From: Mycoplana azooxidifex
GTDB lineage: Bacteria > Pseudomonadota > Alphaproteobacteria > Rhizobiales > Rhizobiaceae
DNA length: 64,000 bases
Assembly (NCBI RefSeq): GCF_014196765.1
Contig: NZ_JACIEE010000007.1
Span: 372,001-436,000, forward strand
Direction of reading: 5' to 3'
Below, piece after piece: positions 1 through 64,000 of this stretch; the first letter of the stretch is position 1, and the number at the start of each line of letters is the position of its first letter. The translations under genes were made by a program, and so were the position numbers. A model generated the notes under the pieces. That model made no database searches and was not told where the DNA came from. It saw only the letters and a list, made by a program, of their open reading frames with translations.

Positions 1-101
1 TGTGGCCGCTTCTCGGCGCCGAGATCGTCGTCCTGGCCCTGCTGACGCTCGTACCGGGCTTCAGCACCTGGCTGCCGAACCTCTTCGGATATCTCCGCTG
101 A
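1..101 (+). CDS. TRAP transporter large permease (DctM type), C-terminal end
   Basis: Only the last 32 residues lie in the window; the reading frame enters from the left edge and stops with TGA at 99-101. The peptide has a hydrophobic stretch (EIVVLALLTLVPG) followed by STWLPNLFG, typical of the C-terminus of the DctM membrane subunit of TRAP transporters. The next gene encodes the matching periplasmic binding protein, 41 bases downstream on the same strand, which supports the call. DctM is the 12-helix permease that uses an ion gradient to import a carboxylated substrate. Confidence 0.75.
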   Translation, partial: WPLLGAEIVVLALLTLVPGFSTWLPNLFGYLR

Positions 102-142
102 CACCAAACCAAACCTGAACAGTTCAAATGGGAGGAACTGAA

Positions 143-1156
143 ATGCTCAAGAAAATCGCTCTGCTCGCCACCGCGCTGGTGGCCCTGGACGCCACGATGG
201 CCGCGGCCGCGCCGAAGGTCATGAAATACACGCACTACCAGCCCGGTCGGGAGGACCAGCCGAAGCATGCGGCAGCGCTTGCCTTCGAGAAATGCGTCGA
301 GGGCGCAACCAGCGGCTCGATCGATGTGCAGATCTTCCCGGCGGGCCAGCTCGGCAACGCGACGACGGCGCTGGAGGGCCTTCGCCTCGGCACGGTCGAG
401 CTGGCAGTCGTTCACGACGGCGGCATCTCGAGCGTCTACAGCCCCTTCGACGTGTTCGCCCTGCCTTACATCTTCCCCAACCATGAGGTCGCCTACAAGG
501 TGCTGGACGGCGATTTCGGCAAGGAGTTCGCCGATGCGATGCTGAAGGAAACCAGCATCCGCCTGCTGGCCTATGCCGACAACGGTATCCGCCACTTCAC
601 CAACTCCAAGCACCCAATCAAGACCCCCGACGACCTCAAGGGCCTGAAGATACGCGTGCAGCCGGCGCCGGTGTTCATCTCGCTGGTGGAGAGCCTCGGC
701 GCGAGCCCATCGGCGATCGACTGGGGCGAACTGCCTGCCGCATTGGCCCAGGGGACCGTCGACGGCCAGGAAAACGGCGTCACCAACATCATGGCGGCCA
801 GCCTCTACCAGAGCCAGAAATACGCAACGCTCGACGGCCACGTCTACAGCCTGCACGCCTACCTGATCAGCGACGTGTTCTACCAGGGCCTGACCGACGT
901 CGAGAAGAAGGCGGTCGATACCTGCGTCGTCGAAGCCCGCGACATCCATCGCAACATGACGCGCGCGACCGATCTGGCCGCCGAGAAGACGCTGACCGAC
1001 GTCGGAATGGAAGTGTACGTCCCGAGCGCAGACGAAATCGCGGCGTTCCGTGATCTCGCACAGCCGGTGGTGCGCAAGCACCTCGAGGCCGCGGTCGGCG
1101 CCGATTGGGTCGAGAAGCTGGTCAAGGCCGTCGAAGCGGCCGGCGGCAGCCAGTAA
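143..1156 (+). CDS. TRAP transporter periplasmic substrate-binding protein (DctP family)
   Basis: 337 residues. It captures an acidic substrate in the periplasm and hands it to the DctM permease. I chose the start at 143 because GGAGGA (130-135) lies just upstream; an in-frame ATG at 128 would put this site inside the gene. A signal peptide covers residues 1-23 (KK, hydrophobic core, AAAA). The family hallmarks are GLKIRV, whose Arg171 is the expected carboxylate-binding arginine, and ALAQGTVDGQENG. It is followed after 16 bases by a 2-hydroxyacid dehydrogenase and then by RraA-like and PfkB genes, so the likely substrate is a sugar acid or a similar hydroxyacid; this last step is inference. 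Confidence 0.9.
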   Translation: MLKKIALLATALVALDATMAAAAPKVMKYTHYQPGREDQPKHAAALAFEKCVEGATSGSIDVQIFPAGQLGNATTALEGLRLGTVELAVVHDGGISSVYSPFDVFALPYIFPNHEVAYKVLDGDFGKEFADAMLKETSIRLLAYADNGIRHFTNSKHPIKTPDDLKGLKIRVQPAPVFISLVESLGASPSAIDWGELPAALAQGTVDGQENGVTNIMAASLYQSQKYATLDGHVYSLHAYLISDVFYQGLTDVEKKAVDTCVVEARDIHRNMTRATDLAAEKTLTDVGMEVYVPSADEIAAFRDLAQPVVRKHLEAAVGADWVEKLVKAVEAAGGSQ

Positions 1157-1172
1157 GCGCGAAGGGGCGGAA

Positions 1173-2204
1173 ATGACAATCGCGTCGCACCTGCAAAGCC
1201 CCCTCGTCGTCGTTCTCGACGAGGGCTATGGCGGCACTGAGATCGAGGAGAGCGTGCTTGCGTCTTTCGGCGCACGCGTTGTCGAAAGGCCGTGCCATGG
1301 CCGGGCCGACGAAGTGCGGCGCGCCGTCGAGGGAGCGGACGCCATCCTCGTCCGCGAAAGCCCCGTCGACGCCGAAGCCATTGCGGCCATGCCCGCCTGC
1401 CGGGCGATCGTTCGCTACGGCGTCGGCGTCGACAACATCGATCGCGCCGTCGCGGCCGAGCGCGGCATCTTCGTCGCGAATGTTCCGGACTACGGGGTGG
1501 AGGAAGTGAGCGACCATGCGCTCGCTCTCCTCTTCGCCGTCGCCCGGAGGATCGTCTCACGGGACCGGGCCGTCCGCGAAGGCGCCTGGAACGTAGCCCG
1601 GAACGAACCGATGTACCGCCTCAGCGGGGGCACGCTCGGTCTCGTCGGCTACGGGCGGATCGGCCATGCGTTCCATCGTAAGGCCCGGGCCCTCGGATAC
1701 GAACGGACACTGGTGTTCGACCCGTTCCTCCCCTCGGCTCCGGAAGGTGCCGAGCTTGCCACCATCGAGCAGATATGCAGCGAGGCGGGCGCCATTTCGC
1801 TGCACGCGCCGCTCACCAGCCAGTCGCGCCACATCATCGACCGCGAGCGGCTGGCCCTGATGAAGCCGACTGCGATCCTGGTCAACACCTCGCGCGGCGG
1901 GCTGGTCGATACGCAGGCGCTCTGCGAGGCGCTGTCCGACGGACGGATCTTCGGCGCGGGCCTCGATGTCTTCGAAGAGGAGCCGCCCGCGCGGGACAAC
2001 CCGCTTTTCTCCCTGCCGAACGTCATCGTGAGCGACCACACCGGCTGGTACTCCGAGCAGTCGGTCCGGGACCTCCGCCGCAAGGCCAGCGAGGAGATCG
2101 AGCGCGTCTTTCGCGGCCAGGAGCCGCGCAACTGGGTCAACCGGTGGGAGAAAACCACCGAACGAGAACACACCAACGACCACAAGCAGGAGAATGCGAA
2201 ATGA
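1173..2204 (+). CDS. D-isomer-specific 2-hydroxyacid dehydrogenase (C-terminal-binding-protein-like)
   Basis: 343 residues, a full-length member of the NAD(P)-dependent D-2-hydroxyacid dehydrogenase family (phosphoglycerate dehydrogenase/CtBP branch). The nucleotide-binding loop is GLVGYGRIG. The catalytic set is present: Arg in VNTSRGGLVD, Glu in DVFEEEP and His in SDHTGWYSE. The start at 1173 follows GAAGGGGCGGAA; the frame is open further upstream into the previous gene, but that part looks like a shadow of it. The stop overlaps the next start (ATGA, 2201-2204), so translation is probably coupled. It likely interconverts a 2-keto acid and a 2-hydroxy acid derived from the TRAP substrate; the exact substrate cannot be read from the sequence. 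Confidence 0.88.
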   Translation: MTIASHLQSPLVVVLDEGYGGTEIEESVLASFGARVVERPCHGRADEVRRAVEGADAILVRESPVDAEAIAAMPACRAIVRYGVGVDNIDRAVAAERGIFVANVPDYGVEEVSDHALALLFAVARRIVSRDRAVREGAWNVARNEPMYRLSGGTLGLVGYGRIGHAFHRKARALGYERTLVFDPFLPSAPEGAELATIEQICSEAGAISLHAPLTSQSRHIIDRERLALMKPTAILVNTSRGGLVDTQALCEALSDGRIFGAGLDVFEEEPPARDNPLFSLPNVIVSDHTGWYSEQSVRDLRRKASEEIERVFRGQEPRNWVNRWEKTTEREHTNDHKQENAK

Positions 2205-2851
2205 CTTTGGACGAACTGATTGCCGGTTTCAGGACCGTGGCCACTGCCTCAGCAGCCGATGCGGTGGACAAGATCGTCGGCACGCGCGGCTACATGGATA
2301 CTGCGATCAAGCCGCGCATCAACGAAAAGAAGATCGTCGGGCCGGCGGTCACCGTGCTGGAGGGCCCTTCCGACGAATTCCTGCCGCCGCAGCATGCGCT
2401 GGACATCATCGACGAAAGCCCCGCCGGCAGCGTCATCTGCATCTCGGTCATCGAGGATGAGAACGTCGCGGTCTGGGGCGGACTGATGACGGCAGGCGCC
2501 GTCGCCAACAAGCACGAGGCGGCCATCCTCGACGGCGGCGTGCGGGACATCGTCGAGATCCGCCGCGACTACGACTTCCCCGTCTACGCGCGGTCTGCTT
2601 CGCCCGGGACGACGCTCGGGCGCTACCGCACCTATTCCTCCAACGAACCCGTCCGCGTCGGCGGCGTCATGGTCCATCCCGGTGACATCATCGTCGGCGA
2701 TATCGACGGTGTCGTCGTGGTGCCCCGCCAACACGCCGAGACCGTGCTGGAGATGGCCCTGGAGATCGACCAGCGGGAGTTCGAGCAGGCCCGCCTGATC
2801 ATCGAATCGGGTTCGCTTCGCGAGGGCCTGGCGAAATACGGACGCATCTGA
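2201..2851 (+). CDS. RraA-like protein / 4-hydroxy-4-methyl-2-oxoglutarate aldolase family
   Basis: 216 residues. Members of this family are either class II aldolases/decarboxylases acting on 2-keto acids or regulators of RNase E. The diagnostic region GGLMTAGAVANKHEAAILDG followed by GVRD is present; in the enzymes the DG and RD residues shape the divalent metal and pyruvate-enolate site. VHPGDIIVGDIDGVVVVP is the second conserved block. Translation is coupled to the dehydrogenase through an ATGA overlap, and a PfkB kinase follows after 9 bases. In this catabolic setting an aldolase or lyase role is much more likely than RNase E inhibition, but the substrate is unknown. Confidence 0.82.
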   Translation: MTLDELIAGFRTVATASAADAVDKIVGTRGYMDTAIKPRINEKKIVGPAVTVLEGPSDEFLPPQHALDIIDESPAGSVICISVIEDENVAVWGGLMTAGAVANKHEAAILDGGVRDIVEIRRDYDFPVYARSASPGTTLGRYRTYSSNEPVRVGGVMVHPGDIIVGDIDGVVVVPRQHAETVLEMALEIDQREFEQARLIIESGSLREGLAKYGRI

Positions 2852-2860
2852 GAGAAGCCC

Positions 2861-3793
2861 ATGCAACTTGATATCGTAGCGCTCGGCGAACCGCTGGTCG
2901 AGTTCAACCAGGCGACGGGCGGGGCCGAGGGGGTGAACTACCGCCTCGGCCACGGCGGGGATACGTCGAACGCCATCGTTGCCGCAGCCAGGCAGGGCGC
3001 GCGTAGCGGCTACCTGACCGCGCTTGGCGACGACACCTTCGGCGACATGTTCGTTGATCTGTGGCGCCGGGAGGGCGTGGATACCAGCGAGGTCATCTGC
3101 GACGGCGACGCTCCGACCGGACTTTACTTCGTCACGCACGGACCTTCCGGCCATGTGTTCAGCTACCGGCGGGCGGGTTCGGCGGCAAGCCGGCTGAAGC
3201 CGTCAAGCCTGCCTGCGGACTATATCGCCGGGGCCGGGTTCCTGCATGTCTCCGGCATCAGCCAGGCCATCAGCGACAGCTGCTGCGACACCGTCCTTGC
3301 CGCCATCGAGATCGCGCGGGCGAACGGCGTCAAGGTGTCCTACGACACCAACCTTCGGCTGAAGCTCTGGCCGCTGCCGCGCGCCCGGGCGATCACGCAC
3401 GCCACCGTTCCGCTCTGCGACGTCATCTTTCCAAGCCTTGAAGACGCGACCGTGCTGACCGGACTGGAAGATCCCGAAGCGATCGCAGACTTCTATCTCG
3501 GGCTCGGCGTTCCGCTCGTGGTGTTGAAACTCGGGGCGCAGGGTGCGCTTGTCGCCCGCCCGGGCGATCGGCAGCGCGTGGCGGGGCTGAAGGTGGACAC
3601 CGTGGACGCAACGGGCGCCGGCGACACGTTCGATGGCGCGTTCCTGTCCATGCTCGTGCGCGGCGAGGATCCGCTGGAGGCGGCCCTGTATGCCAATGCC
3701 GCAGCCGCGCTCTCGACCTGCGGCTATGGCGCCGTTGCCCCGATCCCCACGAGAGATCAGGTGCTGGCCTTCCTCGGGCAGGGGAAACGGTAG
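2861..3793 (+). CDS. PfkB-family carbohydrate kinase (2-keto-3-deoxygluconate kinase-like)
   Basis: 310 residues, the usual length for KdgK/ribokinase-type kinases. The N-terminus has the sugar-binding motif LGHGGDTSNAIVAA. The C-terminus has the PfkB signature DATGAGDTFDGAFL with the catalytic Asp in GAGD. GEPLVEFNQ near the start resembles KdgK proteins. It is the last gene of the run TRAP transporter, dehydrogenase, RraA-like lyase, kinase, and it converges with ackA 30 bases further on. Likely role: ATP-dependent phosphorylation of a keto sugar acid before cleavage. KDG itself is only the best guess, because the operon carries no KDPG aldolase. Confidence 0.85.
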   Translation: MQLDIVALGEPLVEFNQATGGAEGVNYRLGHGGDTSNAIVAAARQGARSGYLTALGDDTFGDMFVDLWRREGVDTSEVICDGDAPTGLYFVTHGPSGHVFSYRRAGSAASRLKPSSLPADYIAGAGFLHVSGISQAISDSCCDTVLAAIEIARANGVKVSYDTNLRLKLWPLPRARAITHATVPLCDVIFPSLEDATVLTGLEDPEAIADFYLGLGVPLVVLKLGAQGALVARPGDRQRVAGLKVDTVDATGAGDTFDGAFLSMLVRGEDPLEAALYANAAAALSTCGYGAVAPIPTRDQVLAFLGQGKR

Positions 3794-3823
3794 CGGCGGC
3801 TGTGCCTCCGTATGATTCAGCGT

Positions 3824-5002
3824 TCAGCGTACCGCGACAAGGGCGAGCGTGTGGCGGGCGATCATCAGTTCCTCGTCCGTCGGCAGCACATAGAGCGCCA
3901 CCTTGCTTGTCGGCGTGGAGATGAGCGTCGCGCCCGCCTCGTTCGCCGCAGGATCGAGCTCGGCACCGAGCCAGCCGAGGCGTTCGGCGATGCGGGCGCG
4001 GATCGGCGCCGAATTCTCGCCGACACCGGCGGTAAAGACAAAGGCGTCCAGGCCTTTGAGGGCTGCGGCGAGCAGGCCGGTGCTGAGTGCGCAGCGATGG
4101 ATGAAATGATCGATGGCGAAGGCCGCGTGCGGCTCTTCGCTTTCGAGGAGGTCGCGCATGTCGGCCGAGATACCCGACAGCCCCTTCAGCCCGGATGACC
4201 GGTAGAGCAGGTCCGTCACCGCTGCGACGCTCATGCCCTTGTGCTCGATCAGGTAGAGCACGACGCCCGGGTCCATCTGCCCCGGCCGGGTCCCCATCGG
4301 CAGACCGTCCAGCGCGGTAAACCCCATGGTCGTCTCGATGCTGCGCCCACCTTTAATGGCGCACATCGACGCGCCGCTTCCAAGGTGGGCAACGATCACG
4401 CGTCCACCTGCGACATCGGGTGCTACCTCGGTGAGCCGCTCGGCAATGTACTCGTAGGACAGGCCGTGGAAGCCATATCGCCGAACGCCATGCTCGTAGT
4501 ACTCCCACGGCAGGGCGTAGCAATCCGTATGCGGGGCATGGCCGCGATGGAACGCCGTGTCGAAACAGGCGACCTGCGCAACATCGGGCGCGATCTCCAT
4601 GGCGAGGCGGATCGGCGCCAGGTTGTTCGGCTGGTGCAGCGGCGCGAGTTCCTGGAAGGTCGCGAGCGTGTCCAGGATTTCGTGGTCGATCAGGATCGGC
4701 CTGGCATAGTCCGGTCCGCCATGGACGACGCGGTGGCCGATGGCGCGCAACGTGAACCCGCCGAGCGATTCCAACCACGCGCGGGTCTCGGCGATAGCGG
4801 CCGGCAGGTCCTTGACCGCATCCGCTGCGAACGACCGGTCGATCAGGACTTCCGCTTCGGCGGTGCTGGCGAACAGGCGCGGGCGGGTCCCGATGCCATC
4901 CATCTGGCCACGCACCTTTCGCGACAGCCGGCCGTCGGCAATACCGAAGATCTGGAACTTGAGGCTCGACGAGCCGGCATTGATGACCAGGATAGCATCC
5001 AT
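3824..5002 (-). CDS. ackA: Acetate kinase
   Basis: 392 residues, the normal length. It interconverts acetyl phosphate plus ADP with acetate plus ATP. The first residues carry [11 protein letters not shown], the phosphate-binding start of the ASKHA fold. [27 protein letters not shown] and [10 protein letters not shown] are the remaining signatures of acetate/propionate kinases. It starts 3 bases after the phosphotransacetylase gene ends, so the two form one transcription unit and act as a pair. It runs toward the TRAP operon and no intrinsic terminator is visible in the 30 bases between them. Confidence 0.96.
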
Positions 5003-5005
5003 GTG

Positions 5006-5962
5006 TCACGCCACCACTTGCGTCTGCCGCCGCCGTGCAGCCGCATAGAGGGAGGCCACCGCACAGGAGGCGAGCCGGCTTCGAACCGAATCCGCCCGCG
5101 AGGTCAAAACGATCGGCACGCGCGCGCCGAGCACGATCCCGGCCGCATCGGCATGGGAAAGGAAGGTCAGGTTCTTGGCCAGCATGTTTCCCGCCTCGAG
5201 GTCCGGCACCACGATGATCTGCGCCCGGCCGGCGACCGGCGAGGTCAGCCCCTTGATTTCGGCGGCCTCCGGGCTGATGGCGTTGTCGAAGGCGAGCGGG
5301 CCGTCGAGCACGCCGCCGGTGATCTGGCCTCGCTCCGCCATCTTGCACAGCGCCGCCGCGTCGATGGTGGAGGGTATCTTCGTCGTCACCGTCTCGACGG
5401 CGGAAACGATCGCCACGCGCGGTTCGCCAAGGCCGATCGTGACCCAGAGATCAATCGCGTTCTGGACGATGTCGCGCTTGGCATCGAGGTCGGGAAAGAT
5501 GTTGATCGCCGCATCGGTGATGAAGAGCGTCTCGGCGTAGCCCGGTACGTCCATGACGAACACGTGGCTGATGCGGCGATCGGTGCGCAGGCCCGTCGCC
5601 GAGGCGGTCACCTCGCGCATCAGTTCGTCGGTGTGCAGGCTGCCCTTCATCAGCAAGTCGCCCTTGCCCTCGCGGATCAGGGCCACCGCCTCGGCGGCTG
5701 CGGCATGGCTGTGCGGGGCGTCGACGATCTCGTGCCCCTTCAACGCGAGACCGTTCTCCGCTGCCACCTTGCGGATCCTGGCTTCCGGCCCCACCAGGAT
5801 CGGAACGATCAAGCCCATTTCCGCCGCCTCCAGCGCGCCGCGCAGCGAGGTCTCGTCGCAAGGGTGGGCGACGATGGTAACGGCCGAGGGCGCCTCCTGC
5901 GCCGCCGCAATCAGGCGGTCGTATTTCGAGGGTCCGGTCCGTGTCGCGTTCGTGTCGGTCAA
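5006..5962 (-). CDS. pta: Phosphate acetyltransferase (PTA_PTB family, single domain)
   Basis: 318 residues: only the PTA/PTB catalytic domain, without the N-terminal extension of the long enterobacterial Pta. Conserved segments include GLIVPILVGPEA near the N-terminus, LLMKGSLHTDELMREV, ISHVFVMDVPGY, VAIVSAVETVTTKIPSTIDA and GPLAFDNAIS. It transfers an acyl group between CoA and phosphate; with ackA immediately downstream, acetyl-CoA is the likely substrate, although phosphate butyryltransferases share these motifs. The promoter should lie in the 259-base gap upstream (5963-6221). Confidence 0.9.
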   Translation of the reverse strand: MTDTNATRTGPSKYDRLIAAAQEAPSAVTIVAHPCDETSLRGALEAAEMGLIVPILVGPEARIRKVAAENGLALKGHEIVDAPHSHAAAAEAVALIREGKGDLLMKGSLHTDELMREVTASATGLRTDRRISHVFVMDVPGYAETLFITDAAINIFPDLDAKRDIVQNAIDLWVTIGLGEPRVAIVSAVETVTTKIPSTIDAAALCKMAERGQITGGVLDGPLAFDNAISPEAAEIKGLTSPVAGRAQIIVVPDLEAGNMLAKNLTFLSHADAAGIVLGARVPIVLTSRADSVRSRLASCAVASLYAAARRRQTQVVA

Positions 5963-6140
5963 TGGAGAAGCTCCGGAAGTGTGGCTCGGGATGCGCTGCG
6001 TCCGTCACCTGCTGCGAAGACGGGTGGCATATCGCTCCGAGGTATCGCTGGCGTGACATCGATCAATTGCTGTGGTTGTCGGCGCATCGGCAATGCGTCC
6101 CCGAGCCAAACCGCCGGCACCCGCCGAGACGCCGCAACTG

Positions 6141-6157
6141 CGGTCTACAGTAGACCG
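6141..6157. promoter_or_regulatory. 17-bp perfect palindrome upstream of pta-ackA
   Basis: CGGTCTAC-A-GTAGACCG, two 8-base arms around one base. It lies 179 bases upstream of the pta start and 65 bases beyond the end of the lactonase gene, both on the minus strand. It could be a regulator-binding site for pta-ackA or a short hairpin ending the upstream ABC operon; there is no U-rich tail, so an operator is slightly more likely. Confidence 0.35.
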
Positions 6158-6221
6158 TATCCGGGCATTTCAGGTCAAGTGACCTTGGCTTTCGATGTGA
6201 ACGGCAGCGGCCTTACAGCAC

Positions 6222-7127
6222 CTAGGCCCCGGTCGCGGTGACGTAGATCGAGTAGAGCGAATTGGTCGCCGCGATGAAGAGGCGGTTCCGCCTCGGTCCG
6301 CCGAAGGTGAGGTTTGCCACGGTCTGCGGCACCAGGATCTTGCCGAGGCGGGTTCCGTCGGGGGCGAAGCAATGCACTCCGTCGCCCGCGCTGGACCAGA
6401 GATTGCCGGCAGTGTCGATCCGGATGCCGTCCGGTATGCCCTTGTCGATCACGGCAAAGACGCGGCCGTTGGCGAGCCGCCGCCCGTCGACGACATCGAA
6501 GGCGCGGATATGGCGCGGAAGGACGTCGTCGTGGCTTGCGCCGGAGTCCGCCACGTAGAGGGTTTTCTCGTCCGGCGAGAAGGCAAGGCCGTTCGGCTGG
6601 TTGAAGTCGGTGACGACGGCATCGAGCCCGCCGGTAGCCGGGTCCAGTCGGTAGACGTTGCGCGTCGCCTGTTCGGGCTGCGACTTGTAGCCCTCGTAGT
6701 CGGAGAGGATCCCGTAGGTCGGGTCGGTGAACCAGACGGTGCCGTCCGAGCGCACCACGACGTCGTTCGGCGCGTTGAGCTTCCTGCCCTGATGGCTGTC
6801 GGCCAGCACCGTGATCGAACCGTCCACCTCGGTGCGCGTCACCCGGCGCGCTCCGTGTTCGCAGGAAACGAGCCGGCCTTGCCGGTCGCGCGTGTGGCCG
6901 TTGGCGAAATTCGACGGCTGGCGAAAGACGGACACGCCGCCCTCCGGCGTCCAGCGCAGCATGCGCTGGTTGGGGATGTCGCTCCAGAGGAGCTGGTTTG
7001 CATCGTTGAACCAGACGGGCCCTTCCGCCCAGCGGCAGCCGGAATAGAGCTCCTCCAGGCGGGCGCTTGACACGATCAGGTGGACGAAGCGCGAATCGTG
7101 GATTTCGTAGAGGCTGTCTCGGGCCAT
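6222..7127 (-). CDS. SMP-30/gluconolactonase-family sugar lactonase
   Basis: 301 residues, six-bladed beta-propeller lactonase family, which hydrolyses sugar lactones with a divalent metal. CRWAEGPVWF carries the conserved metal-binding Glu. NAPNDVVVRSDGTVWFTDPTYG and PNGLAFSPDEKTLYVADSGA carry the conserved Asn and Asp ligands. There is no signal peptide, so it should act in the cytoplasm. It is the last gene of a ribose-type ABC operon and starts 18 bases after the second permease. This suggests that the imported sugar is oxidised to a lactone in the cell, or that the transported compound is itself a lactone. Confidence 0.9.
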   Translation of the reverse strand: MARDSLYEIHDSRFVHLIVSSARLEELYSGCRWAEGPVWFNDANQLLWSDIPNQRMLRWTPEGGVSVFRQPSNFANGHTRDRQGRLVSCEHGARRVTRTEVDGSITVLADSHQGRKLNAPNDVVVRSDGTVWFTDPTYGILSDYEGYKSQPEQATRNVYRLDPATGGLDAVVTDFNQPNGLAFSPDEKTLYVADSGASHDDVLPRHIRAFDVVDGRRLANGRVFAVIDKGIPDGIRIDTAGNLWSSAGDGVHCFAPDGTRLGKILVPQTVANLTFGGPRRNRLFIAATNSLYSIYVTATGA

Positions 7128-7145
7128 GGTCGGTTCGTCCTGGAA

Positions 7146-8096
7146 CTAGCGCGTGCCCGGCTGGCGGCCGCCGGCGAGCAGGATGACGCTGATGATGATG
7201 AGGCCGGTCATGACGAGGCGGATGCCCGCGCCGAGACCGTAGGTGTTGAGCATGGACACGACCAGGAACATGAAGAGCGAGGCGCCCCATATGCCCGGTA
7301 CGTTGGAATCGCCGCCTGCGACCGCGGTGCCGCCGATGACCACGACGGCGATCGACATCAGCAGGTATTCCGATCCCATGTTCAGCGCCGCTCCGCCGGA
7401 GAAGCAGGCGAGCAGGTAGCCGGCAAGCGAGGCGAGGACGGCGCAGAAGACGTAGGTCGCAAAGCGGGTGCCGTCGACCGGGATCCCGGCCATACGGGCG
7501 GCCGGCATGCTCTGCCCGATCGCCGAGATCCAGCGGCCGTAGATCGTCTTCTCCAGAAGGAACCAGGCGAGAAGCGAGATGACCAGCGCGATGATGGCGA
7601 CGTTCGGAATGCCGAGCGTGCTGGAGGTCGTGAAGTCGGCAAGAAAGCTCGGCGGCTTGATACGAAGCCCGCGGTTGGTCCAGATCGCCGTCGACTGGAT
7701 GATGAAGCTCATCGACAGCGTGGCGATGATCGGTGGGATACGCAGCGCCTTGATGAGGGCGTAGTTGCCGATCCCGACTGCGATCCCGATCACAACGGCG
7801 ACCAGCAGGCCCGGAACGATCATGGCGTTGTCGACGTCCATGAGCTTCAGCGCCACCGTGCCGGCCAGCGTCATCGTGGCGGGGACGGAGAGGTCGATGT
7901 TGCCGGGGCCGAGTGTGATGACGAACATCTGGCCGATGCCGACGATGATCGAGAAGGCCGCGAAGGTAAGCGCTGCCTGCGAGAGGCCGAACGTGCTCGC
8001 GCCACCCGTGACGAGGATGGTCGCGAACCAGACGACGAAGGCCGCGAACCACGACCAGATCCAGGGTTTCCGCGAAAGCCGCGCGATTGCTGTCAT
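7146..8096 (-). CDS. Sugar ABC transporter permease (RbsC type), second subunit
   Basis: 316 residues, mostly hydrophobic with 8-10 predicted membrane segments. GPGNIDLSVPATMTLAGTVA is the conserved RbsC-family block, and AVVVIGGTAVAGG followed by VPGIWGASL is the cytoplasmic loop that contacts the ATPase. Its start overlaps the upstream permease stop by 4 bases (8093-8096), so the two permeases are translationally coupled and probably form a heterodimer. Confidence 0.9.
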   Translation of the reverse strand: MTAIARLSRKPWIWSWFAAFVVWFATILVTGGASTFGLSQAALTFAAFSIIVGIGQMFVITLGPGNIDLSVPATMTLAGTVALKLMDVDNAMIVPGLLVAVVIGIAVGIGNYALIKALRIPPIIATLSMSFIIQSTAIWTNRGLRIKPPSFLADFTTSSTLGIPNVAIIALVISLLAWFLLEKTIYGRWISAIGQSMPAARMAGIPVDGTRFATYVFCAVLASLAGYLLACFSGGAALNMGSEYLLMSIAVVVIGGTAVAGGDSNVPGIWGASLFMFLVVSMLNTYGLGAGIRLVMTGLIIISVILLAGGRQPGTR

Positions 8097-9040
8097 CGCC
8101 CTTTCTCCCGGATTTCGACGCGCCTGAGAAGCAGGCGAAGCGCAAGCACGACGATCAGGATCGCGCCCTGCGCGCCGATCTGCCAGTCGGGCGAGATCCG
8201 CAGGAACGACAGGAACGAACCGGCCAGCGTCAGGGTGAGGGCGCCGATCACCGCGCCGACCGGGGACACCCGGCCGCCGATGAACTCGCCGCCGCCGAGG
8301 ATCACGCCGGCGATTGAAAGCAGCGTGTAGCGAAGCGCGATATTGGCGTCCGCGGACGTGGTGAGGCCGACGAGCGCGATGCCGGCAAGGACGGCGAAGA
8401 TGCCTGCCAGGCCGTAGGCCGCGGCCCGCGTGGCGACCACCGACCAGCCGGCCCGCTCGACCGAGCGCTGGTTGCCGCCGACGCCGCGGATCAGCACGCC
8501 GAGCGAGGAGCGCATGACGACGAGATGGGCGACGATCGCGATGGCGATGCTCGCGACGATCGCCATCGGCACCAGCGGCGGCTTCACCGTCATCAGCGCG
8601 CGCGCCCAGTCCGGCGCCTGCCCGCCGGGGGACGGCAGGAGGAGCACGGCAAGACCGGCCCAGACGAAGCTCATGCCGAGCGTCACGACGATCGAGGGCA
8701 GGTTGCGCAGGTAGATCACCACGCCCAGCACGGAATACACCGCCACCGCGCCGGCCAGGATCAGCACCCCGACAAGCGGCGCATCGCGCAGGAACGTCGC
8801 GGTCACGCAGGCGACGAAGCTGACGAAGGTCCCCATCGACAGGTCGAGGTCGTTGACCGACATGATCAGCATCTGCGCGATCGTGGCGAGCGCGATCGGG
8901 ACGGCAAGGTTGAAGAGCAGGTTGAGCCCGACATAGCTCATCGCCCGCGGCTGCAGCCAGAACACGGCGGCAAGCAGGACCGTGAGTGACAGGGCCGGGA
9001 TCGCCAGCCGGAGCGCATCGGCGGATATCCTGCGGTTCAT
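8093..9040 (-). CDS. Sugar ABC transporter permease (RbsC type), first subunit
   Basis: 315 residues. I chose the ATG at 9040 because it overlaps the ATPase stop in an ATGA (9037-9040), and because the protein MNRRISADALRLAIPAL then begins with a normal first membrane segment; the open frame extends further but only as a shadow of the ATPase gene. NDLDLSMGTFVSFVACVTA is the RbsC-type conserved block and GVILGGGEFIGGRVSPVGAV the ATPase-contact loop. Confidence 0.9.
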   Translation of the reverse strand: MNRRISADALRLAIPALSLTVLLAAVFWLQPRAMSYVGLNLLFNLAVPIALATIAQMLIMSVNDLDLSMGTFVSFVACVTATFLRDAPLVGVLILAGAVAVYSVLGVVIYLRNLPSIVVTLGMSFVWAGLAVLLLPSPGGQAPDWARALMTVKPPLVPMAIVASIAIAIVAHLVVMRSSLGVLIRGVGGNQRSVERAGWSVVATRAAAYGLAGIFAVLAGIALVGLTTSADANIALRYTLLSIAGVILGGGEFIGGRVSPVGAVIGALTLTLAGSFLSFLRISPDWQIGAQGAILIVVLALRLLLRRVEIREKGR

Positions 9041-10491
9041 GCGGCGGTCCCCGCGAAGGAGGCTGCGAGGATGTTGCCCTCGGTGATGGCCTCGCCCGTC
9101 AGTTCGGCGACGACCGCGCCCTCCCGGAAGACATAGACGCGGTCGCAGAGGCAGACCTCCTCCATTTCCGTCGAATACCAGACGAAGGTACGACCGGCTT
9201 CCGCCTCCTGTCGCACGATCTCGTAGACCTCCTGCTTCGTGCCGACGTCGACGCCGCGCATCGGGTCGTCCATCAGCACGACCGGGGCGCGCGTCGAAAG
9301 CGCCCGGGCGAACAGCACCTTCTGCTGGTTGCCGCCCGACAGCGACAGGATGCGGTTTTCCATGTCCTGCGTCCGGATCTCGATACGCCGCTTCCATTCC
9401 GCCCCGCGCCCGGCTTCAGCGCCTGCGTCCAGAACGCCCCGCGAGGCGACGCCGTCGAGCGAGGCGATCGACAGGTTCTTCAGGATGCTCCAGAGTTCGA
9501 ACACGCCGTTCAGCCTGCGGTCGCCGGCCACGAACGTCACCAGCGGATCGCGACGGGGCAGCCAGTCGCCGCTGTTGGCCGCATGCAGCGCCATCAGCAT
9601 TCCCGTCTGGCCGTGGCCCGCAAGCCCCGCAAGCCCGACGATCTCCCCACGGCTCGCCCGGAAGGGCATGCCGCGCCCGCTCTGCTCGAGGGCGAGCGGC
9701 GCGTCGGCGAGATCACGGGACCTGCGGCGATGGGCGTCGCCCTTGACCACGCTGCCCATGGCCTCGACGAGGCTGTGCTCGCTGAACGCTGCGGCGGGAC
9801 GCTCGGCAACGATGCGGCCGTCCTTCATCACGACGATGCGGCTCGCCGTCGTGAGAACCTCATGCAGGATATGCGAGATGAAGACGACCGCGCCTCCGCC
9901 CGCAACGAAACGGCGGACATGGTCCAGCATCTGCTCGGCGAGGCTGGCGTCGAGCGAGGATGTCGGTTCGTCCAGGATCACCAGCCTCGGGGCAATGCCG
10001 GCGTCGGAGAAGGCCATGGCGATCTCCACCATCTGTCGCTCGGCGATTGACAGGTCGCCGACGGTCTTGTCGCTGGCGATGCCGTGGTTCGGAAAGACCG
10101 TATCCAGGCTTTTTTCGATGATCTGCCTTGCACGCTTGCGCCAGCCGAAGCCGCCGAGCGTGCGGTGCATGATGCGCGTGTTCTCGATGATCGAGAGATT
10201 GGGGCAGAGCGAGAGTTCCTGGAAGACGCAGCGCACGCCGCGTGTCCGGGCGGCATTGATGCCGTAGTTCGCAACGACTTCGCCGTCGCCGGAGACAGTG
10301 CCCTGGTGCGGCGTCAGTCCGCCGTTGATGACGCTGACGATGGTGGATTTACCCGCACCATTGTGGCCGACGAGGCCAACGCATTCGCCGGGCATGATCG
10401 AAAGCGTCACGCCGTCCAGCGCCTTGACCGCGCCGAAGCTCACCTTGGCGCCATCGACCTCGATCACCGCCTTGCGTCTGTCACCCGTCAT
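9037..10491 (-). CDS. Sugar ABC transporter ATP-binding protein (two fused ATPase domains, RbsA type)
   Basis: 484 residues. The N-terminal domain is intact: Walker A GHNGAGKST, signature region LSIAERQMVEIA and Walker B LVILDEPTSSLD. The C-terminal domain has a degenerate Walker A (GLAGHGQTGM) but a clear LSGGNQQKVLFARAL signature and Walker B-like VVLMDDPMRGVDVG. Asymmetric sites of this kind are normal for the RbsA/MglA family. It lies between the binding protein and two permeases. A 10-bp stem-loop separates it from the upstream binding-protein gene and may lower its expression relative to that protein. Confidence 0.93.
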   Translation of the reverse strand: MTGDRRKAVIEVDGAKVSFGAVKALDGVTLSIMPGECVGLVGHNGAGKSTIVSVINGGLTPHQGTVSGDGEVVANYGINAARTRGVRCVFQELSLCPNLSIIENTRIMHRTLGGFGWRKRARQIIEKSLDTVFPNHGIASDKTVGDLSIAERQMVEIAMAFSDAGIAPRLVILDEPTSSLDASLAEQMLDHVRRFVAGGGAVVFISHILHEVLTTASRIVVMKDGRIVAERPAAAFSEHSLVEAMGSVVKGDAHRRRSRDLADAPLALEQSGRGMPFRASRGEIVGLAGLAGHGQTGMLMALHAANSGDWLPRRDPLVTFVAGDRRLNGVFELWSILKNLSIASLDGVASRGVLDAGAEAGRGAEWKRRIEIRTQDMENRILSLSGGNQQKVLFARALSTRAPVVLMDDPMRGVDVGTKQEVYEIVRQEAEAGRTFVWYSTEMEEVCLCDRVYVFREGAVVAELTGEAITEGNILAASFAGTAA

Positions 10492-10519
10492 TGCTGCCGT
10501 CTTCTGCTGCAGGAAAATC

Positions 10520-10549
10520 GGCCGCGCGGTGTGATGGAACCGCGCGGCC
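10520..10549 (-). other. Intercistronic stem-loop after the binding-protein gene
   Basis: GGCCGCGCGG, a 10-base loop, then CCGCGCGGCC: a perfect 10-bp GC-only stem in the 72-base gap between the binding-protein and ATPase genes. There is no U-run. Such hairpins commonly protect the 3' end of binding-protein mRNA, so this protein is made in excess over the membrane subunits. The same layout occurs in the second ribose-type operon (61018-61050). Confidence 0.65.
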
Positions 10550-10563
10550 AGCTTGGGAGGTCC

Positions 10564-11580
10564 TTACTTGGCTGCCTCGATGACCTTGAGCGCGTCTTCC
10601 TGCGAGTATTCCACGTTCGCGACGCCGCCGGCCTGGGTGTTGGCGAGGTTCTGCTCGAGGTTGTCCTGGTCGATGCGCAGGAACGGCACCACGAGGTCCT
10701 TCTTCACTTCCTTGCCGTCGAGGATCTGCTGGGCGACCCAGAAGGCGAGCGTGGAAACGCCGGGCGCGATCGAGACCGACATGGTCTCATAGCCGTTGGC
10801 GTCCTTCTGTTCCTTCCACCATTTCAGCTCGTCCTCGCGGTTGCCCATGACGATCACCGGCATCGGCCGTTTGGCCGCCGCGATCGCCTGTGCCGCGCCG
10901 TAGCCGTCGCCGCCCTGGGTGACCACGCCGACGACCTCCGGCAGGCTCGGCAGGATGCCGGCCACGGCCTTCTGCGCTACGTCCTGCGCCCAGTCGCCAT
11001 GCACCGAACCCGCGACCTTGAACTGCGGGAACTGCTTCACGCCCTCATGGATGCCCGCGGAGATCTCGTCATCGACGAAGACGCCGGCAAGACCGCGGAT
11101 CTCCAGCAGGTTGCCGCCCTCGGGCACCTTCTTGGAAAGGTATTCGACCTGGCTGCGGCCCATTTCCTTGAAGTCGACGGCGATGCGCCATGCACAGGGC
11201 TCGGTCACGATGCCGTCGAACGAAACGACGGTGATGCCCGCATCGCAGGCTTCCTTGATGGCGCCATTCAGCGCCGTCGGCGAGGCGGCGTTGAGCACGA
11301 TCGCGTCGTAGCCCTGCAGGATCATGTTCTGGATCTGCGCGGCCTGCTCGGTCGCCTGGTTCTCGGCGGTGGTGAATGGATCGGCTGCCGCCACGACGCC
11401 GGTCTTCACGGCCTCGCCGGTCACCTTGTCCCAGCTCGTCAGCATGGCCTGGCGCCAGGAGTTTCCGGCATAGTTGTTGGAGAGCGCGATCTTCTTTCCG
11501 GACGTGTCGGCGAACGCGGTCATGGGCATGGCGGCGCACGCGACGGCAACCGATGCCAGCAGCATCTTGCGAATTGTCAT
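10564..11580 (-). CDS. Sugar ABC transporter periplasmic substrate-binding protein
   Basis: 338 residues, type I periplasmic binding protein of the RbsB/LacI-fold group. A Sec signal peptide is visible in residues 1-25 (MTIRKMLLASVAVACAAMP, ending AFA-D). YAGNSWRQAMLTSWDKV starts the first lobe, and GVVTQGGDGYGAAQAIAAAK and MGNREDELKWWKE belong to the ligand-binding core. It is the first gene of the operon binding protein, ATPase, permease, permease, lactonase. The tryptophan-rich segment near residue 240 suggests an aromatic-lined sugar pocket. The exact sugar is unknown. Confidence 0.9.
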   Translation of the reverse strand: MTIRKMLLASVAVACAAMPMTAFADTSGKKIALSNNYAGNSWRQAMLTSWDKVTGEAVKTGVVAAADPFTTAENQATEQAAQIQNMILQGYDAIVLNAASPTALNGAIKEACDAGITVVSFDGIVTEPCAWRIAVDFKEMGRSQVEYLSKKVPEGGNLLEIRGLAGVFVDDEISAGIHEGVKQFPQFKVAGSVHGDWAQDVAQKAVAGILPSLPEVVGVVTQGGDGYGAAQAIAAAKRPMPVIVMGNREDELKWWKEQKDANGYETMSVSIAPGVSTLAFWVAQQILDGKEVKKDLVVPFLRIDQDNLEQNLANTQAGGVANVEYSQEDALKVIEAAK

Positions 11581-11664
11581 GTCATCCTCCCTCAGGATCC
11601 GTCCTTCGACCGGATCGCTTCATCGCCTGCGTCCAATCCGCAAGCCGATGAAAATTGTTCTTGC

Positions 11665-11764
11665 ACTGAGCTTCCTCCTCTCAGTATGGGCAGGATGCGG
11701 GAGAACGGGCGATCTGTATAGGCGGCATGCGGCAAGTTGTTTGCGGGTATTGCGCGACAAGTTG
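11665..11764. promoter_or_regulatory. Candidate control sites between the ABC operon and the two-component genes
   Basis: The 305-base gap between the divergent transcription units (11581-11885) must hold both promoters. It contains an inverted repeat ACTGAG-N9-CTCAGT (11665-11685) and a direct repeat CAAGTTG at 11733-11739 and 11758-11764, start to start 25 bases apart. The direct repeat is a plausible binding site for the response regulator encoded next door. No convincing -35/-10 pair could be assigned. Confidence 0.3.
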
Positions 11765-11885
11765 CGGTTTCATGCAGGACGCGCGCGGCCCTTTGGCGCT
11801 TACTGGGGATGCGGTCGCGGCGTTGAGGAGCGCAAGGTCCAGAACCTGGTTCGGGGTCCGGGCGACGGCGGGAGGAATTGCCGAC

Positions 11886-13139
11886 ATGCTGCACATGGCG
11901 CCGGCCGCACTGGTCGATCACTATCTCGGTATTTCCCGGCTGCTTGCCGGCCAGCTCGATTTCCGTTCGGCCATCCGGGCGGTTGCCGCCGAAGTGGCGC
12001 ATATCATCCCGCACGACCACCTCGACGTCTGCATGCTGATGGTGGACGGCAACTACCACACGGCCTACGAGACGGGCATGGACACCGCCTGGGGCGATGT
12101 CGCTTCCGCACCCGTCGCCAATAGCCCGATCCGTTCGCTGCTACGGGGCGAGGTTGACTACATGCTGACGGACGATGCCATGGCCGATCCGCGCTTTCAT
12201 TTCGAGGGCGCCTTCAAGCGGCCGATCGTCGATCAGACCCTGCGCAGCCGGCTGCACGTGCCGCTGAAAGTACAGGGCACCATCATCGCAGCACTTAGTT
12301 GCTCGTCGCAGAAGCCGGCCATCTACACGATGGAGGACGTCGACAGGGCCTGTACCATCGCCGACCTCCTGGCGCCCTATTTCTTCGCCCTGCGCGCGGC
12401 CGAGCAGGCGCAGCAGTCGGCGATCGTCGAGGCCGAGTCGCGGGCGCGGGAGGAGGGGCTGCGCCAGGGCGCGCTGAAGCTGACCGAGGCGCTGGAACAG
12501 GAGCGCCAGCGCATCGGCATGGACCTCCACGACCAGACGCTGGCCGACCTCACCCGGCTGTCGCGCCGGATCGACCGGCTGGCGAAGTCGGGCGATCTGA
12601 CCGGGGCGGCGCTCGAACCGGTCTCGCGGGGCCTGCAGCACTGCATGCAGGACCTGAGGCAGATCATCGAGGAGGCAAAACCTTCGGTCCTGCAGCTCTT
12701 CGGCCTCGCCCAGGCGCTGGAGAACCATCTCGACCGGTCGGTCCGCGACAGCGGCACGCCGATCGAGTGGGCGCTTGTCGACGACACCGCAGGCGCGCTC
12801 GACGGCCTGGAGCCCACGGTCAGCGTCGCGCTCTTCCGCATCACCCAGGAGGCAATCAACAATGCCGTTCGCCACGCCCAGCCGCTGTCGATCACCGTGC
12901 GGCTCAGGGTCGCCAACGGCCAGGTCGAGATCGAGACCTCGGACGACGGCTGCGGCGTTGCCGACAGGCGCGGACGCATCGGCGGCGGCATCGACAACAT
13001 GAAGACGCGGGCACGGCTCATATCGGCGAAGTTCGCGCTTGGCCCCGGACGTAGCAATCGCGGCACGACGGTTGCGGTACAACTGCCGCTCTGCCGGCCT
13101 GGCATGGACGACGAAGCATCGATGAAGGACGCGCAATGA
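11886..13139 (+). CDS. Soluble sensor histidine kinase with GAF domain (HisKA_3 type)
   Basis: 417 residues from the ATG at 11886, chosen because GGGAGG (11870-11875) sits at ideal spacing; the frame is open 159 bases further upstream without a comparable site. Residues 25-165 form a GAF-like sensor domain. The dimerisation/phosphorylation motif is ERQRIGMDLHDQ with His215. The ATPase domain has the N-box ITQEAINNAVRHA and the G-box DDGCGVADRRGRIGGGI. There is no membrane segment, so it senses a cytosolic signal. It overlaps the response regulator gene by 4 bases and is divergent from the sugar ABC operon, the most likely target. Confidence 0.9.
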   Translation: MLHMAPAALVDHYLGISRLLAGQLDFRSAIRAVAAEVAHIIPHDHLDVCMLMVDGNYHTAYETGMDTAWGDVASAPVANSPIRSLLRGEVDYMLTDDAMADPRFHFEGAFKRPIVDQTLRSRLHVPLKVQGTIIAALSCSSQKPAIYTMEDVDRACTIADLLAPYFFALRAAEQAQQSAIVEAESRAREEGLRQGALKLTEALEQERQRIGMDLHDQTLADLTRLSRRIDRLAKSGDLTGAALEPVSRGLQHCMQDLRQIIEEAKPSVLQLFGLAQALENHLDRSVRDSGTPIEWALVDDTAGALDGLEPTVSVALFRITQEAINNAVRHAQPLSITVRLRVANGQVEIETSDDGCGVADRRGRIGGGIDNMKTRARLISAKFALGPGRSNRGTTVAVQLPLCRPGMDDEASMKDAQ

Positions 13140-13858
13140 AGGTTCTGATCGTAGAGGACGACCCGCTGCACCGCTCATATCTGCACGAGGCGGTCAGTTC
13201 GGCCCTTCCTGAATGCGGCACGGTGATCGAGGCCGAGAACGGCATCGCCGGCGAGAGGCTCGCCCGCGATCACCGCTCCGCCCACATCGTCATGGACCTG
13301 CAGATGGCGAGCCGCAACGGCATCGAGGCCGCCCGCGCCATCTGGAAGGAGCGGCCCGAGACACGCATCCTGTTCTGGTCCAACTATTCCGACGAAGCCT
13401 ACGTGCGCGGCGTCTCCCGCATCGTCCCGGACGGCGCGGCCTACGGATACGTGCTGAAGTCGGCATCCGACGAACGGCTGAAACTGGCACTGCGCTCGAT
13501 CTTCATCGAAAGCCAGTGCGTGATCGATCGGGAGGTGCGCGGTCTTCAGCAGAAAAGCCTCAGCCATGCCCGCAGCTTCACCGATTCCGAGTACGAGGTG
13601 CTCGTCGACATCGCGCTGGGCCTGACCGATCGGGCGATCGCGCGGCGGCGGAACCTGTCGCTGCGCAGCGTGCAGAACCGGTTGCAGCATCTCTACGACA
13701 AGCTGGAGGTCTACCAGACCACCGCCGCCGATCCGGACGACAGCCGTTTCAACCTGCGGGCGCGCGCCGTCACCGTCGCGTTCCTGAGGAAGCTGCTGAA
13801 CTACAGCGCGCTCGAGCGTGCCGAAGCGGAACTGCAGGACTGGCTGAGGGAGCAGTAG
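13136..13858 (+). CDS. Response regulator with LuxR/FixJ-like DNA-binding domain
   Basis: 240 residues. The receiver domain has acidic residues E7-D9, phospho-acceptor Asp54 in VMDLQMASRNG and the conserved Lys108 in YVLKSAS. The output domain from about residue 145 (SFTDSEYEVLVDIALGLTDR) matches the NarL/LuxR helix-turn-helix but is divergent, and it continues into an unusual 50-residue tail (EVYQTTAADPDDSRFN onward). It is translationally coupled to the histidine kinase. Its tail runs toward the octad-repeat gene, 118 bases away and convergent. Confidence 0.88.
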   Translation: MKVLIVEDDPLHRSYLHEAVSSALPECGTVIEAENGIAGERLARDHRSAHIVMDLQMASRNGIEAARAIWKERPETRILFWSNYSDEAYVRGVSRIVPDGAAYGYVLKSASDERLKLALRSIFIESQCVIDREVRGLQQKSLSHARSFTDSEYEVLVDIALGLTDRAIARRRNLSLRSVQNRLQHLYDKLEVYQTTAADPDDSRFNLRARAVTVAFLRKLLNYSALERAEAELQDWLREQ

Positions 13859-13909
13859 GTCAGGACCCAGGCAGCCTCCCCGAGGTTCCTCCCGTAGAGA
13901 TCCTAACGC

Positions 13910-13931
13910 CCGCCGGGATCCAACCCGGCGG
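13910..13931. terminator. Possible bidirectional terminator between convergent genes
   Basis: CCGCCGGG, a 6-base loop, then CCCGGCGG, in the 118-base gap between the response regulator (+) and the repeat protein (-). The stem is strong but neither side has a run of T, so this is a weak intrinsic terminator at best. Confidence 0.35.
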
Positions 13932-13976
13932 CCGTCTTGGCGAACCCGTCCGCATGCGCGTGCCGGTCGCAGGTCC

Positions 13977-16900
13977 TCAGAAGGCCTCGTAGGCCGCGAT
14001 GATGGCCGCGATCTGCTGCGAGCTCAACGCTTCGACCTGCGTGGTCGTGATCGCCTCCAGCTGTTCACGCCTCAGGCTCTTGATGTTCAGCACCGACAGG
14101 CCCGATATCGCGCTCGTGCTCATCGATGCGATATCCTCGGTCGAGAACGTTCTCAGGTTGTCGGAGCTGAGTGCGGCCAGTTGCTCCGCAGTGAGGCCAG
14201 CGACCTGGGCGGGCGTCAGGGCTTCGGCCTGGGCCGTGCTCAGGGCCGCGATCTGCGCCGTCGTCAGGCCGGCGACCGCCTTCGGCGTCAGGGCGGCGAT
14301 CTGTTCGGTGGAGAGCGCGGGGATCTTGTCGGTCCCGAGCGCTGCCACCTGCAAGGCGTTCAGCGCGCCGATCTGCCCCGGGGTCAGCGAGCTGATCTGG
14401 TCGGCGCTCAAGGCCTTCAGCTGATAGTATGTCAGGTTCGAGATCTGCCCCGGCGTCAGGGCCGTCAGCTGCTCGTGATCAAGGGCCGCGATGTTCTCGG
14501 TCGACAGCCCCGTGATCGCAGCCGCAGTGATGGCCGCGATGTCGCCCGGGGAGAATGTCGCGAGATCATCCGGGCCGAGTGCTGCGACCTGCGTCGAGGT
14601 CAGGGCGCCGATCTGGCTGGTGGTGAGCGCGTCGATCTGCGACGGGGTCAGCGTTCCGATCTGCGACGGGGTCAGGCCGGGAATGGCCTTCGTATCGAGG
14701 GCCGCGATCTGGTCGGTCGAAAGGGCGGCGATGCCTGCGCTCGTCAGGGCCGCGACCTGCGTTGCACTGAGCGCGCGCACCTGCGTCGTCGTCAGGGCTC
14801 CGACCTGCTCCGGCGAAAGGGCCGCGATCTGCTCGGGCTTCAGGCCCGCAATCTGGGCAGCCGTCAGGCCGGCGATCTGTTCGGAACTCAGTGAACCAAG
14901 CTGCCCGGCCGAAAGCCCCGCAATGCCGGCCGGACTGATGGCCGCCAGGTCGGCGGCCGAAAACGTCGCCAGATCCTCGGCGCTGAGTGCTGCGATCTGC
15001 GTGGCCGTGAGCGCTGCGATCTGCGTGGCCGACAGCGCATCCACCTGCGTCGGCGTCAGCGCGGTGACCTGCTCTGCGGTCAGCCCTGCGACCGCCTTCG
15101 GGTTCAGGGCGGCGATCTGGTCGGTGGAGAGCTCGGCAATCCGGTCCGGCGACAGTGCGGCAAGCTGTGCCGCGCTGAGGGCGCCGATCTGGGCCGTGGA
15201 AAGGGCAGCCAGTTGCGCCGCGGTCAGGGACGCGATCTGGCTCGGCTTGAGTGCGGCGATCTGGGCCACCGTCAACGCCTTCACCTGCTCGATCGGGAGG
15301 CCAGCGAGATTTTCGTTCGACAACCCCGGGATCGCGCCCGTGCCGATCGCCGGGATATCGTCGGGCGAGAACGTCGCCAGCTGCTCGGGCGTCAGCGCTC
15401 CGATCTGGGTCGCGGTCAGGGCCGCGATCTGCGCGGCCGAGAATGCATCGATCTGGCTGGGGGCCAGGCTTGCGATCTGGCTTGCCGACAGTCCCGGGAT
15501 CGCCTTGGCGCTCAGGGCGGCGATCTGGTCGATGGAAAGGGCCGCGACGTTCTCGGGCGGCAGGGCGGCAACCTGCGTGGCGCTCAGCGCCGCGACCTGT
15601 CCCGGCGACAGCACCTGCACCTGCGCCAGGGTCAGGGCCCCGACCTGGGCGGGCTTCAGGGCGGCAATCTGGTTCGGGGTCAGCGACGCGACCTGGTCGA
15701 GGCTGAGTGCCGCGATGTTCTCGGCGGTCAGGCCGGATATCGCGCTCGCGGGTATGGCCGCGATTTCCTCTGGCGTGAAGGTCGCAAGGTCCTCCGCCTC
15801 CAGGGCTGCGACCTGCGCCGCGGTGAGCCCGCCGATCTGGGCCGCCGAGAGGGCCTCTGCCTGCGCCGGGCTCAGGGCAGCGATCTGGGCGGCCGTGAAG
15901 CCGCCGACCGCCTTGACGTTCAATGCGGCGATCTGCTCGGCGGAAAGCGCCTGGATTCTATCGATGCCCAGTGCAGCCACCTGGGTGGCACTGAGAGCTC
16001 GAACCTGGCCCACCGTGAGCGCCTCGACCTGCGTCGGGGAGAACGCTGCGACCTGCGCCGGTTTCAAAGCCGTGATCTGCGCCGGCGTCAGCGCGGCGAC
16101 CTGCTCGGCACTCAGCAGGGCGATGTTGGCGGCCGACAGGCTCGGGATCGCCTTGGCGTTGATGGCGGCAATGTCCGCCGGCGAGAACGTGGCCAGATCC
16201 TCTGCCTCGAGCGCGGCCACCTGAGCTGCGCTCAGGCCACCCACCTGCGTGGCGGTCAGGGCTTCCGCCTGTACCGGCGACAGGGCCGCGATCTGGGCGG
16301 CGGTGAGGCCGGCGATCGCCTTCGTGGTCAGGGCGGAAATCTGCTCCGGGGAGAGCGCCTGGATATCCTCGATGCCGAGGGCCGCGACCTGCGCTGCGGT
16401 CAGGGCACCGACCTGGGCGGGCTTCAGGGCCGCCACCTGGCTCGGCGAAAGTGCGGCGACCTGGGTGGGCTTCAAGGACGCGATCTGGACCGCCGATAGC
16501 GCGGAAACCTGGTCCGCCGTCAGCAGGGCGACGTTTGCGGGGCTCAGGCCGGGCAGGGCCTTCGGACTGATCGCAGCGATTTCCTGGGGCGAGAAGGTCG
16601 CCAGAGCCTCAGCGCTCAGCGCCGCCAGCTGAGTGGAGGTGAGCGCGCCGATCTGGGCCGTCGACAAGGCATCGATCTGGTTGGGGGAGAGGGCTGCGAC
16701 CTGGCCCGCGGTCAGGCCGGCGATCGCCCGCGTCGTGAGCGCCGAAATCTGCTGCTCGGAAAGTGCGGCGACCCTGTCGGCAGGCAGGGCCGCGACCTGA
16801 GCCGCGCTCAACGCGCCGATCTGCGCCGGCGACAAGCGTTCCACCTGTGCCGAAGACAGCGCGGCGATCTGGTTGGTCTTCAAGGCCGCGATCTGGCCGG

Positions 16901-18632
16901 GCGTCAGCGCGGAGACCTGTTCCGGGGTCAGGGCGGCGACATCCTCGGGCGCCAGGCCCGACAATGCGGCGGCACCGATCGCCGCAATCTGGGTGGGCGA
17001 CAGGCTTTCGAGCTGTTCCGGGACGAGCGCTGCAATCTGCTTGGAACTGAGGTAGGCCACCTGTTGCGTCGAAAGCGATCCCACCTGCGCAGGCGTCAGG
17101 GCGGCAATCTGCGTCGGCGTCAGGCCGGCGACCGCCTTGGGGCTCAGTGCGGCCAACTGGTCTGCGGAAAGGGCGGCGATCCTGTCGGCCGGCAGGCCGG
17201 CCACCTGCGCAGCACTCAGGGTGCGGAACTGCGTCGTCGTCATCGCCTCCAGCTGCGTCGTGGTCAGGGCCGCAACCTGGCTGACCTTCAACGCCGCGAC
17301 CTGGGACGGCGTGAGGGCAGAGACCTGGTCCACGGTCAGGGCAGAGACATTGTCGGCAGACAGTCCCGAAAGCGCGACGGGCGTGATCGACGCGATCTTT
17401 TCGGGCGAGAATGCTGCCAGCTGCTCCGGCGTCAAGGCCGCGATCTGCTTGGCGCCGAGCCGCGCCACCTGCGCCTTTGTGAGGGCTTCGGTCTGCTCGG
17501 GGCTCAGGGACGAGACCTGCGCCGGGGTGAGGCCGGCAATGGCATTGCCGCTGAGGGCTGCGATCTGCCCGGCGGAAAACGCCGCGATGCTGCCGATCGG
17601 CAGGGCAGCGAGTTGCGCCGAGGTCATGGCGGATACCTGCCCTGTCGACAAGGCTCCCACCTGTTCGGGCGTCAGCGCGGCCATCTGGCCCGCGCTCATG
17701 GACGCGATCTGGCCCGGTGCCAGCGCGGCAACCTGTTCCAGGCTCAGGGTGGCGATATTCGCAGCGCCCAGGCCGGCGATGGCCTTCGTGCTGATCGCCT
17801 TGATGTCGGCTGCCGAGAAGGTCCCCAGTTGCTCGGCGCTCAACGCGCCGACCTGCTTCGAGCTGAGGCTGACGATCTGCGTCGGCGTCAGCGCCTCCGT
17901 CTGCTCCAGGCTCAGGGCCGCGACCTGGCCGACGGTGAGCCCGGCGACCGCCTTCGTGCTCAACGCCGCGATCTGGTCAGGCTTGAACGCCGCCAGGCTG
18001 TCGCTCGGCAGGGCCGCGACCTGGGTGGCGGTGAACGCGCCGATCTGGGCCGCGCTGAGGACGCCGATGTGGGCTGGAGTCAGGGCCGCGATCTGGTCGG
18101 CCTTCAAGGCGGCGATCTGCGCCGGCGTCATCGCAGCCACCTGTTCAGGGGTCAGCGATGCCAGCGCATCGGCAGACAGCCCGCGCAGCGCCGCAGGCGT
18201 AATGGCGGCGATATCGGCAGCGGAGAAGGTCGCAAGATCCTCCTTGCTGAGCGCTGCAATCTGCGCCGCGCTAAGGCTTGCGACCTGGGAAGAGGTCAGG
18301 GCGTCCGCCTGGGCCGTCGACAGACCAACGATCTGCGTCGTGGTGAGCGCCGCCACCTGCGAGTTCGTCAGGCTTGCAATCTTGTCTGTCGAGATCGCCG
18401 CCAGCTGATCCAGGTTCAATCCGATCACCGCCTTCGGCGAAAGGGCCGACATCTGTGTATCGCTCAGGCTCGCAACGGCCTTGGCAGACAGAGCCGCCAC
18501 CTGCGACGAGGAAAGCGCGCCGGCCTGCGCAGTGGTCAGGGCAGCCGCATCCTCTTCGGTCCAGGACGCAATGGTCGAGGCCGGAAGGGACCGGATCTGG
18601 CTGACGCTCATGGAGGAAACGATCGACGTCAT
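13977..18632 (-). CDS. Giant octad-repeat protein (193 tandem 8-residue repeats), function unknown
   Basis: 1551 residues. After six residues (MTSIVS) the protein parses as 193 consecutive 8-residue units of form x-L-[ST]-x-x-Q-[IV]-x, with no insertion or deletion, plus one final Phe: 6 + 193x8 + 1 = 1551. Sixteen leading octads are divergent; residues 135-1494 form ten superrepeats of 17 octads (136 residues); seven more octads end the protein. Within each superrepeat, position 1 has Phe at residue 2 (TFSxxDIA), position 6 usually carries Lys (ALKPxQIA), position 12 lacks Gln (ALSxKAIA) and position 17 is acidic (ALxAEDLA). There is no Cys, signal peptide or membrane segment. The ST-x-x-E/Q pattern resembles helix N-caps (compare LTPEQV in TAL-effector repeats), suggesting a solenoid. 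Start: GAGGG lies 10 bases upstream. A surface, adhesive or scaffold role is possible, but nothing shows it. Confidence 0.93.
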   Translation of the reverse strand: MTSIVSSMSVSQIRSLPASTIASWTEEDAAALTTAQAGALSSSQVAALSAKAVASLSDTQMSALSPKAVIGLNLDQLAAISTDKIASLTNSQVAALTTTQIVGLSTAQADALTSSQVASLSAAQIAALSKEDLATFSAADIAAITPAALRGLSADALASLTPEQVAAMTPAQIAALKADQIAALTPAHIGVLSAAQIGAFTATQVAALPSDSLAAFKPDQIAALSTKAVAGLTVGQVAALSLEQTEALTPTQIVSLSSKQVGALSAEQLGTFSAADIKAISTKAIAGLGAANIATLSLEQVAALAPGQIASMSAGQMAALTPEQVGALSTGQVSAMTSAQLAALPIGSIAAFSAGQIAALSGNAIAGLTPAQVSSLSPEQTEALTKAQVARLGAKQIAALTPEQLAAFSPEKIASITPVALSGLSADNVSALTVDQVSALTPSQVAALKVSQVAALTTTQLEAMTTTQFRTLSAAQVAGLPADRIAALSADQLAALSPKAVAGLTPTQIAALTPAQVGSLSTQQVAYLSSKQIAALVPEQLESLSPTQIAAIGAAALSGLAPEDVAALTPEQVSALTPGQIAALKTNQIAALSSAQVERLSPAQIGALSAAQVAALPADRVAALSEQQISALTTRAIAGLTAGQVAALSPNQIDALSTAQIGALTSTQLAALSAEALATFSPQEIAAISPKALPGLSPANVALLTADQVSALSAVQIASLKPTQVAALSPSQVAALKPAQVGALTAAQVAALGIEDIQALSPEQISALTTKAIAGLTAAQIAALSPVQAEALTATQVGGLSAAQVAALEAEDLATFSPADIAAINAKAIPSLSAANIALLSAEQVAALTPAQITALKPAQVAAFSPTQVEALTVGQVRALSATQVAALGIDRIQALSAEQIAALNVKAVGGFTAAQIAALSPAQAEALSAAQIGGLTAAQVAALEAEDLATFTPEEIAAIPASAISGLTAENIAALSLDQVASLTPNQIAALKPAQVGALTLAQVQVLSPGQVAALSATQVAALPPENVAALSIDQIAALSAKAIPGLSASQIASLAPSQIDAFSAAQIAALTATQIGALTPEQLATFSPDDIPAIGTGAIPGLSNENLAGLPIEQVKALTVAQIAALKPSQIASLTAAQLAALSTAQIGALSAAQLAALSPDRIAELSTDQIAALNPKAVAGLTAEQVTALTPTQVDALSATQIAALTATQIAALSAEDLATFSAADLAAISPAGIAGLSAGQLGSLSSEQIAGLTAAQIAGLKPEQIAALSPEQVGALTTTQVRALSATQVAALTSAGIAALSTDQIAALDTKAIPGLTPSQIGTLTPSQIDALTTSQIGALTSTQVAALGPDDLATFSPGDIAAITAAAITGLSTENIAALDHEQLTALTPGQISNLTYYQLKALSADQISSLTPGQIGALNALQVAALGTDKIPALSTEQIAALTPKAVAGLTTAQIAALSTAQAEALTPAQVAGLTAEQLAALSSDNLRTFSTEDIASMSTSAISGLSVLNIKSLRREQLEAITTTQVEALSSQQIAAIIAAYEAF
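14151..18230 (-). repeat. Ten tandem 408-bp superrepeats inside the octad-repeat gene
   Basis: Ten head-to-tail units of 408 bases (136 codons, 17 octads), all exactly the same length, beginning at the TFS codons of residues 135, 271, 407, 543, 679, 815, 951, 1087, 1223 and 1359. Each is internally a 24-base periodic array. The units differ at many codons, so they are old rather than recently amplified, yet no copy has lost or gained an octad. Confidence 0.92.
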
Positions 18633-18772
18633 AATTGCAAAGCCCTCAAATCAAAAATTGCGCAATACAACCGGCGGTTCACTCCGCCATGCCCTGCTGT
18701 AGAGACGCTGACTTGCCTGAGGCTGGTTTCCGGGAATGGCATCGTCGACCGGGAAAAGTCCGGGGGAAACGG

Positions 18773-18801
18773 AAAAACCCCGGGATGAGGGCATCCCGGG
18801 G
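18773..18801 (-). terminator. Intrinsic terminator of the RND pump operon
   Basis: On the minus strand: CCCCGGGATG, loop of 4, CATCCCGGGG, followed at once by TTTTT. A perfect 10-bp stem plus a U-tract is a textbook rho-independent terminator, 36 bases past the end of the pump gene. It separates the pump operon from the octad-repeat gene, which must therefore have its own promoter in 18633-18772. Confidence 0.88.
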
Positions 18802-18836
18802 GTCGCAGGTCTTGCAATCGCAGTGGTTGTTTTAGC

Positions 18837-21800
18837 CTACTCCGCCGGCGCGGCCAGAAGGGTCGCCTCGCCGGACTGCTTCAGGGGTCGATCACCGGTC
18901 AGGCGGCGGACGAGCACGTAGAAGACCGGGGTCATGAAGATGCCGAACAAGGTGACGCCGATCATGCCGGAGAAGACGGCGACACCCATGGCGGCGCGCA
19001 TCTCCGCACCCGCCCCGGTCGAGACGACGAGCGGCACGACACCCATGATGAAGGCCGCCGACGTCATCAGGATCGGCCGCAGCCGCAACCGGCTCGCCTC
19101 GATCGCAGCCTTGACCGGGGAGCGGCCCTCGAATTCGAGTTCCCGTGCGAATTCGACGATCAGGATCGCGTTCTTCGCCGATAGCCCGACAAGCACGATC
19201 AGGCCGATCTGGGTGAAGATGTTGTTGTCTCCCCCCGTGAGCCAGACGCCGGTCAGCGCCGCCAGAAGGCCCATCGGCACGATCAGGATGATCGCAAGCG
19301 GCAGGGTGAGGCTTTCATACTGGGCCGCCAGTACGAGATAGACGAGCAGCAACGCCAGCGGGAAGACGATCACGCCCGAGTTACCGGCAAGGATCTGCTG
19401 ATAGGTCAGGTCCGTCCACTCGAAACCGATTCCCGGCGGCAGGGTCTCGTCGGCGATTCGCTCGATCGCCGCCTGCGCCTGGCCGGAGGAGAAGCCCGGC
19501 GCCGGCCCGCCGTTGATGTCGGCGGCGAGGAAGCCGTTGTAGCGCGTGGTGCGCTCCGGCCCCGTGGTCGCCTCGACCTTCAAAAGCGTGGCGAGCGGGA
19601 TCATCTCGCCGGACTGGGAGCGGACCTTCAACTCCCCGATGTCCTCCGCATGGGCGCGGAACTTCGCATCGGCCTGGACGCGCACGCTGTAGGTGCGGCC
19701 GAAGGCATTGAAGTCGTTGACGTAGAGCGAACCGAGGTAGATCTGCAGCGTGTCGAAGACGTCGGTCACCGATACGCCGAGTTGCTCGGCCTTCTCGCGG
19801 TCGAGGTCGGCGTAGAGCTGGGGCACGTTGATCTGGAAGCTCGAGAACAGGCCCGCGAGCTCCGGCGTCTGGTATGCCTTGGCGAGAAAGGCCTTGGTCG
19901 CCTCATCCAGCGTCTGGTAGCCGAGCCCGGCCCTATCCTCGATCTGCAGCTTGAAGCCGCCGGTCGTGCCGAGGCCCTGGACGGGCGGCGGCGGGAACAT
20001 CGCGATGAAGGCGTCCTGGATCGCCCCGAACTTCTGGTTCAGCTGCATGGCGATCGCGTCCGCGGAGAGATCCGGCGTGGTGCGCTCCTCGAACGGCGCG
20101 AGGCCGACGAAGACGATCCCCGCATTCGACCCGTTTGTGAAGCCGTTGATCGAGAGGCCCGGAAACGCGATGGCATGTTCGACGCCCGGCTGGGCGAGGG
20201 TGATCTCGCTCATCCGCTTGATCACGTCTTCGGTCCTGTCGAGGGTGGCGCCATCGGGCAACTGCGCGAAACCGATCAGGTACTGCTTGTCCTGCGCCGG
20301 CACGAAGCCGCCGGGTACGGCCTGGAACAGCTGGTAGGTCGCGCCGAGAAGCACCAGGTAGATCACCATGACGATGCTCTTGCGCGACAGAATCGCTCCC
20401 ACCCCGCGGCCATAGGCGTTGGAACTCGCGCCGAACGCTCGGTTGAAGCCGCGGAAGAACCAGCCAAGCGTGCGATCCATGAGACGCGTGAACCAGTCTT
20501 TCTTCGCGTGATGGTCCTTCAAGAGCAGCGCCGCAAGCGCCGGCGACAGCGTCAGGGAATTGATCGCCGAGATCACCGTCGAGATCGCGATCGTCAGCGC
20601 GAACTGGCGATAGAACTGGCCGGTCAGGCCGGTGATGAAGGCAAGCGGCACGAACACGGCGACGAGCACGAGCGCGATCGCGATGATCGGGCCGGACACT
20701 TCGCGCATGGCGCGGTAGGTCGCCTCCCTCGGTGACAGCCCGTTTTCGATGTTTCGCTCGACGTTTTCCACGACCACGATCGCATCGTCGACGACGATGC
20801 CGATCGCCAGCACCAGCCCGAAGAGGCTAAGCGCATTGATGGAGAAGCCGAAGACGTACATCACGCCGAAGGTGCCGATGATCGAGACGGGCACGGCGAG
20901 CAGCGGAATGATCGACGCGCGCCAGGTCTGCAGGAACAGGATCACGACGAAGACGACGAGCGCGATCGCTTCCAGCAGGGTATGGACGACCTTTTCGATC
21001 GAGGCCCGCACGAACTGGGTGGTGTCGTAGACGATGTCGTAGCGCACGCCCTCGGGCATCGCGACCTGCAGCTCGTTCATCGTCGCCGTCACCTGGTCGG
21101 AGATCTCGATCGCGTTCGAGCCCGGCGCCTGGAACACGGGGATCGCCACGGCGGCCTTGTTGTCGAGCAGCGAACGCAGCGAGTAGTCGGCAGCGCCGAG
21201 TTCGATGCGCGCGACGTCCTGGAGACGGGTGATCGCGCCGTTCTCGCCGCTCTTGACGATGATGCGGCCGAATTCCTCCGGCGACTGCAGGCGGCCTTGC
21301 GCGTTGACGGAGAGCTGGAGGTCCAGCCCGTCGACGCTCGGTGAGGCGCCGATCACGCCCGCGGCGGCCTGGACGTTCTGCTGACGGATGGCCGCCACGA
21401 CGTCGCTTGCCGCAAGCCCGCGTTCCGCGGCCTTCTGCGGGTCGATCCACACCCGCATGGAATAGTCGCCGGAGCCGAAGATCTGCACCTGGCCGACGCC
21501 GTCGATGCGGGCCAGCCGGTCCTTGACGTTGAGCACGGCGTAGTTGCGCAGGTAGGTGATGTCGTAGCGATTGTCGGGCGAGCTGAGATGTATCACCATC
21601 ATCAGGTCCGGCGAACTCTTCACGGTGGTGATGCCCAGCGCGCGCACCTCGGTCGGAAGCCGCGGCTCGGCCTGGCTGACGCGGTTCTGCACGAGTTGCT
21701 GTGCCTTGTCGGGATCGGTGCCGAGGGCGAAAGTCACCGTCAGCGTCATGACGCCGTCGGCGGTCGCCTGGCTCGACATGTAGAGCATGTCCTCGACGCC

Positions 21801-22016
21801 GTTGATCTGTTCCTCCAGCGGCGTCGCCACGGTCTCGGCGATCACCTTGGGGTTGGCGCCGGGATAGGTCGCCCTGACGACGACGGACGGCGGAACGACT
21901 TCCGGATATTCAGAAATCGGCAGGGATCGCATGCCGATCAGGCCGGCGATGACGATCAGCAGCGACAGCACACCGGCAAAGACCGGACGGTCGACGAAGA
22001 ACCGTGAAATATTCAT
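18837..22016 (-). CDS. RND multidrug efflux transporter, inner-membrane pump (HAE1 family, MexF/OqxB-like)
   Basis: 1059 residues from ATG 22016 (MNISRFFVDRPVFAGVLSLL), preceded by GGAGAGGG; the longer frame adds 12 residues unlike the family. Features include the classic first membrane helix, GAxxISxxQ-like porter repeats, GLVLAIGIVVDDAIVVVENV with the paired Asp residues of the proton relay in helix 4, and FSINALSLFG. The periplasmic text QIFGSGDYSMRVWIDPQK and AFPGLSINGFTN places it close to MexF/OqxB pumps. It is proton-driven and exports amphiphilic compounds with the adaptor encoded upstream. No outer-membrane channel gene is in the operon. Confidence 0.95.
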   Translation of the reverse strand: MNISRFFVDRPVFAGVLSLLIVIAGLIGMRSLPISEYPEVVPPSVVVRATYPGANPKVIAETVATPLEEQINGVEDMLYMSSQATADGVMTLTVTFALGTDPDKAQQLVQNRVSQAEPRLPTEVRALGITTVKSSPDLMMVIHLSSPDNRYDITYLRNYAVLNVKDRLARIDGVGQVQIFGSGDYSMRVWIDPQKAAERGLAASDVVAAIRQQNVQAAAGVIGASPSVDGLDLQLSVNAQGRLQSPEEFGRIIVKSGENGAITRLQDVARIELGAADYSLRSLLDNKAAVAIPVFQAPGSNAIEISDQVTATMNELQVAMPEGVRYDIVYDTTQFVRASIEKVVHTLLEAIALVVFVVILFLQTWRASIIPLLAVPVSIIGTFGVMYVFGFSINALSLFGLVLAIGIVVDDAIVVVENVERNIENGLSPREATYRAMREVSGPIIAIALVLVAVFVPLAFITGLTGQFYRQFALTIAISTVISAINSLTLSPALAALLLKDHHAKKDWFTRLMDRTLGWFFRGFNRAFGASSNAYGRGVGAILSRKSIVMVIYLVLLGATYQLFQAVPGGFVPAQDKQYLIGFAQLPDGATLDRTEDVIKRMSEITLAQPGVEHAIAFPGLSINGFTNGSNAGIVFVGLAPFEERTTPDLSADAIAMQLNQKFGAIQDAFIAMFPPPPVQGLGTTGGFKLQIEDRAGLGYQTLDEATKAFLAKAYQTPELAGLFSSFQINVPQLYADLDREKAEQLGVSVTDVFDTLQIYLGSLYVNDFNAFGRTYSVRVQADAKFRAHAEDIGELKVRSQSGEMIPLATLLKVEATTGPERTTRYNGFLAADINGGPAPGFSSGQAQAAIERIADETLPPGIGFEWTDLTYQQILAGNSGVIVFPLALLLVYLVLAAQYESLTLPLAIILIVPMGLLAALTGVWLTGGDNNIFTQIGLIVLVGLSAKNAILIVEFARELEFEGRSPVKAAIEASRLRLRPILMTSAAFIMGVVPLVVSTGAGAEMRAAMGVAVFSGMIGVTLFGIFMTPVFYVLVRRLTGDRPLKQSGEATLLAAPAE

Positions 22017-22136
22017 GGCGATACCCTCTCCAAAGGGCTGGACAAGAGACACGAGGTCCCCGGCTTGCGGCCAGCGGCCGCAGGCATAGTTGAAAGATCG
22101 GAAAAGCCGGCGGGGGCGGCCCGCCGGTCCTGAATG

Positions 22137-23318
22137 CTACTGGGCTGCTGCGACTTCCGTCTGCGGATCGACGACGACGCCGGCGCGCACGCGCTGCAAT
22201 CCGTTGACGATGATCCGATCGCCGGCCGACAGACCCTTCTCGACGATGCGCATGCCCTCCACCGACGCGCCGAGCTGGACCTGGCGGTAGGTGACGGTGT
22301 TGCCGCTATCGACGACGAAGACGAACTTCTTGTCCTGGTCCGTGCCGACGGCACGTTCGCTGACCATCAGCCGTTCCGCCGCCTTCGGTTCGCCCAGGCG
22401 GATGCGGACGAACTGGCCGGGGATGAGACGGTTGCCGGGATTGTCGAAGACGGCGCGGACGCGGATGGTGCCGCTTTGCGCGTCCACCTCATTGTCGATG
22501 AGCTGGAGCTTGCCGACGAGCGGCGTGCCCTCGTCACCGAGCGTGCCGATCTCCACTGGGATCTGATCGATTGCGGCAAGCCCGTTCTCGGTTCCGGGAA
22601 GCTCGGCGAGCGTGCGCGCCACCAGTTCCTCGTTGGCGTTGAAGCTCGCATAGATGGGGCCGGAGGAGACCAGCGTGGTCAGGGCCGGGGAGGTCGGCCC
22701 TGCGGCGACGAGATTACCGGAGGTGATCTCCAGCTTGCCGACACGCCCTGAAATCGGCGCGCGGATCTCGGTGTAGCCGAGATCGAGGCGCGCCGTGGTG
22801 AGGGCTGCCTCGGCTGCCTGCAGGTTTGCCAGCGCCTCGCTGCGAAGGCTCTGGCGCTGGGCGAAGTCGCTGTCGGAAATCGTATTCTTCGCGACCAGCC
22901 TGCGGCCACGCTCGAGTTCCGTATCAGCGAGGTCGAGCTTGGCGCGGGCCGAGGCGAGGAGGCCATCGGCCTGGGCGACCGACGCCTCGAAGGGCGCCGG
23001 ATCGATCTTCACGAGCAGGTCGCCGGCCTTGACGAGCGCGCCTTCCCGGAAATGTGCCGACTGGATCGCACCGGCGACGCGGGAGCGGATCTCCACCCGG
23101 TCGACCGCCTCCAGCCTGCCGGAGAACTCCTGCCAGGTAGTGACGCTGCGCGGTTGAACGGCGACGACGGTGACCGGCACGGCCGGAGCCGGGGCGGCAG
23201 CTTCGGACGTCGCGTGCGCGTCCGGGGTGAAATCGAAATGCAAGGCTGCGCCGGAAACGGACGCAAAAATTCCCAGGCCGGCGCCCCACAGGGCCCAGCG
23301 TCTCTTGTTCGACGACAT
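22137..23318 (-). CDS. RND efflux periplasmic adaptor (membrane fusion protein)
   Basis: 393 residues. An N-terminal membrane anchor or signal is visible (LWGAGLGIFASVSGAALHF). The lipoyl/hairpin architecture follows: VEIRSRVAGAIQSAHFREGALVKAG is the first half-lipoyl motif, a coiled hairpin covers about residues 105-165, and LDLGYTEIRAPISGRVGKLE is the second half. SAQSGTIRVRA-type text (DAQSGTIRVRAVFDNP) is typical of MexE/OqxA adaptors. It bridges the pump to an outer-membrane channel. It lies 120 bases upstream of the pump gene. Confidence 0.93.
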   Translation of the reverse strand: MSSNKRRWALWGAGLGIFASVSGAALHFDFTPDAHATSEAAAPAPAVPVTVVAVQPRSVTTWQEFSGRLEAVDRVEIRSRVAGAIQSAHFREGALVKAGDLLVKIDPAPFEASVAQADGLLASARAKLDLADTELERGRRLVAKNTISDSDFAQRQSLRSEALANLQAAEAALTTARLDLGYTEIRAPISGRVGKLEITSGNLVAAGPTSPALTTLVSSGPIYASFNANEELVARTLAELPGTENGLAAIDQIPVEIGTLGDEGTPLVGKLQLIDNEVDAQSGTIRVRAVFDNPGNRLIPGQFVRIRLGEPKAAERLMVSERAVGTDQDKKFVFVVDSGNTVTYRQVQLGASVEGMRIVEKGLSAGDRIIVNGLQRVRAGVVVDPQTEVAAAQ

Positions 23319-23364
23319 GGCTATCTCCTTGAAGTCCTAGATAGGACCGATCTCTTGTCTCAAA

Positions 23365-24177
23365 TCAGGAGGTCCTGTTTTGCAGTTCCCCGATAAAGTC
23401 TTCAAATTCCCTGCGCAGTTCGTCCGGGGGCGCACAGCCCTCCGTCCGGTCCGCACCGTATATCTGCGGCCAGCCCCTGCAGGCCGGGAGCACGCGACTC
23501 TTCACCGCCACGCCGGCGGCCGACAGGCGTGCGGCGTAATCGGCCGCTTCGTCCCGCAACGGGTCGTCCGCGGACGTCAGGATCAGTGCGGGAGCCACTC
23601 CTGACAAACGCGAACAATGGCCCGGCGCGGCATAGGGGTGACAATACCCCCCGCCGGAACCGAGATAGTGGTTCCAGCCTTCCGTCCACCGCTCCCGCAT
23701 CCCGGCCCCGTCCGCTTCGCGGAAGGAAGCCGTGGCCATCAGCGGGTCGATCAGCGGCGACAGCAGAATCTGGCCGTCGATCTCGCCCGGCATCTGGTCG
23801 CGCGCCTTCAGCGCCACGCCCGCCGCCAGGTTGCCGCCGGCCTCTTCGCCGGCGACGAGCAGCAGCGAACGCTGGCTGCCGAACTGCTTGCGCTTGCCGC
23901 TCAGGCAACGCAGCGCGGAAAAGGCGAACTCGAGCGCCTTCGGAAAGACGTTCTCCGAGGGCTTGGCATAGTCCGCCTCGACGACGACCGCACCGGAATT
24001 GGCAAACGACCTTGCAATCGGGCTTTCGCCATTCCTATCTCTGTCGAGAAAGGCGCCGCCGCTGAAATACAAGACGAGCGGTGGTGCCTTTGCGCGGGTG
24101 GCGCTGTCGTAGATGCGGATCGGCATGTAGCGGTCCGCCGCACCGTCGACTTCCATGTCCCGCCATTCGCTGTTCAT
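23365..24177 (-). CDS. Alpha/beta-hydrolase-fold protein without catalytic Ser/His (probable pseudoenzyme)
   Basis: 270 residues from ATG 24177; starts at 24195 or 24231 are also possible. The overall order matches the HSL/acetyl-esterase family: oxyanion region LVLYFSGGAFL (normally HGGG), nucleophile elbow VAGEEAGGN (normally GDSAGGN), acid region LTSADDPLRDEA (Asp present) and the final block LPACRGW where the family has an HGF motif. Thus Glu112 stands in place of the catalytic Ser, and both the HG oxyanion motif and the catalytic His are gone. It is the third gene behind the RND pump's start region (46 bases upstream of the adaptor gene), so it is probably co-transcribed. It may bind a small ligand or a partner rather than hydrolyse esters. 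Confidence 0.8.
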   Translation of the reverse strand: MNSEWRDMEVDGAADRYMPIRIYDSATRAKAPPLVLYFSGGAFLDRDRNGESPIARSFANSGAVVVEADYAKPSENVFPKALEFAFSALRCLSGKRKQFGSQRSLLLVAGEEAGGNLAAGVALKARDQMPGEIDGQILLSPLIDPLMATASFREADGAGMRERWTEGWNHYLGSGGGYCHPYAAPGHCSRLSGVAPALILTSADDPLRDEAADYAARLSAAGVAVKSRVLPACRGWPQIYGADRTEGCAPPDELRREFEDFIGELQNRTS

Positions 24178-24338
24178 GGCTCTGGCCTTTCGCATACAAC
24201 CTGCTTCCGGAAGGGAAGGGTGCCTGCTCAACTTAAATCCTATATTATTATTCCGACCCCCTTGGATAAGGGCGGAATATGGGCATCACTGTTCCATATT
24301 TCGAATAATAGTGCATTGCAGCGAAAAGGACTTCGGAA

Positions 24339-25241
24339 TTGGACCAGCTTTCGGCGATGCGGGTATTCGTTCGAGTGGTGGAAACAGGCAATTTTTCACG
24401 CGCCGCCACCGCCCTCGACATGCCCAAGACCACCGTCACCAATCTCATCCAGGGTCTGGAGGCGCATCTGCGCACCACGCTTCTGAACCGTACCACGCGG
24501 CGGGTCATGGTGACCACCGACGGTGCGCTCTACTATGAACGGGCCACGCAGATCCTGTCGGAAATCGAAGAACTCGACGGCTCGCTTTCCAATTCGCAGG
24601 CCCAACCGTCCGGCCGCCTGCGCGTCGAGATGGCCGGCGCCTTTGCCGACCTCCTGGTCGTTCCCGCACTGTGCGATTTTCACACGCGCTATCCGCAGAT
24701 CCAAATCGACCTCGGCGTCGGCGACCGCCTGGTGGACTACATCGCCGAGAACGTCGATTGCGCCTTGCGCGCCGGAACACCCAGCGACCAGTCGCTGATC
24801 GCGCGCAAGGTCTCGGAGATGCAGATGATCACCTGCGCGTCCCCCGCCTATGTCGAAAGGAACGGTCTCCCATCGGAACCGGAAGACCTGACGCGGGACC
24901 ACCACTTCGCCGTCGCCTACCTCCAGGCCCAGGCCGGACGGATCCTGCCGATGGGATTCGAGAGGAACGGCGAGACAAAGGAGATCGTGCCCCGCTATGT
25001 CGTGTCCGCCAATGACGCCCGCACCTACATGACCGCCATCCTGTCGGGGTTCGGCGTGGCGCAGGTGCCTCTCTTCATGGCCCGCGACGCGCTTGCCGAC
25101 GGACGGCTGGTGCCGGTCCTGACGGACTGGAACTGCGAACCGCTCCAACTCTATGTCGTCTATCCGCAGACCCGCCATCTGAGCAACAAGGTGCGCGTCT
25201 TCGTCGACTGGCTCGTCAAACTCGTGCGGACCTTGGACTAG
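24339..25241 (+). CDS. LysR-family transcriptional regulator
   Basis: 300 residues. The TTG start at 24339 is supported by AAAAGGA (24324-24330) at good spacing; the next in-frame ATG is 18 bases on. The winged helix-turn-helix is residues 1-60 (FVRVVETGNFSRAATALDMP KTTVTNLI). A substrate-binding-like effector domain covers residues 90-295. It is divergent from the hydrolase-adaptor-pump genes with 161 bases between, so it is the probable regulator of that efflux operon. Its stop codon (25239-25241) directly abuts the stop of the convergent permease gene at 25242, leaving no intergenic base. Confidence 0.92.
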   Translation: MDQLSAMRVFVRVVETGNFSRAATALDMPKTTVTNLIQGLEAHLRTTLLNRTTRRVMVTTDGALYYERATQILSEIEELDGSLSNSQAQPSGRLRVEMAGAFADLLVVPALCDFHTRYPQIQIDLGVGDRLVDYIAENVDCALRAGTPSDQSLIARKVSEMQMITCASPAYVERNGLPSEPEDLTRDHHFAVAYLQAQAGRILPMGFERNGETKEIVPRYVVSANDARTYMTAILSGFGVAQVPLFMARDALADGRLVPVLTDWNCEPLQLYVVYPQTRHLSNKVRVFVDWLVKLVRTLD

Positions 25242-26153
25242 CTAGCGTTCGAACGGCTCGCCGAGGGAGGCGACACCGTTCAGCTTCAAGAGCCGCCGGT
25301 CTGCCGAAATGATGCCGAGCACGACGATGGTCACGATATAGGGCAGGCTCGACAGAAGCTGCGACGGCACGTCCAGCGCGGTGGCCTGGGCCGCAAGCCC
25401 CATCAGCGACACAGCCCCGAAGAGGCACGCCCCCAGAAAGATCCGCCCGGTCAGCCAGGTGCCGAAGACGACGAGCGCAATTGCGATCCAGCCGCGGCCT
25501 GCGATCATGCCATCGGCCCAGAGCGGCGTGTAGACCACCGAGGCGTAAGCGCCCGCAAAACCCGCCATCGCCCCGCCGAAGGCGACGGCGGCGACGCGGA
25601 TGGCGATGACCGGGTAGCCGATCGCGTGGGCGGCCTTCGGGTTCTCGCCGATGGCGCGGATGACGAGGCCGACCTTGGTGTAGGCAAACACCGCCCAGAT
25701 GCCCAGTGTCGCGGCGAGGGTGAGCCACACGGCGGCATCCTGGACGAACAGACCGCCTATGACCGGGATTTCCGAAAGCCCCGGAACGGCGAGCTTCGGC
25801 AGTCCCGTCACCGTGAGGCTTTCATAGGTCTTGCCGAACAGCGCCGAAAGCCCCTGGCCAAGGATGCCGATGGCGAGGCCTGTCGCCACCTGGTTTGCCC
25901 GGAATCCGAGCGCGATCACGGCGAAGAGAAGGGAGAGGATCGCGCTTGCAAGGCCGGCGGCGACGAAGCCGAGGACATGGCCGCCGCCGTGATAGACGAT
26001 GATGAAAGCGATGACCGCGCCGAGCGCCATCATTCCCTCGACGCCGAGATTGAGGACGCCCGCGCGCTCGACCACCATCTCGCCGAGGGCGGCCAGAAGG
26101 AACGGCGTCGCTGCGGCGAGCATGCCGGCAAGAATGAACTCGATCGCGTTCAT
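25242..26153 (-). CDS. Nucleoside/nucleobase ABC transporter permease (BmpA-associated), second subunit
   Basis: 303 residues from ATG 26153, which overlaps the upstream permease stop as ATGA (26150-26153). ATPFLLAALGEMVVERAGVLNLGVEG is the hallmark region of the YufQ/NupQ-type permease paired with BMP-family binding proteins. About 8-9 hydrophobic segments are present. It is the last gene of an eight-gene operon that begins with the Rieske protein at 33423. Confidence 0.9.
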   Translation of the reverse strand: MNAIEFILAGMLAAATPFLLAALGEMVVERAGVLNLGVEGMMALGAVIAFIIVYHGGGHVLGFVAAGLASAILSLLFAVIALGFRANQVATGLAIGILGQGLSALFGKTYESLTVTGLPKLAVPGLSEIPVIGGLFVQDAAVWLTLAATLGIWAVFAYTKVGLVIRAIGENPKAAHAIGYPVIAIRVAAVAFGGAMAGFAGAYASVVYTPLWADGMIAGRGWIAIALVVFGTWLTGRIFLGACLFGAVSLMGLAAQATALDVPSQLLSSLPYIVTIVVLGIISADRRLLKLNGVASLGEPFER

Positions 26154-27250
26154 GACGGGCTCCGGTGGGCGGCACGGGGCCATTCGAGACGGTATCGGAC
26201 GAAGGCGACGGCGACGAGGTAGGCGAGCAGGAGGCTGCCCTGGAAGACGCGGACGGCCGCGATCGGCAGGTTGGCCGACACCATGGCGTTGTCGCCGCCG
26301 ATGTAGAGCACCGCCATCACCATGGCGGACGCGATGATGCCGAGCGGATGCAGTCCGCCGAGATAGGCCACGATGATGGCCGCATAGCCGTAGCCCGTCG
26401 AAATCGAGCGCTGCAACTGGCCGAGCGGACCGGCGACCTCGGCGGCCCCGGCCAGTCCGGCGGCAAATCCGCCGATCAGGAGCGACAGCCAGATCGCCCG
26501 CCCCTCGCTGAAGCCCGCATAGCCGGCGGCACGCGGGGCGAGGCCGCCGACCTGGAGCTTGTAGCCGGTGAAGCTCTTCTGCATGAAGACCCAAGCCGCC
26601 AGCGACAGGACGATCGTCAGGATCAGCGAGACGTTGACCCGGGTCCCGGCAAACAGCATCGGCACCATCGCGTCGTACTGGAACATCACCGACTGGGGAA
26701 AGTTGAAGCCGGCCGGATCCTTCCAGGGTCCAAGCAGCAGGTAGTTGAGCAACTGCGTGGCGACGAGGCTCAGCATCAGCGAGACGAGAATCTCGCTCGC
26801 ATTGAGCCTGACCCGCCAGAAGGCGGTGATCGATGCCCACAGCGCCCCGCCGATGGCGCCGAGGAGCAGCATGAGCGGCCAGATCCACTGGCCCGTCGCC
26901 TGCGGGAACCAGACGGGAATGGACGAGGCGAAGATCGCGCCGAGGATGAACTGCCCCTCGGCGCCGATGTTGAAGACCTTCGCGCGAAAACCGATCGCCA
27001 GCCCCTGCGCGATCAGCAGCAGAGGGCCCGCCTTCAGCAGCACTTCGGAAAAGGACGCCCAGGACAGGAAGGGCTCGAGCAGCATCGCATGGACGACGGC
27101 GACCGGGTCGCGGCCCATCAGCACGTAGAGAGCGAGGTTGAGCGCCGTGGCCACGGCCAGGGCGACCGGCGGCGCAATGAGGGCCGCCAGGAGTGACGCC
27201 CGCTCCCGGCGAACAAGGGTGGGGAGGAAGGCCGTTGTCGGGGCGGTCAT
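26150..27250 (-). CDS. Nucleoside/nucleobase ABC transporter permease (BmpA-associated), first subunit
   Basis: 366 residues from ATG 27250, overlapping the ATPase stop by 4 bases; the frame is open further upstream only as a shadow of the ATPase gene. EVLLKAGPLLLIAQGLAIGF and RAKVFNIGAEGQFILGAI are the conserved blocks of YufP/NupP-type permeases. It is longer at the N-terminus than its partner permease, as usual for this type. Confidence 0.9.
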   Translation of the reverse strand: MTAPTTAFLPTLVRRERASLLAALIAPPVALAVATALNLALYVLMGRDPVAVVHAMLLEPFLSWASFSEVLLKAGPLLLIAQGLAIGFRAKVFNIGAEGQFILGAIFASSIPVWFPQATGQWIWPLMLLLGAIGGALWASITAFWRVRLNASEILVSLMLSLVATQLLNYLLLGPWKDPAGFNFPQSVMFQYDAMVPMLFAGTRVNVSLILTIVLSLAAWVFMQKSFTGYKLQVGGLAPRAAGYAGFSEGRAIWLSLLIGGFAAGLAGAAEVAGPLGQLQRSISTGYGYAAIIVAYLGGLHPLGIIASAMVMAVLYIGGDNAMVSANLPIAAVRVFQGSLLLAYLVAVAFVRYRLEWPRAAHRSPS

Positions 27251-28770
27251 GCGAGAGCCTTCGCTGCGGCGGAATGCGCCCCGATCATGTATCGTCCGAT
27301 CTCCTCGGGTCGCGTGTCGCGCGTGACGAGCGGATCGCTCAGCGTGCCGTGATACAGCACCTGGATGAAATCGCAGAGCTCGAAGAGTTCCTCGAGTTCC
27401 TCGGAAATGACGAGGATGGCCATTCCCTCGTTGCGCAGCGCCACGAGCCGCCTGCGGATGGCGGAAGCCGCGCCGATGTCGACGCCCCAGGTCGGCTGGG
27501 CGACGAACAGCAGCCGCGGGGCCAGCATGATCTCGCGACCGACGATGAATTTCTGCAGGTTTCCGCCGGAAAGGGCACCGGCTTCCGCCTCCGGCCCGGG
27601 CGTGCGGACATCGTACTGGCGGATGCAATCCTTCGTGAACGCCGCGGCCTTGGCCCGGTCGACGAGACCGTGGCGCTTGAGGCCGAGCGGATGCGCCGTC
27701 AGCAGGCTGTTGAGCACCAGCGACATCTCGGGGACGGCTCCGCGCCCGAGCCGGTCCTCGGGCACGAAGGCAAATCCGAGCCTGCGGCGGGCGGCGGCAC
27801 CGAACGTGCCCACGTCCTGTCCCATCATGAAGATGCGGTCGGTCGCCTCGCGCGGCAGCCGCGTCTCGCCCGAAATCAGCGCTGAAAGCTCGCTTTGGCC
27901 GTTGCCGGAAATCCCGGCGATACCGAGGATTTCGCCGGCACGCACCGTGAGGCTGATGTTGGAGAGCGGAACGGCGAAAGGATCGTCGGGCCGGTAGTCC
28001 AGCCCGACGATCTCGAGCTGCTTCTCGCCGCCGGACCGCGGCAGCGCCGGCATCGGCTCCGGCATGTCGCGGCCGATCATCATGCGGGCGAGGTCATGGG
28101 CGTCGTGCTCCCGCGGGTCGACGTTCCCTGTGACGCGCCCTGCGCGCAGGATGGTCGCCCGGTCGCAGATCGCCCGGATCTCATCCAGCTTGTGAGAAAT
28201 GAACAGGATCGAAACGCCCCCGTCGCGCAGGCGGCGCAAGGTCTCGAAGAGCTTGCCCACGGATTGCGGCGGCAGCACCGATGTCGGCTCGTCGAGGATC
28301 AGGAGCTTCGGATCGGTCATCAGGCAGCGGATGATCTCCACCCGCTGCCGCTCGCCGACCGACAGCGCATGCACGTCGGCGAGTGGGTCGACCTCGAGGC
28401 CGAAGTCGCGACCGAGCGCCTTCACACGGTCGATGAGGTCCGCCTTGCGCCCCTGCACGACCAGTTGGATGTTCTCGACGACGGTCAGGGTCTCGAACAG
28501 CGAGAAATGCTGGAAGACCATGCCGATCCCCTTGCGCCTCGCCTCCGCGGGGGAGGCGAGGCTGAGGATCTCGCCCTGCCAGGCGACGGTTCCGTCGTCC
28601 GGCTGTTCGACCCCGTAGATGAGCTTCATCAGGGTCGACTTGCCCGCCCCGTTCTCGCCAAGGATCGCATGGATAGAGCGCGGCGCCACGTCGAGATCGA
28701 CGCCCTGGTTGGCCCTGACCTCACCATAGCTCTTCGAGATGCCGCGCAGCGACAGAAGCGGAGCGGTCAT
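27247..28770 (-). CDS. Nucleoside/nucleobase ABC transporter ATP-binding protein (two domains)
   Basis: 507 residues. Domain 1 has Walker A GENGAGKSTLMK, signature LSVGERQRVEIIRCL and Walker B LLILDEPTSVL, with the VLPPQ segment typical of the YufO/NupO type. Domain 2 has a replaced Walker A (GISGNGQSEL), signature ALSGGNLQKFIVGREI and a weak Walker B (LLFVAQPTWGVDIG) in which the usual DE is AQ. The last two changes are family-typical. It starts 3 bases after the binding-protein gene ends. Confidence 0.93.
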   Translation of the reverse strand: MTAPLLSLRGISKSYGEVRANQGVDLDVAPRSIHAILGENGAGKSTLMKLIYGVEQPDDGTVAWQGEILSLASPAEARRKGIGMVFQHFSLFETLTVVENIQLVVQGRKADLIDRVKALGRDFGLEVDPLADVHALSVGERQRVEIIRCLMTDPKLLILDEPTSVLPPQSVGKLFETLRRLRDGGVSILFISHKLDEIRAICDRATILRAGRVTGNVDPREHDAHDLARMMIGRDMPEPMPALPRSGGEKQLEIVGLDYRPDDPFAVPLSNISLTVRAGEILGIAGISGNGQSELSALISGETRLPREATDRIFMMGQDVGTFGAAARRRLGFAFVPEDRLGRGAVPEMSLVLNSLLTAHPLGLKRHGLVDRAKAAAFTKDCIRQYDVRTPGPEAEAGALSGGNLQKFIVGREIMLAPRLLFVAQPTWGVDIGAASAIRRRLVALRNEGMAILVISEELEELFELCDFIQVLYHGTLSDPLVTRDTRPEEIGRYMIGAHSAAAKALA

Positions 28771-28773
28771 GGA

Positions 28774-29874
28774 TCACTTCGGCAGGGGAGAGGCGACACC
28801 CTTGACGTGCCAGTCCATCGCGACGATCTCGGCGTCGGTGAGGGTAGCGCCGCCGGCAACCCCTTCGCTGCCGTCAGCCTTGGCGATCGGCCCGGTGAAC
28901 GGCGAGAAGCTGCCGTCGGCGATCTTCGCCTCCAGCTCCTTGATTTTGGTCATCGTGTCGGCCGGGATGTCCGGGTTCCAGTCCACCACCTCGACCACCT
29001 TGTCGGCCACGCCGAGGAAGGTGTTGGCGCCCTTGAAGGTGCCGGCGAGATGGGCATCGACCGAGGCCTTGAAGAAGGGCGACCAGTCCGTGGCGACGCA
29101 GCCGAGATAGGTCTTCGGAGCGTATTTCTTCATCGAAGAATTGAGGTTGAAGGCGTAGACGCCGGCTTCCTCGCAGGCCGCGATGACGGACGGCGTGTCC
29201 TGCGCGTTGGAGAAGATCACGTCGCATTTCTGCGCGATCAGCGCCTTGGCCGCTTCCTGTTCCTTGGCCGGATCGAACCAGGAATTCACCCAGACGACCG
29301 AGACCTCGATATCGGGATTGACCGCTTGGGCGCCGAGCGTGAACGCGTTGACGGAGGTGATCAGCTCCGGAATGGCAAACGCCGAGACCGAACCGAGCTT
29401 GCCGGTCTTGGAGAGCGCCGCCGCGGCCATGCCGAGCAGGTAGGTCCCTTGGAAATACTTGGCGGCGAAGGGCGAGAAATTCGGCGCCACCTGGAAACCG
29501 GAGGCATGCAGCACGGTCACGCTCGGATCGCGCCTTGCGATCTGCAGCGCGCCGTTCTGGTAGCCGAAGGAACCGGCGATCAGGAACTTGTTTCCGTCGG
29601 CAACCGTCTTGTTCATGATCCGGTCCGCATCCGGGCCTTCCTGGATGTTTTCCAGGACGGTGACCTTCACCTTGTCCCCGTAGGCAGCCTTGACCGGCTC
29701 AAGACCGGCTGCAAGCGCGTGTCCCCAGCCGACGTCGCCGACCGGCGAGGGGAGCACGAGGGTGATGCCGAGCGGCTCGTCGGCGGCGAGCGCAAGCCGG
29801 CTTCCGAGCGTACCGGCAAGCCCGGTCGCGGCAAGGCCCTTCATCAAGGTTCTGCGGGTCAGGTGGTTCATCAT
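28774..29874 (-). CDS. BMP-family periplasmic binding protein of a purine-type ABC transporter
   Basis: 366 residues. A Tat-type signal is visible (TRRTLMKGLAATGLAGTLGS), with cleavage expected near ALA-AD. The mature protein has the BMP (basic membrane protein/PnrA) fold: ITLVLPSPVGDVGWGHALAAG, DPSVTVLHASGF and KCDVIFSNAQDTPSVIAACEE. Members bind nucleosides, nucleobases or related heterocycles. Placement between an 8-oxoguanine-deaminase-like gene and the transporter ATPase supports a purine ligand. The use of Tat rather than Sec suggests folding before export. Confidence 0.9.
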   Translation of the reverse strand: MMNHLTRRTLMKGLAATGLAGTLGSRLALAADEPLGITLVLPSPVGDVGWGHALAAGLEPVKAAYGDKVKVTVLENIQEGPDADRIMNKTVADGNKFLIAGSFGYQNGALQIARRDPSVTVLHASGFQVAPNFSPFAAKYFQGTYLLGMAAAALSKTGKLGSVSAFAIPELITSVNAFTLGAQAVNPDIEVSVVWVNSWFDPAKEQEAAKALIAQKCDVIFSNAQDTPSVIAACEEAGVYAFNLNSSMKKYAPKTYLGCVATDWSPFFKASVDAHLAGTFKGANTFLGVADKVVEVVDWNPDIPADTMTKIKELEAKIADGSFSPFTGPIAKADGSEGVAGGATLTDAEIVAMDWHVKGVASPLPK

Positions 29875-29895
29875 GTCAGTTCCCTCTTTTGGTTC

Positions 29896-31278
29896 TTAGA
29901 ATTCGATGGTGGCGAGCGCGGCCTCGGCCTCGGCGAACAACTGGGCCTCGTCGAGCCCTGCAAACCCGCCCTTCTGCCAGACGATGCGGCCGTTGATCAT
30001 GGTCATGTCGGTCGGCATGCCGATCCCCACCTTGGCAATCAGGCTCAGCGGATCGTGCCGCGTGCCGACATAGTCCATGCGCCGCGTGTCGATCGCAAAG
30101 AGATCGGCGGCCATGCCCGGCGCCAGCCGGCCGATATCGCGGCGGCCGAGAAGGGCAGCCCCTCCCATCGTCGCATAGCCGAGGAAATCGGCAGGCGAGG
30201 GGACGGGATGGACACGCGACGATGCGGCCAAGCACTGCAGCATGTAGGCGGAGCGGATGCAGTGCATCAGGTTGGAGTTGTCGTTCGAGGCCGCGCCGTC
30301 GCAGCCGAGGCCGACCCGCAGGCCGAAGGCCGACATGGCGGGAATGTCGGTGACCTCGGCGCCGACGAGATAGACCGGTTCCGGGCAATGCGACACGCCG
30401 GTGCCGCTTGCCGCCATCGTCCGCAGTTCGCCGTGTGTCAGTTCCCAGCAATGGGCATAGAAGGCATCGGGCCCGGCAAAGCCGAGCTCTTCGAGATAGT
30501 CGACCGTGCGCATGCCATGGCGGCTTTCGATCACGGCGCTTTCGCCCTCGCCGACATGGGTGTGCATCTGCACTCCGCGATCGCGCGCCAGCGCGACCGA
30601 TTCGACGAAGGTCTCGCGGTAGCAGTTGACCGGCTGGCAGGGCGCGACCACGACCTGGCGCATGCTGAAGCGGCCGGTGTCGTGGTAGGTGTCGATCAGC
30701 CGGGCGCAATCGGCGATGAACTCGTCCGTCGTCTCCAGCATCTCGTCCGGAATGGTCGAGCCTTCCGACTTCGGCAGCGTATTGCCGCCGCGTCCGGCAT
30801 GAAAGCGCATGCCGAGCAACTCCGCCGCCTCGAACTGGCGGTCGACCAGCCGTTTGCCGGCATGGCGCGGGAAATTATACTGGTGGTCGAAGGCCGTGGT
30901 GCAGCCGTGCTTGATCATCTCGGCCATGGCCGTGACCGAGGAATGATAGAAGCAATCCTCTGTCAGCCTGGAGAATACCGGGTAGATCCGGTCGAGCCAT
31001 TCGATGACCGACAGCTTCGTCCAGTCGAGATCGGCGCGGTTGCGCACGAAGCACTGGAAGAAATGATGGTGGGTGTTGACGAGGCCCGGATAGACGAACC
31101 AGCCGGTGGCATCCTGTACGATCGTCCCCGCGGGCAGATCGCCCCGGCCGAGGCCTTCACCGATCGCCACGACTGCGGGACCCTCCGTCAGGAGATCGAC
31201 ATTGCGATGGACGGCCGAGCCGGCGCCGTCGTCGACGATCACCGCCGCGCAATTCCTCAGGAGGTAGCCGGCCATCAT
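29896..31278 (-). CDS. Amidohydrolase, 8-oxoguanine deaminase-like
   Basis: 460 residues, metal-dependent amidohydrolase superfamily. The metal motif HxH is in VNTHHHFFQ; further ligands sit in HTHVGEGESAV, YAHCWELT and GLGCDGAASND, whose Asp is catalytic. CTTAFDHQYNFPRHAG and HCPEPVYLVGAEV are close to the 8-oxoguanine/guanine deaminase (ATZ/TRZ) branch. Expected reaction: hydrolytic removal of the exocyclic amino group of a purine such as 8-oxoguanine, giving urate. Its start overlaps the GST gene's stop by 4 bases, and the BMP transporter genes follow, so transport, deamination and oxygenation are one unit. Confidence 0.85.
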   Translation of the reverse strand: MMAGYLLRNCAAVIVDDGAGSAVHRNVDLLTEGPAVVAIGEGLGRGDLPAGTIVQDATGWFVYPGLVNTHHHFFQCFVRNRADLDWTKLSVIEWLDRIYPVFSRLTEDCFYHSSVTAMAEMIKHGCTTAFDHQYNFPRHAGKRLVDRQFEAAELLGMRFHAGRGGNTLPKSEGSTIPDEMLETTDEFIADCARLIDTYHDTGRFSMRQVVVAPCQPVNCYRETFVESVALARDRGVQMHTHVGEGESAVIESRHGMRTVDYLEELGFAGPDAFYAHCWELTHGELRTMAASGTGVSHCPEPVYLVGAEVTDIPAMSAFGLRVGLGCDGAASNDNSNLMHCIRSAYMLQCLAASSRVHPVPSPADFLGYATMGGAALLGRRDIGRLAPGMAADLFAIDTRRMDYVGTRHDPLSLIAKVGIGMPTDMTMINGRIVWQKGGFAGLDEAQLFAEAEAALATIEF

Positions 31279-31934
31279 GCCTCGCCCGGTTCGATGTGCG
31301 GTTCGGGCTTCAGTTCGTGCAGCCGATGGATGCCGGGCATCTCGATGAAGCCATCGAGCGCGCGGATGGCGCGCGACCAGAGGCGGATCGCGGGATAGGG
31401 ATCGAGCGAGACGCCGCCGTCGGGGGCGAGCGCCACATAGGGGAAGCAGGCGATGTCTGCCACCGTCGGCCGGTCGGCCGCGAGGAAGCGCTGGCCGCGC
31501 AGGCCCTGCTCGAAAAGGCCCGCTTCCAGCTCGCGAAGGGCGGCGATTCCCTGCGCCTGGAACGCGCCGATGTCGCCGGGGCGCAGCAGCATCTCATGCA
31601 GGCGCGCGCCGCCGAGACTTGCGGTCAGGCGGCCGGAGAACGACAGCCATTGCTGCACGCGCGCGGCCTCTTCCGCCTTGCCGCTGCCGAGCCATTCCGG
31701 TGCAGCCTTGGCGGCGAGATAGACGAGGATCGCCGAGGATTCGGTAAGGACAAGGTCGCCATCCTCCAGGATCGGGATGGAGCCTGCCGGATTGAGGGCC
31801 ATGAGTTCGGGGCCGCGATGTTCGCCGCCGGGATGGAAGTCCACCGGCCGGAGTTCGAGCCTGACCCCAATCAGCGCCGCCATCAGGCGCACCTTGTAGC
31901 AACTGGGCGAAAGAATGTAGTTGTAGAGCTTCAT
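31275..31934 (-). CDS. Glutathione S-transferase-family protein (possible NdmE-like scaffold)
   Basis: 219 residues from ATG 31934, which overlaps the upstream oxygenase stop by 4 bases. The N-terminal thioredoxin-like domain reads YILSPSCYKVRLMAALIGV with GSIPILEDGDLVLTESSAIL, the usual glutathione-contact text. A helical C-terminal domain follows (QRFLAADRPTVADIACFPY). Normal length for the family. Its position directly between a Rieske-less oxygenase and a purine deaminase is notable: in the caffeine-degrading Pseudomonas putida CBB5, the GST-like NdmE is needed for the Rieske-less N-demethylase NdmC. A scaffold role here is inference. Confidence 0.85.
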   Translation of the reverse strand: MKLYNYILSPSCYKVRLMAALIGVRLELRPVDFHPGGEHRGPELMALNPAGSIPILEDGDLVLTESSAILVYLAAKAAPEWLGSGKAEEAARVQQWLSFSGRLTASLGGARLHEMLLRPGDIGAFQAQGIAALRELEAGLFEQGLRGQRFLAADRPTVADIACFPYVALAPDGGVSLDPYPAIRLWSRAIRALDGFIEMPGIHRLHELKPEPHIEPGEA

Positions 31935-32773
31935 TGCGCCACCAGCTGTGCGCCGTAGGTGTAGCCATGGCGCTTCAGCCACCGCCTGTAGGCCACCGAG
32001 GTCAGGTCTGCCCGTGTCGGGATTTCCATGCCGGGATCGAGCGGCAGCAGTCGCGGGATCTGGTTTTCCAGGATCGACCGGTCCTGCAGGAAGATCGTCT
32101 GCTGGAAATGGATGAGGTCGGTCATCGAGCTTTCGTCGTCAAAGAGCGCCATCCACGGCCACACGTCGCAAAGATCCTCCGCGAGCGGTTGGACGAAGAG
32201 CGTGATGACGTCCCATTCGCCGGGCCGGGGCGGGCAGGTCTTGTAGAGCACCGAGCAGGTCGGGGCCGGCACCCGGTACATGTATTCCGTGGTGATGCCG
32301 CCGCTCGCCGACCTGGCGGCCTGCGGCTGGTAGAATTTCACCTGCGTGGCCCAGACCTCGTCCGCATCCTCGCGGATCTCGACCTTGTAGTTCTGCACCT
32401 CCGTGTGCGGCTCGGAGCCGAGGATGTCTGTGTGCACGAAGGGAAAGTGGGCGATGTCCAGGAAATTCTCCACCGCGCGCAGCGGCGAGCAACGCACGCG
32501 GACCACGCCGACATCGACGAAGCGCCGGCCCGGCTGGTCTGCCTCGGGAATGGCGAAGAGTTCCTTCTGGGGCTGCCCGAGCGAGGACCAGACATGGCCG
32601 TAGCGGACGCAAACCGGCAGCGTGCGCCCGTTCGCCGTCACCCTGGCATTTCCGTCCGCATCGCTTGCCACGTCGATCGGCTCTCCCATCAACGCCGTCT
32701 TGCGCCCGAAGCTGTCGAGTTGGCTGACGAGGCCGACCGGATACCATTCGTCGATCATCGCATCCTGCGTCAT
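31931..32773 (-). CDS. Non-heme-iron oxygenase catalytic subunit lacking its Rieske centre (NdmC-like)
   Basis: 280 residues. The N-terminus begins like a ring-hydroxylating oxygenase alpha subunit (IDEWYPVGLVSQLD), but the stretch that should hold the [2Fe-2S] ligands is missing: no CxH...CxxH occurs, and residues 31-66 jump straight to YGHVWSSLGQP. The mononuclear iron site is intact: FLDIAHFPFVH gives Asp106, His109 and His114, with a likely third ligand Asp231 in QQTIFLQDR. Electrons must therefore come from another protein, and the gene just upstream encodes a stand-alone Rieske protein, coupled by ATGA (32770-32773). Length and architecture match NdmC. Likely substrate: a purine, by neighbourhood. 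Confidence 0.83.
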   Translation of the reverse strand: MTQDAMIDEWYPVGLVSQLDSFGRKTALMGEPIDVASDADGNARVTANGRTLPVCVRYGHVWSSLGQPQKELFAIPEADQPGRRFVDVGVVRVRCSPLRAVENFLDIAHFPFVHTDILGSEPHTEVQNYKVEIREDADEVWATQVKFYQPQAARSASGGITTEYMYRVPAPTCSVLYKTCPPRPGEWDVITLFVQPLAEDLCDVWPWMALFDDESSMTDLIHFQQTIFLQDRSILENQIPRLLPLDPGMEIPTRADLTSVAYRRWLKRHGYTYGAQLVAQ

Positions 32774-33423
32774 CGCGAACTCCCCTCCGCCTCGATCGCC
32801 TCGGCCTTGCGCCGCAGCGCTTCGACGGCGCGCGACACGGCGATGCGTTCCAAGAGGCTACTGTCGCCGTCCAGGAGAACATGGATCAGCGTCTCGTCGC
32901 GCTCCTGGAAAGCGAGCAGAAGCCGGATCTCCTGTGAATTCTGCGTCGTTTCCAGCAGGCCGTTCTCATCGGCCTTCGCGCCGGCGGCAGCCTCGAGCGC
33001 CGCCATGCCTGCCTGGGCCTGCAGCGAACGCAGGGGAACGAGCCCGGCCAACTGCGGGGGCTGCGTCGCAGGTTCCCCGACGCCGACCCAGATGACACCG
33101 CCCGCCTCTTCCACCGGATGCGTCGCCACGCGGATCGTCTCCGGCGGCGAAAGGCCCGGATGCGCCGGAATGCGCAGACAGTTTCCGGCCGCTCCGTAGC
33201 TCCAGCCGTGATAGATGCACGAAAGGGTCTCGCCGCGCACGAAGCCATGGGACAGGCGCATGCCGCGATGCGGACAGCGGTCCGCCGAAGCCGAAGGACG
33301 GCCCGACGCACTCCGCCAGAGCGCAATCGGCCCGGCTGGCGTCCGCGCCGGCACCACGGTTCCCGGGGGAAGATCGACAGAAAGGGCGACTGGCGTCCAC
33401 GATCCCGTCGGGTCGGACAGCAT
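32770..33423 (-). CDS. Stand-alone Rieske [2Fe-2S] protein with a helical C-terminal extension
   Basis: 217 residues from ATG 33423 (CAGGAA at good spacing upstream; an ATG at 33468 is possible). The cluster motif is complete: CPHRG (Cys50, His52) and CIYHGWSY (Cys69, His72). The Rieske fold ends near residue 115. The remaining hundred residues, rich in Ala, Glu and Arg, look helical and match no domain I recognise; there is no iron-binding catalytic domain. It is the first gene of the eight-gene purine operon and probably feeds electrons to the Rieske-less subunit encoded next. No reductase or flavoprotein gene is present nearby, so the upstream electron donor must be encoded elsewhere. Confidence 0.85.
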   Translation of the reverse strand: MLSDPTGSWTPVALSVDLPPGTVVPARTPAGPIALWRSASGRPSASADRCPHRGMRLSHGFVRGETLSCIYHGWSYGAAGNCLRIPAHPGLSPPETIRVATHPVEEAGGVIWVGVGEPATQPPQLAGLVPLRSLQAQAGMAALEAAAGAKADENGLLETTQNSQEIRLLLAFQERDETLIHVLLDGDSSLLERIAVSRAVEALRRKAEAIEAEGSSR

Positions 33424-33578
33424 GACTGATTTCCTGAACAATTTCAAAAATGTAACCACAGGAAACAAGGCTGGCCGATAGCGCTGTTACCAAGGCTCGA
33501 CAAGGTTTGCATAACTAATCGACATTGGCAATATTGATTAAATAAAAGGCAGGAAAGAAATTCGCCCGAAAAAATGCT

Positions 33579-33857
33579 TCAGGGTTGCCCGCCGGTTCCG
33601 CCCGCGGCCGGCGTGCGGGTTATCGTCTCGACCCAGACGTCGATCGGGCCAAGCGAGCATCCCATTTCCAGCATGTCGATCAATTCGACCGGCCCTGCCA
33701 CTTCGACTTCGATCCGGCCGGCATCGGCATGGCGGATCTCCTGGCGGAGCCCGAGCTTGGCGGCATGGCGCCGGATCCAGGGAACGAAGGAGGCGGAATC
33801 AACCGCGCCACGAATCGTCATCCGCTCGAAGAGGTGGTCCTGATTCTGTCGGGTCAT
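33579..33857 (-). CDS. Acylphosphatase-like small protein lacking catalytic residues
   Basis: 92 residues. The order GAVDSASFVPWIRRHAAKLGL, then GRIEVEVAGPVELIDMLE and IDVWVETI follows the acylphosphatase ferredoxin-like fold. The catalytic loop that should read GVGFR reads DSASF, and the catalytic Asn position is replaced by His (IRHADAG), so phosphatase activity is unlikely. It sits upstream of the Rieske gene on the same strand with 155 bases between. No clear ribosome-binding site precedes 33857; ATG at residue 13 is an alternative start. Confidence 0.65.
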   Translation of the reverse strand: MTRQNQDHLFERMTIRGAVDSASFVPWIRRHAAKLGLRQEIRHADAGRIEVEVAGPVELIDMLEMGCSLGPIDVWVETITRTPAAGGTGGQP

Positions 33858-34317
33858 GAATGTCTCGCACGGCTCACGGCATGTTGCCCTATCACTGTGC
33901 GCAAGGACGACCCACGTAGCAAGCTCGGGCGAGCCGACAGTGCCCCTCAGCGAACCTGTACGGGAGGCGATGACGGGATTTCCGTTGGGAATGGTGCTGT
34001 GGGCAGGAGGCGTGCGAAGTCATGGGGCCGGAAAATGCGGCGGTTGCGATCGTCTGCCTGCTGGAGAGGGCAGGGCACATTACCTCCGCCGGCGGCTATC
34101 TACGGGATCTGACCCGGAGCGTTCTGAAGATTTTGCATCATCTGGTCGATGGCGCAGCGGAACGAATGGATCCTGCCAGACACCTATATTGAACCGTCCC
34201 GGCTTTACCGGAGACCCGATTGGCATGTTGCGGACATCGATGCCTGTCGTCAGTGGCATGGAACCAGAAGTGCGCAGCGTCGTTGTAGTTGCGTCTTGCA
34301 ATGGAGGATCGGCAGCC
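33858..34317. other. 460-base stretch without a recognised gene
   Basis: Open frames exist on both strands, but none has a recognisable product, a convincing start or family motifs. I see no insertion-sequence ends, RNA gene or strong hairpin in this part. Confidence 0.5.
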
Positions 34318-34497
34318 GTGAAAAAAGAGGTTGAAGCTCAGAAATCGAGAGAAAACGAGCGCCGGGACAGCTCCAAACCCGGCACGATTGTCGCCGGCCC
34401 GGATGCCCATGCGCGGGAGCGTGCTGGAAAAATGCCAACAGGCCGGAGCCCCAAATCCGGAGACGACCCTACGAAGAAGCTGGCAAACCGTTCCTAG
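34318..34497 (+). CDS. Possible small hydrophilic protein (59 residues), unknown
   Basis: A GTG start at 34318 has GGAGGA at 34303-34308, ideal spacing. The product is very polar, with Lys, Arg, Glu, Asp and Ser making up about half of it (VKKEVEAQKSRENERRDS at the N-terminus, PKSGDDPTKKLANRS at the end), and would be largely disordered. The composition resembles small stress proteins of rhizobia, but no family is recognised. It may be a chance frame; the good ribosome-binding site is the main support. Confidence 0.35.
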   Translation: MKKEVEAQKSRENERRDSSKPGTIVAGPDAHARERAGKMPTGRSPKSGDDPTKKLANRS

Positions 34498-34548
34498 CCA
34501 TGATGCCTCGGTGTGGATTGGCGGATTTCCCGCGCTCTTGAGCCGTTA

Positions 34549-34574
34549 GCCTTCCCCCGCAAGCGGGGGAAGGC
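34549..34574. terminator. Strong hairpin downstream of katG
   Basis: GCCTTCCCCCG, loop CAAG, CGGGGGAAGGC: an 11-bp perfect stem, 21 bases past the katG stop. There is no U-tract on either strand, so it may act as an mRNA-end stabiliser or a dispersed palindromic element rather than a classical terminator. It would also lie just after the possible small gene on the plus strand. Confidence 0.55.
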
Positions 34575-34595
34575 CTCAATCGAAGATCCTAACAG

Positions 34596-36797
<2,202 letters not shown>

Positions 36798-36875
36798 CTA
36801 CAGGAGACAGCGGTAACGGCTTTCACGGGTGAGCCTTGGGGATCGGCATCACAGGAATCGCCTCCCGGTGATGGA

Positions 36876-36905
36876 TGAATACCAAACTCAATCCATAAAT
36901 TCCAA
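36876..36905 (-). promoter_or_regulatory. Candidate katG promoter
   Basis: On the minus strand TTGGAA (36905-36900), 18 bases, then TATTCA (36881-36876), about 105 bases before the katG start. It lies in the katG-oxyR gap, which is AT-rich around 36880-36930. An OxyR site is expected here, but I could not pick out a convincing ATAG-N7-CTAT element. Confidence 0.3.
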
Positions 36906-36939
36906 TTGTAAAATCTAAAGGTAACGATATGCTGAGATT

Positions 36940-37857
36940 ATGAATGTCCTCACGATGAAACATCTCCGTTATTTTGACGCGCTTGCCCGGATCGGCCACT
37001 TCGGCCGTGCCGCGGAGAGCTGCGCCATCTCGCAGCCGGCGCTGTCCGTTCAGATACGGGAACTGGAGGTGATACTTGGTGCGCCGCTCGTGGAAAGAGG
37101 GGGGCGCCGCATCCGGCTCACGGGACTCGGCGAAGAGTTCGCGGGACGCACCCGCGCGATCCTGCGTGCTGTTGACGAGCTTGAAGACCTCGGCCGGGCG
37201 GCGCACGGGCCGCTTGCGGGCCGCATTCGTCTCGGCATCATTCCGACGGTAGCGCCTTATTTGCTCCCTGGCATCATAAAGGCGCTCACACAGCTATATC
37301 CCGGCCTCGATCCGCGACCGAAAGAGGCAGTTACGCATAGGCTGATTGAAGACCTGACGGAGGCGCGGCTCGACGCTGCGATCGTTGCTCTGCCGATCTC
37401 AGAGGCCGCGCTGGAGGAGGTTCCGCTCTTCGATGAGGAATTTGTACTGGTGCGACCGTTGGAGGATGCGGGCAAACCTGTGCCGGCCCCCGACCGGCTT
37501 CACGAGATGCGTTTGCTTCTTCTCGAGGAGGGGCATTGCTTCCGTGATCAGGCCCTTTCGGTCTGCAATATGACGGCATCATCGACCCGGGACTTGATGG
37601 AAGGAAGTTCGCTTTCGACGCTCGTTCAGATGGTTGGTGCGGGCATAGGCGTGACGCTTATTCCGCAGATGGCCATCGATATCGAGACACGGTCCTCGTC
37701 TGTATGCGTGTCCCGGCTTGCCGGATCTCGACCTACGCGGACGATCGGGATGGTATGGCGCAAGACCAATCCCCTGTCGGCGCAGTTCGCCCAGGTCGCG
37801 AATATCGTGCGGGAAACCGGGCTGAGCATGCAAAAGCAGTTGGATAACATCCGATGA
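36940..37857 (+). CDS. oxyR: Hydrogen-peroxide-sensing LysR regulator OxyR
   Basis: 305 residues. The N-terminal helix-turn-helix (HFGRAAESCAISQPALSVQI) is followed by the effector domain. The redox switch is conserved: EEGHCFRDQALSVC gives Cys200 and Cys209, equivalent to Cys199 and Cys208 of the E. coli protein. Oxidation to a disulfide turns it into an activator, here most obviously of the divergent katG. The ribosome-binding site is weak (AAAGG lies 20 bases upstream), and ATG at residue 6 is an alternative. Confidence 0.95.
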   Translation: MNVLTMKHLRYFDALARIGHFGRAAESCAISQPALSVQIRELEVILGAPLVERGGRRIRLTGLGEEFAGRTRAILRAVDELEDLGRAAHGPLAGRIRLGIIPTVAPYLLPGIIKALTQLYPGLDPRPKEAVTHRLIEDLTEARLDAAIVALPISEAALEEVPLFDEEFVLVRPLEDAGKPVPAPDRLHEMRLLLLEEGHCFRDQALSVCNMTASSTRDLMEGSSLSTLVQMVGAGIGVTLIPQMAIDIETRSSSVCVSRLAGSRPTRTIGMVWRKTNPLSAQFAQVANIVRETGLSMQKQLDNIR

Positions 37858-37998
37858 ATTGAAACCGGTATGCCAAGCGTCGAAACTGCAGCTAGTGGCG
37901 GCGCCTGGCAGGGGATGCCGAGCGCGGAGAGGAATCGGTTCTTGTTGACCGCATAGGGGGGCCTTCATCGACACGACGCCATGCCCGCGTGCCTGAGG

Positions 37999-38892
37999 TC
38001 ATCGGGTTACGTATGGCTTCGGTTTCTTGTCGGTCCACTGTGGCGGAAGACCGTATTTGCCCGCGACGGCGCCCAGCACTCCCGGGGCTCGACCAAACGT
38101 TTCACACGCGGGGTACTTGGGCTTTCCTCCGAACCAGGACTGCACCCGCTGCCTTGAAGGAACCGAAATGTTGAGCATCTTCGGCTCCTTGCCAGTGATC
38201 AACATTCGCGAAAAGTCACTCGCGAACTTTGTCGCTTGGCCATACGCATCACCCACCTCGGAATACCGGGGTTTGTCCTGGATGAAGTTCGCTCCGCGGC
38301 CCCACATCATCGCCGCGCGCTGTGTACTGACTCTATCGACGGCTTCCGCCTCAACGGCGAGACCACCGAGACCGAACGGTATACGGGGTATGCCAACGAG
38401 CGGTACATTGTCGGGAAGTGCAAAGCCGCCGCCAACGCTAACAACCGTCGCAGCGCCCGCCACAGTCTTGTTCGTCGGCACTATATCGGTGACGACGGAC
38501 CGGATCGTCAAATCCGCCGGTTGGTCAGAAGGGACCATTCGATATTTGTCGCTGAGTGCAATGCATAAGGCCCGGTCGAGCACGTTGGACACCAGAGAAC
38601 GGTCAGCCTCCGATTTGATCTTCGATGCAGCGATGAAGGTAAAGCTAGTCGGGACAATCCGGACCGTCTTCACCTGGGCCAGTTGCCGGCCATCGACGTA
38701 AAGCCGCCGCTTCTTGCCCAGCTTACCCTTTGCTGGGCCAAGATTGCTGTAGGAGGTCAGTGTTCCACTTTCTTTCATGGGCATCGAGGTGCATCCCGTG
38801 GCGGCGAGGGCCATGCCTATTGCCAGGGCAGGAAGCAAACGCCTTGGCGGTTCGTCAGCCAAGCGACGGAAGAAATGAAGATTGCTGCGCAC
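37999..38892 (-). CDS. DUF3313-type outer-membrane or periplasmic lipoprotein
   Basis: 297 residues. A lipobox is present near residues 31-34 (LAATGC-TS) after a hydrophobic stretch, so it is a lipoprotein. The opening MKESGTLTSYSNLGPAKGK and the middle LCIALSDKYRMVPSDQPADLTIRSVVTDIVPTN match the DUF3313 pattern. A glycine-rich segment follows (SVGGGFALPDNVPLVGIPRIPFGLGGL). Function unknown. It stands alone: oxyR ends 141 bases away on the other strand, and the histidine-kinase gene ends 157 bases upstream. Confidence 0.78.
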   Translation of the reverse strand: MRSNLHFFRRLADEPPRRLLPALAIGMALAATGCTSMPMKESGTLTSYSNLGPAKGKLGKKRRLYVDGRQLAQVKTVRIVPTSFTFIAASKIKSEADRSLVSNVLDRALCIALSDKYRMVPSDQPADLTIRSVVTDIVPTNKTVAGAATVVSVGGGFALPDNVPLVGIPRIPFGLGGLAVEAEAVDRVSTQRAAMMWGRGANFIQDKPRYSEVGDAYGQATKFASDFSRMLITGKEPKMLNISVPSRQRVQSWFGGKPKYPACETFGRAPGVLGAVAGKYGLPPQWTDKKPKPYVTR

Positions 38893-39049
38893 TTTCGCTG
38901 GCCTCCAATGGTGATTTCGGGAGGACAGTCGGCGCGAAGGATTGCCGCAGCATTACAAGGGAATCTTCCAGGACAGAAACTGGCGCGGAAGCATCAAAAC
39001 AAATGAAACAGTGGCTACTGTCGAGGTGGACGGCAATCCCGTCTCCGTA

Positions 39050-40390
39050 TCAAAGGAGAATGGAAACTTTCGTACCCTGTTGATCGCTTTGCATAAACAC
39101 GCGCCCACCGTGATTGGCGACAACCTGTTTGACCAGGCTCAGTCCCAGCCCGGCGCCTTGGCTTTTCGGCGTCACACGGTAAAACGGCTCGAAAACAAGT
39201 TCCTGATGATCAGCCGGTATGCCTGGGCCCTGGTCAGCCACCGCAACCGCGCCATCTGCCGAAACCGAAACGGCAATCTCCCCCTGGCCCTCGCAGTGAT
39301 CGATTGCATTTCTAATCAGATTGCTAACGGCTCTTGCCAACGCAGGCGTGTTACCGTTGCGTTCCAGCCTCACAACGTCGCTGTGAAACGAAATCTGATA
39401 GCCCGCAGCGATCGCCACAGGAGCAATGTCTGCCACGACCGTCTTTGCAAGTTCCACCAGATCCACCGTGCCATCAGGGTCCACCGATTGGTCATTGCGC
39501 TCGAAGTCGAGGAGCTGCTCGGCCGTGTCGGCCAAACGCGCAACATCGTCCAACAGACGCCTGCGCTCCTGCCCCTCGGGCATTCCGTCGATCCGTGTCT
39601 GCATGATCGCGATCGGTGTTCTGAGCTCATGGGCCGCGTCGATCAGGAAGCGCTGGCGTTTCCTGGCTTCGTCCTCAAGACGATCGAGCGTTCCGTTGAA
39701 AGCGGTAACCAGAGGAGCGACTTCATTGGGGATGCCATCCACGGGAAGGCGTGCTCCGCGTCGGCGCGGATCGATTTGCGCTGCTCTTTCAGCGACGTCG
39801 CTCACCCGCGCAAGCGCGCGGCCGACGCTTCGTGGAACGGCAAGAAAAATCGCAGGCAGAGCGACCGCGAGCAGTGAGACATAGATCGGGTAGGCTCGGG
39901 CCAAAAGGGCGAAAACGGGCGAGCCTTTGTCTGCCACGCCACCAAACAGAATTCTGACCTCACCCATCGCTGTTTCGACATCGTCAATTGTCGCGATCTC
40001 ATTTGCCGCAGCGGATCCGCGTAGGTCTGCGTCGTCGAACAGATGAACCAGATGCGCGAGTTCAGCATAGGCCGGGGGGATGGTGCCATAAGATACCGAC
40101 ACACCATCCGTCGTGGCCACCACATACCAGAGCGAGTTGTTCCGCTCCTTGAGCGACCTGAGCTCCGGCGTTTCTTGTAACGCCAAACGTCCCTGGCTAT
40201 CGCGTGCCGCTGCCCCGGCTATCGCTGAACCGACCGTCTCCTCCATGGCAATGTTCGGCGACATGATCGTAGCGGCCCAGACGCAAAGCCCGAGGATTAC
40301 CGCGGCGACAACGACAACGATGACCAGACTGAGCTGCCAACCCAGCCTCCACCACAACGAAGGGTTCGAGTTGCCTGCCGTGCGCATCAT
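39050..40390 (-). CDS. Membrane sensor histidine kinase
   Basis: 446 residues. Two membrane segments (about 20-42 and 168-188) flank a periplasmic sensor of about 125 residues. A HAMP linker follows, then the phospho-acceptor site DAAHELRTPIAIM (His254) and the ATPase domain with NLIRNAIDHCEG, VADQGPGIP and GAGLGLSLVK. It starts in a 4-base overlap with the response-regulator gene (40387-40390). The signal is unknown. The genes upstream on the same strand (cupredoxin, DUF4142, ECF sigma factor) hint at metal or envelope redox stress. Confidence 0.92.
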   Translation of the reverse strand: MMRTAGNSNPSLWWRLGWQLSLVIVVVVAAVILGLCVWAATIMSPNIAMEETVGSAIAGAAARDSQGRLALQETPELRSLKERNNSLWYVVATTDGVSVSYGTIPPAYAELAHLVHLFDDADLRGSAAANEIATIDDVETAMGEVRILFGGVADKGSPVFALLARAYPIYVSLLAVALPAIFLAVPRSVGRALARVSDVAERAAQIDPRRRGARLPVDGIPNEVAPLVTAFNGTLDRLEDEARKRQRFLIDAAHELRTPIAIMQTRIDGMPEGQERRRLLDDVARLADTAEQLLDFERNDQSVDPDGTVDLVELAKTVVADIAPVAIAAGYQISFHSDVVRLERNGNTPALARAVSNLIRNAIDHCEGQGEIAVSVSADGAVAVADQGPGIPADHQELVFEPFYRVTPKSQGAGLGLSLVKQVVANHGGRVFMQSDQQGTKVSILL

Positions 40391-41058
40391 TCGTCCTTCA
40401 GGAGATATCCGACGCCCCGGATATTGTGGATTGCAACGCCCGAGCCGGCATCCGCCAGTCGTTTCCGCAGTCGTGATATGTGCGCATCGAGAGCATTGGA
40501 CTGGATCTCTTCCTCGTAGTTATAGACCGCCTCTTCCAGCGTCGACCGCCGGACGGTCTTGTTCTTTCGCTTCGCGAGCGCGATGAGAACCAGGAGTTCG
40601 CGCCTGGGAAGATCGAATTGCGTCGAGTCGATAGCAACGTTCAGATGCAGCGGATTGATCACCATGCGACCGGCAACAATCTCCGTCTCTGCAAGGTTTG
40701 TAGGCCGCCGGAGGACTGCGCGCACGCGCGCCATGAGTTCCTCGACGAGGAACGGCTTGCCGAGATAGTCATCGGCGCCGATGTCCAGCCCCTCGACACG
40801 CTCCAGCGGTTCGTTTCGTGCCGTCAGGACGATGATTGGGGTGTCGCGCCCTGACCGTCTCAGCTTTGGAACGAACGTTAGCCCTTCTCCGTCAGGCAGA
40901 CGTCGGTCCAGTAGGATGGCATCGTAGTCGTTCTGCAGCGTCAATTCGAACGCGTCGGCGAGATGCGTTGTGTGGTCGGTGACGATACCGTGCTTGGCGA
41001 GGGCAACTGCCAATGCCGCCGCCAGTTCCTTCTCGTCCTCTATCAGCAGAAGTCTCAT
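40387..41058 (-). CDS. OmpR/PhoB-type response regulator
   Basis: 223 residues from ATG 41058 (MRLLLIEDEKEL); the longer open frame upstream has no family similarity. The receiver has the acidic pair in IEDE, Asp51 in AILLDRRLPDGEG and the conserved Lys in GADDYLGKPF. The C-terminal winged helix ends ALDAHISRLRKRL and IHNIRGVGYLL, typical of OmpR-class regulators. It is followed by its kinase in the same operon. Confidence 0.93.
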   Translation of the reverse strand: MRLLLIEDEKELAAALAVALAKHGIVTDHTTHLADAFELTLQNDYDAILLDRRLPDGEGLTFVPKLRRSGRDTPIIVLTARNEPLERVEGLDIGADDYLGKPFLVEELMARVRAVLRRPTNLAETEIVAGRMVINPLHLNVAIDSTQFDLPRRELLVLIALAKRKNKTVRRSTLEEAVYNYEEEIQSNALDAHISRLRKRLADAGSGVAIHNIRGVGYLLKDE

Positions 41059-41244
41059 CTTTCCGTCACCCTTCCGTCCCGCGTTCTCCGCCACGAAGGT
41101 TGCAGCAGCATTACGGAAACAGGACGGCCGTGCGGTGATGCTGCTGCAATTGTCGAACCCCGGCAATCAAAGTCATGCAAATGCCGGCGCACTCGGTTGC
41201 CATGCGCATGAATTTCAAGAGCGCGATCGCCTTAAGACAGACGC

Positions 41245-41266
41245 TGCCGGGCACATTTGCCCGGCA
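41245..41266 (-). terminator. Hairpin ending the cupredoxin operon
   Basis: TGCCGGGCA, loop CATT, TGCCCGGCA: a perfect 9-bp stem 11 bases past the cupredoxin stop on the minus strand. It lacks a clean U-tract (GCGTCTGTCTT follows on that strand) but is well placed as a terminator before the two-component genes. Confidence 0.55.
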
Positions 41267-41277
41267 ACGGATGTGTG

Positions 41278-41610
41278 TCAGGCAACCACTTTGATCCGCC
41301 CTGTCATGTTTGGATGGAACCGGCAATAGTAGCCGACCGTATCGTCTGCCGTCGCGACATGGGTCGCCGACTTGCCGGGTGGGATGAGGACTTCCCACCC
41401 GCCCTTGACGGTGGCGGTGTGGGCGAAGGGATCCCTGTTGATCCATTCGATGGTCTCGCCCGCCTTTACGTCAATGTCGGCAGGTTGGAAGCCGAGGTTT
41501 TCGATCATGACATGAACCTTGCCGTTATGGGCGCGGGCAGACGCGCCACCAGCCAGCACGGCAGCACCCGTCATAAGAAGCTGCCGCCGGCTGAGAAGGT
41601 CCGGCGTCAT
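41278..41610 (-). CDS. Periplasmic cupredoxin (plastocyanin/amicyanin-like)
   Basis: 110 residues. A Tat-like signal is visible (SRRQLLMTGAAVLAGG). The mature domain has a complete type 1 copper site: His64 in FAHTATV, then Cys96, His99 and Met102 in YYCRFHPNM. GFQPADIDVKAGETIEWIN is the family start. It carries electrons or binds copper in the periplasm. It overlaps the upstream DUF4142 gene by 4 bases and is the last gene of an ECF-sigma-controlled operon. Confidence 0.92.
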   Translation of the reverse strand: MTPDLLSRRQLLMTGAAVLAGGASARAHNGKVHVMIENLGFQPADIDVKAGETIEWINRDPFAHTATVKGGWEVLIPPGKSATHVATADDTVGYYCRFHPNMTGRIKVVA

Positions 41611-42128
41611 TTCAGGCCTGCTGCGACATGCTCGGCGTGCTGCTGGTGGCCCTGGAACAATTTCAGGCCGGTTTCCAGCAGGCTCTTCAGCTCCGCATTC
41701 TGCGCCGAGGGGATGAGCAGGGTTTCGAGCGCACCATTCACCTGCCTATGATAAGCCACCTCGTTGTCGATATAGGCCTTGTCGAAAGCGGCGCCGTCGA
41801 GTTTGCCGAGCTCGGTGCGCCTTTCCTCGGCCGCCTTGGCGAGCGCCTGGCTGGTGGCGTTGTCCTCCGGTATCACGTTGAGCTTCTTGACGAGCGCCAG
41901 CGCCATATCGTTGACGGCCTCGTGGTCCTTTTGCATCGACTGGGCGAAGGCAACGACGTCGGGGGTCTTCGTCTTCGAGAGCGCGAGCTCGGCCGCCTCC
42001 ACGTCGATGACGCCGGCGCTGTAGGCGATATGAGCGATCTGCGGGTCGGTCGGCTTGTCGGCGGCCATCGCAAAGGTGGCGCTGAGAGCGAGGCAGGTCG
42101 CGGCAAGTGCGGCAAAGTGGGTCTTCAT
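41607..42128 (-). CDS. Secreted DUF4142 protein (ferritin-like four-helix bundle)
   Basis: 173 residues from ATG 42128 (GGAGATC upstream). Sec signal peptide MKTHFAALAATCLALSATFAMA, cleaved before ADK. The mature part is helical: HIAYSAGVIDVEAAELAL, VAFAQSMQKDHEAVNDMALA and FDKAYIDNEVAYHRQVNGAL belong to DUF4142, with conserved His and Glu residues. Function unknown; members often sit with ECF sigma factors or stress genes. A promoter nearly identical to that of the sigma factor lies 47-75 bases upstream. Confidence 0.88.
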   Translation of the reverse strand: MKTHFAALAATCLALSATFAMAADKPTDPQIAHIAYSAGVIDVEAAELALSKTKTPDVVAFAQSMQKDHEAVNDMALALVKKLNVIPEDNATSQALAKAAEERRTELGKLDGAAFDKAYIDNEVAYHRQVNGALETLLIPSAQNAELKSLLETGLKLFQGHQQHAEHVAAGLK

Positions 42129-42174
42129 CGGGATCTCCTCGGCGCCGGTCGGCGCCTGTTTCGTTCGACGCTGC

Positions 42175-42203
42175 ATTGGATGCCGGCGTGCCGAGGAGGT
42201 TCC
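42175..42203 (-). promoter_or_regulatory. ECF-sigma promoter of the DUF4142-cupredoxin operon
   Basis: On the minus strand GGAACC (42203-42198), 17 bases, TCCAAT (42180-42175). The 13 bases GCCGGCATCCAAT at the -10 end and the GGAACC box recur at identical spacing in front of the sigma-factor gene (42919-42947). It lies immediately after the sigma-factor stop codon. Confidence 0.72.
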
Positions 42204-42205
42204 CG

Positions 42206-42895
42206 TTATTTTTCCAGCCCGAGCTTTGTGATGACCGCCTCCGTCAGTCGGTCGCAGCGTACGCCGGCGAAAGGAAAAGCGTCCATCAGCACAGGGCCGA
42301 TCTGCGCCTCCAGCCGGCTTCGGATCAGTTTTCGCGCACGATGAAGACGTGTTTTCACCGTTGCCGCCGGCAGGTCGAGCAGCGCCGCGGTCTCTTCCAC
42401 GCTCAGGCCCTCGATGACGCGGGCAACGAAGACAAGGCGGAAGGCTTCGGGAAGCGCGTCGGTTGCCTCTTCGACGAGGTGGAGAAGCTGTCGCTGCGCC
42501 ATAACGCGCTCCGGATCTGCTGTGGAGGAGGTGAGCGGGAAGGGAATGACCGCGGCTTCGGTCAGGCAACGCGCGGGGGAGACGCGTTTCAGCCGCTTCT
42601 GCCCGCGAAGCCGCATGAGCGCCGTGTTGAGAGCGATGCGCGACAGCCAGGTCGACAGCGACGCCTGTCCCTGGAACCCTTCGAGACTGGCGAAGGCCTT
42701 AAGATACGCTTCCTGCAACACGTCCTCCGCATCAGCATTGTTGCGGACCACGGCCCGGACGAGCCGGTAGAGGCGCTGGTTGTGGATCTTGATAATCTGT
42801 CGGGCGGCCTGCGGATCGCCCGCCACGGCGCTGCGGATCAGGCTGGCTTCCTCCGCTGGGAAGGAGGCAAGGGGAATGTTCTGCAAAGCTGGCAT
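42206..42895 (-). CDS. ECF RNA polymerase sigma factor
   Basis: 229 residues. Region 2 reads LYRLVRAVVRNNADAEDVLQEAYLKAFASL with the core-binding and -10 recognition helices. Region 4 reads LPEAFRLVFVARVIEGLSVEETAALL followed by LPAATVKTRLHRARKLI. There is no adjacent anti-sigma gene, unlike the second ECF gene in this window. Its own promoter carries GGAACC-N17-TCCAAT, so positive autoregulation is likely. The DUF4142 and cupredoxin genes follow under a copy of the same promoter. Confidence 0.92.
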   Translation of the reverse strand: MPALQNIPLASFPAEEASLIRSAVAGDPQAARQIIKIHNQRLYRLVRAVVRNNADAEDVLQEAYLKAFASLEGFQGQASLSTWLSRIALNTALMRLRGQKRLKRVSPARCLTEAAVIPFPLTSSTADPERVMAQRQLLHLVEEATDALPEAFRLVFVARVIEGLSVEETAALLDLPAATVKTRLHRARKLIRSRLEAQIGPVLMDAFPFAGVRCDRLTEAVITKLGLEK

Positions 42896-42918
42896 CGGCG
42901 TGCTCCTTTCGGGACAGT

Positions 42919-42947
42919 ATTGGATGCCGGCTGTCCTGCAAGGTTCC
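42919..42947 (-). promoter_or_regulatory. ECF-sigma promoter of the sigma-factor gene (autoregulation)
   Basis: On the minus strand GGAACC (42947-42942), 17 bases, TCCAAT (42924-42919), 24 bases before the sigma-factor ATG. It shares GCCGGCATCCAAT and the spacing with the promoter at 42175-42203. GGAAC at -35 is the usual ECF recognition element. Confidence 0.72.
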
Positions 42948-42998
42948 TGGGAAGCGTTTTTTTGCGAGGCAACACAATTCCTGGAGCGACATCCTGCC

Positions 42999-43523
42999 TT
43001 AACCTCGGTTCCCGGTTAGAGAAGGATAACTGTCCACGCTCTCTCGCAATTCGGCCAGCCGGCCGCGCATTCCATCAATCTCCGAGACCTGCGTCGCCAG
43101 GATCTTCTCGGCGATTTCCCTCACGAGAGGGTCACGCCCGTGAAGAAGTACAAGCCGAGCCATCTCGGTGGCGCCCCAATGGTGGGGGATCATCATGGCG
43201 AGGAAATCGAGGTCAGGGTCGCCGGACGGTGGATCGGCGTGCATATCACGGTTCATCTTGTCCATGCCGGTGTGCATTTCGGCGATGAACCGTGAATAAG
43301 CTTTAGGGTCGACACCTAGCTCCGTTGATGCCCCCGCCCTATACCCTGCATACTCGCCATCTGCCCCATTTGATGAGGATTCTGCTTGAGACGCCATCTG
43401 GCTGGGATCCGAGGAGCAAATATCATCAAGAAAGGGAGCCTTCGACCCTGCATCGGCGAGGTTCGCCACCGCAGGGCCAGCAAATGAAAATGTCGAAAAA
43501 AGTGATCGACGCGCCTGGGGCAT
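42999..43523 (-). CDS. Exported DUF305 protein
   Basis: 174 residues from ATG 43523, preceded by GGAGGGTAAC. An N-terminal export signal is probable (QARRSLFSTFSFAGPAVANLA). The DUF305 core is clear: FIAEMHTGMDKMNRDMHADP and FLAMMIPHHWGATEMARLVL, with the paired His of IPHH and several Met residues that could bind metal, followed by a long helix (EIAEKILATQVSEIDGMRGRL). It starts 10 bases after the beta-propeller gene ends and is probably co-transcribed with it. Members are often found with copper or heavy-metal genes. Confidence 0.87.
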   Translation of the reverse strand: MPQARRSLFSTFSFAGPAVANLADAGSKAPFLDDICSSDPSQMASQAESSSNGADGEYAGYRAGASTELGVDPKAYSRFIAEMHTGMDKMNRDMHADPPSGDPDLDFLAMMIPHHWGATEMARLVLLHGRDPLVREIAEKILATQVSEIDGMRGRLAELRESVDSYPSLTGNRG

Positions 43524-43533
43524 GTTACCCTCC

Positions 43534-44925
43534 TCAAGCAGTTTCGCTCGGAGAGCCGGGGCGAACATAGACAAGATTGATAGATTTCTTGTTGCGCAAT
43601 TTTCCAGATGGCAGGTCCAGTGATCCCAGAGGGATCTGGCGAATGAAGCGTGGTTTGAACGGGTCGGCGACATCGAAGACGGTGCAAACCGTTTGCCCGG
43701 CGTTCGGCGTGCCAGGGAGCGCATCAAGTTCGTGTGCGACGTAAAGCTTGGTGTTGGACGGATCGGTCCAGATGCCGTGCGCCTCTCGTCCATGGCTGAA
43801 GAAATCACCGACGACTTGACGCTTGCCTGGCTTGACCGAACGATCGACAATTGCGATCCGGCTGGAGGCAACACCGTCCGGACCGTCATCGTCGACGCGA
43901 GCAAATGTGACATAGGCCACGCTGGCGCGTTCGTTGCTTACGAACTCGACATGATTGGGCCGTGCCCTTTCGCCGAGCTTGATATAATCGCGCAGCCCAT
44001 GGTTCTCCGACGCGCTGTAAACCGATACGGCATCGGCAAGCTTCTGGGAGATCCAGAATTCTTCGCCGTTGGGTGCGAGCTTGACGAACGGCGCGAAGCC
44101 GAACTTATCTTCCTTCGAAGTGTCGATTGTTGCTTTGTGTTCGACGGAAGAGAACCCGTTCGCATCGTATCTGACGCTCAGGACCTCAATGCAGGGGAGT
44201 TTTTGCGAGATCACAAACGCCGTTTCCCCCTTGGCCGAGAACCATACCATAGCCGGTCCGATCAGGGTTGGGATGAAACCGCGAACCGAGGAGCCACGAG
44301 GAAGGTCTCCCGACGATTCCGCTCGTGCCTTTGCCACGTCGACGACTGCTATCCGGTCTTCACCCCGCACCGCGACCCAGATCTCCTTGCCATTGCGTGT
44401 GAAGATCGGTTCGTGCGGCTCGCGGCCCACCAGCACGCCAGAAGTCAGGATTTCCGGACTCGTCTTGTCACTCGCTTGCGGATTTGCGCGATTGCCGATG
44501 ACCTTCAATGTCGTCGTATCGACGAGATAGAGATTGCTCGTACCGCGTCCGCACGTTGCGAAAATCCGGGAGTCCGGAGAGGGTACGCATCCGTGGATCG
44601 AAATCGCACCGTGATACAACGGCTTCTGTATCATTTCGCCATGTGCGGGGGTGACACCTCCTGTCACGAAGCGGAAGGGAGGGCGTGGATCCTCGTCAAA
44701 GCTGGTCAGGTTGACGGTGCCGATAACCTCGTCGCGCACCGGGTCAATAGCCGTCAGTGTGTTTGAGTCCTCATTGGTCAGAAAAACGCGGTCGCCTGGC
44801 TGTGGACCTGCGGTCGAGGCAGCATGGGCGACGCCGAATGTGGGAGCAATGGCTGCAGCGGCGACGGCGCCGGCAACCTGAAGGACGGTACGGCGCGTGA
44901 TATGATTGGTCGGGTCAGTAGTCAT
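43534..44925 (-). CDS. Tat-exported YVTN/YncE-type beta-propeller protein
   Basis: 463 residues from ATG 44925 (AAAGGAACC upstream). Tat signal: ITRRTVLQVAGAVAAAAIAP, cleaved near AHA-AS. The mature protein consists of repeated blades such as DRVFLTNEDSNTLTAIDP, RIFATCGRGTSNLYLVDT, EIWVAVRGEDRIAVVD and KLYVAHELDALPG, typical of YncE-like seven-bladed propellers. It is probably a periplasmic binding or scaffold protein; no catalytic residues are evident. An ECF-type promoter matching that of the second sigma factor ends 27 bases upstream. Confidence 0.87.
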   Translation of the reverse strand: MTTDPTNHITRRTVLQVAGAVAAAAIAPTFGVAHAASTAGPQPGDRVFLTNEDSNTLTAIDPVRDEVIGTVNLTSFDEDPRPPFRFVTGGVTPAHGEMIQKPLYHGAISIHGCVPSPDSRIFATCGRGTSNLYLVDTTTLKVIGNRANPQASDKTSPEILTSGVLVGREPHEPIFTRNGKEIWVAVRGEDRIAVVDVAKARAESSGDLPRGSSVRGFIPTLIGPAMVWFSAKGETAFVISQKLPCIEVLSVRYDANGFSSVEHKATIDTSKEDKFGFAPFVKLAPNGEEFWISQKLADAVSVYSASENHGLRDYIKLGERARPNHVEFVSNERASVAYVTFARVDDDGPDGVASSRIAIVDRSVKPGKRQVVGDFFSHGREAHGIWTDPSNTKLYVAHELDALPGTPNAGQTVCTVFDVADPFKPRFIRQIPLGSLDLPSGKLRNKKSINLVYVRPGSPSETA

Positions 44926-44951
44926 TTGGGTTCCTTTCCTCGTCGCCGGTA

Positions 44952-44977
44952 AGACCAACCGCGCACATGATTATTCC
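44952..44977 (-). promoter_or_regulatory. Second-ECF-type promoter of the beta-propeller/DUF305 operon
   Basis: On the minus strand GGAATAA (44977-44971) and GTCT (44955-44952), with GGAAT and GTC separated by 17 bases. The same GGAATAA...GTCT arrangement and spacing precedes the sigma/anti-sigma pair (47024-47049). Confidence 0.65.
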
Positions 44978-45209
44978 GACCGGTGTAGTCACGAAGGCGT
45001 GATGAGGCTGTGTGTTTAGGGCGTAACCTCAGAAAGTCGCTTGGTGTTTTTCGCTTGTCGTCGGCGGAAAAAGCTTCCTCACGGGGAGAGGGCTCTGTCA
45101 CGCCTCGTCGTTACGAGTCACTGATCCCGGATGTCGACTCTGTCGCCGCCCGACAGGCCTCGCGGCGTTCCTCGGGTTGATGATCGGCGGGTGCAGGACG
45201 GCCCCACAT

Positions 45210-45637
45210 CCTAAAACGTCGGCGTGCTCGGTTCGACGGTCAGCCCGATCTCGATCCGACGCGCCTCGTCTTCATCGACGAGACGAGGCTGTCGGCCAAG
45301 ATGGCGCGTCTGCTGGAAAGAGCGCCGCGCGGTCAGCGCTGCAGGGCCGGCGTGTCGACAGGCGACATCGTCGTGATGGACAATTTGCCTGCCCGCAAGA
45401 TCGCCGGCGCCCGTGATGCCATCGGAACGCCGGTGCACGCCTGCTTTACCTGTCGCCCCTACAGCCGCGACTTCAACCCGATCGAAAACGCCTTCTCAAA
45501 ACTCAAGACACTTCTGCGTGCCAAGGCCAAGCGCACCCACCACAGCTTTGTGGGACGCCGTCGCCACCGTTCTCGACCAGTTCTCGCCAGCCGAATGTGC
45601 CAACGACTGCAAGGTTGCTGGATATAAACCGGATTAA
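45210..45637 (+). pseudogene. Broken IS630-family transposase remnant
   Basis: Reading RFDGQPDLDPTRLVFIDET gives the first catalytic Asp region of an IS630-type DDE transposase; the frame continues to RAPRGQRCRAG and then jumps to GDIVVMDNL, missing the roughly 40 residues that normally lie between. RDFNPIENAFSKLKTLLR holds the final Glu. A frameshift near 45540 moves the last part (TTALWDAVATVLDQF, then SPAECANDCKVAGY) into another frame. The N-terminal DNA-binding half is absent. The region 44978-45209 upstream is probably also derived from this element; no intact inverted repeats were found. Confidence 0.85.
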
Positions 45638-45649
45638 GCAGGACGCGCT

Positions 45650-46426
45650 CTAGACGCTGTTTCTCAGTTGACGCCGTACCTCGTCGGCAGTCGGATGGAG
45701 TCTTGCGGCCTCGACCGGTCCCACCAGACTGTAGCCGAGCCCATCGTCGAACCACGCATAGCCGTTTATCTCGCTGTTCGAATACGGAGACATCGGCAAG
45801 TCGCTATCTGCCCACATCGGGCGGGCAAGCATGACAAGGCGTATACCCTTGTCGTCGTCATACATGAACATCGCGGCCGGTCCCTGATCGGTCGGTACGA
45901 CGCGCCCACCCATGAAGCGGAAGCCTGAAACCGTCAGGTCTGGGATCGCAACCGTTCTTCCAAGCTGCCGCGCCGTCCATTGCGCAAGCACAGCGCGGTC
46001 CTCGGCGCGAACCTCAACGGGGCGATACCCATCAGCGGCATAGGCCCTGTAGCTGTTGGCCGCCTGTTGCGCTACCAATTCAAGGCCAGTGGACGAACGC
46101 AAGTCCATGTCGCGCAGCGTCCAGCCGACGATTCCTCCGACCGATAGAAGAAGCACCGCTGCAGCCATAGCCCATTTCGGGGTCGAGCGCGGCCGATGTT
46201 GGTCTGCAACGAGACGCGCCAGATTCAGCTCCGGCGGCAGCGGCTCCTCAGCGATCGGCGCGAGTGCGTTGCGCAGGTGTTCGCGCTGTTTGCGGTAGGC
46301 TGCGACCCTGCTTGCGATTGGCGGATGGGAATCCAGATAGATGATCACCTCGGCGTGGCGTGTCGGATCGAGGGCATTATCGACGAAAGCGTTGAGATCG
46401 TCTTCTGTTATGGGGCTCGTACTCAT
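45650..46426 (-). CDS. Anti-sigma factor, membrane-anchored
   Basis: 258 residues. The cytoplasmic N-terminus (ITEDDLNAFVDNALDPTRHAEVIIYLDSHP) matches the short anti-sigma domain of transmembrane sensors. One membrane helix is present at about 85-105 (WAMAAAVLLLSVGGIVGWTL). The periplasmic part (about 150 residues) ends in a compact domain with AIPDLTVSGFRFMGGRVVP. It has no zinc-binding HxxxCxxC motif. It is coupled by ATGA (46423-46426) to the ECF sigma gene and should hold that sigma factor inactive until an envelope signal arrives. Confidence 0.88.
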   Translation of the reverse strand: MSTSPITEDDLNAFVDNALDPTRHAEVIIYLDSHPPIASRVAAYRKQREHLRNALAPIAEEPLPPELNLARLVADQHRPRSTPKWAMAAAVLLLSVGGIVGWTLRDMDLRSSTGLELVAQQAANSYRAYAADGYRPVEVRAEDRAVLAQWTARQLGRTVAIPDLTVSGFRFMGGRVVPTDQGPAAMFMYDDDKGIRLVMLARPMWADSDLPMSPYSNSEINGYAWFDDGLGYSLVGPVEAARLHPTADEVRRQLRNSV

Positions 46427-46953
46427 TTTACGCTCCGAAGATGGGGGTGGTCCGACTGTGGCTGGGCATCCCCGGACATCAGCTTGAGCAAACGTTCACG
46501 GGCGCGTGACAGGCGGGACATGACGGTTCCGATCGGAATGTTCAGAGCCTGGGCCGTATCGGCGTAGGACAGGTCCTCGACCGTGACGAGCAGAAGGACC
46601 GTGCGCTGGTCCTCCGGCAGGAGATCGATGGCATGGAGAAGGTCGCGGTATTGTAAGTGATCCTCCTGGCGCGCCGCGACCGAGAGGCTTTCGTTATGCG
46701 CGTCGTCCAGAGCGACATGCGTAGGGGTTCGCCCCGAGCGCCGGAGCCGACTCATGGCCAGGTTATGCAGGATGGCAAAGATCCAGGCTCGCGGATTCCC
46801 GTCCTTGCGCCGTTGGTGCCAGTGCTCGATTGCTCGCTCGAGACAATCCTGAACCAGATCATCGGCGGCGGACCGATCCTTGAGCAATGCGCGTGCATAG
46901 CGACGGAGCGCGGGAACAATCGGCTCTATCAGCTTCACCATGTCCTGTGTCAT
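46423..46953 (-). CDS. ECF RNA polymerase sigma factor (second)
   Basis: 176 residues from ATG 46953; the open frame extends 23 codons upstream but has no better start. Region 2: LKDRSAADDLVQDCLERAIEHW. Region 4: LPEDQRTVLLLVTVEDLSYADTAQ and PIGTVMSRLSRARERL. It is followed by its anti-sigma partner. Its promoter region carries GGAATAA-N15-GTCT, also found in front of the beta-propeller/DUF305 genes, which are therefore its likely regulon. Confidence 0.93.
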   Translation of the reverse strand: MTQDMVKLIEPIVPALRRYARALLKDRSAADDLVQDCLERAIEHWHQRRKDGNPRAWIFAILHNLAMSRLRRSGRTPTHVALDDAHNESLSVAARQEDHLQYRDLLHAIDLLPEDQRTVLLLVTVEDLSYADTAQALNIPIGTVMSRLSRARERLLKLMSGDAQPQSDHPHLRSVK

Positions 46954-47023
46954 CTCACAAACCTGGAGGAGAAAACTCCTACCGCCTGCCCGGACGCGCC
47001 CGGCTTTGAGTGTATGAGACATC

Positions 47024-47049
47024 AGACGCCGCGAGGCTGAATTTATTCC
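47024..47049 (-). promoter_or_regulatory. Second-ECF-type promoter of the sigma/anti-sigma operon
   Basis: On the minus strand GGAATAA (47049-47043) and GTCT (47027-47024), 17 bases between GGAAT and GTC, about 70 bases before the sigma ATG. Same boxes and spacing as at 44952-44977. Confidence 0.62.
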
Positions 47050-47540
47050 ATAGCATGGTGATTTTTGTGAACCGCCTCCTCAGATCACCGGTAATGTTGT
47101 TTCAGGCAAGCAGGAATATCCGACTGTAGCAACAGCGACATCGACTTGAGCCACGTGCGCAACGGAGGCTTGGTGGCATGCAGGGGCGTGTTTGTGTCGG
47201 CACCGTGAACTGGAAGCGGCAGTCACCGATTGGGTATTGGTAAGGACCTGGTCGCGCACGGCGACTGCCGGGAACGGCGACTAAGGGGTTGCCACGGGAC
47301 GTTGAGGCCAGCATGAGAGACGTTTCGACACCGTTTTGGGCTGGGCGCCGCTCGGATTCTTCTGATCCTCCCAGGCTGACGTGGCGTTTCCTCACTCGCT
47401 CCTCTTCGACGGCGCTTGCCGTTCCGGCCGGGCGTGAACGACCGGCGGCGACGCCGCGGCTTTACATCGAACCCCGATAAGTTAACTATTCGCGCGGAGG
47501 AATGGAGGAGGGGACGCGCCAAACGCGGCCTTGAAGCTGC
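47050..47540. other. About 490 bases without a recognised gene
   Basis: The gap separates the ECF operon from the sigma-54 activator. Short open frames are present but have no recognisable product, and no insertion-sequence remnant or strong hairpin was identified. The promoter of the activator gene should lie near its right end (AT-rich patch around 47478-47492). Confidence 0.5.
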
Positions 47541-49430
47541 ATGTTCTCGCATTCGGAGCATATCCGTGAGATTGAACGGGTCAGCCGGGGGCTGGTCACC
47601 GGCCGCGACGACATGGTCGTGCAATCGTGGCTGCGCTGTCTCGACCAGCATCGTCTCGATCCCACCCATGCCTGCGAAGCCTTCATCCTGCCTGAAGCGC
47701 GATTGCGGGAGCACCGGCAACGATCCGAGGATCTGATAAGGATCGCCCGATCGGGGCTGGAGCATCTGTTCCACCAGGTGGCCGGGCAGAACTACGTTCT
47801 GCTTCTCTCCGATCGCAAGGGCGTCACGGTAGAGTTTCTCGGCGATCCGCTGTTCGACAACAATCTGCGCAAGGCGGGGCTCTATCTCGGCTCCGAATGG
47901 TCGGAGAGCCGAGCGGGAACCTGCGCGGTCGGCGCCTGCATCGAAACCGGCGAGGCGTTGACAATCCACCAGACCGATCATTTCGACAACACGCATACGC
48001 CGCTCTCCTGTACGGCCGCTCCGATCTACGACACGACGGGCGAACTTGCGGCCGTGCTCGACATCTCCCTGCTGAGTTCGCCGATCCTCAAGGCCAGCCA
48101 GAGCCTGGCACGCCATCTCGTCGGTGCCACGGTACGGCGGATCGAACTCGCGAACCTGATGGCGCAGACACGCCACGAATGGGTTTTGCGCTTCTCGCGT
48201 TCGCCGGAATTCCTGGATGTCGATCCCGAGGCGGCGATCTCGATCGATGGCGGCGGCCGCATCATCGGCATGACGCATGGAGGGGCGCAGATCCTCGCCC
48301 GGGCGGGCGGCGCGGACTGGCGCACGCCGGCAAGCCTGATCGGTCAGCCCGTGTCGAAGTTTCTGAACCTCGAGGTCGATGGCCTGTCCGAGTTGACACG
48401 GCGCCGACCGACGCAGGACCGGCTGGTCTTCGCCCGAGACGGCAACGCGCTGTTTGCGCATGCGATCGAACCGCAGATCCAGCGTCGCGCCTCCGCCTGG
48501 GTGCACGGCGAGATCCCCCAGGCGATCCGTCGGCTCGGCGGTGACACCCCGGAGATCGTCGCCTTGCAGGCGAAAGTTGCCAAGCTCGCACGTACGGCGC
48601 TGCCGGTGCTGATCCAGGGGGAAACCGGATCGGGCAAGGAGCACCTCGCGCGCGCGATCCATGAGGGCAGCGGCCTGACGGGCGGCTTCGTCGCGATCAA
48701 CTGTGCGGCCATCCCCGAGCAACTGATAGAAAGCGAGTTGTTCGGTTACATGCCTGGTGCCTTTACAGGCGCATCGGCGAGGGGGCGCAAAGGTCTCGTC
48801 GAACAGGCCGAGCGCGGAACGCTCTTCCTCGACGAGATCGGTGACATGCCGCTTGCCTTGCAGAGCCGACTCCTGCGCGTTCTCGCCGAGAAGGAAGTGC
48901 TGCCAATCGGCGGCCATGAGCCGCGCCCCGTCAACATCCGCATCGTGTCGGCCTCCCACCGGCCGCTGCACGAACTCGTCGCGGAGGGACGGTTCCGGCA
49001 GGACCTGTTCTATCGGCTCAATGCCGCAACACTCGCGTTGCCGCCACTGCGCGAACGGACGGATTTCGAATGGATCATCGCCCGCGTCCTCGAGCGGCAC
49101 GCTAAGGATGGAAAAGTGCCGGTGCTATCGTCGCTTGCGCTCGACCTGCTCAAACGCCATGATTGGCCGGGTAACATCCGCGAACTCGACAACGTTCTGG
49201 CCGTCGCGGTTGCCCTCAGCGAGGGCGACGTCATTGAGCCCTCCGATCTGCCGGAAACCCTGCCCGGTGCGCCTTCTGGCGCTCACATGGCCGACGACAC
49301 CGGCGGCGAACTGCGGCGGCTGCTTTCCGCCTGCAACTGGAACGTCTCGGAGGCGGCTCGCCAGCTCGGCGTCGACCGCTCCACCGTGCATCGCCAGATC
49401 AGGCGCTTCGGGATTGCGCCCAAGCACTGA
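47541..49430 (+). CDS. Sigma-54-dependent transcriptional activator with GAF domain (AcoR-like)
   Basis: 629 residues. The N-terminus (about 1-190) contains a GAF-like sensor: AGQNYVLLLSDRKGVTVEFLG, GTCAVGACIETGEALTIH and HTPLSCTAAPIYDTTG are typical of AcoR-type activators. The AAA+ domain has Walker A GETGSGKEH (360-368), the sigma-54 contact loop GAFTGA (406-411) and Walker B GTLFLDEIGDM. A Fis-type helix-turn-helix ends the protein (CNWNVSEAARQLGVDRSTVHRQI). AcoR-group activators typically switch on alcohol, ketone or phenol oxidation genes. A sigma-54 promoter and palindromic sites follow directly, before the monooxygenase gene, its obvious target. Confidence 0.94.
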   Translation: MFSHSEHIREIERVSRGLVTGRDDMVVQSWLRCLDQHRLDPTHACEAFILPEARLREHRQRSEDLIRIARSGLEHLFHQVAGQNYVLLLSDRKGVTVEFLGDPLFDNNLRKAGLYLGSEWSESRAGTCAVGACIETGEALTIHQTDHFDNTHTPLSCTAAPIYDTTGELAAVLDISLLSSPILKASQSLARHLVGATVRRIELANLMAQTRHEWVLRFSRSPEFLDVDPEAAISIDGGGRIIGMTHGGAQILARAGGADWRTPASLIGQPVSKFLNLEVDGLSELTRRRPTQDRLVFARDGNALFAHAIEPQIQRRASAWVHGEIPQAIRRLGGDTPEIVALQAKVAKLARTALPVLIQGETGSGKEHLARAIHEGSGLTGGFVAINCAAIPEQLIESELFGYMPGAFTGASARGRKGLVEQAERGTLFLDEIGDMPLALQSRLLRVLAEKEVLPIGGHEPRPVNIRIVSASHRPLHELVAEGRFRQDLFYRLNAATLALPPLRERTDFEWIIARVLERHAKDGKVPVLSSLALDLLKRHDWPGNIRELDNVLAVAVALSEGDVIEPSDLPETLPGAPSGAHMADDTGGELRRLLSACNWNVSEAARQLGVDRSTVHRQIRRFGIAPKH

Positions 49431-49461
49431 TGCCACGGCTGTGGCACCACAGGCGTGGCAC
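49431..49461. promoter_or_regulatory. Clustered TGCCAC/GTGGCA repeats, probable activator-binding site
   Basis: TGCCAC (49431-49436), GTGGCA (49441-49446) and GTGGCA (49455-49460) form a palindrome plus an extra copy. They begin 1 base after the activator stop and end about 70 bases upstream of the sigma-54 promoter, where enhancer sites for such activators lie. Confidence 0.55.
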
Positions 49462-49532
49462 TTTTCCAGCCCGTGCAACAGCCTAAATTGATTTTTCCTT
49501 TGAAATTGCTGCGTTTTCCTGCGCTGTCGCCG

Positions 49533-49548
49533 TGGCACGCCGCTTGCT
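49533..49548 (+). promoter_or_regulatory. Sigma-54 (RpoN) promoter of the monooxygenase gene
   Basis: TGGCACGCCGCTTGCT: the -24 GG and -12 GC are separated by exactly 10 bases, and all positions of the TGGCAC-N5-TTGC consensus match. It lies 81 bases upstream of the monooxygenase start and just downstream of the sigma-54 activator gene. Confidence 0.9.
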
Positions 49549-49628
49549 GCGTTTGTTGTTGGCGGACCGCTGGAGGAGGAGTTCCAGCAGGCCCCATCGA
49601 TCGATGCAAGCAAGATGGAGGAGATCAC

Positions 49629-51431
49629 ATGCTTGACGACAGCCTCAGCACGAAGGTTGACAATGTGCTCGCAAAACTGGGCAAGGCACTGGAGACGGGC
49701 GACGTAGACGCCGCGGTGAATCTGTTCCAGGCGGATTGCTACTGGCGCGACCTCGTTTCTTTCTCCTGGAACCTCAAGACAATGGAGGGCCGGGACCAGA
49801 TCCGCGACATGCTGACAAGACAATTGGCCGCCATCAAGCCGTGCCACTTCCATCAGGATACGACCGAACTTGCCAGCGACGACGACGGCGTCACCCAGGG
49901 CTGGTTCGAGTTTGAGACCGACGTCGGGCGCGGCTACGGCCATATTCGCTTGAAGAACGGTCTCATCTGGACGCTTCTCACTACCATGACCGAACTGAAG
50001 GGACATGAGGAACCCAAGGGGAACCGCCGCCTCCCCGGCGCCGAGCATGGGCATGGCAAGGCACGCAGGACCTGGAAGGAAAAGCGCGAGCAGGAGACGT
50101 CGGAACTCGGTTATGCCACGCAGCCCTATGTGGTAGTCATCGGCGGCGGGCAGGGCGGCATCGCGCTCGGCGCCCGCCTGCGCCAGCTCGGCGTGCCGAC
50201 GATCATCATCGAGAAGAACGAACGGCCGGGAGACAGCTGGCGCAAGCGCTACAAATCGCTCTGCCTGCACGACCCCGTCTGGTACGACCATCTCCCCTAC
50301 ATTCCGTTCCCGGAGAACTGGCCGGTCTTTGCGCCGAAGGACAAGATCGGCGACTGGCTGGAAATGTATACCAAGGTCATGGAGCTCAACTACTGGAGTT
50401 CGACCGCCTGCAAGTCCGCCTCATACGACGAGGTGAAGGAGGAATGGACGGTCGTCGTCGAGCGCGACGGCAAGGAAGTGGTGCTCCGGCCGAAACAACT
50501 GGTGCTGGCGACCGGAATGTCAGGCAAGGCTAGTATTCCGAAGTTCCGGGGACAAGACCGGTTCAAGGGCGAGCAACAGCATTCGTCGCAGCATCCAGGC
50601 CCGGACGCCTATAAGGACAAGAAGGTCGTGGTCATCGGGTCCAACAATTCGGCACACGACATCTGTGCTGCACTGTGGGAGGCCGGGGCCGACGTCACCA
50701 TGGTCCAACGCTCCTCGACGCATATCGTCCGCTCCGACACGCTGATGGACATCGGGCTCGGCGACCTCTACTCCGAGCGGGCCGTGGCGGCAGGCATGAC
50801 GACGCGCAAGGCCGACCTGATTTTCGCTTCGCTCCCCTACAAGATCATGCACGAGTTCCAGATTCCGCTCTATGAGAAGATGCGCGAACGCGATGCCGCC
50901 TTCTATGAGGCGCTGGAGAAAGCCGGCTTCATGCTCGACTGGGGAGCGGACGGCTCCGGCCTCTTCATGAAGTATCTCCGCCGCGGCTCGGGCTACTACA
51001 TCGACGTGGGGGCCTGCGACCTCATCATCGATGGCTCGATCAAGCTGAAATCCGGCTCCGACGTCGACCACCTGACGGGAGATGCCGTGGTCCTGAAGGA
51101 TGGGACGGCGCTGCCGGCCGAACTCGTCGTCTACGCGACCGGCTACGGCTCGATGAATGGCTGGGCCGCCGACCTGATTTCAAAAGAGGTCGCCGACAAG
51201 GTGGGCAAATGCTGGGGGCTGGGCTCGAATACGCCGAAGGATCCCGGGCCCTGGGAAGGTGAGCAGCGCAACATGTGGAAGCCGACACAGCAGCAGGCGC
51301 TGTGGTTCCACGGCGGCAACCTGCACCAATCGCGACACTACTCGCAATACCTGGCGCTGCAACTGAAGGCGCGAAAGGAGGGGATCGCAACGCCGGTCTA
51401 CGGCCTGCAGGAACGGCATCAGCTCGGTTGA
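49629..51431 (+). CDS. SnoaL-like domain fused to a flavin-containing monooxygenase
   Basis: 600 residues from ATG 49629 (GGAGGAG upstream). Residues 1-125 form a SnoaL/NTF2-like cone (VDAAVNLFQADCYWRDLVSF, HFHQDTTEL, GWFEFETDVGRGYGHIRLK). A linker of about 40 charged residues follows, then the FMO/YUCCA-type enzyme: FAD loop VVVIGGGQGG (168-177), FMO motif FKGEQQHSSQHP, NADPH loop VVVIGSNNSAHD and VYATGYGSMNG. It uses NADPH and oxygen to oxygenate a small organic substrate; the SnoaL domain may help substrate binding. It is transcribed alone from a sigma-54 promoter under the adjacent activator. The substrate is unknown. Confidence 0.9.
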   Translation: MLDDSLSTKVDNVLAKLGKALETGDVDAAVNLFQADCYWRDLVSFSWNLKTMEGRDQIRDMLTRQLAAIKPCHFHQDTTELASDDDGVTQGWFEFETDVGRGYGHIRLKNGLIWTLLTTMTELKGHEEPKGNRRLPGAEHGHGKARRTWKEKREQETSELGYATQPYVVVIGGGQGGIALGARLRQLGVPTIIIEKNERPGDSWRKRYKSLCLHDPVWYDHLPYIPFPENWPVFAPKDKIGDWLEMYTKVMELNYWSSTACKSASYDEVKEEWTVVVERDGKEVVLRPKQLVLATGMSGKASIPKFRGQDRFKGEQQHSSQHPGPDAYKDKKVVVIGSNNSAHDICAALWEAGADVTMVQRSSTHIVRSDTLMDIGLGDLYSERAVAAGMTTRKADLIFASLPYKIMHEFQIPLYEKMRERDAAFYEALEKAGFMLDWGADGSGLFMKYLRRGSGYYIDVGACDLIIDGSIKLKSGSDVDHLTGDAVVLKDGTALPAELVVYATGYGSMNGWAADLISKEVADKVGKCWGLGSNTPKDPGPWEGEQRNMWKPTQQQALWFHGGNLHQSRHYSQYLALQLKARKEGIATPVYGLQERHQLG

Positions 51432-51503
51432 TGCACTGCGAGCCTGGCCGCCGGAGAACTGGGCAATCTGGCGGCCGAGCTTACCCAACACCGTTGGTGA
51501 CCT

Positions 51504-51527
51504 TTTCCCGGCGAGCCGGCTGGGAAA
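51504..51527 (+). terminator. Possible terminator after the monooxygenase gene
   Basis: TTTCCCGGC, loop of 6, GCTGGGAAA: a 9-bp stem with one G-T pair, 72 bases after the monooxygenase stop. It is not followed by a U-tract. Confidence 0.3.
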
Positions 51528-51839
51528 TGGCTCGTAGGGTGCGACGCATCCGTCACTTGGCAGCTAACTGCTGGAATGCAAAAAGCCGCCTCGGCATCAA
51601 CTTGATATTTCCGATGCGGCGAAATTAGTTAGGGATAGGACCGGTGGCTCAACGGAAGCTTCGCAGCTGCCGTTTCCCGGCGGCTGGAGCAGATCAAAGC
51701 AGGCTCTACCACCACACCACAGGTCCCGGCCTAGCCGGGCACAGTGACCTGGTGTTGAGCGCGAAGGAAGGAGCGCTTGTGATCGATCCGGCGACGACCT
51801 GCACGGCTAGTTGCGCCAACTGCTGGATTTGGTGCCCGC

Positions 51840-51905
51840 AGCTACGAGCAAGAAGACGTGATCTTCGATCCGCTGCATTACCTGCCGCTGATCGACCAGA
51901 AGAAA
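51840..51905 (+). pseudogene. Fragment of an IS21-type transposase (IstA C-terminal region)
   Basis: SYEQEDVIFDPLHYLPLIDQK resembles the DPLHYLALIERK block near the C-terminus of IstA transposases. The similarity stops abruptly after the Lys at about 51902, and nothing else of the element is recognisable; the 240 bases to the left (51600-51839) hold no gene. It is a short scar, so the call is tentative. It lies right where a dehydrogenase gene on the other strand has been cut. Confidence 0.4.
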
Positions 51906-52010
51906 CGCCGGCAATGCGCCGCCGAAGGCGTCGACATGTTCGCTTCCTATGCCCGGCTCGTCGAACTGGAACTGCTCGACCGCGAACGGCGGATGGTCGA
52001 GCAGCCCGGT

Positions 52011-52076
52011 CAGATCGAAGTCAATCTCGCGCAGCGAGAGTTCGCCCTCTTTCTCAAGCACCAGTGCGATGGGCAT
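52011..52076 (-). pseudogene. Truncated zinc-dependent alcohol (xylitol-type) dehydrogenase, N-terminus only
   Basis: MPIALVLEKEGELSLREIDFDL is the typical opening of xylitol/sorbitol dehydrogenases (compare ALVLEEKGKLSLRDIDIP in that family). The following residues do not continue with the expected GPDDVRIxIHTVGVCGSD; the frame remains open to 51807 with unrelated sequence. The start is 8 bases after the SDR gene stop on the same strand, so it was once the third gene of the dehydratase-SDR operon and has lost at least 300 residues. Confidence 0.6.
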
Positions 52077-52084
52077 GCTGTCAC

Positions 52085-52837
52085 CTATATGCTCGTATAG
52101 CCTGCATCCGCGCTCACGATCGAGCCCGTCATCAGGCTTGAGGCATCCGAGGCGAGGAACTGGACGATCGATGCGATCTCGTCAGGCTTGCCCAGGCGGC
52201 CAGCGGGCGTCATGTCGAGCCAGCGATCGACCAGGCCGGTCTGGCTTTCCAGGCCATGCAGCAGCGGTGTCTCGATATAGGTGGGCGCGACGGCGTTGAC
52301 CCGCACGCCGCGTTTTGCCCATTCGACAGCAAGCGACCGCGTCAGGTGGTGAACGCCCGCTTTCGAGGCGTTGTAGTGGCATTGCGGCTGCGGCACGTTG
52401 ACGATATCCGCCGACATCGAGCCGATGTTGATGATCGAGCCCCGGCCGTTTTCAAGCATTCGCCGCCCGAAGGCGCGGCACGTCCGGAAGACGCCGCTGA
52501 GGTTGACTTCGATGACGCGGTCCCACTGCTCGTCGGTCATGTCTTCGGCCGGAACATTGCTGACGATGCCGGCATTGCACACGAGGATGTCCAACGGAGC
52601 CAGTTCGCCTGCCAGCGCATTGAGCTGCTTGCTGTTCGTCACGTCGAGCTGTCGCGCCCTGGCCGAGCCGCCGATGGCCTTTGCCGTGTTTTCGGCGCGG
52701 CTGAGGTCGACATCCGTGCAGATGACCTCGGCGCCCGTTTCCGCCAGCGCATGGGCGCAGGCCGCCCCGATCCCCTGTCCGGCGCCCGTCACCAGGGCCA
52801 ATCGTCCAGTCAGGTCCATTTTCGAACGATAGGTCAT
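52085..52837 (-). CDS. Short-chain dehydrogenase/reductase (NAD-dependent, sugar or polyol type)
   Basis: 250 residues, classical SDR. Cofactor loop TGAGQGIG (18-25) with Asp in ICTDVD after strand 2, which favours NAD. NAG motif in VCNAGI; catalytic Ser in NIGSMSADIV; YNASK gives Tyr and Lys. Ends with the usual GSIVSADAGYTSI. Likely oxidises a pentitol or pentose. It lies 118 bases downstream of the dehydratase gene and immediately before the truncated xylitol-type dehydrogenase, so the operon handled polyol or sugar oxidation. Confidence 0.9.
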   Translation of the reverse strand: MTYRSKMDLTGRLALVTGAGQGIGAACAHALAETGAEVICTDVDLSRAENTAKAIGGSARARQLDVTNSKQLNALAGELAPLDILVCNAGIVSNVPAEDMTDEQWDRVIEVNLSGVFRTCRAFGRRMLENGRGSIINIGSMSADIVNVPQPQCHYNASKAGVHHLTRSLAVEWAKRGVRVNAVAPTYIETPLLHGLESQTGLVDRWLDMTPAGRLGKPDEIASIVQFLASDASSLMTGSIVSADAGYTSI

Positions 52838-52955
52838 CTTGTCTCACTCGATTCGATTTTCTTGATTTCAGGGAATGGCTGGATGCCGGCACCTGATGGA
52901 TGTGCCCTCGGGTACCCGGCAAAGCCACTTGTCGCGAGCGCCAGAGGCTTTGTGC

Positions 52956-54101
52956 TCAAAGCAGCCCGCGTCGTGCCATGTCGCGCATCAGCGAACGGAC
53001 GCCATAAGTCCATGGCCGCGCCCTGTCCGACGTGGTCACGACATTGCGCAGGGTGCCGAGAAGCGGCGTGGAGATTTCCACCACGTCGCCTTCCTTGTGC
53101 GTGAAGCCGCTGCCCTTCTCCGCCCGATCCTGGGTGGGAGCGAACATGGTGCCGAGAAACAGCATGAAGCCGTCCGGATACTGGTGGCTTGCGTTGATGG
53201 TCTGCGCCACGAGTTCCGCCGGCTTGCGGCTGATCTCCGCCATGTTGGAGCGGCCGGACATCTCGAAGCCGTCCCTGCCTCTGACGGACATGGTCAGCGC
53301 GGCGTTTTCAATGTCTTCCAGCGTGAAGGCGTCGTCGAAAAGACGGATGAACGGGCCGATGGCGCAGGACGCGTTATTGTCCTTCGCCTTGCCGAGCAGC
53401 AGGGCCGAGCGGCCCTCGACATCGCGCAGGTTGACGTCATTGCCAAGGCTCGCACCGCGAATGTTGCCGCTGCTGTCGACGGCCAGGACGACTTCCGGCT
53501 CGGGATTGTTCCATTTCGAAATCTTGTTGACGCCCACCTGGGCGCCATGGCCGACGGACGACATGGGCTGCGACTTAGTGAAAACCTCGGCGTCGGGTCC
53601 GATGCCCACCTCGAGATACTGGGACCAGAGCCCGTCTCTTTCCAGCGCGGCCTTGACCTGTGCAGCCTGCGCGGAACCGGCCCGGACGTTCGACAGGCTG
53701 CCGCCGATCAGATCGCCGATGCGCTTGCGGATTTCATCGGCCTTGACGGGGTCGCCAAGCGTGCGTTCGTCGATGACGCGCTCGATCATGCTCTTGGCGA
53801 ACGTCACGCCGCAGGCCTTCAACGCCTGGAAGTCGCACGGCGCCAGCAGGCAGTGGCGCGTGGCCCCATAACCGGTGTCCTCTGGCGGCAAGACGAAGTC
53901 CTCAGGCTTGCCAAGGGTATCACCCGTCAGGCTGTCGAAGCGACCGGCTGGATCGTGGTCGAGGAAATCTGCTACGGATTTGACGGCTTCGGTGACGTCC
54001 AGAACGGTGCCGCCGCGAACGATGACGACCGACGGGGCATTGAGGTCGGCGCGCCAGACGCGTCCCACGAGGCGTGCTTTTTCATGGTGTTCAGGAAGCA
54101 T
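52956..54101 (-). CDS. FAH-family 2-keto-3-deoxypentonate dehydratase (XylX-like, Weimberg pathway)
   Basis: 381 residues. The protein follows the Caulobacter XylX pattern block by block: CDFQALKACGVTFAKSMIE, DGLWSQYLEVGIGPDAEVFT, WNNPEPEVVL, GASLGNDVNLRDVEGRSALL, KAKDNNASCAIGPFIRLFD and HQYPDGFMLFLGTMFAPTQD. XylX converts 2-keto-3-deoxy-D-xylonate to alpha-ketoglutarate semialdehyde; the same fold serves arabinonate pathways. The metal-binding Glu/Asp residues of the FAH fold (EPE, GND) are kept. It is divergent from the aldehyde dehydrogenase gene, which could complete the route to alpha-ketoglutarate. The start at 54101 follows AGGAGACAC. Confidence 0.88.
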   Translation of the reverse strand: MLPEHHEKARLVGRVWRADLNAPSVVIVRGGTVLDVTEAVKSVADFLDHDPAGRFDSLTGDTLGKPEDFVLPPEDTGYGATRHCLLAPCDFQALKACGVTFAKSMIERVIDERTLGDPVKADEIRKRIGDLIGGSLSNVRAGSAQAAQVKAALERDGLWSQYLEVGIGPDAEVFTKSQPMSSVGHGAQVGVNKISKWNNPEPEVVLAVDSSGNIRGASLGNDVNLRDVEGRSALLLGKAKDNNASCAIGPFIRLFDDAFTLEDIENAALTMSVRGRDGFEMSGRSNMAEISRKPAELVAQTINASHQYPDGFMLFLGTMFAPTQDRAEKGSGFTHKEGDVVEISTPLLGTLRNVVTTSDRARPWTYGVRSLMRDMARRGLL

Positions 54102-54117
54102 GTGTCTCCTCCACTTC

Positions 54118-54138
54118 TTAAGTAGTTAAACTATTTAA
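54118..54138. promoter_or_regulatory. 21-bp near-perfect palindrome upstream of the dehydratase gene (candidate RpiR operator)
   Basis: Arms TTAAGTAGTT and AACTATTTAA around a central A, 9 of 10 positions paired, 17 bases before the dehydratase ATG. Its core TAGTTAAACTA matches related elements at 54320, 59723 and 59886 in this locus. A position overlapping the ribosome-binding/promoter zone suggests repression. Confidence 0.55.
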
Positions 54139-54319
54139 TGGACCGGCTTTTCGTCAAGCGCAAAAGGGTGGAGTCATTTTAAATCGCATCAGGAGGCATC
54201 CTCATTTCTGCGGCCTAGGTTGTCTCCGCTTTAATTAATATATTGCTTTATATACATAAATTTAATTTCCGTGGAATCTTCCAGTTTTTGCCAATGTGCG
54301 AATTGCCAATCTGATCGTA

Positions 54320-54334
54320 TGTAGTTATGCTATA
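54320..54334. promoter_or_regulatory. Candidate RpiR operator upstream of the aldehyde dehydrogenase operon
   Basis: TGTAGTTATGCTATA differs at only three positions from TGTAGTGAAACTATA at 59886. It lies 56 bases before the aldehyde dehydrogenase ATG, in an AT-rich divergent promoter region (54102-54389). Confidence 0.45.
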
Positions 54335-54389
54335 TTTTCGTCGGTCGCGAGTATGGATTTCAGTTACCGGTAAGCATGCGGAGGGGTAT

Positions 54390-55859
54390 ATGACTGAGGT
54401 TGCGCTGTCGCAAATCAGTGGCAAGTTGTTCATTGGTGGCGAGTTCGTCGATGGGCGCGGGGCGCGCATTGATGTCGTGAACCCGGCGCGCGGGGAAGTC
54501 ATCGGGCAGATTGCTGCGACGACGCCCGACGAGATCGAGCGAGCCGTCGATAGCGCGCGGTTGGCTTTCCGGACATGGTCTCGCGTGCCGGCGAAAGTGC
54601 GGGCCCAGGCGTTGCACAGGCTTGGCGACCTGATCGCCGGCGATGCAGCGCGCATGGCGCATATCATGACGAGCGAGCAGGGCAAGCCGCTCAACGAGGC
54701 GAAAGGCGAAATCCTCAAGCTTGCGGAAGCCTGCCATTTCTACGGCGAAGAGGCCGTGCGTGTTCTAGGCGAGATCGTGCCGAACGACCAGAACGGCTAT
54801 CAGAGCCAGGTCATTCGCGAGCCGATCGGGGTCGTCGGAGCGATCACACCCTGGAACTATCCTGCGGAACTTGTCGGCTGGAAGCTTTGCGCCAGCGTTG
54901 CAGCCGGCTGCACCATCATCGTCAAGCCGGCTGAACTGACACCCTTCACCGCCCTTGCGATCGCTGAAAAAGTGAAAGAGGCCGGCATTCCGGCAGGCGT
55001 CGTCAATGTGCTCACCGGCAAGGGCTCGATCGTCGGTCAGGCGCTTGTCGAGCATCCGGGCGTGGACAAGATCGCGTTCACGGGTTCTAGCGCCGTTGGC
55101 CTGCATATCCAGCGCTCCTGCCCGAGCGTCAAGCGCCTGTCTCTCGAACTCGGTGGGAACTGCCCGCTGGTGGTTACCGCGAGCGCCGATATCGACGCGG
55201 CGGTGAAAGGGGCGACGCGCCGTTCCTTCCGCAACATGGGGCAGATCTGCATTGCCATCAATCGCATCTACGTGGCGCGCCCGCTTTACGAGGCATTTAT
55301 CGAGAAATTTGCAAGGGCCGCCGATGCCTTGACGATCGGCGACGGCCTGTCGAATCCGGCGGCGGATATCGGATCGATGGCTTCCGCCGATCCGCTGGCG
55401 AAAACGCGCGAACATCTCGCCGACGCGCGGGAAAAGGGTGCTCGTCTTCTTGCCGGCGGCAAGGCGCCGGAAGGCGAGGAATTCGCCAGGGGCTTCTTCT
55501 TCAGGCCGACCATCGTTGCCGACTGCACGCATGAGATGAAGGTCATGGGCGAAGAAACCTTCGGTCCCCTCGTCGGCGTCGCGCCCTTCGATACGCTGGA
55601 GGAGGCGGTAGCGCTTGCAAACGACACGCCTTACGGCCTTGCGTCCTATGTCTATGCCCGAGATTTGCAGGAGATCTATCAGCTTTCGGCCGAACTCGAC
55701 TATGGCAACGTCGCGATCAACAATGTCGATGCCGGCATCATGAATGCGCCCTATGGCGGACGCAAGCAGAGCGGTATCGGCTATGAACATGGCCGCGAGG
55801 GCCTGCTTGAATACTTCAATTTCAAGCATGTCCGCCTCTATCACGGCGTCGGGGTCTGA
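54390..55859 (+). CDS. NAD(P)-dependent aldehyde dehydrogenase
   Basis: 489 residues from ATG 54390, with GGAGGGG 3 bases upstream; the open frame extends 21 codons further without a site. Catalytic Cys in NMGQICIAINR, general-base Glu in RLSLELGGNCP, oxyanion Asn in ITPWNYP, cofactor loop FTGSSAVG. Close to the succinate-semialdehyde/glycolaldehyde dehydrogenase group. With the XylX-like enzyme opposite, oxidation of alpha-ketoglutarate semialdehyde is a fitting role; glycolaldehyde is an alternative. It starts the operon aldehyde dehydrogenase, kinase, phosphatase, RpiR, RpiA. Confidence 0.9.
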   Translation: MTEVALSQISGKLFIGGEFVDGRGARIDVVNPARGEVIGQIAATTPDEIERAVDSARLAFRTWSRVPAKVRAQALHRLGDLIAGDAARMAHIMTSEQGKPLNEAKGEILKLAEACHFYGEEAVRVLGEIVPNDQNGYQSQVIREPIGVVGAITPWNYPAELVGWKLCASVAAGCTIIVKPAELTPFTALAIAEKVKEAGIPAGVVNVLTGKGSIVGQALVEHPGVDKIAFTGSSAVGLHIQRSCPSVKRLSLELGGNCPLVVTASADIDAAVKGATRRSFRNMGQICIAINRIYVARPLYEAFIEKFARAADALTIGDGLSNPAADIGSMASADPLAKTREHLADAREKGARLLAGGKAPEGEEFARGFFFRPTIVADCTHEMKVMGEETFGPLVGVAPFDTLEEAVALANDTPYGLASYVYARDLQEIYQLSAELDYGNVAINNVDAGIMNAPYGGRKQSGIGYEHGREGLLEYFNFKHVRLYHGVGV

Positions 55860-55862
55860 GCC

Positions 55863-57383
55863 ATGACGTCCGCTCTTCTGGGCATCGACATCGGTACCTC
55901 GGGTTGCAAGGCGCTCCTGCTGTCGGTGGACGGCGACGTTCTGGCGACGAGCACGGCAACCTACGGGTTCTCCCAGCCGCATGCCGGCTGGACGGAGCAG
56001 GATCCGGCGCTCTGGATCGAGGGCACGCGCAAGGCTGTCGGCCAGGTCATGGCGCAGCGCCGTGACGTCGAGCTTGTCTGCATCGGACTGTCCGGCCAGA
56101 TGCACGGACTGACCCCGCTCGACAAAGACAAGAATGTCCTGCGCCCCGCCATTCTCTGGAACGACCAGCGGAACGCCGCCGAAGTTGCGGAGATCACAGA
56201 GAAGGCAGGCGGACTGGAAGCACTTATCGGCCGAACCGGCAACCGGATGCTCGTCGGCTACACGGGCGGCAAGATCGCATGGATGCGCAACCAGGAAACG
56301 GATCTGTTCGGACGCTTGCGGCACGTCCTCAACCCCAAGGACTATCTTCGCTTCGTACTCACCGGAGAACTGGCGACGGAGGTGTCCGATGCATCGGGCA
56401 CCGGTCTTTTCGACGTCAAGCGCCGCGTATGGGCGTCCGAACTGATTGAGACGCTCGACATCGATCCGTCGCTGCTGCCGGCGTGCCATGAATCGCATGA
56501 GATTTCCGGTCGCGTCAGTGCCGCGGGTGCCTCGCTGTTCGGCTTGCCTGCCGGTGTTCCCGTCGTCGGCGGCGGTGGTGACAGCGTCATCCAGACGATC
56601 GGATCCGGCGTCATCGCACCCGGCGAGCTGCAAACCACGATCGGAACCGCAGGCATCCTCGCCGCGGCGCTCGATGCGCCGACGCCGAGCCCGGATGGGC
56701 GCATCCAGATGTTCTGCAACGTCTCGCCCTCGAAATGGCACGCAATGGGTGTCTCGTTGAACGCCGGCGGTGCGATGGGCTGGTTCCGTTCGGTCCTCGC
56801 GGGGGCCGGTCGCGACGAGGAGCTTACATTCGATGCGATCTGCGATGCAGCAGCCTCAAGCCCTGCTGGCGCACGGGGGCTGCTCTTCCTGCCTTATCTG
56901 AACGGGGAGCGTTGCCCGCACCCCGATCCGACTGCACGGGGCGCCTTTGTCGGCTTGACCGCCCGGCACACGCTGGGCGACGTGGGGCGAAGCGTCATGG
57001 AAGGTGTCGTGCACGCTTTCCATGACATCCATGCGCTGATGACGCTGATGGGAATCGAGGGCAGGGTGATCAAGGCGTCCGGCGGCGGGGCGAAATCCAG
57101 CCTGTGGCGCCAGATCCAGGCCGACATGTTCGATTGCGATGTCGTAACGACCGAGGGTGCCGCCGAAGGGGCGGCGTTCGGCGCTGCTCTGGTTGCAGGC
57201 GTTGGCATCGGCGCCTGGTCCGACGCCACGGCGGCCTCCGGTACGTTGAAGGCGCTCACGCGACAGCACGCGGACGGCTCCGTTCGCGATGTCTACCGCA
57301 AGGCGCATCACATCTACCGCGGCCTCTACCCCGCGCTTTCCGACAGCTTCTCCGCGTTGGCGGATCCTGCATTCGCCGACTGA
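55863..57383 (+). CDS. xylB: FGGY-family pentulose kinase (xylulokinase-like)
   Basis: 506 residues. The N-terminal phosphate loop is GIDIGTSGCKALL. The xylulokinase signature is complete: CIGLSGQMHGLTPLDKDKN and LRPAILWNDQR. GGGGDSVIQTIGSGV and SLNAGGAMGWF belong to the ATP domain, and KASGGGAKSSLWRQIQADMF is the C-terminal FGGY signature. It phosphorylates a pentulose (D-xylulose or a close relative) with ATP. It begins 3 bases after the aldehyde dehydrogenase stop. The neighbouring RpiA suggests that the phosphorylated pentulose enters the pentose phosphate pathway. Confidence 0.88.
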   Translation: MTSALLGIDIGTSGCKALLLSVDGDVLATSTATYGFSQPHAGWTEQDPALWIEGTRKAVGQVMAQRRDVELVCIGLSGQMHGLTPLDKDKNVLRPAILWNDQRNAAEVAEITEKAGGLEALIGRTGNRMLVGYTGGKIAWMRNQETDLFGRLRHVLNPKDYLRFVLTGELATEVSDASGTGLFDVKRRVWASELIETLDIDPSLLPACHESHEISGRVSAAGASLFGLPAGVPVVGGGGDSVIQTIGSGVIAPGELQTTIGTAGILAAALDAPTPSPDGRIQMFCNVSPSKWHAMGVSLNAGGAMGWFRSVLAGAGRDEELTFDAICDAAASSPAGARGLLFLPYLNGERCPHPDPTARGAFVGLTARHTLGDVGRSVMEGVVHAFHDIHALMTLMGIEGRVIKASGGGAKSSLWRQIQADMFDCDVVTTEGAAEGAAFGAALVAGVGIGAWSDATAASGTLKALTRQHADGSVRDVYRKAHHIYRGLYPALSDSFSALADPAFAD

Positions 57384-57421
57384 ACAATGACATCCGGACC
57401 AATCCGAGGACGGGGCAGCCC

Positions 57422-58117
57422 ATGAAACACTATTCGGCTTTGATCTTTGATCTCGACGGCACGCTGATCGACAGTGCCCCGGACATCGCCGCCGCCGTCA
57501 ATGTCTACATGGCATCCCAGGGCTGGCCGGAACTCGATGTGAGCTATGTCGAGACGTTCATCGGCAACGGGCCGCGCCGCCTGCTGCAGGATATCCTGAT
57601 CGACCAGGGTCTTCCTTCGGATGACGCGACCGTCGATGCGGCGGTCAAGGGCTACATCGAAAACTACCAGCGCGATCCGGCCAGCAGGACGCGATTCTTC
57701 AGCCATGTCCGGGAGGACCTGCAAAGCCTTCGGGACGCCGGTTTTCGACTTGGCATCTGCACGAACAAGCCGCATGCCCTCACCCAGCAGATCCTCCAGA
57801 TCCTCGAACTCGACGGGATCATCGAGGTTGCGCTGGGGGCGGATGCCGTTCCCGCGTGCAAGCCTGATCCGGGACACCTTCTCGCCGTTGCCGACCGAAT
57901 GGGCCTGGCTGACGGAAGCTGGGCCTATGTCGGCGATACGAATGTCGATAAGGCTACTGCGGAAGCCACAAGGGCGACCTTCTTCGTCGTGCCTTGGGGT
58001 GGCGGCGGCGATGTCGATGTCGGGCCCGAGCAGCGGCTGACCCGGATCTCCGATCTCATGGCATACGGTCCGCCGTCCACGGAGCAGGGTACGACCGTCA
58101 GGGGGGCGACCGCATGA
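57422..58117 (+). CDS. HAD-family phosphatase (phosphoglycolate phosphatase-like)
   Basis: 231 residues from ATG 57422. Motif I is LIFDLDGTLID with nucleophile Asp and acid Asp; motif II is GICTNKP; the motif III Lys is in ACKPDPGHL; motif IV is YVGDTNVDKATAEAT. An alpha-helical cap covers residues 15-85. It closely follows the Gph layout (PDIAAAVN, IGNGPRRLL). It likely dephosphorylates a small sugar phosphate or phosphoglycolate made by side reactions. Its stop overlaps the RpiR start (58114-58117). Confidence 0.88.
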   Translation: MKHYSALIFDLDGTLIDSAPDIAAAVNVYMASQGWPELDVSYVETFIGNGPRRLLQDILIDQGLPSDDATVDAAVKGYIENYQRDPASRTRFFSHVREDLQSLRDAGFRLGICTNKPHALTQQILQILELDGIIEVALGADAVPACKPDPGHLLAVADRMGLADGSWAYVGDTNVDKATAEATRATFFVVPWGGGGDVDVGPEQRLTRISDLMAYGPPSTEQGTTVRGATA

Positions 58118-58953
58118 CCATCAGCCTGCTGCAGCGGATATTCCAGGAAATGGACAGTATGGGCGGTGCCGAGCAACGCATCGCGACCTTCGTGAATGCG
58201 TCCCCCGGCGAGGTCATTCACATGAGCATGGCGAAGCTTGCCGAAACATGCTCCGTCAGCGATCCGACGATCATGCGTTTCTGCCGCCGGTTCGGCTATG
58301 AGGGCTACCAGGATTTCAAGCTGAAGCTCGCCCAGAGCCTGGTTCCCTCTGCGCCCTTTGCCTATGAGCAGATCGTTCCGAATGACGGCATCGACAACAT
58401 TGTGCGCAAAACGTGCCGCAATTCCCTGAATGCCATCCAGCGGGCCCTGGAAGACCTCATTCCCCAGCAAATCGAGAGCGCCGCCCTGCTGTTGCGTGAC
58501 GCAACGTGGACCGGGATCTACGCGAGCGGCATATCGGAGGTGACTGCCATCGACGCGGAGCACAAGTTCCAGCGCCTCGACATGCGCTGCGCTGCGATCC
58601 TTGGCAGGAACAAGCAGTGGATGCATGCCGAAAGCGCGCGTCCCAGCGAGGTTGCCCTGATCTTTTCCCAGTCGGGCCACACGAAGCAGATGGTCGAGCT
58701 TGCGATTGCGGCGCGCGCCGGCGGGGCGCGTGTCGTGTCGGTCACCGCGGCGGAGAGTCCTCTGGCCCGCGTGACGGACGCGCTGATCGCGGTGCTTCCC
58801 TACGACCAGACGGAGCTGTTGACGCCGCTCGCCTCCCGCCTGAACCATCACCTCGTCATCAACATGCTTGTTACCGCGATTGCCGTCTCCAGCGGCAGTG
58901 AGTTCCCCGATCAACTGCCGGCGCTGGATTCGTGGCTGACGGACAAGATTTGA
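58114..58953 (+). CDS. RpiR/MurR-family transcriptional regulator
   Basis: 279 residues from ATG 58114. The N-terminal helix-turn-helix (SMAKLAETCSVSDPTIMRFC RRFGYEGYQDFK) is the RpiR signature. A SIS phosphosugar-binding domain covers about residues 120-255 (GIYASGISEVTAIDAEHKF, LIFSQSGHTKQMVELA, VVSVTAAESPLARVTD). It should sense a sugar phosphate made by this pathway. It is embedded in the catabolic operon, and a shared TGTAGT-N-AAACTATA-like motif at four nearby sites is the likely operator. Confidence 0.92.
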   Translation: MTISLLQRIFQEMDSMGGAEQRIATFVNASPGEVIHMSMAKLAETCSVSDPTIMRFCRRFGYEGYQDFKLKLAQSLVPSAPFAYEQIVPNDGIDNIVRKTCRNSLNAIQRALEDLIPQQIESAALLLRDATWTGIYASGISEVTAIDAEHKFQRLDMRCAAILGRNKQWMHAESARPSEVALIFSQSGHTKQMVELAIAARAGGARVVSVTAAESPLARVTDALIAVLPYDQTELLTPLASRLNHHLVINMLVTAIAVSSGSEFPDQLPALDSWLTDKI

Positions 58954-59016
58954 CCCCCACTTACCAGACAAGCGGCGCTGTTCTTCGCAGCTCCGGGCCA
59001 TCACCAAGGAAGAGAA

Positions 59017-59721
59017 ATGTCCGAACAGCAAAATGAAGCCAAGAAAATCGCGGGCCGCAGGGTCATCCAGGAGTTCGTGCGTGACGGCATGAAGCTCGGC
59101 CTGGGGTCGGGCACGACCTCGCACTTCTTCGTCCGCGAGCTCGGCAAGCATGTTGCCAACGGCATGAAGCTGACATGCACGACGACGTCCCGTTCGACGA
59201 TCGACGTCGCGCGCGAGGTCGGGATTGCGATCACCGACCCGAACGACATCGGCGAACTGGATTTGACGGTGGACGGTCCGGACGAGATCGATCGGCAGTT
59301 CAACATGATCAAGGGCGGCGGTGCCTGCCTGCTGTGGGAAAAGATCATCGCGCACGCGTCCAGGCAGATGATCACGGTTTGCGACGAGACGAAGATCGTC
59401 GACAGGCTCGGCGCATTTCCGCTGCCGGTCGAGGTCGTCCAGTTTGCCTGGAAGCAGACGGAGCGGATGGTGGCGCGCGTGCTGGAAGAACACCGTATCG
59501 AGGCAAGCATCTATCGCCGCATGCGCGACGGCCAGCCTGTGGTGACCGACAGCGGCAATTTCATTCTGGACTGCAAATGTAGCGCAATTGTCGAGCCGGC
59601 GCCGCTTGAGATCGAGCTGAACCGGATACCGGGGGTGGTGGAAAACGGCCTTTTCACACGCGAATCCGCCGGAATGGTCGTCGGATGCTTCGATGGCAGC
59701 TCCTACGTCAAAATGCGATAA
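59017..59721 (+). CDS. rpiA: Ribose-5-phosphate isomerase A
   Basis: 234 residues. Motifs: LGLGSGTTSHFFVRELG (phosphate loop), VDGPDEIDRQFNMIKGGGAC (catalytic Asp and substrate-contact Lys) and LLWEKIIAHASRQMI. It interconverts ribose-5-phosphate and ribulose-5-phosphate. The start is preceded by GGAAGAGAA. A second, non-housekeeping copy in a catabolic operon usually serves a specific pentose or pentitol, feeding it into central metabolism; some RpiA paralogues act on other pentose phosphates. Confidence 0.93.
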   Translation: MSEQQNEAKKIAGRRVIQEFVRDGMKLGLGSGTTSHFFVRELGKHVANGMKLTCTTTSRSTIDVAREVGIAITDPNDIGELDLTVDGPDEIDRQFNMIKGGGACLLWEKIIAHASRQMITVCDETKIVDRLGAFPLPVEVVQFAWKQTERMVARVLEEHRIEASIYRRMRDGQPVVTDSGNFILDCKCSAIVEPAPLEIELNRIPGVVENGLFTRESAGMVVGCFDGSSYVKMR

Positions 59722-59722
59722 A

Positions 59723-59737
59723 TGTAGTAAAACTTCA
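59723..59737. promoter_or_regulatory. Candidate RpiR operator just after rpiA
   Basis: TGTAGTAAAACTTCA begins 2 bases after the rpiA stop, at the left end of the 201-base gap before the transporter genes. It shares TGTAGT-N-AAACT with 59886 and may form a pair with it, 163 bases apart, allowing looping. Confidence 0.45.
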
Positions 59738-59866
59738 ATTCTGCGCGGCGCGTGAATGCTGATTGAATCAGCGGCATTTCTGCACCCTGATGCAGGTATT
59801 CCACCCATATTTGAGCCAGGAAGCGATGTCTTCCGACAAAGTTTTTGGCTTCCGGGCGGAAGTGGC

Positions 59867-59900
59867 TTGACATTTGAGCGTCAAATGTAGTGAAACTATA
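59867..59900 (+). promoter_or_regulatory. Promoter and RpiR-type operator of the transporter operon
   Basis: TTGACA (59867-59872) is a good -35 box; no clear -10 follows at 16-18 bases. ATTTGA-GCG-TCAAAT (59872-59886) is a 15-base palindrome. Directly adjoining it, TGTAGTGAAACTATA (59886-59900) is the best copy of the locus-wide motif and would cover the expected -10 region. Confidence 0.5.
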
Positions 59901-59922
59901 TACGATACCTAGGGAGGTTAGG

Positions 59923-61005
59923 ATGGGTAATGAATTCAGAATGAACCGGCGTCAGGTGCTGGCTGGCGGCCTTGCATTGGGAGTGAGCGCTGCCACCGGC
60001 CGCGCGGCGTTTGCGCAGGACCGAATGTTCCTGCCGTTCAGCAACAAGAGCCTCGACTACTACTTCTTCGTCATCGAGGAAGAGGCGGTCAAGCGCGCCG
60101 TCGAGGGCCGCAAATGGTCGTTCCAGTCGACCAACGCCAACTTCGACAATACCAAGCAGCTCGAACAGTGGCAGAGCCTAATGCTGTCGCAGCCCGTGGG
60201 GCTGGTCGCGGATCCGATCGACAGCCAGGCGATCGTCAGCGCGATCCGCCGCTACAACCAGAAGAAAATTCCGGTTGCGATCATCGACACGCCGGCCGAT
60301 GGCGGCGACGTCGCCATCACCGTCAGCTTCGACAACCATCTTGGCGGCGTCATGGCCGCCCGCGAGATCATCGATCGCCTGACCAAGAAGTACGGCAGTC
60401 CCCGCGGCAAGGTGCTGAATTGCTATGGCGCACTGGCAAGCGTCGCGTGGCGGCAGCGCAAGGAAGGTATGGACGAGGAATTCGCCAAGCACCCGGATAT
60501 CACCTATATCAGCCGTCCGACCGAAGGTCAGCTCGACCAGATGCTTTCGGTCACGCTCGCGACGCTGTCGGAGCACCCGGACCTGGATGCGGTCCATGCC
60601 CCCAGCGACTCGCCGGCGCGCGGCATCGCCACCGCCCTCCAGCAGAAGGGCCGCTGGAAGAAGGCGGGCGAGGAAGGTCACGTGATTTTCGTGACGATCG
60701 ACGGCGAACCGGTCGCCGTGAAGCTGCTTCAGGAAGGCTACATGGATGCCTGCGTTTCGCAGGATCCGATCGCCTACGGCGAAATTGCCGTCGAGATGCT
60801 CGAAAAGCACTCCATGAAAGGCGAGGCGGTGCCGCTCGGCGCCTATGAGAACAAGAAGTACTTCTGGGAGAAGGGCGAGATCGTCGAGGGTGCCACCGGG
60901 CCAACCCTCATCATCCCTCCTTTCATCATCAACGGCGACAACGCTTCCGACAAGCGTCACTGGGGCTACGTCGCCGAGCAGGAGTGGGGCGTTCCCTACA
61001 CCTGA
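59923..61005 (+). CDS. Sugar ABC transporter periplasmic substrate-binding protein (second system)
   Basis: 360 residues from ATG 59923 (GGGAGGTTAGG upstream). A Tat-type signal is present (MNRRQVLAGGLALGVSAATG, cleavage near AFA-QD). The mature protein is RbsB-like: DYYFFVIEEEAVKRAVE, DNTKQLEQWQSLMLSQPVGL, DPIDSQAIVSAIRRYNQKKIPV, VIDTPADGG and DACVSQDPIAYGEIAVEML. It binds the sugar or polyol imported by the following ATPase and permease. The operon adjoins the RpiR/RpiA genes, so the ligand is probably a pentose or pentitol. Confidence 0.9.
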   Translation: MGNEFRMNRRQVLAGGLALGVSAATGRAAFAQDRMFLPFSNKSLDYYFFVIEEEAVKRAVEGRKWSFQSTNANFDNTKQLEQWQSLMLSQPVGLVADPIDSQAIVSAIRRYNQKKIPVAIIDTPADGGDVAITVSFDNHLGGVMAAREIIDRLTKKYGSPRGKVLNCYGALASVAWRQRKEGMDEEFAKHPDITYISRPTEGQLDQMLSVTLATLSEHPDLDAVHAPSDSPARGIATALQQKGRWKKAGEEGHVIFVTIDGEPVAVKLLQEGYMDACVSQDPIAYGEIAVEMLEKHSMKGEAVPLGAYENKKYFWEKGEIVEGATGPTLIIPPFIINGDNASDKRHWGYVAEQEWGVPYT

Positions 61006-61017
61006 CCGAGGTGATGT

Positions 61018-61050
61018 CTGCCCGGCCGCCAGTACATGGCGGCCGGGCAG
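61018..61050 (+). other. Strong intercistronic stem-loop after the binding-protein gene
   Basis: CTGCCCGGCCGCC, loop of 7, GGCGGCCGGGCAG: a perfect 13-bp stem 12 bases past the binding-protein stop, with no U-run. Likely an mRNA-stabilising or partial-termination hairpin that keeps the binding protein in excess over ATPase and permease. Confidence 0.75.
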
Positions 61051-61098
61051 CAACGGCGTTTTCAGCCGTCGACGGGACAAGGGAGGAGCACAGTCGCA

Positions 61099-62640
61099 AT
61101 GACCGGCCAGACGATGAAACATGAAGCGACAGACGCAATTACCGATGTAGGCTCCGGTACCGATTTCGCCCTGCGCGTCGAGAACGTCAGCAAGAGCTAC
61201 GGCGCCTTCTATGCTCTGCGGTCCGTCAGCCTGAACATCCGCCGTGGCAGCATCCATGGTCTGCTTGGCGAGAACGGAGCCGGCAAAAGCACCCTGGTCG
61301 GGATCATATCCGGGCAGAGAACGCCGAGCAGCGGTGCCATCTACCTGGACGGCAAGGAAGTGGCAAACGCCGACGTCCGCGCCATGGAGGAGGCAGGCGT
61401 GTTCCTGGTGACGCAGGAGCCGATGATCATCGATCACATCTCTGCCGCCGAAAACCTCATGCTCGGCATCTGGCCGTCCAGCGGCGGATTCGTGCGCTGG
61501 GGCAGGCTCAAGGCGGATGCGGCGCGGATGCTCAAGGGGTCCGGCATAGACCCCGATGTGAATGCAGGCAGGCTCAACGCCGTCGCGCGCCGCAAGCTGA
61601 ACATCCTGCGCGCCATGTTCTCCGGCGGCAAGGTCATCATCCTGGACGAACCGACCGCGGCCTTGACGGTTCCTGATCGCCGCCAGCTTTTCGATTTTAT
61701 GCGGCAACTGAAGAACGACGGCGTCACGTTCATCTTCATTTCCCACTACAACGACGAGATCCTCGAAATCTGCGATGCCGTCTCGGTCTTGCGCGACGGC
61801 TCGCTGGCCGGTGGCAGCGAGGACGTCGCGTCGCTGACCTCCGAGCAGCTTTCGGAACTTGTTCTCGGGCGCGGCCTCGTCCTGTTCCAGCGGGAGCGGC
61901 GAACTTTCGCCAGCGAACCGGTTGCCGTCAGCCTGCGCAATGTCGTTGCGCATCATGTCGACCTGGACGAACTCGATATCAGGAGGGGTGAGATCGTCGG
62001 CTTCACCGGGCTGCCCGGCGCAGGCGCCAAGGAGCTTGCCAGGGCCATTTTCGGGCTGAATGCAGCGAGATCCGGCACCATCGGCTTTGCCGGCGACGCG
62101 GGGCAAAGCCTGCCCCGTCATCCACAGGCCGCATTCGACAGGGGGATCGCCTATCTGTCGGACGACCGGCGCAAGGACGGTGTGGTGGGCCATCTTTCCA
62201 TTGCAGAAAACATCGCGTTGTCCTCCCTCGGCCGCCGCGCGTCATTCGGCTTTGTCCAGCGCGGCCAGGAGGCGAGCCTTTGCGATGGCTACTTCGCAAG
62301 CATGGGTATAAGGGCGCCAAACGCCGAAGCCGTCGTGAACACGCTGAGCGGCGGCAATCAGCAGAAAGTATGCCTGGGACGCGTCCTTGCCACGGAGCCG
62401 CGGCTGCTGATCCTCGACGAGCCGACCCGTGGCATCGACGTCGGCGTCAAGCAGGACGTGCTGCGCATCATCGACGGCCTCAGCAAGACCGGCGTCAGCG
62501 TCATCATCGTATCGACCGATACTGATGAGCTGGTTCGCGCCGTGGACCGCGTCTGCGTGTTCCGGCACGGTGCCATCCATGAGGCCGTTACCGGCGACGA
62601 CATAGCAACCGAGAACCTGCGCCGCCTCGCACAGGCGTGA
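61099..62640 (+). CDS. Sugar ABC transporter ATP-binding protein (two domains, second system)
   Basis: 513 residues from ATG 61099 (GGGAGGAGC upstream). Domain 1: Walker A GENGAGKSTLVG, a weak signature region (LNAVARRKLNILRAM) and Walker B VIILDEPTAAL. Domain 2: degenerate Walker A (GLPGAGAKEL), signature LSGGNQQKVCLGRVL and Walker B LLILDEPTRGIDVG. RbsA/XylG family. Confidence 0.93.
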   Translation: MTGQTMKHEATDAITDVGSGTDFALRVENVSKSYGAFYALRSVSLNIRRGSIHGLLGENGAGKSTLVGIISGQRTPSSGAIYLDGKEVANADVRAMEEAGVFLVTQEPMIIDHISAAENLMLGIWPSSGGFVRWGRLKADAARMLKGSGIDPDVNAGRLNAVARRKLNILRAMFSGGKVIILDEPTAALTVPDRRQLFDFMRQLKNDGVTFIFISHYNDEILEICDAVSVLRDGSLAGGSEDVASLTSEQLSELVLGRGLVLFQRERRTFASEPVAVSLRNVVAHHVDLDELDIRRGEIVGFTGLPGAGAKELARAIFGLNAARSGTIGFAGDAGQSLPRHPQAAFDRGIAYLSDDRRKDGVVGHLSIAENIALSSLGRRASFGFVQRGQEASLCDGYFASMGIRAPNAEAVVNTLSGGNQQKVCLGRVLATEPRLLILDEPTRGIDVGVKQDVLRIIDGLSKTGVSVIIVSTDTDELVRAVDRVCVFRHGAIHEAVTGDDIATENLRRLAQA

Positions 62641-62666
62641 TCGAGGATCGGTGGAGGAACGAAAAA

Positions 62667-63668
62667 ATGAGCACTGTGATGACGACGACCGCACCGAAGG
62701 AAACGACCGGCCAGACGAATGTGGGGATGCACAAGGTAGTCGGCTGGATTTTGCATAACGTGGTCTGGATATGGCTTGTGGCGCTTATCCTCGGCTTCGG
62801 CATGTTCAACGAGTTCTTCCTGACTGTCATGAACATGCAGAACATCATGGTTCAGGCGACGGTTCTGGGCATGCTCGGTCTTGCCGTCGCATTGCCCTTG
62901 CTCGTGGCTGAAATCGATCTGTCGATCCCTGCAAATCTCGGCTTCTCGTCGGCCATCGGTGCGCTTGCGTATTCGGACTGGGGCATGCCGTGGTTCCTGG
63001 CCATGCTCGTGGGGGTCGGCGTCGCCACGTTGATCGGCTTCTTCAACGGCCTTTGCATCACCAAATTGCGCATGGTGTCGCTGATCCAGACCCTGTCGAT
63101 GATGATCATCCTGCAGGGCGCGCTGCTTGCGTTGACGCAGGGCAAGACGCTGACCAACCTCTCGGACGGCTATGTCTGGATCGGTCAGGCAAGCATCGAC
63201 GGATGGCCCGTGATGCCGCTTATCCTGGTTCTTGCGCTCGGGTTGGTCGGCATCTTGTTGAAGATGACCGTTCTCGGCCGTTCGATCTATGCCGTCGGCG
63301 GCAATCCGCTCGCGTCGAACTCGGCAGGCATTCGCGTCGATCGCGTCAAGATCATCACCTATACGATCGCCGGCTTCCTGGCAGGTGTCGCCGGCTTCCT
63401 GCTCGCGTCCTGGCAGATGGCAATTACCTCGAACCAGGGCTCAAGCTACCTGCTCTACGCCATCGCGGCACCGATCATCGGCGGCGTGAGCGTGTTCGGG
63501 GGGCGCGGCAACGTCGTCGGCATTCTCGGCGGCGTGCTCCTGCTGACGGTCATCCAGGTCGGTCTGGCGATCACCAACGTGCCTTCGTTCTATGTCGGCA
63601 TGATCGGCGGCTTCATGATCTTTATCGCCGTGGCGATCGACGCTATCCGTGTACGCTACTTCGCCTGA
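62667..63668 (+). CDS. Sugar ABC transporter permease (RbsC type, second system)
   Basis: 333 residues from ATG 62667 (GGAGGAAC upstream). A hydrophilic N-terminal tail of about 25 residues precedes 8-10 membrane segments. LPLLVAEIDLSIPANLGFSSA is the family block and APIIGGVSVFGGRGNVVG the ATPase-contact loop. It is the only permease gene in this operon, so it should form a homodimer. Confidence 0.92.
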   Translation: MSTVMTTTAPKETTGQTNVGMHKVVGWILHNVVWIWLVALILGFGMFNEFFLTVMNMQNIMVQATVLGMLGLAVALPLLVAEIDLSIPANLGFSSAIGALAYSDWGMPWFLAMLVGVGVATLIGFFNGLCITKLRMVSLIQTLSMMIILQGALLALTQGKTLTNLSDGYVWIGQASIDGWPVMPLILVLALGLVGILLKMTVLGRSIYAVGGNPLASNSAGIRVDRVKIITYTIAGFLAGVAGFLLASWQMAITSNQGSSYLLYAIAAPIIGGVSVFGGRGNVVGILGGVLLLTVIQVGLAITNVPSFYVGMIGGFMIFIAVAIDAIRVRYFA

Positions 63669-63753
63669 CATTTCCGTCGTCAATGACGACCGTTCCTGTC
63701 CCTTTTCAAAGGGTGGCCGCGGCCGGCACGATGCGCAATCAGAACCGGAATCC

Positions 63754-64000
63754 ATGAACGACTTCCTCGATCAGCTCCGCGCCGTCGCCGGCCGGCGTCA
63801 TGTTTTGACAGGCGATACCGAAACGAGGAGGTTCCGCCAGGGCTACCGCTACGGAGGCGGGGATGCGCTCGCGGTCGTCCAGCCGGGCACGCTCGTGGAG
63901 ATGTGGCGCGTGCTTCAGGCGTGCCACAGGGCAGGGACGGTCGTTATCCTCCAGGCGGCCAATACGGGCCTGACCGGCGGCTCGACGCCGGTTGCGGATG
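63754..64000 (+). CDS. dld: D-lactate dehydrogenase (quinone-dependent, FAD), N-terminal part
   Basis: The first 82 residues are in the window; the gene runs off the right edge. RFRQGYRYGGGDALAVVQPG and ILQAANTGLTGGSTP match the start of the E. coli membrane-associated Dld, whose FAD-binding domain begins there. It would oxidise D-lactate, or a related D-2-hydroxy acid, and pass electrons to quinone. It lies 85 bases after the permease on the same strand; membership in the sugar operon is possible but unproven. Confidence 0.85.
   Translation, partial: MNDFLDQLRAVAGRRHVLTGDTETRRFRQGYRYGGGDALAVVQPGTLVEMWRVLQACHRAGTVVILQAANTGLTGGSTPVAD

Follow-up and report, generated by a model that had tools for sequence, protein, structure and literature searches.

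How a Rieske oxygenase could work with its two metal centres on separate proteins, and which substrate such an enzyme would meet, are the questions raised by a gene cluster in a 64,000-nucleotide stretch of the Mycoplana azooxidifex genome (hereafter the window). According to the excerpt of PMC12445004, structurally characterised Rieske oxygenases carry both metal domains in each alpha subunit. The first-pass annotation had described three coupled genes here, for a Rieske protein, an oxygenase and a GST-like protein, and all three were confirmed on the minus strand (Table 1). Their ATGA junctions were seen as described, and the same overlap leads into the amidohydrolase gene at 31278. Genes for an ABC transporter ATPase and two permeases, which are an addition to that description, extend the operon to 25242.

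Table 1. Genes of the operon, with positions in the window and the evidence used for each assignment.
Feature	Position	Strand	Evidence
Acylphosphatase-like protein, 92 aa (putative accessory subunit)	33579..33857	-	PF00708 26.3 bits; alignment of 34 members; alignment to solved acylphosphatases
P0001, stand-alone Rieske protein, 216 aa: intact 2Fe-2S domain and reduced iron-less catalytic domain	32770..33423	-	PF00355; predicted model
P0002, Rieske-less oxygenase subunit, 280 aa, NdmC-like, vestigial Rieske domain	31931..32773	-	PF19112; tree; fold matches
P0003, GST-like protein, 219 aa, NdmE-like	31275..31934	-	PF02798/PF13409
P0004, amidohydrolase, 460 aa, 8-oxoguanine deaminase relative	29896..31278	-	PRK08203; PDB 3hpa
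P0005, BMP-family periplasmic binding protein, 366 aa, AtzT-like	28774..29874	-	PF02608; AtzT 6pi5
ABC transporter ATPase, 507 aa	27247..28770	-	PF00005, two stretches
ABC transporter permease, 366 aa	26150..27250	-	PF02653
ABC transporter permease, 303 aa	25242..26153	-	PF02653

The operon encodes no complete alpha subunit that unites the Rieske centre with the mononuclear iron centre; the two are split between P0001 and P0002. P0001 keeps the 2Fe-2S ligands (CPH...CIYH; PF00355, 3.6e-19), and PF00355 is the sole domain match in its 216 residues, which bears out the earlier view of a stand-alone Rieske partner with intact ligands. The Rieske ligands are present in 74 of 76 stand-alone partner proteins and the D-x2-H-x4-H iron motif in none of them. 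The C-terminal region of P0001, formerly called new and helical, turned out to be a shrunken Rieske-oxygenase catalytic domain without iron ligands: it is homologous to the linker of NdmD-like proteins (9.7e-13), and the predicted structure (pLDDT 93.5) aligns over its whole length with GxtA (Z 19.6, VIA-align). This kinship to NdmD had been missed before.

In P0002, D106, H109, H114 and D231 fall in invariant columns of 48 aligned sequences, and D231, judging from its place, would be the third iron ligand. No Rieske ligands (CxH/CxxH) occur in P0002, and the alignment agrees with the first description of an oxygenase with the iron site D106-H109-H114 and without a Rieske cluster; D-x2-H-x4-H without a Rieske motif recurs in all 148 Rieske-less oxygenases of the family. 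The N-terminus of P0002 matches the Rieske domain by profile (3.7e-11) and represents a Rieske domain that has lost its cluster lobe. Because P0002 holds this Rieske remnant and P0001 an iron-less catalytic remnant, each chain has kept the metal centre that the other lost. Alternatively, P0001 might be no more than a Rieske ferredoxin that relays electrons from a reductase encoded elsewhere, its C-terminal domain being unrelated and the protein lying outside the oxygenase ring; its first domain does resemble Rieske ferredoxins (2qpz, Z 15.9 over 101 residues; 1vck, 2.6e-07), and there is no local reductase. We regard this as very improbable, however, given that this domain finds its highest scores among oxygenase alpha subunits (SxtT, 3.7e-25), that the entire model aligns with oxygenases, and that the iron site of P0002, which has no cluster of its own, should be faced by another Rieske centre.

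GxtA and SxtT of the saxitoxin pathway are the best fold matches for the models of both P0001 and P0002 and, over different halves, the best solved sequence match for each. They are followed for both models by NdmA in Foldseek, with dicamba monooxygenase and NdmA close behind in VIA-align. SxtT and GxtA differ from the present system, however, in being alpha3 enzymes with two-domain alpha subunits (excerpt of PMC12445004) that belong to another pathway and substrate. In the oxygenase phylogeny, which had been proposed as a check and was run in part, the 60 stand-alone-type rows form one clade (support 97) and the NdmC-like proteins another of 15 rows (support 95). The two clades, and P0002 with them, share a group of 78 rows whose support of 86 lies below the starred level and whose inner order is not resolved. 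Together with this tree, matches of 47% between P0002 and a Klebsiella NdmC-like protein and of 39% between P0003 and the NdmE-like GST of a Pseudomonas NdmC-like cluster uphold the NdmC/NdmE-like kinship, the references being plasmid proteins of Pseudomonas putida and Klebsiella that are inferred to be the near kin named in the excerpt of PMC4408171, not the CBB5 sequences.

The third gene was rightly called GST-like (PF02798/PF13409), and a GST gene accompanies 71 of the 76 partners of the stand-alone kind and 55 of the 57 fused ones. Upstream of the Rieske gene, the first-pass annotation had overlooked a conserved gene for a 92-residue protein. Its PF00708 match is barely above the threshold (26.3 versus 22.5 bits), its family profile picks up solved acylphosphatases weakly (best 7.7e-06), and the Rhizobium johnstonii copy is annotated as an acylphosphatase. 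Acylphosphatase enzymes use a catalytic Arg and Asn. The window protein has Val and His instead, and in the 34 members aligned these positions vary, a few of them having Arg; against 2fhm, the FR of the enzyme stands opposite FL and its Asn opposite a variable position. The family carries its own LGP-containing signature, and by its sequence the protein is a degenerate acylphosphatase relative. In 17 of the 19 type A loci its gene neighbours that of the Rieske protein, and other stand-alone clusters have it too. Of the 42 family genomes in which the stand-alone type occurs, 41 carry this gene, against none of 57 fused-type loci, and at 72.9 bits or more it is restricted to the stand-alone oxygenase type among the 247 genomes searched.

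The core order Rieske-oxygenase-GST-amidohydrolase is common to the 19 type A loci, the present window counted, and its recurrence is far beyond chance. BMP/ABC genes then come in 18 of them; at the remaining locus, L109, the contig stops there. In Rhizobium johnstonii 3841, a laboratory strain, the operon is carried on plasmid pRL10, and the wider family has at least 554 relatives among the pattern matches listed (at least 587). The absence of a reductase gene from the operon, already remarked upon, was confirmed, and the gene counts of the 19 type A loci hold no reductase label. A search of the genome for a reductase partner did not provide an obvious candidate: the single VanB-like match lies beside a glycine-betaine-monooxygenase-like oxygenase, and among 15 other type A genomes, 3 lack a VanB-like match at 1e-15. 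Locus L104 does have a reading frame labelled as a reductase, together with another Rieske protein (408 aa), at a distance of about 9-10 kb.

The substrate was approached through the neighbouring genes. The best solved relative of P0005 is AtzT (6pi5, 4.4e-81), for which guanine was the tightest ligand tested, with a Kd of about 110 nM (excerpt of PMC6834077). Five of the seven guanine contacts of AtzT are kept (Ser97, Phe98, Glu165, Trp194, Asn218); Tyr45 is replaced by Trp, and Asn220 by Asp with an adjoining one-residue insertion. Eighteen of the 19 type A loci show this same pattern; the one deviating sequence is from a second BMP gene of L109, a locus whose operon breaks off where the contig ends. 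The closest family and solved relatives of P0004 are 8-oxoguanine deaminases (3hpa, 7ww2), and its PRK08203 (NF006055) score of 375.5 bits is below the curated cut-off of 532, which places it, as far as sequence can tell, near yet outside these enzymes. In 8-oxoguanine deaminase, the substrate is contacted by a Gln after strand 1, a Tyr after strand 2 and a Cys after strand 4. All 19 type A proteins have the Q in NTHHHFFQ, which follows the metal-binding HHH stretch, and the C in APCQP; of two Tyr in the 3hpa stretch, P0004 keeps one and has Phe for the other. Type A proteins also share HCPEPVYLVG (19 of 19), where 8-oxoguanine deaminases have HCPCSNMRL or HCPSANMRCG, and because of this changed motif the substrate of P0004 is unsure.

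The AtzT-like binding protein and the 8-oxoguanine-deaminase relative sustain the purine context proposed earlier, and a purine substrate is well supported by these comparisons. A purine look-alike N-heterocycle (pterin, s-triazine or plant alkaloid, for example) is an improbable alternative. AtzT also binds 2-hydroxyatrazine (2.2 uM) and ammeline (360 nM) (same excerpt), triazine hydrolases belong to the amidohydrolase family, and the altered motif departs from the 8-oxoguanine deaminases. However, guanine is bound most tightly and most of its contacts are kept, P0004 is closer to 8-oxoguanine deaminases (3hpa, 9.3e-88) than to triazine hydrolases (2.5e-50), and the related type B cluster (L057/L058) contains guanine deaminase, adenine deaminase and xanthine-dehydrogenase-like genes. 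No protein of the genome scores above the 8-oxoguanine deaminase cut-off (532 bits). The genome has xdhB, xdhA, a guanine deaminase gene and a PF06181 urate oxidase gene elsewhere, so that for guanine itself there would be no need of the operon. The gene set probably imports and trims a modified form of guanine.

With regard to the reaction, NdmCDE is the 7-methylxanthine N7-demethylase of the caffeine pathway of Pseudomonas putida CBB5, where frmA/frmB-like genes lie beside the ndm genes (excerpt of PMC4408171). Such genes adjoin 24 of 66 fused or stand-alone-plus-reductase loci and none of the 65 stand-alone loci without reductase, the kind found in the window (9-kb range, FRMA above 500 or FRMB above 200 bits, some loci ending at contig or segment edges). 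N-demethylation is therefore supported in the wider family and unproven for this subtype. The same two-part oxygenase could instead hydroxylate the ring, for example on C8 of a derivative of guanine or xanthine, and feed the 8-oxoguanine-deaminase-like enzyme towards urate-like products. The missing formaldehyde genes fit this, as do the adjoining oxygenase and 8-oxoguanine-deaminase-type genes in type A and also in type B (L058, where that protein is above the family cut-off, 605 versus 532 bits) and the discussion of SxtT and GxtA as hydroxylases in the excerpted PMC12445004. We nevertheless consider hydroxylation the less likely course, a tentative second choice, as the xanthine dehydrogenase and guanine deaminase genes would make a hydroxylase of plain guanine or xanthine superfluous, and as the oxygenase groups with NdmC-like proteins, NdmCDE being described as an N7-demethylase (excerpt of PMC4408171).

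We therefore lean slightly towards an operon that serves to take up a modified guanine-type purine and to start its degradation by means of a two-part Rieske oxygenase, most likely an N-demethylating one. Counting against this are the lack of formaldehyde and reductase genes nearby, the changed motif of the deaminase and the Asp with its adjoining insertion at the Asn220 position of P0005. The BMP/ABC system would import the base and the amidohydrolase would take off its amino group. The oxygenase would pair two alpha-type subunits that complement each other, P0001 with the 2Fe-2S cluster and P0002 with the mononuclear iron, and in their complex the Rieske cluster of one subunit may face the iron site of the other via the conserved Asp106. 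The GST-like protein may aid assembly, as postulated for NdmE, and the acylphosphatase-like protein may be a subunit without catalytic function that belongs to the stand-alone form only and perhaps docks the electron donor. Oxidative N-demethylation, with N7 as first choice by analogy with NdmC, would yield xanthine or urate, to be taken over by the purine pathway of the chromosome.

The operon resembles NdmCDE in its Rieske-less oxygenase, GST-like partner, Rieske domain on a separate polypeptide and purine context. In contrast, NdmD fuses the Rieske domain to a reductase, which here is absent from the operon, and the acylphosphatase-like and amidohydrolase genes are additional. NdmCDE is described in the excerpt of PMC4408171 as the first reported case with a Rieske domain split off, and no substrate report was found in the literature for this family beyond the caffeine enzymes. 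In the present system the split-off Rieske part occurs as a free protein, loss is reciprocal between the two chains, and the family is a large one. We hypothesize, at about even confidence, that complementary loss gave an obligate heteromer, one chain without the Rieske cluster lobe and the other without the catalytic iron helix. The GST-like protein would hold it together, along with an acylphosphatase-like subunit that is dead as an enzyme and occurs in this form only, and the whole would serve a dedicated pathway for methylated or oxidised guanine in rhizobia. With the Rieske protein on a chain of its own, the demands of the cluster on its neighbour and the task of the GST-like protein become open to experiment, as does the question of whether an acylphosphatase-like protein that has degenerated now serves as a subunit of an oxygenase.

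The split-oxygenase gene set described in the first-pass annotation stood: ATGA overlaps couple the four genes from the Rieske protein (P0001) through the Rieske-less oxygenase (P0002) and the GST-like protein (P0003) to the amidohydrolase (P0004), and no second match to P0002 was found in the host genome at 1e-3. That inventory had missed one conserved partner, a gene for a 92-aa acylphosphatase-like protein that lies 155 bases upstream of the P0001 gene. One terminator-like site is located between these two genes; the region holds only this one, against a mean of 6.1 in shuffled sequences.

Positions of the operon and of further features (coordinates refer to the window or to the locus named)
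Feature	Sequence	Position	Strand	Remarks
Operon of nine consecutive genes	Window	33857 to 25242	-	5' to 3': 92-aa acylphosphatase-like, P0001 (216 aa), P0002 (280 aa), P0003, P0004, P0005, ABC ATPase, two permeases
P0005, BMP binding protein	Window	28774-29874	-	Borderline twin-arginine signal match (16.0 vs 16.7 bits)
KatG catalase-peroxidase	Window	34596-36782	-	Adjoins the operon; 1151 bits, above cut-off
LysR-type regulator	Window	36940-37857	+	Divergent from the KatG gene; nearest OxyR (224 bits, cut-off 329)
Glycine-betaine-monooxygenase-like Rieske oxygenase and its reductase	L206 (G000:C2, host genome)	6089-8492		Oxygenase 510 bits, cut-off 670
NdmD-like gene	L069 (Pseudomonas putida 1290 plasmid pPp1290)	10850-12605		Annotated as three pieces; relative in L067 intact
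177-aa Rieske-like protein without cluster ligands	L172	5800-6330		Neighbours in L172 and L184: full-length and Rieske-less oxygenases, reductase, acylphosphatase-like gene
177-aa Rieske-like protein without cluster ligands	L184	5802-6332		

The iron-site motif D-x2-H-x4-H was present in all 148 true Rieske-less oxygenases (158 rows minus 10 clipped full-length proteins) and in none of the 76 stand-alone Rieske partners. Two of the 57 fused partners, in which the Rieske domain is joined to a reductase in an NdmD-like protein, carry it only at residues 16-25; since this stretch precedes the Rieske ligands, the occurrence is attributed to chance. When the oxygenase profile, which may include some clipped full-length rows, was compared with the Rieske domain profile, the first 95 residues matched and the cluster-binding stretch was absent (97.2%, 3.7e-11). 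SxtT/GxtA is the best solved sequence match for each half. The model of P0002 (pLDDT 86.5) aligned lengthwise with GxtA/SxtT (TM 0.84, 1.3e-19), followed by NdmA (5.1e-12), and the model of P0001 (pLDDT 93.5) placed 216 of its 216 residues on GxtA residues 3-289 (Z 19.6, rmsd 2.9, 25% identity), 213 on dicamba monooxygenase (Z 19.2) and 215 on NdmA (Z 18.3). The C-terminal part of P0001, previously taken for a new helical region, has the modelled order beta-alpha-beta-beta-beta-alpha and can be superposed on the catalytic domains of oxygenases, and the idea of a new helical domain was rejected. A kinship with the GST-like profile (hhalign probability 3.3) or the acylphosphatase-like profile (0.1) was likewise rejected. 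Its profile corresponds to the stretch between Rieske domain and reductase in NdmD-like proteins (97.8%, 9.7e-13); sequence comparison with the catalytic-domain profile gives little by itself (26.7 for stand-alone, 60.4 for fused partners), and the assignment as a reduced oxygenase catalytic domain rests on the structural match. These results are most simply read as descent of both proteins from full alpha subunits, each having lost the centre of the other. The excerpts of PMC12445004 list NdmA/NdmB as an alpha3alpha'3 heterohexamer, and a heteromeric ring therefore has a precedent.

A quick tree of 169 oxygenase rows, in which many long branches were flagged, placed the 148 Rieske-less rows and two outgroup fragments on one side of a branch with support 96. 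Ten of its 158 oxygenase rows are clipped full-length oxygenases, and two of the 11 outgroup rows (L037, L043) are motif-less fragments that fell among the Rieske-less rows; the root is weak because no branch separates the outgroup from all other rows. Within the Rieske-less rows, 78 formed a group (support 86) that comprised a 15-row NdmC-like clade (95), 61 stand-alone rows (85), 60 of them together at 97, and the long-branched pair L172/L184, with no supported branching order among these. The 18 oxygenases of the window's locus type, type A, were united with support 99. Both large sets of type D, the fused type, fell outside the 78-row group.

Searches at 1e-10 found relatives of P0002 in 60 of the 247 genomes from the host family and in 12 of the 289 from the host class; the host genome is counted in both, and some of the matches are oxygenases with an identity of about 30%. 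Plasmid records matching at 1e-20 numbered 228, mostly from Rhizobium (124) and Sinorhizobium (65) and including pRL10 of Rhizobium johnstonii 3841, and a genome scan returned at least 554 relatives among at least 587 pattern matches, of which 80 were kept. Loci from 20 + 40 neighbourhoods, seven plasmid regions and the 80 scan loci were compared, their genes being labelled by profiles from the window genes and from four neighbours in related loci. Type A (19 loci, the window included) consists of the 92-aa gene, locally absent in L104 and L110, followed by Rieske, oxygenase, GST, amidohydrolase and BMP/ABC genes, with no reductase. Type B carries two oxygenase genes with a single Rieske/GST/92-aa set and deaminase genes; family searches in the type B loci L057/L058 identified adenine-deaminase-like, 8-oxoguanine deaminase, guanine deaminase and xanthine-dehydrogenase-like proteins. 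A single Rieske/GST/acylphosphatase-like set appears to serve two different Rieske-less oxygenases in L057/L058, L074, L075, L077, L078, L080, L081 and L103. Type C combines a stand-alone Rieske protein, oxygenase, GST, VanB-like reductase, ABC/BMP genes and the 92-aa gene, in some cases with frmA (in L062 a formaldehyde dehydrogenase of 608 bits, cut-off 544). Type D often has two oxygenases with a GST and an NdmD-like protein that unites Rieske, NAD-binding and Fer2 domains in roughly 588 aa, and frmA/frmB in part. The Pseudomonas and Klebsiella plasmid clusters belong to type D. The excerpts of PMC4408171 place Klebsiella WGLW2 and Pseudomonas TJI-51 among the closest relatives of ndmCDE, to which we infer that the plasmid proteins correspond, and report that other homologues come mainly from Sinorhizobium and Mesorhizobium. 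The pSymA plasmids of Sinorhizobium meliloti 2011 (L073; five tblastn places in this record) and 1021 (L071) also carry fused-type clusters, with two or three Rieske-less oxygenases.

The 92-aa protein matches the Pfam acylphosphatase family just above threshold (26.3 bits), and none of the NCBIfam models reached its cut-off. Acylphosphatases depend on a catalytic Arg and Asn; both positions vary in the 92-aa family when aligned with solved acylphosphatases, and an alignment of 31 members shows L-G-P without exception. The gene was found near 62 of 72 stand-alone partners versus none of 57 fused partners (raw count 64 of 76 stand-alone). These counts start from 146 Rieske partners above 100 bits, with L069 omitted owing to its fragmented NdmD-like gene, reduced to 133 by removal of 13 near-copies; the cleaned count also drops L135, whose 651 aa make a fused protein probable, L119, which lies at a contig end, and the ligand-less proteins of L172/L184. 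Stand-alone loci lacking the gene are L110, L104, L065, L064, L102 (contig edge), L066, L108, L171, L143 and L191. The contrast cannot serve as overwhelming statistical proof, since the Rieske-partner tree needs only five changes of architecture and six of the acylphosphatase label; the loci are thus not independent, and the association is largely a clade-level fact. More weight attaches to the persistence of the gene nearby although its place within the cluster shifts, and to the survey of 247 genomes. Here 41 genomes scored at least 72.9 bits, the next best being the fused-type genome G207 (44 bits), and genomes without an oxygenase match reached at most 35.5 bits. All 41 fall among the 42 genomes with a stand-alone-type oxygenase, G011 being the exception; these were sorted by hand, 34 by neighbourhood and eight by subfamily alone (G014, G094, G117, G177, G185, G191, G224, G243). 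In G113 the locus lacks the gene, and a copy on another contig (101 bits), type B-like by eye and with no oxygenase genes alongside, may be a remnant. The literature searches, together with the excerpts of PMC4408171, PMC6834077, PMC12445004, PMC11103875 and PMC8055839, gave no recognised description of an acylphosphatase-like partner or of stand-alone Rieske partners, and nothing on this operon under R. leguminosarum gene tags.

N-demethylation is supported in the wider family. The excerpts of PMC4408171 report frmA/frmB adjoining ndm genes, and at our line (FRMA above 500 or FRMB above 200 bits within 9 kb) such genes accompanied 24 of 66 loci, namely 19 of 57 fused and five of nine stand-alone loci with a reductase. 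The fused-type loci L120, L121 and L123 (Burkholderia, Cupriavidus, Paraburkholderia caffeinitolerans), which encode full-length oxygenases beside genes resembling frmA and frmB, are possibly methylxanthine N-demethylation islands. At the same line, none of the 65 stand-alone loci without a reductase, the kind to which the window belongs, had such neighbours, and hydroxylation is for this reason retained as a serious rival there. An alcohol dehydrogenase of 481 bits in the type A locus L104 lies below the line (class III score 239, cut-off 544), and one in L105 scored 349 bits. The largest gap in the mechanism concerns the electron donor: no reductase gene is linked to the operon, and no VanB-like reductase common to type A genomes was found, with matches in 12 of 15 other type A genomes, none in three, and none above 42% identity. 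The idea that the host genome encodes a VanB-like reductase dedicated to this system at another place was rejected, as the single match (33%) is the reductase of L206.

The purine, NdmC-like interpretation proposed earlier was largely right. The best solved relative of P0005 is AtzT (4.4e-81), which according to the excerpts of PMC6834077 retains guanine (Kd about 110 nM), with contacts at Tyr45, Ser97, Phe98, Glu165, Trp194, Asn218 and Asn220. The corresponding residues of P0005 are Trp, Ser, Phe, Glu, Trp, Asn and Asp, with one residue inserted; 18 of the 19 type A loci share this pattern, and most type B and D binding proteins depart from it at the Glu and the Asn. P0004 is nearest to 8-oxoguanine deaminases (3hpa, 9.3e-88), under the family cut-off, and its altered motif recurs in 19 of 19 type A proteins. 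Elsewhere, the host genome encodes xdhB (1381 bits), xdhA (672) and guanine deaminase (574), each above cut-off, together with a PF06181 urate oxidase. With these enzymes present, an importer, a deaminase and an oxygenase devoted to one compound are best explained by a form of guanine beyond the reach of the standard enzymes, for example a methylated or oxidised one.
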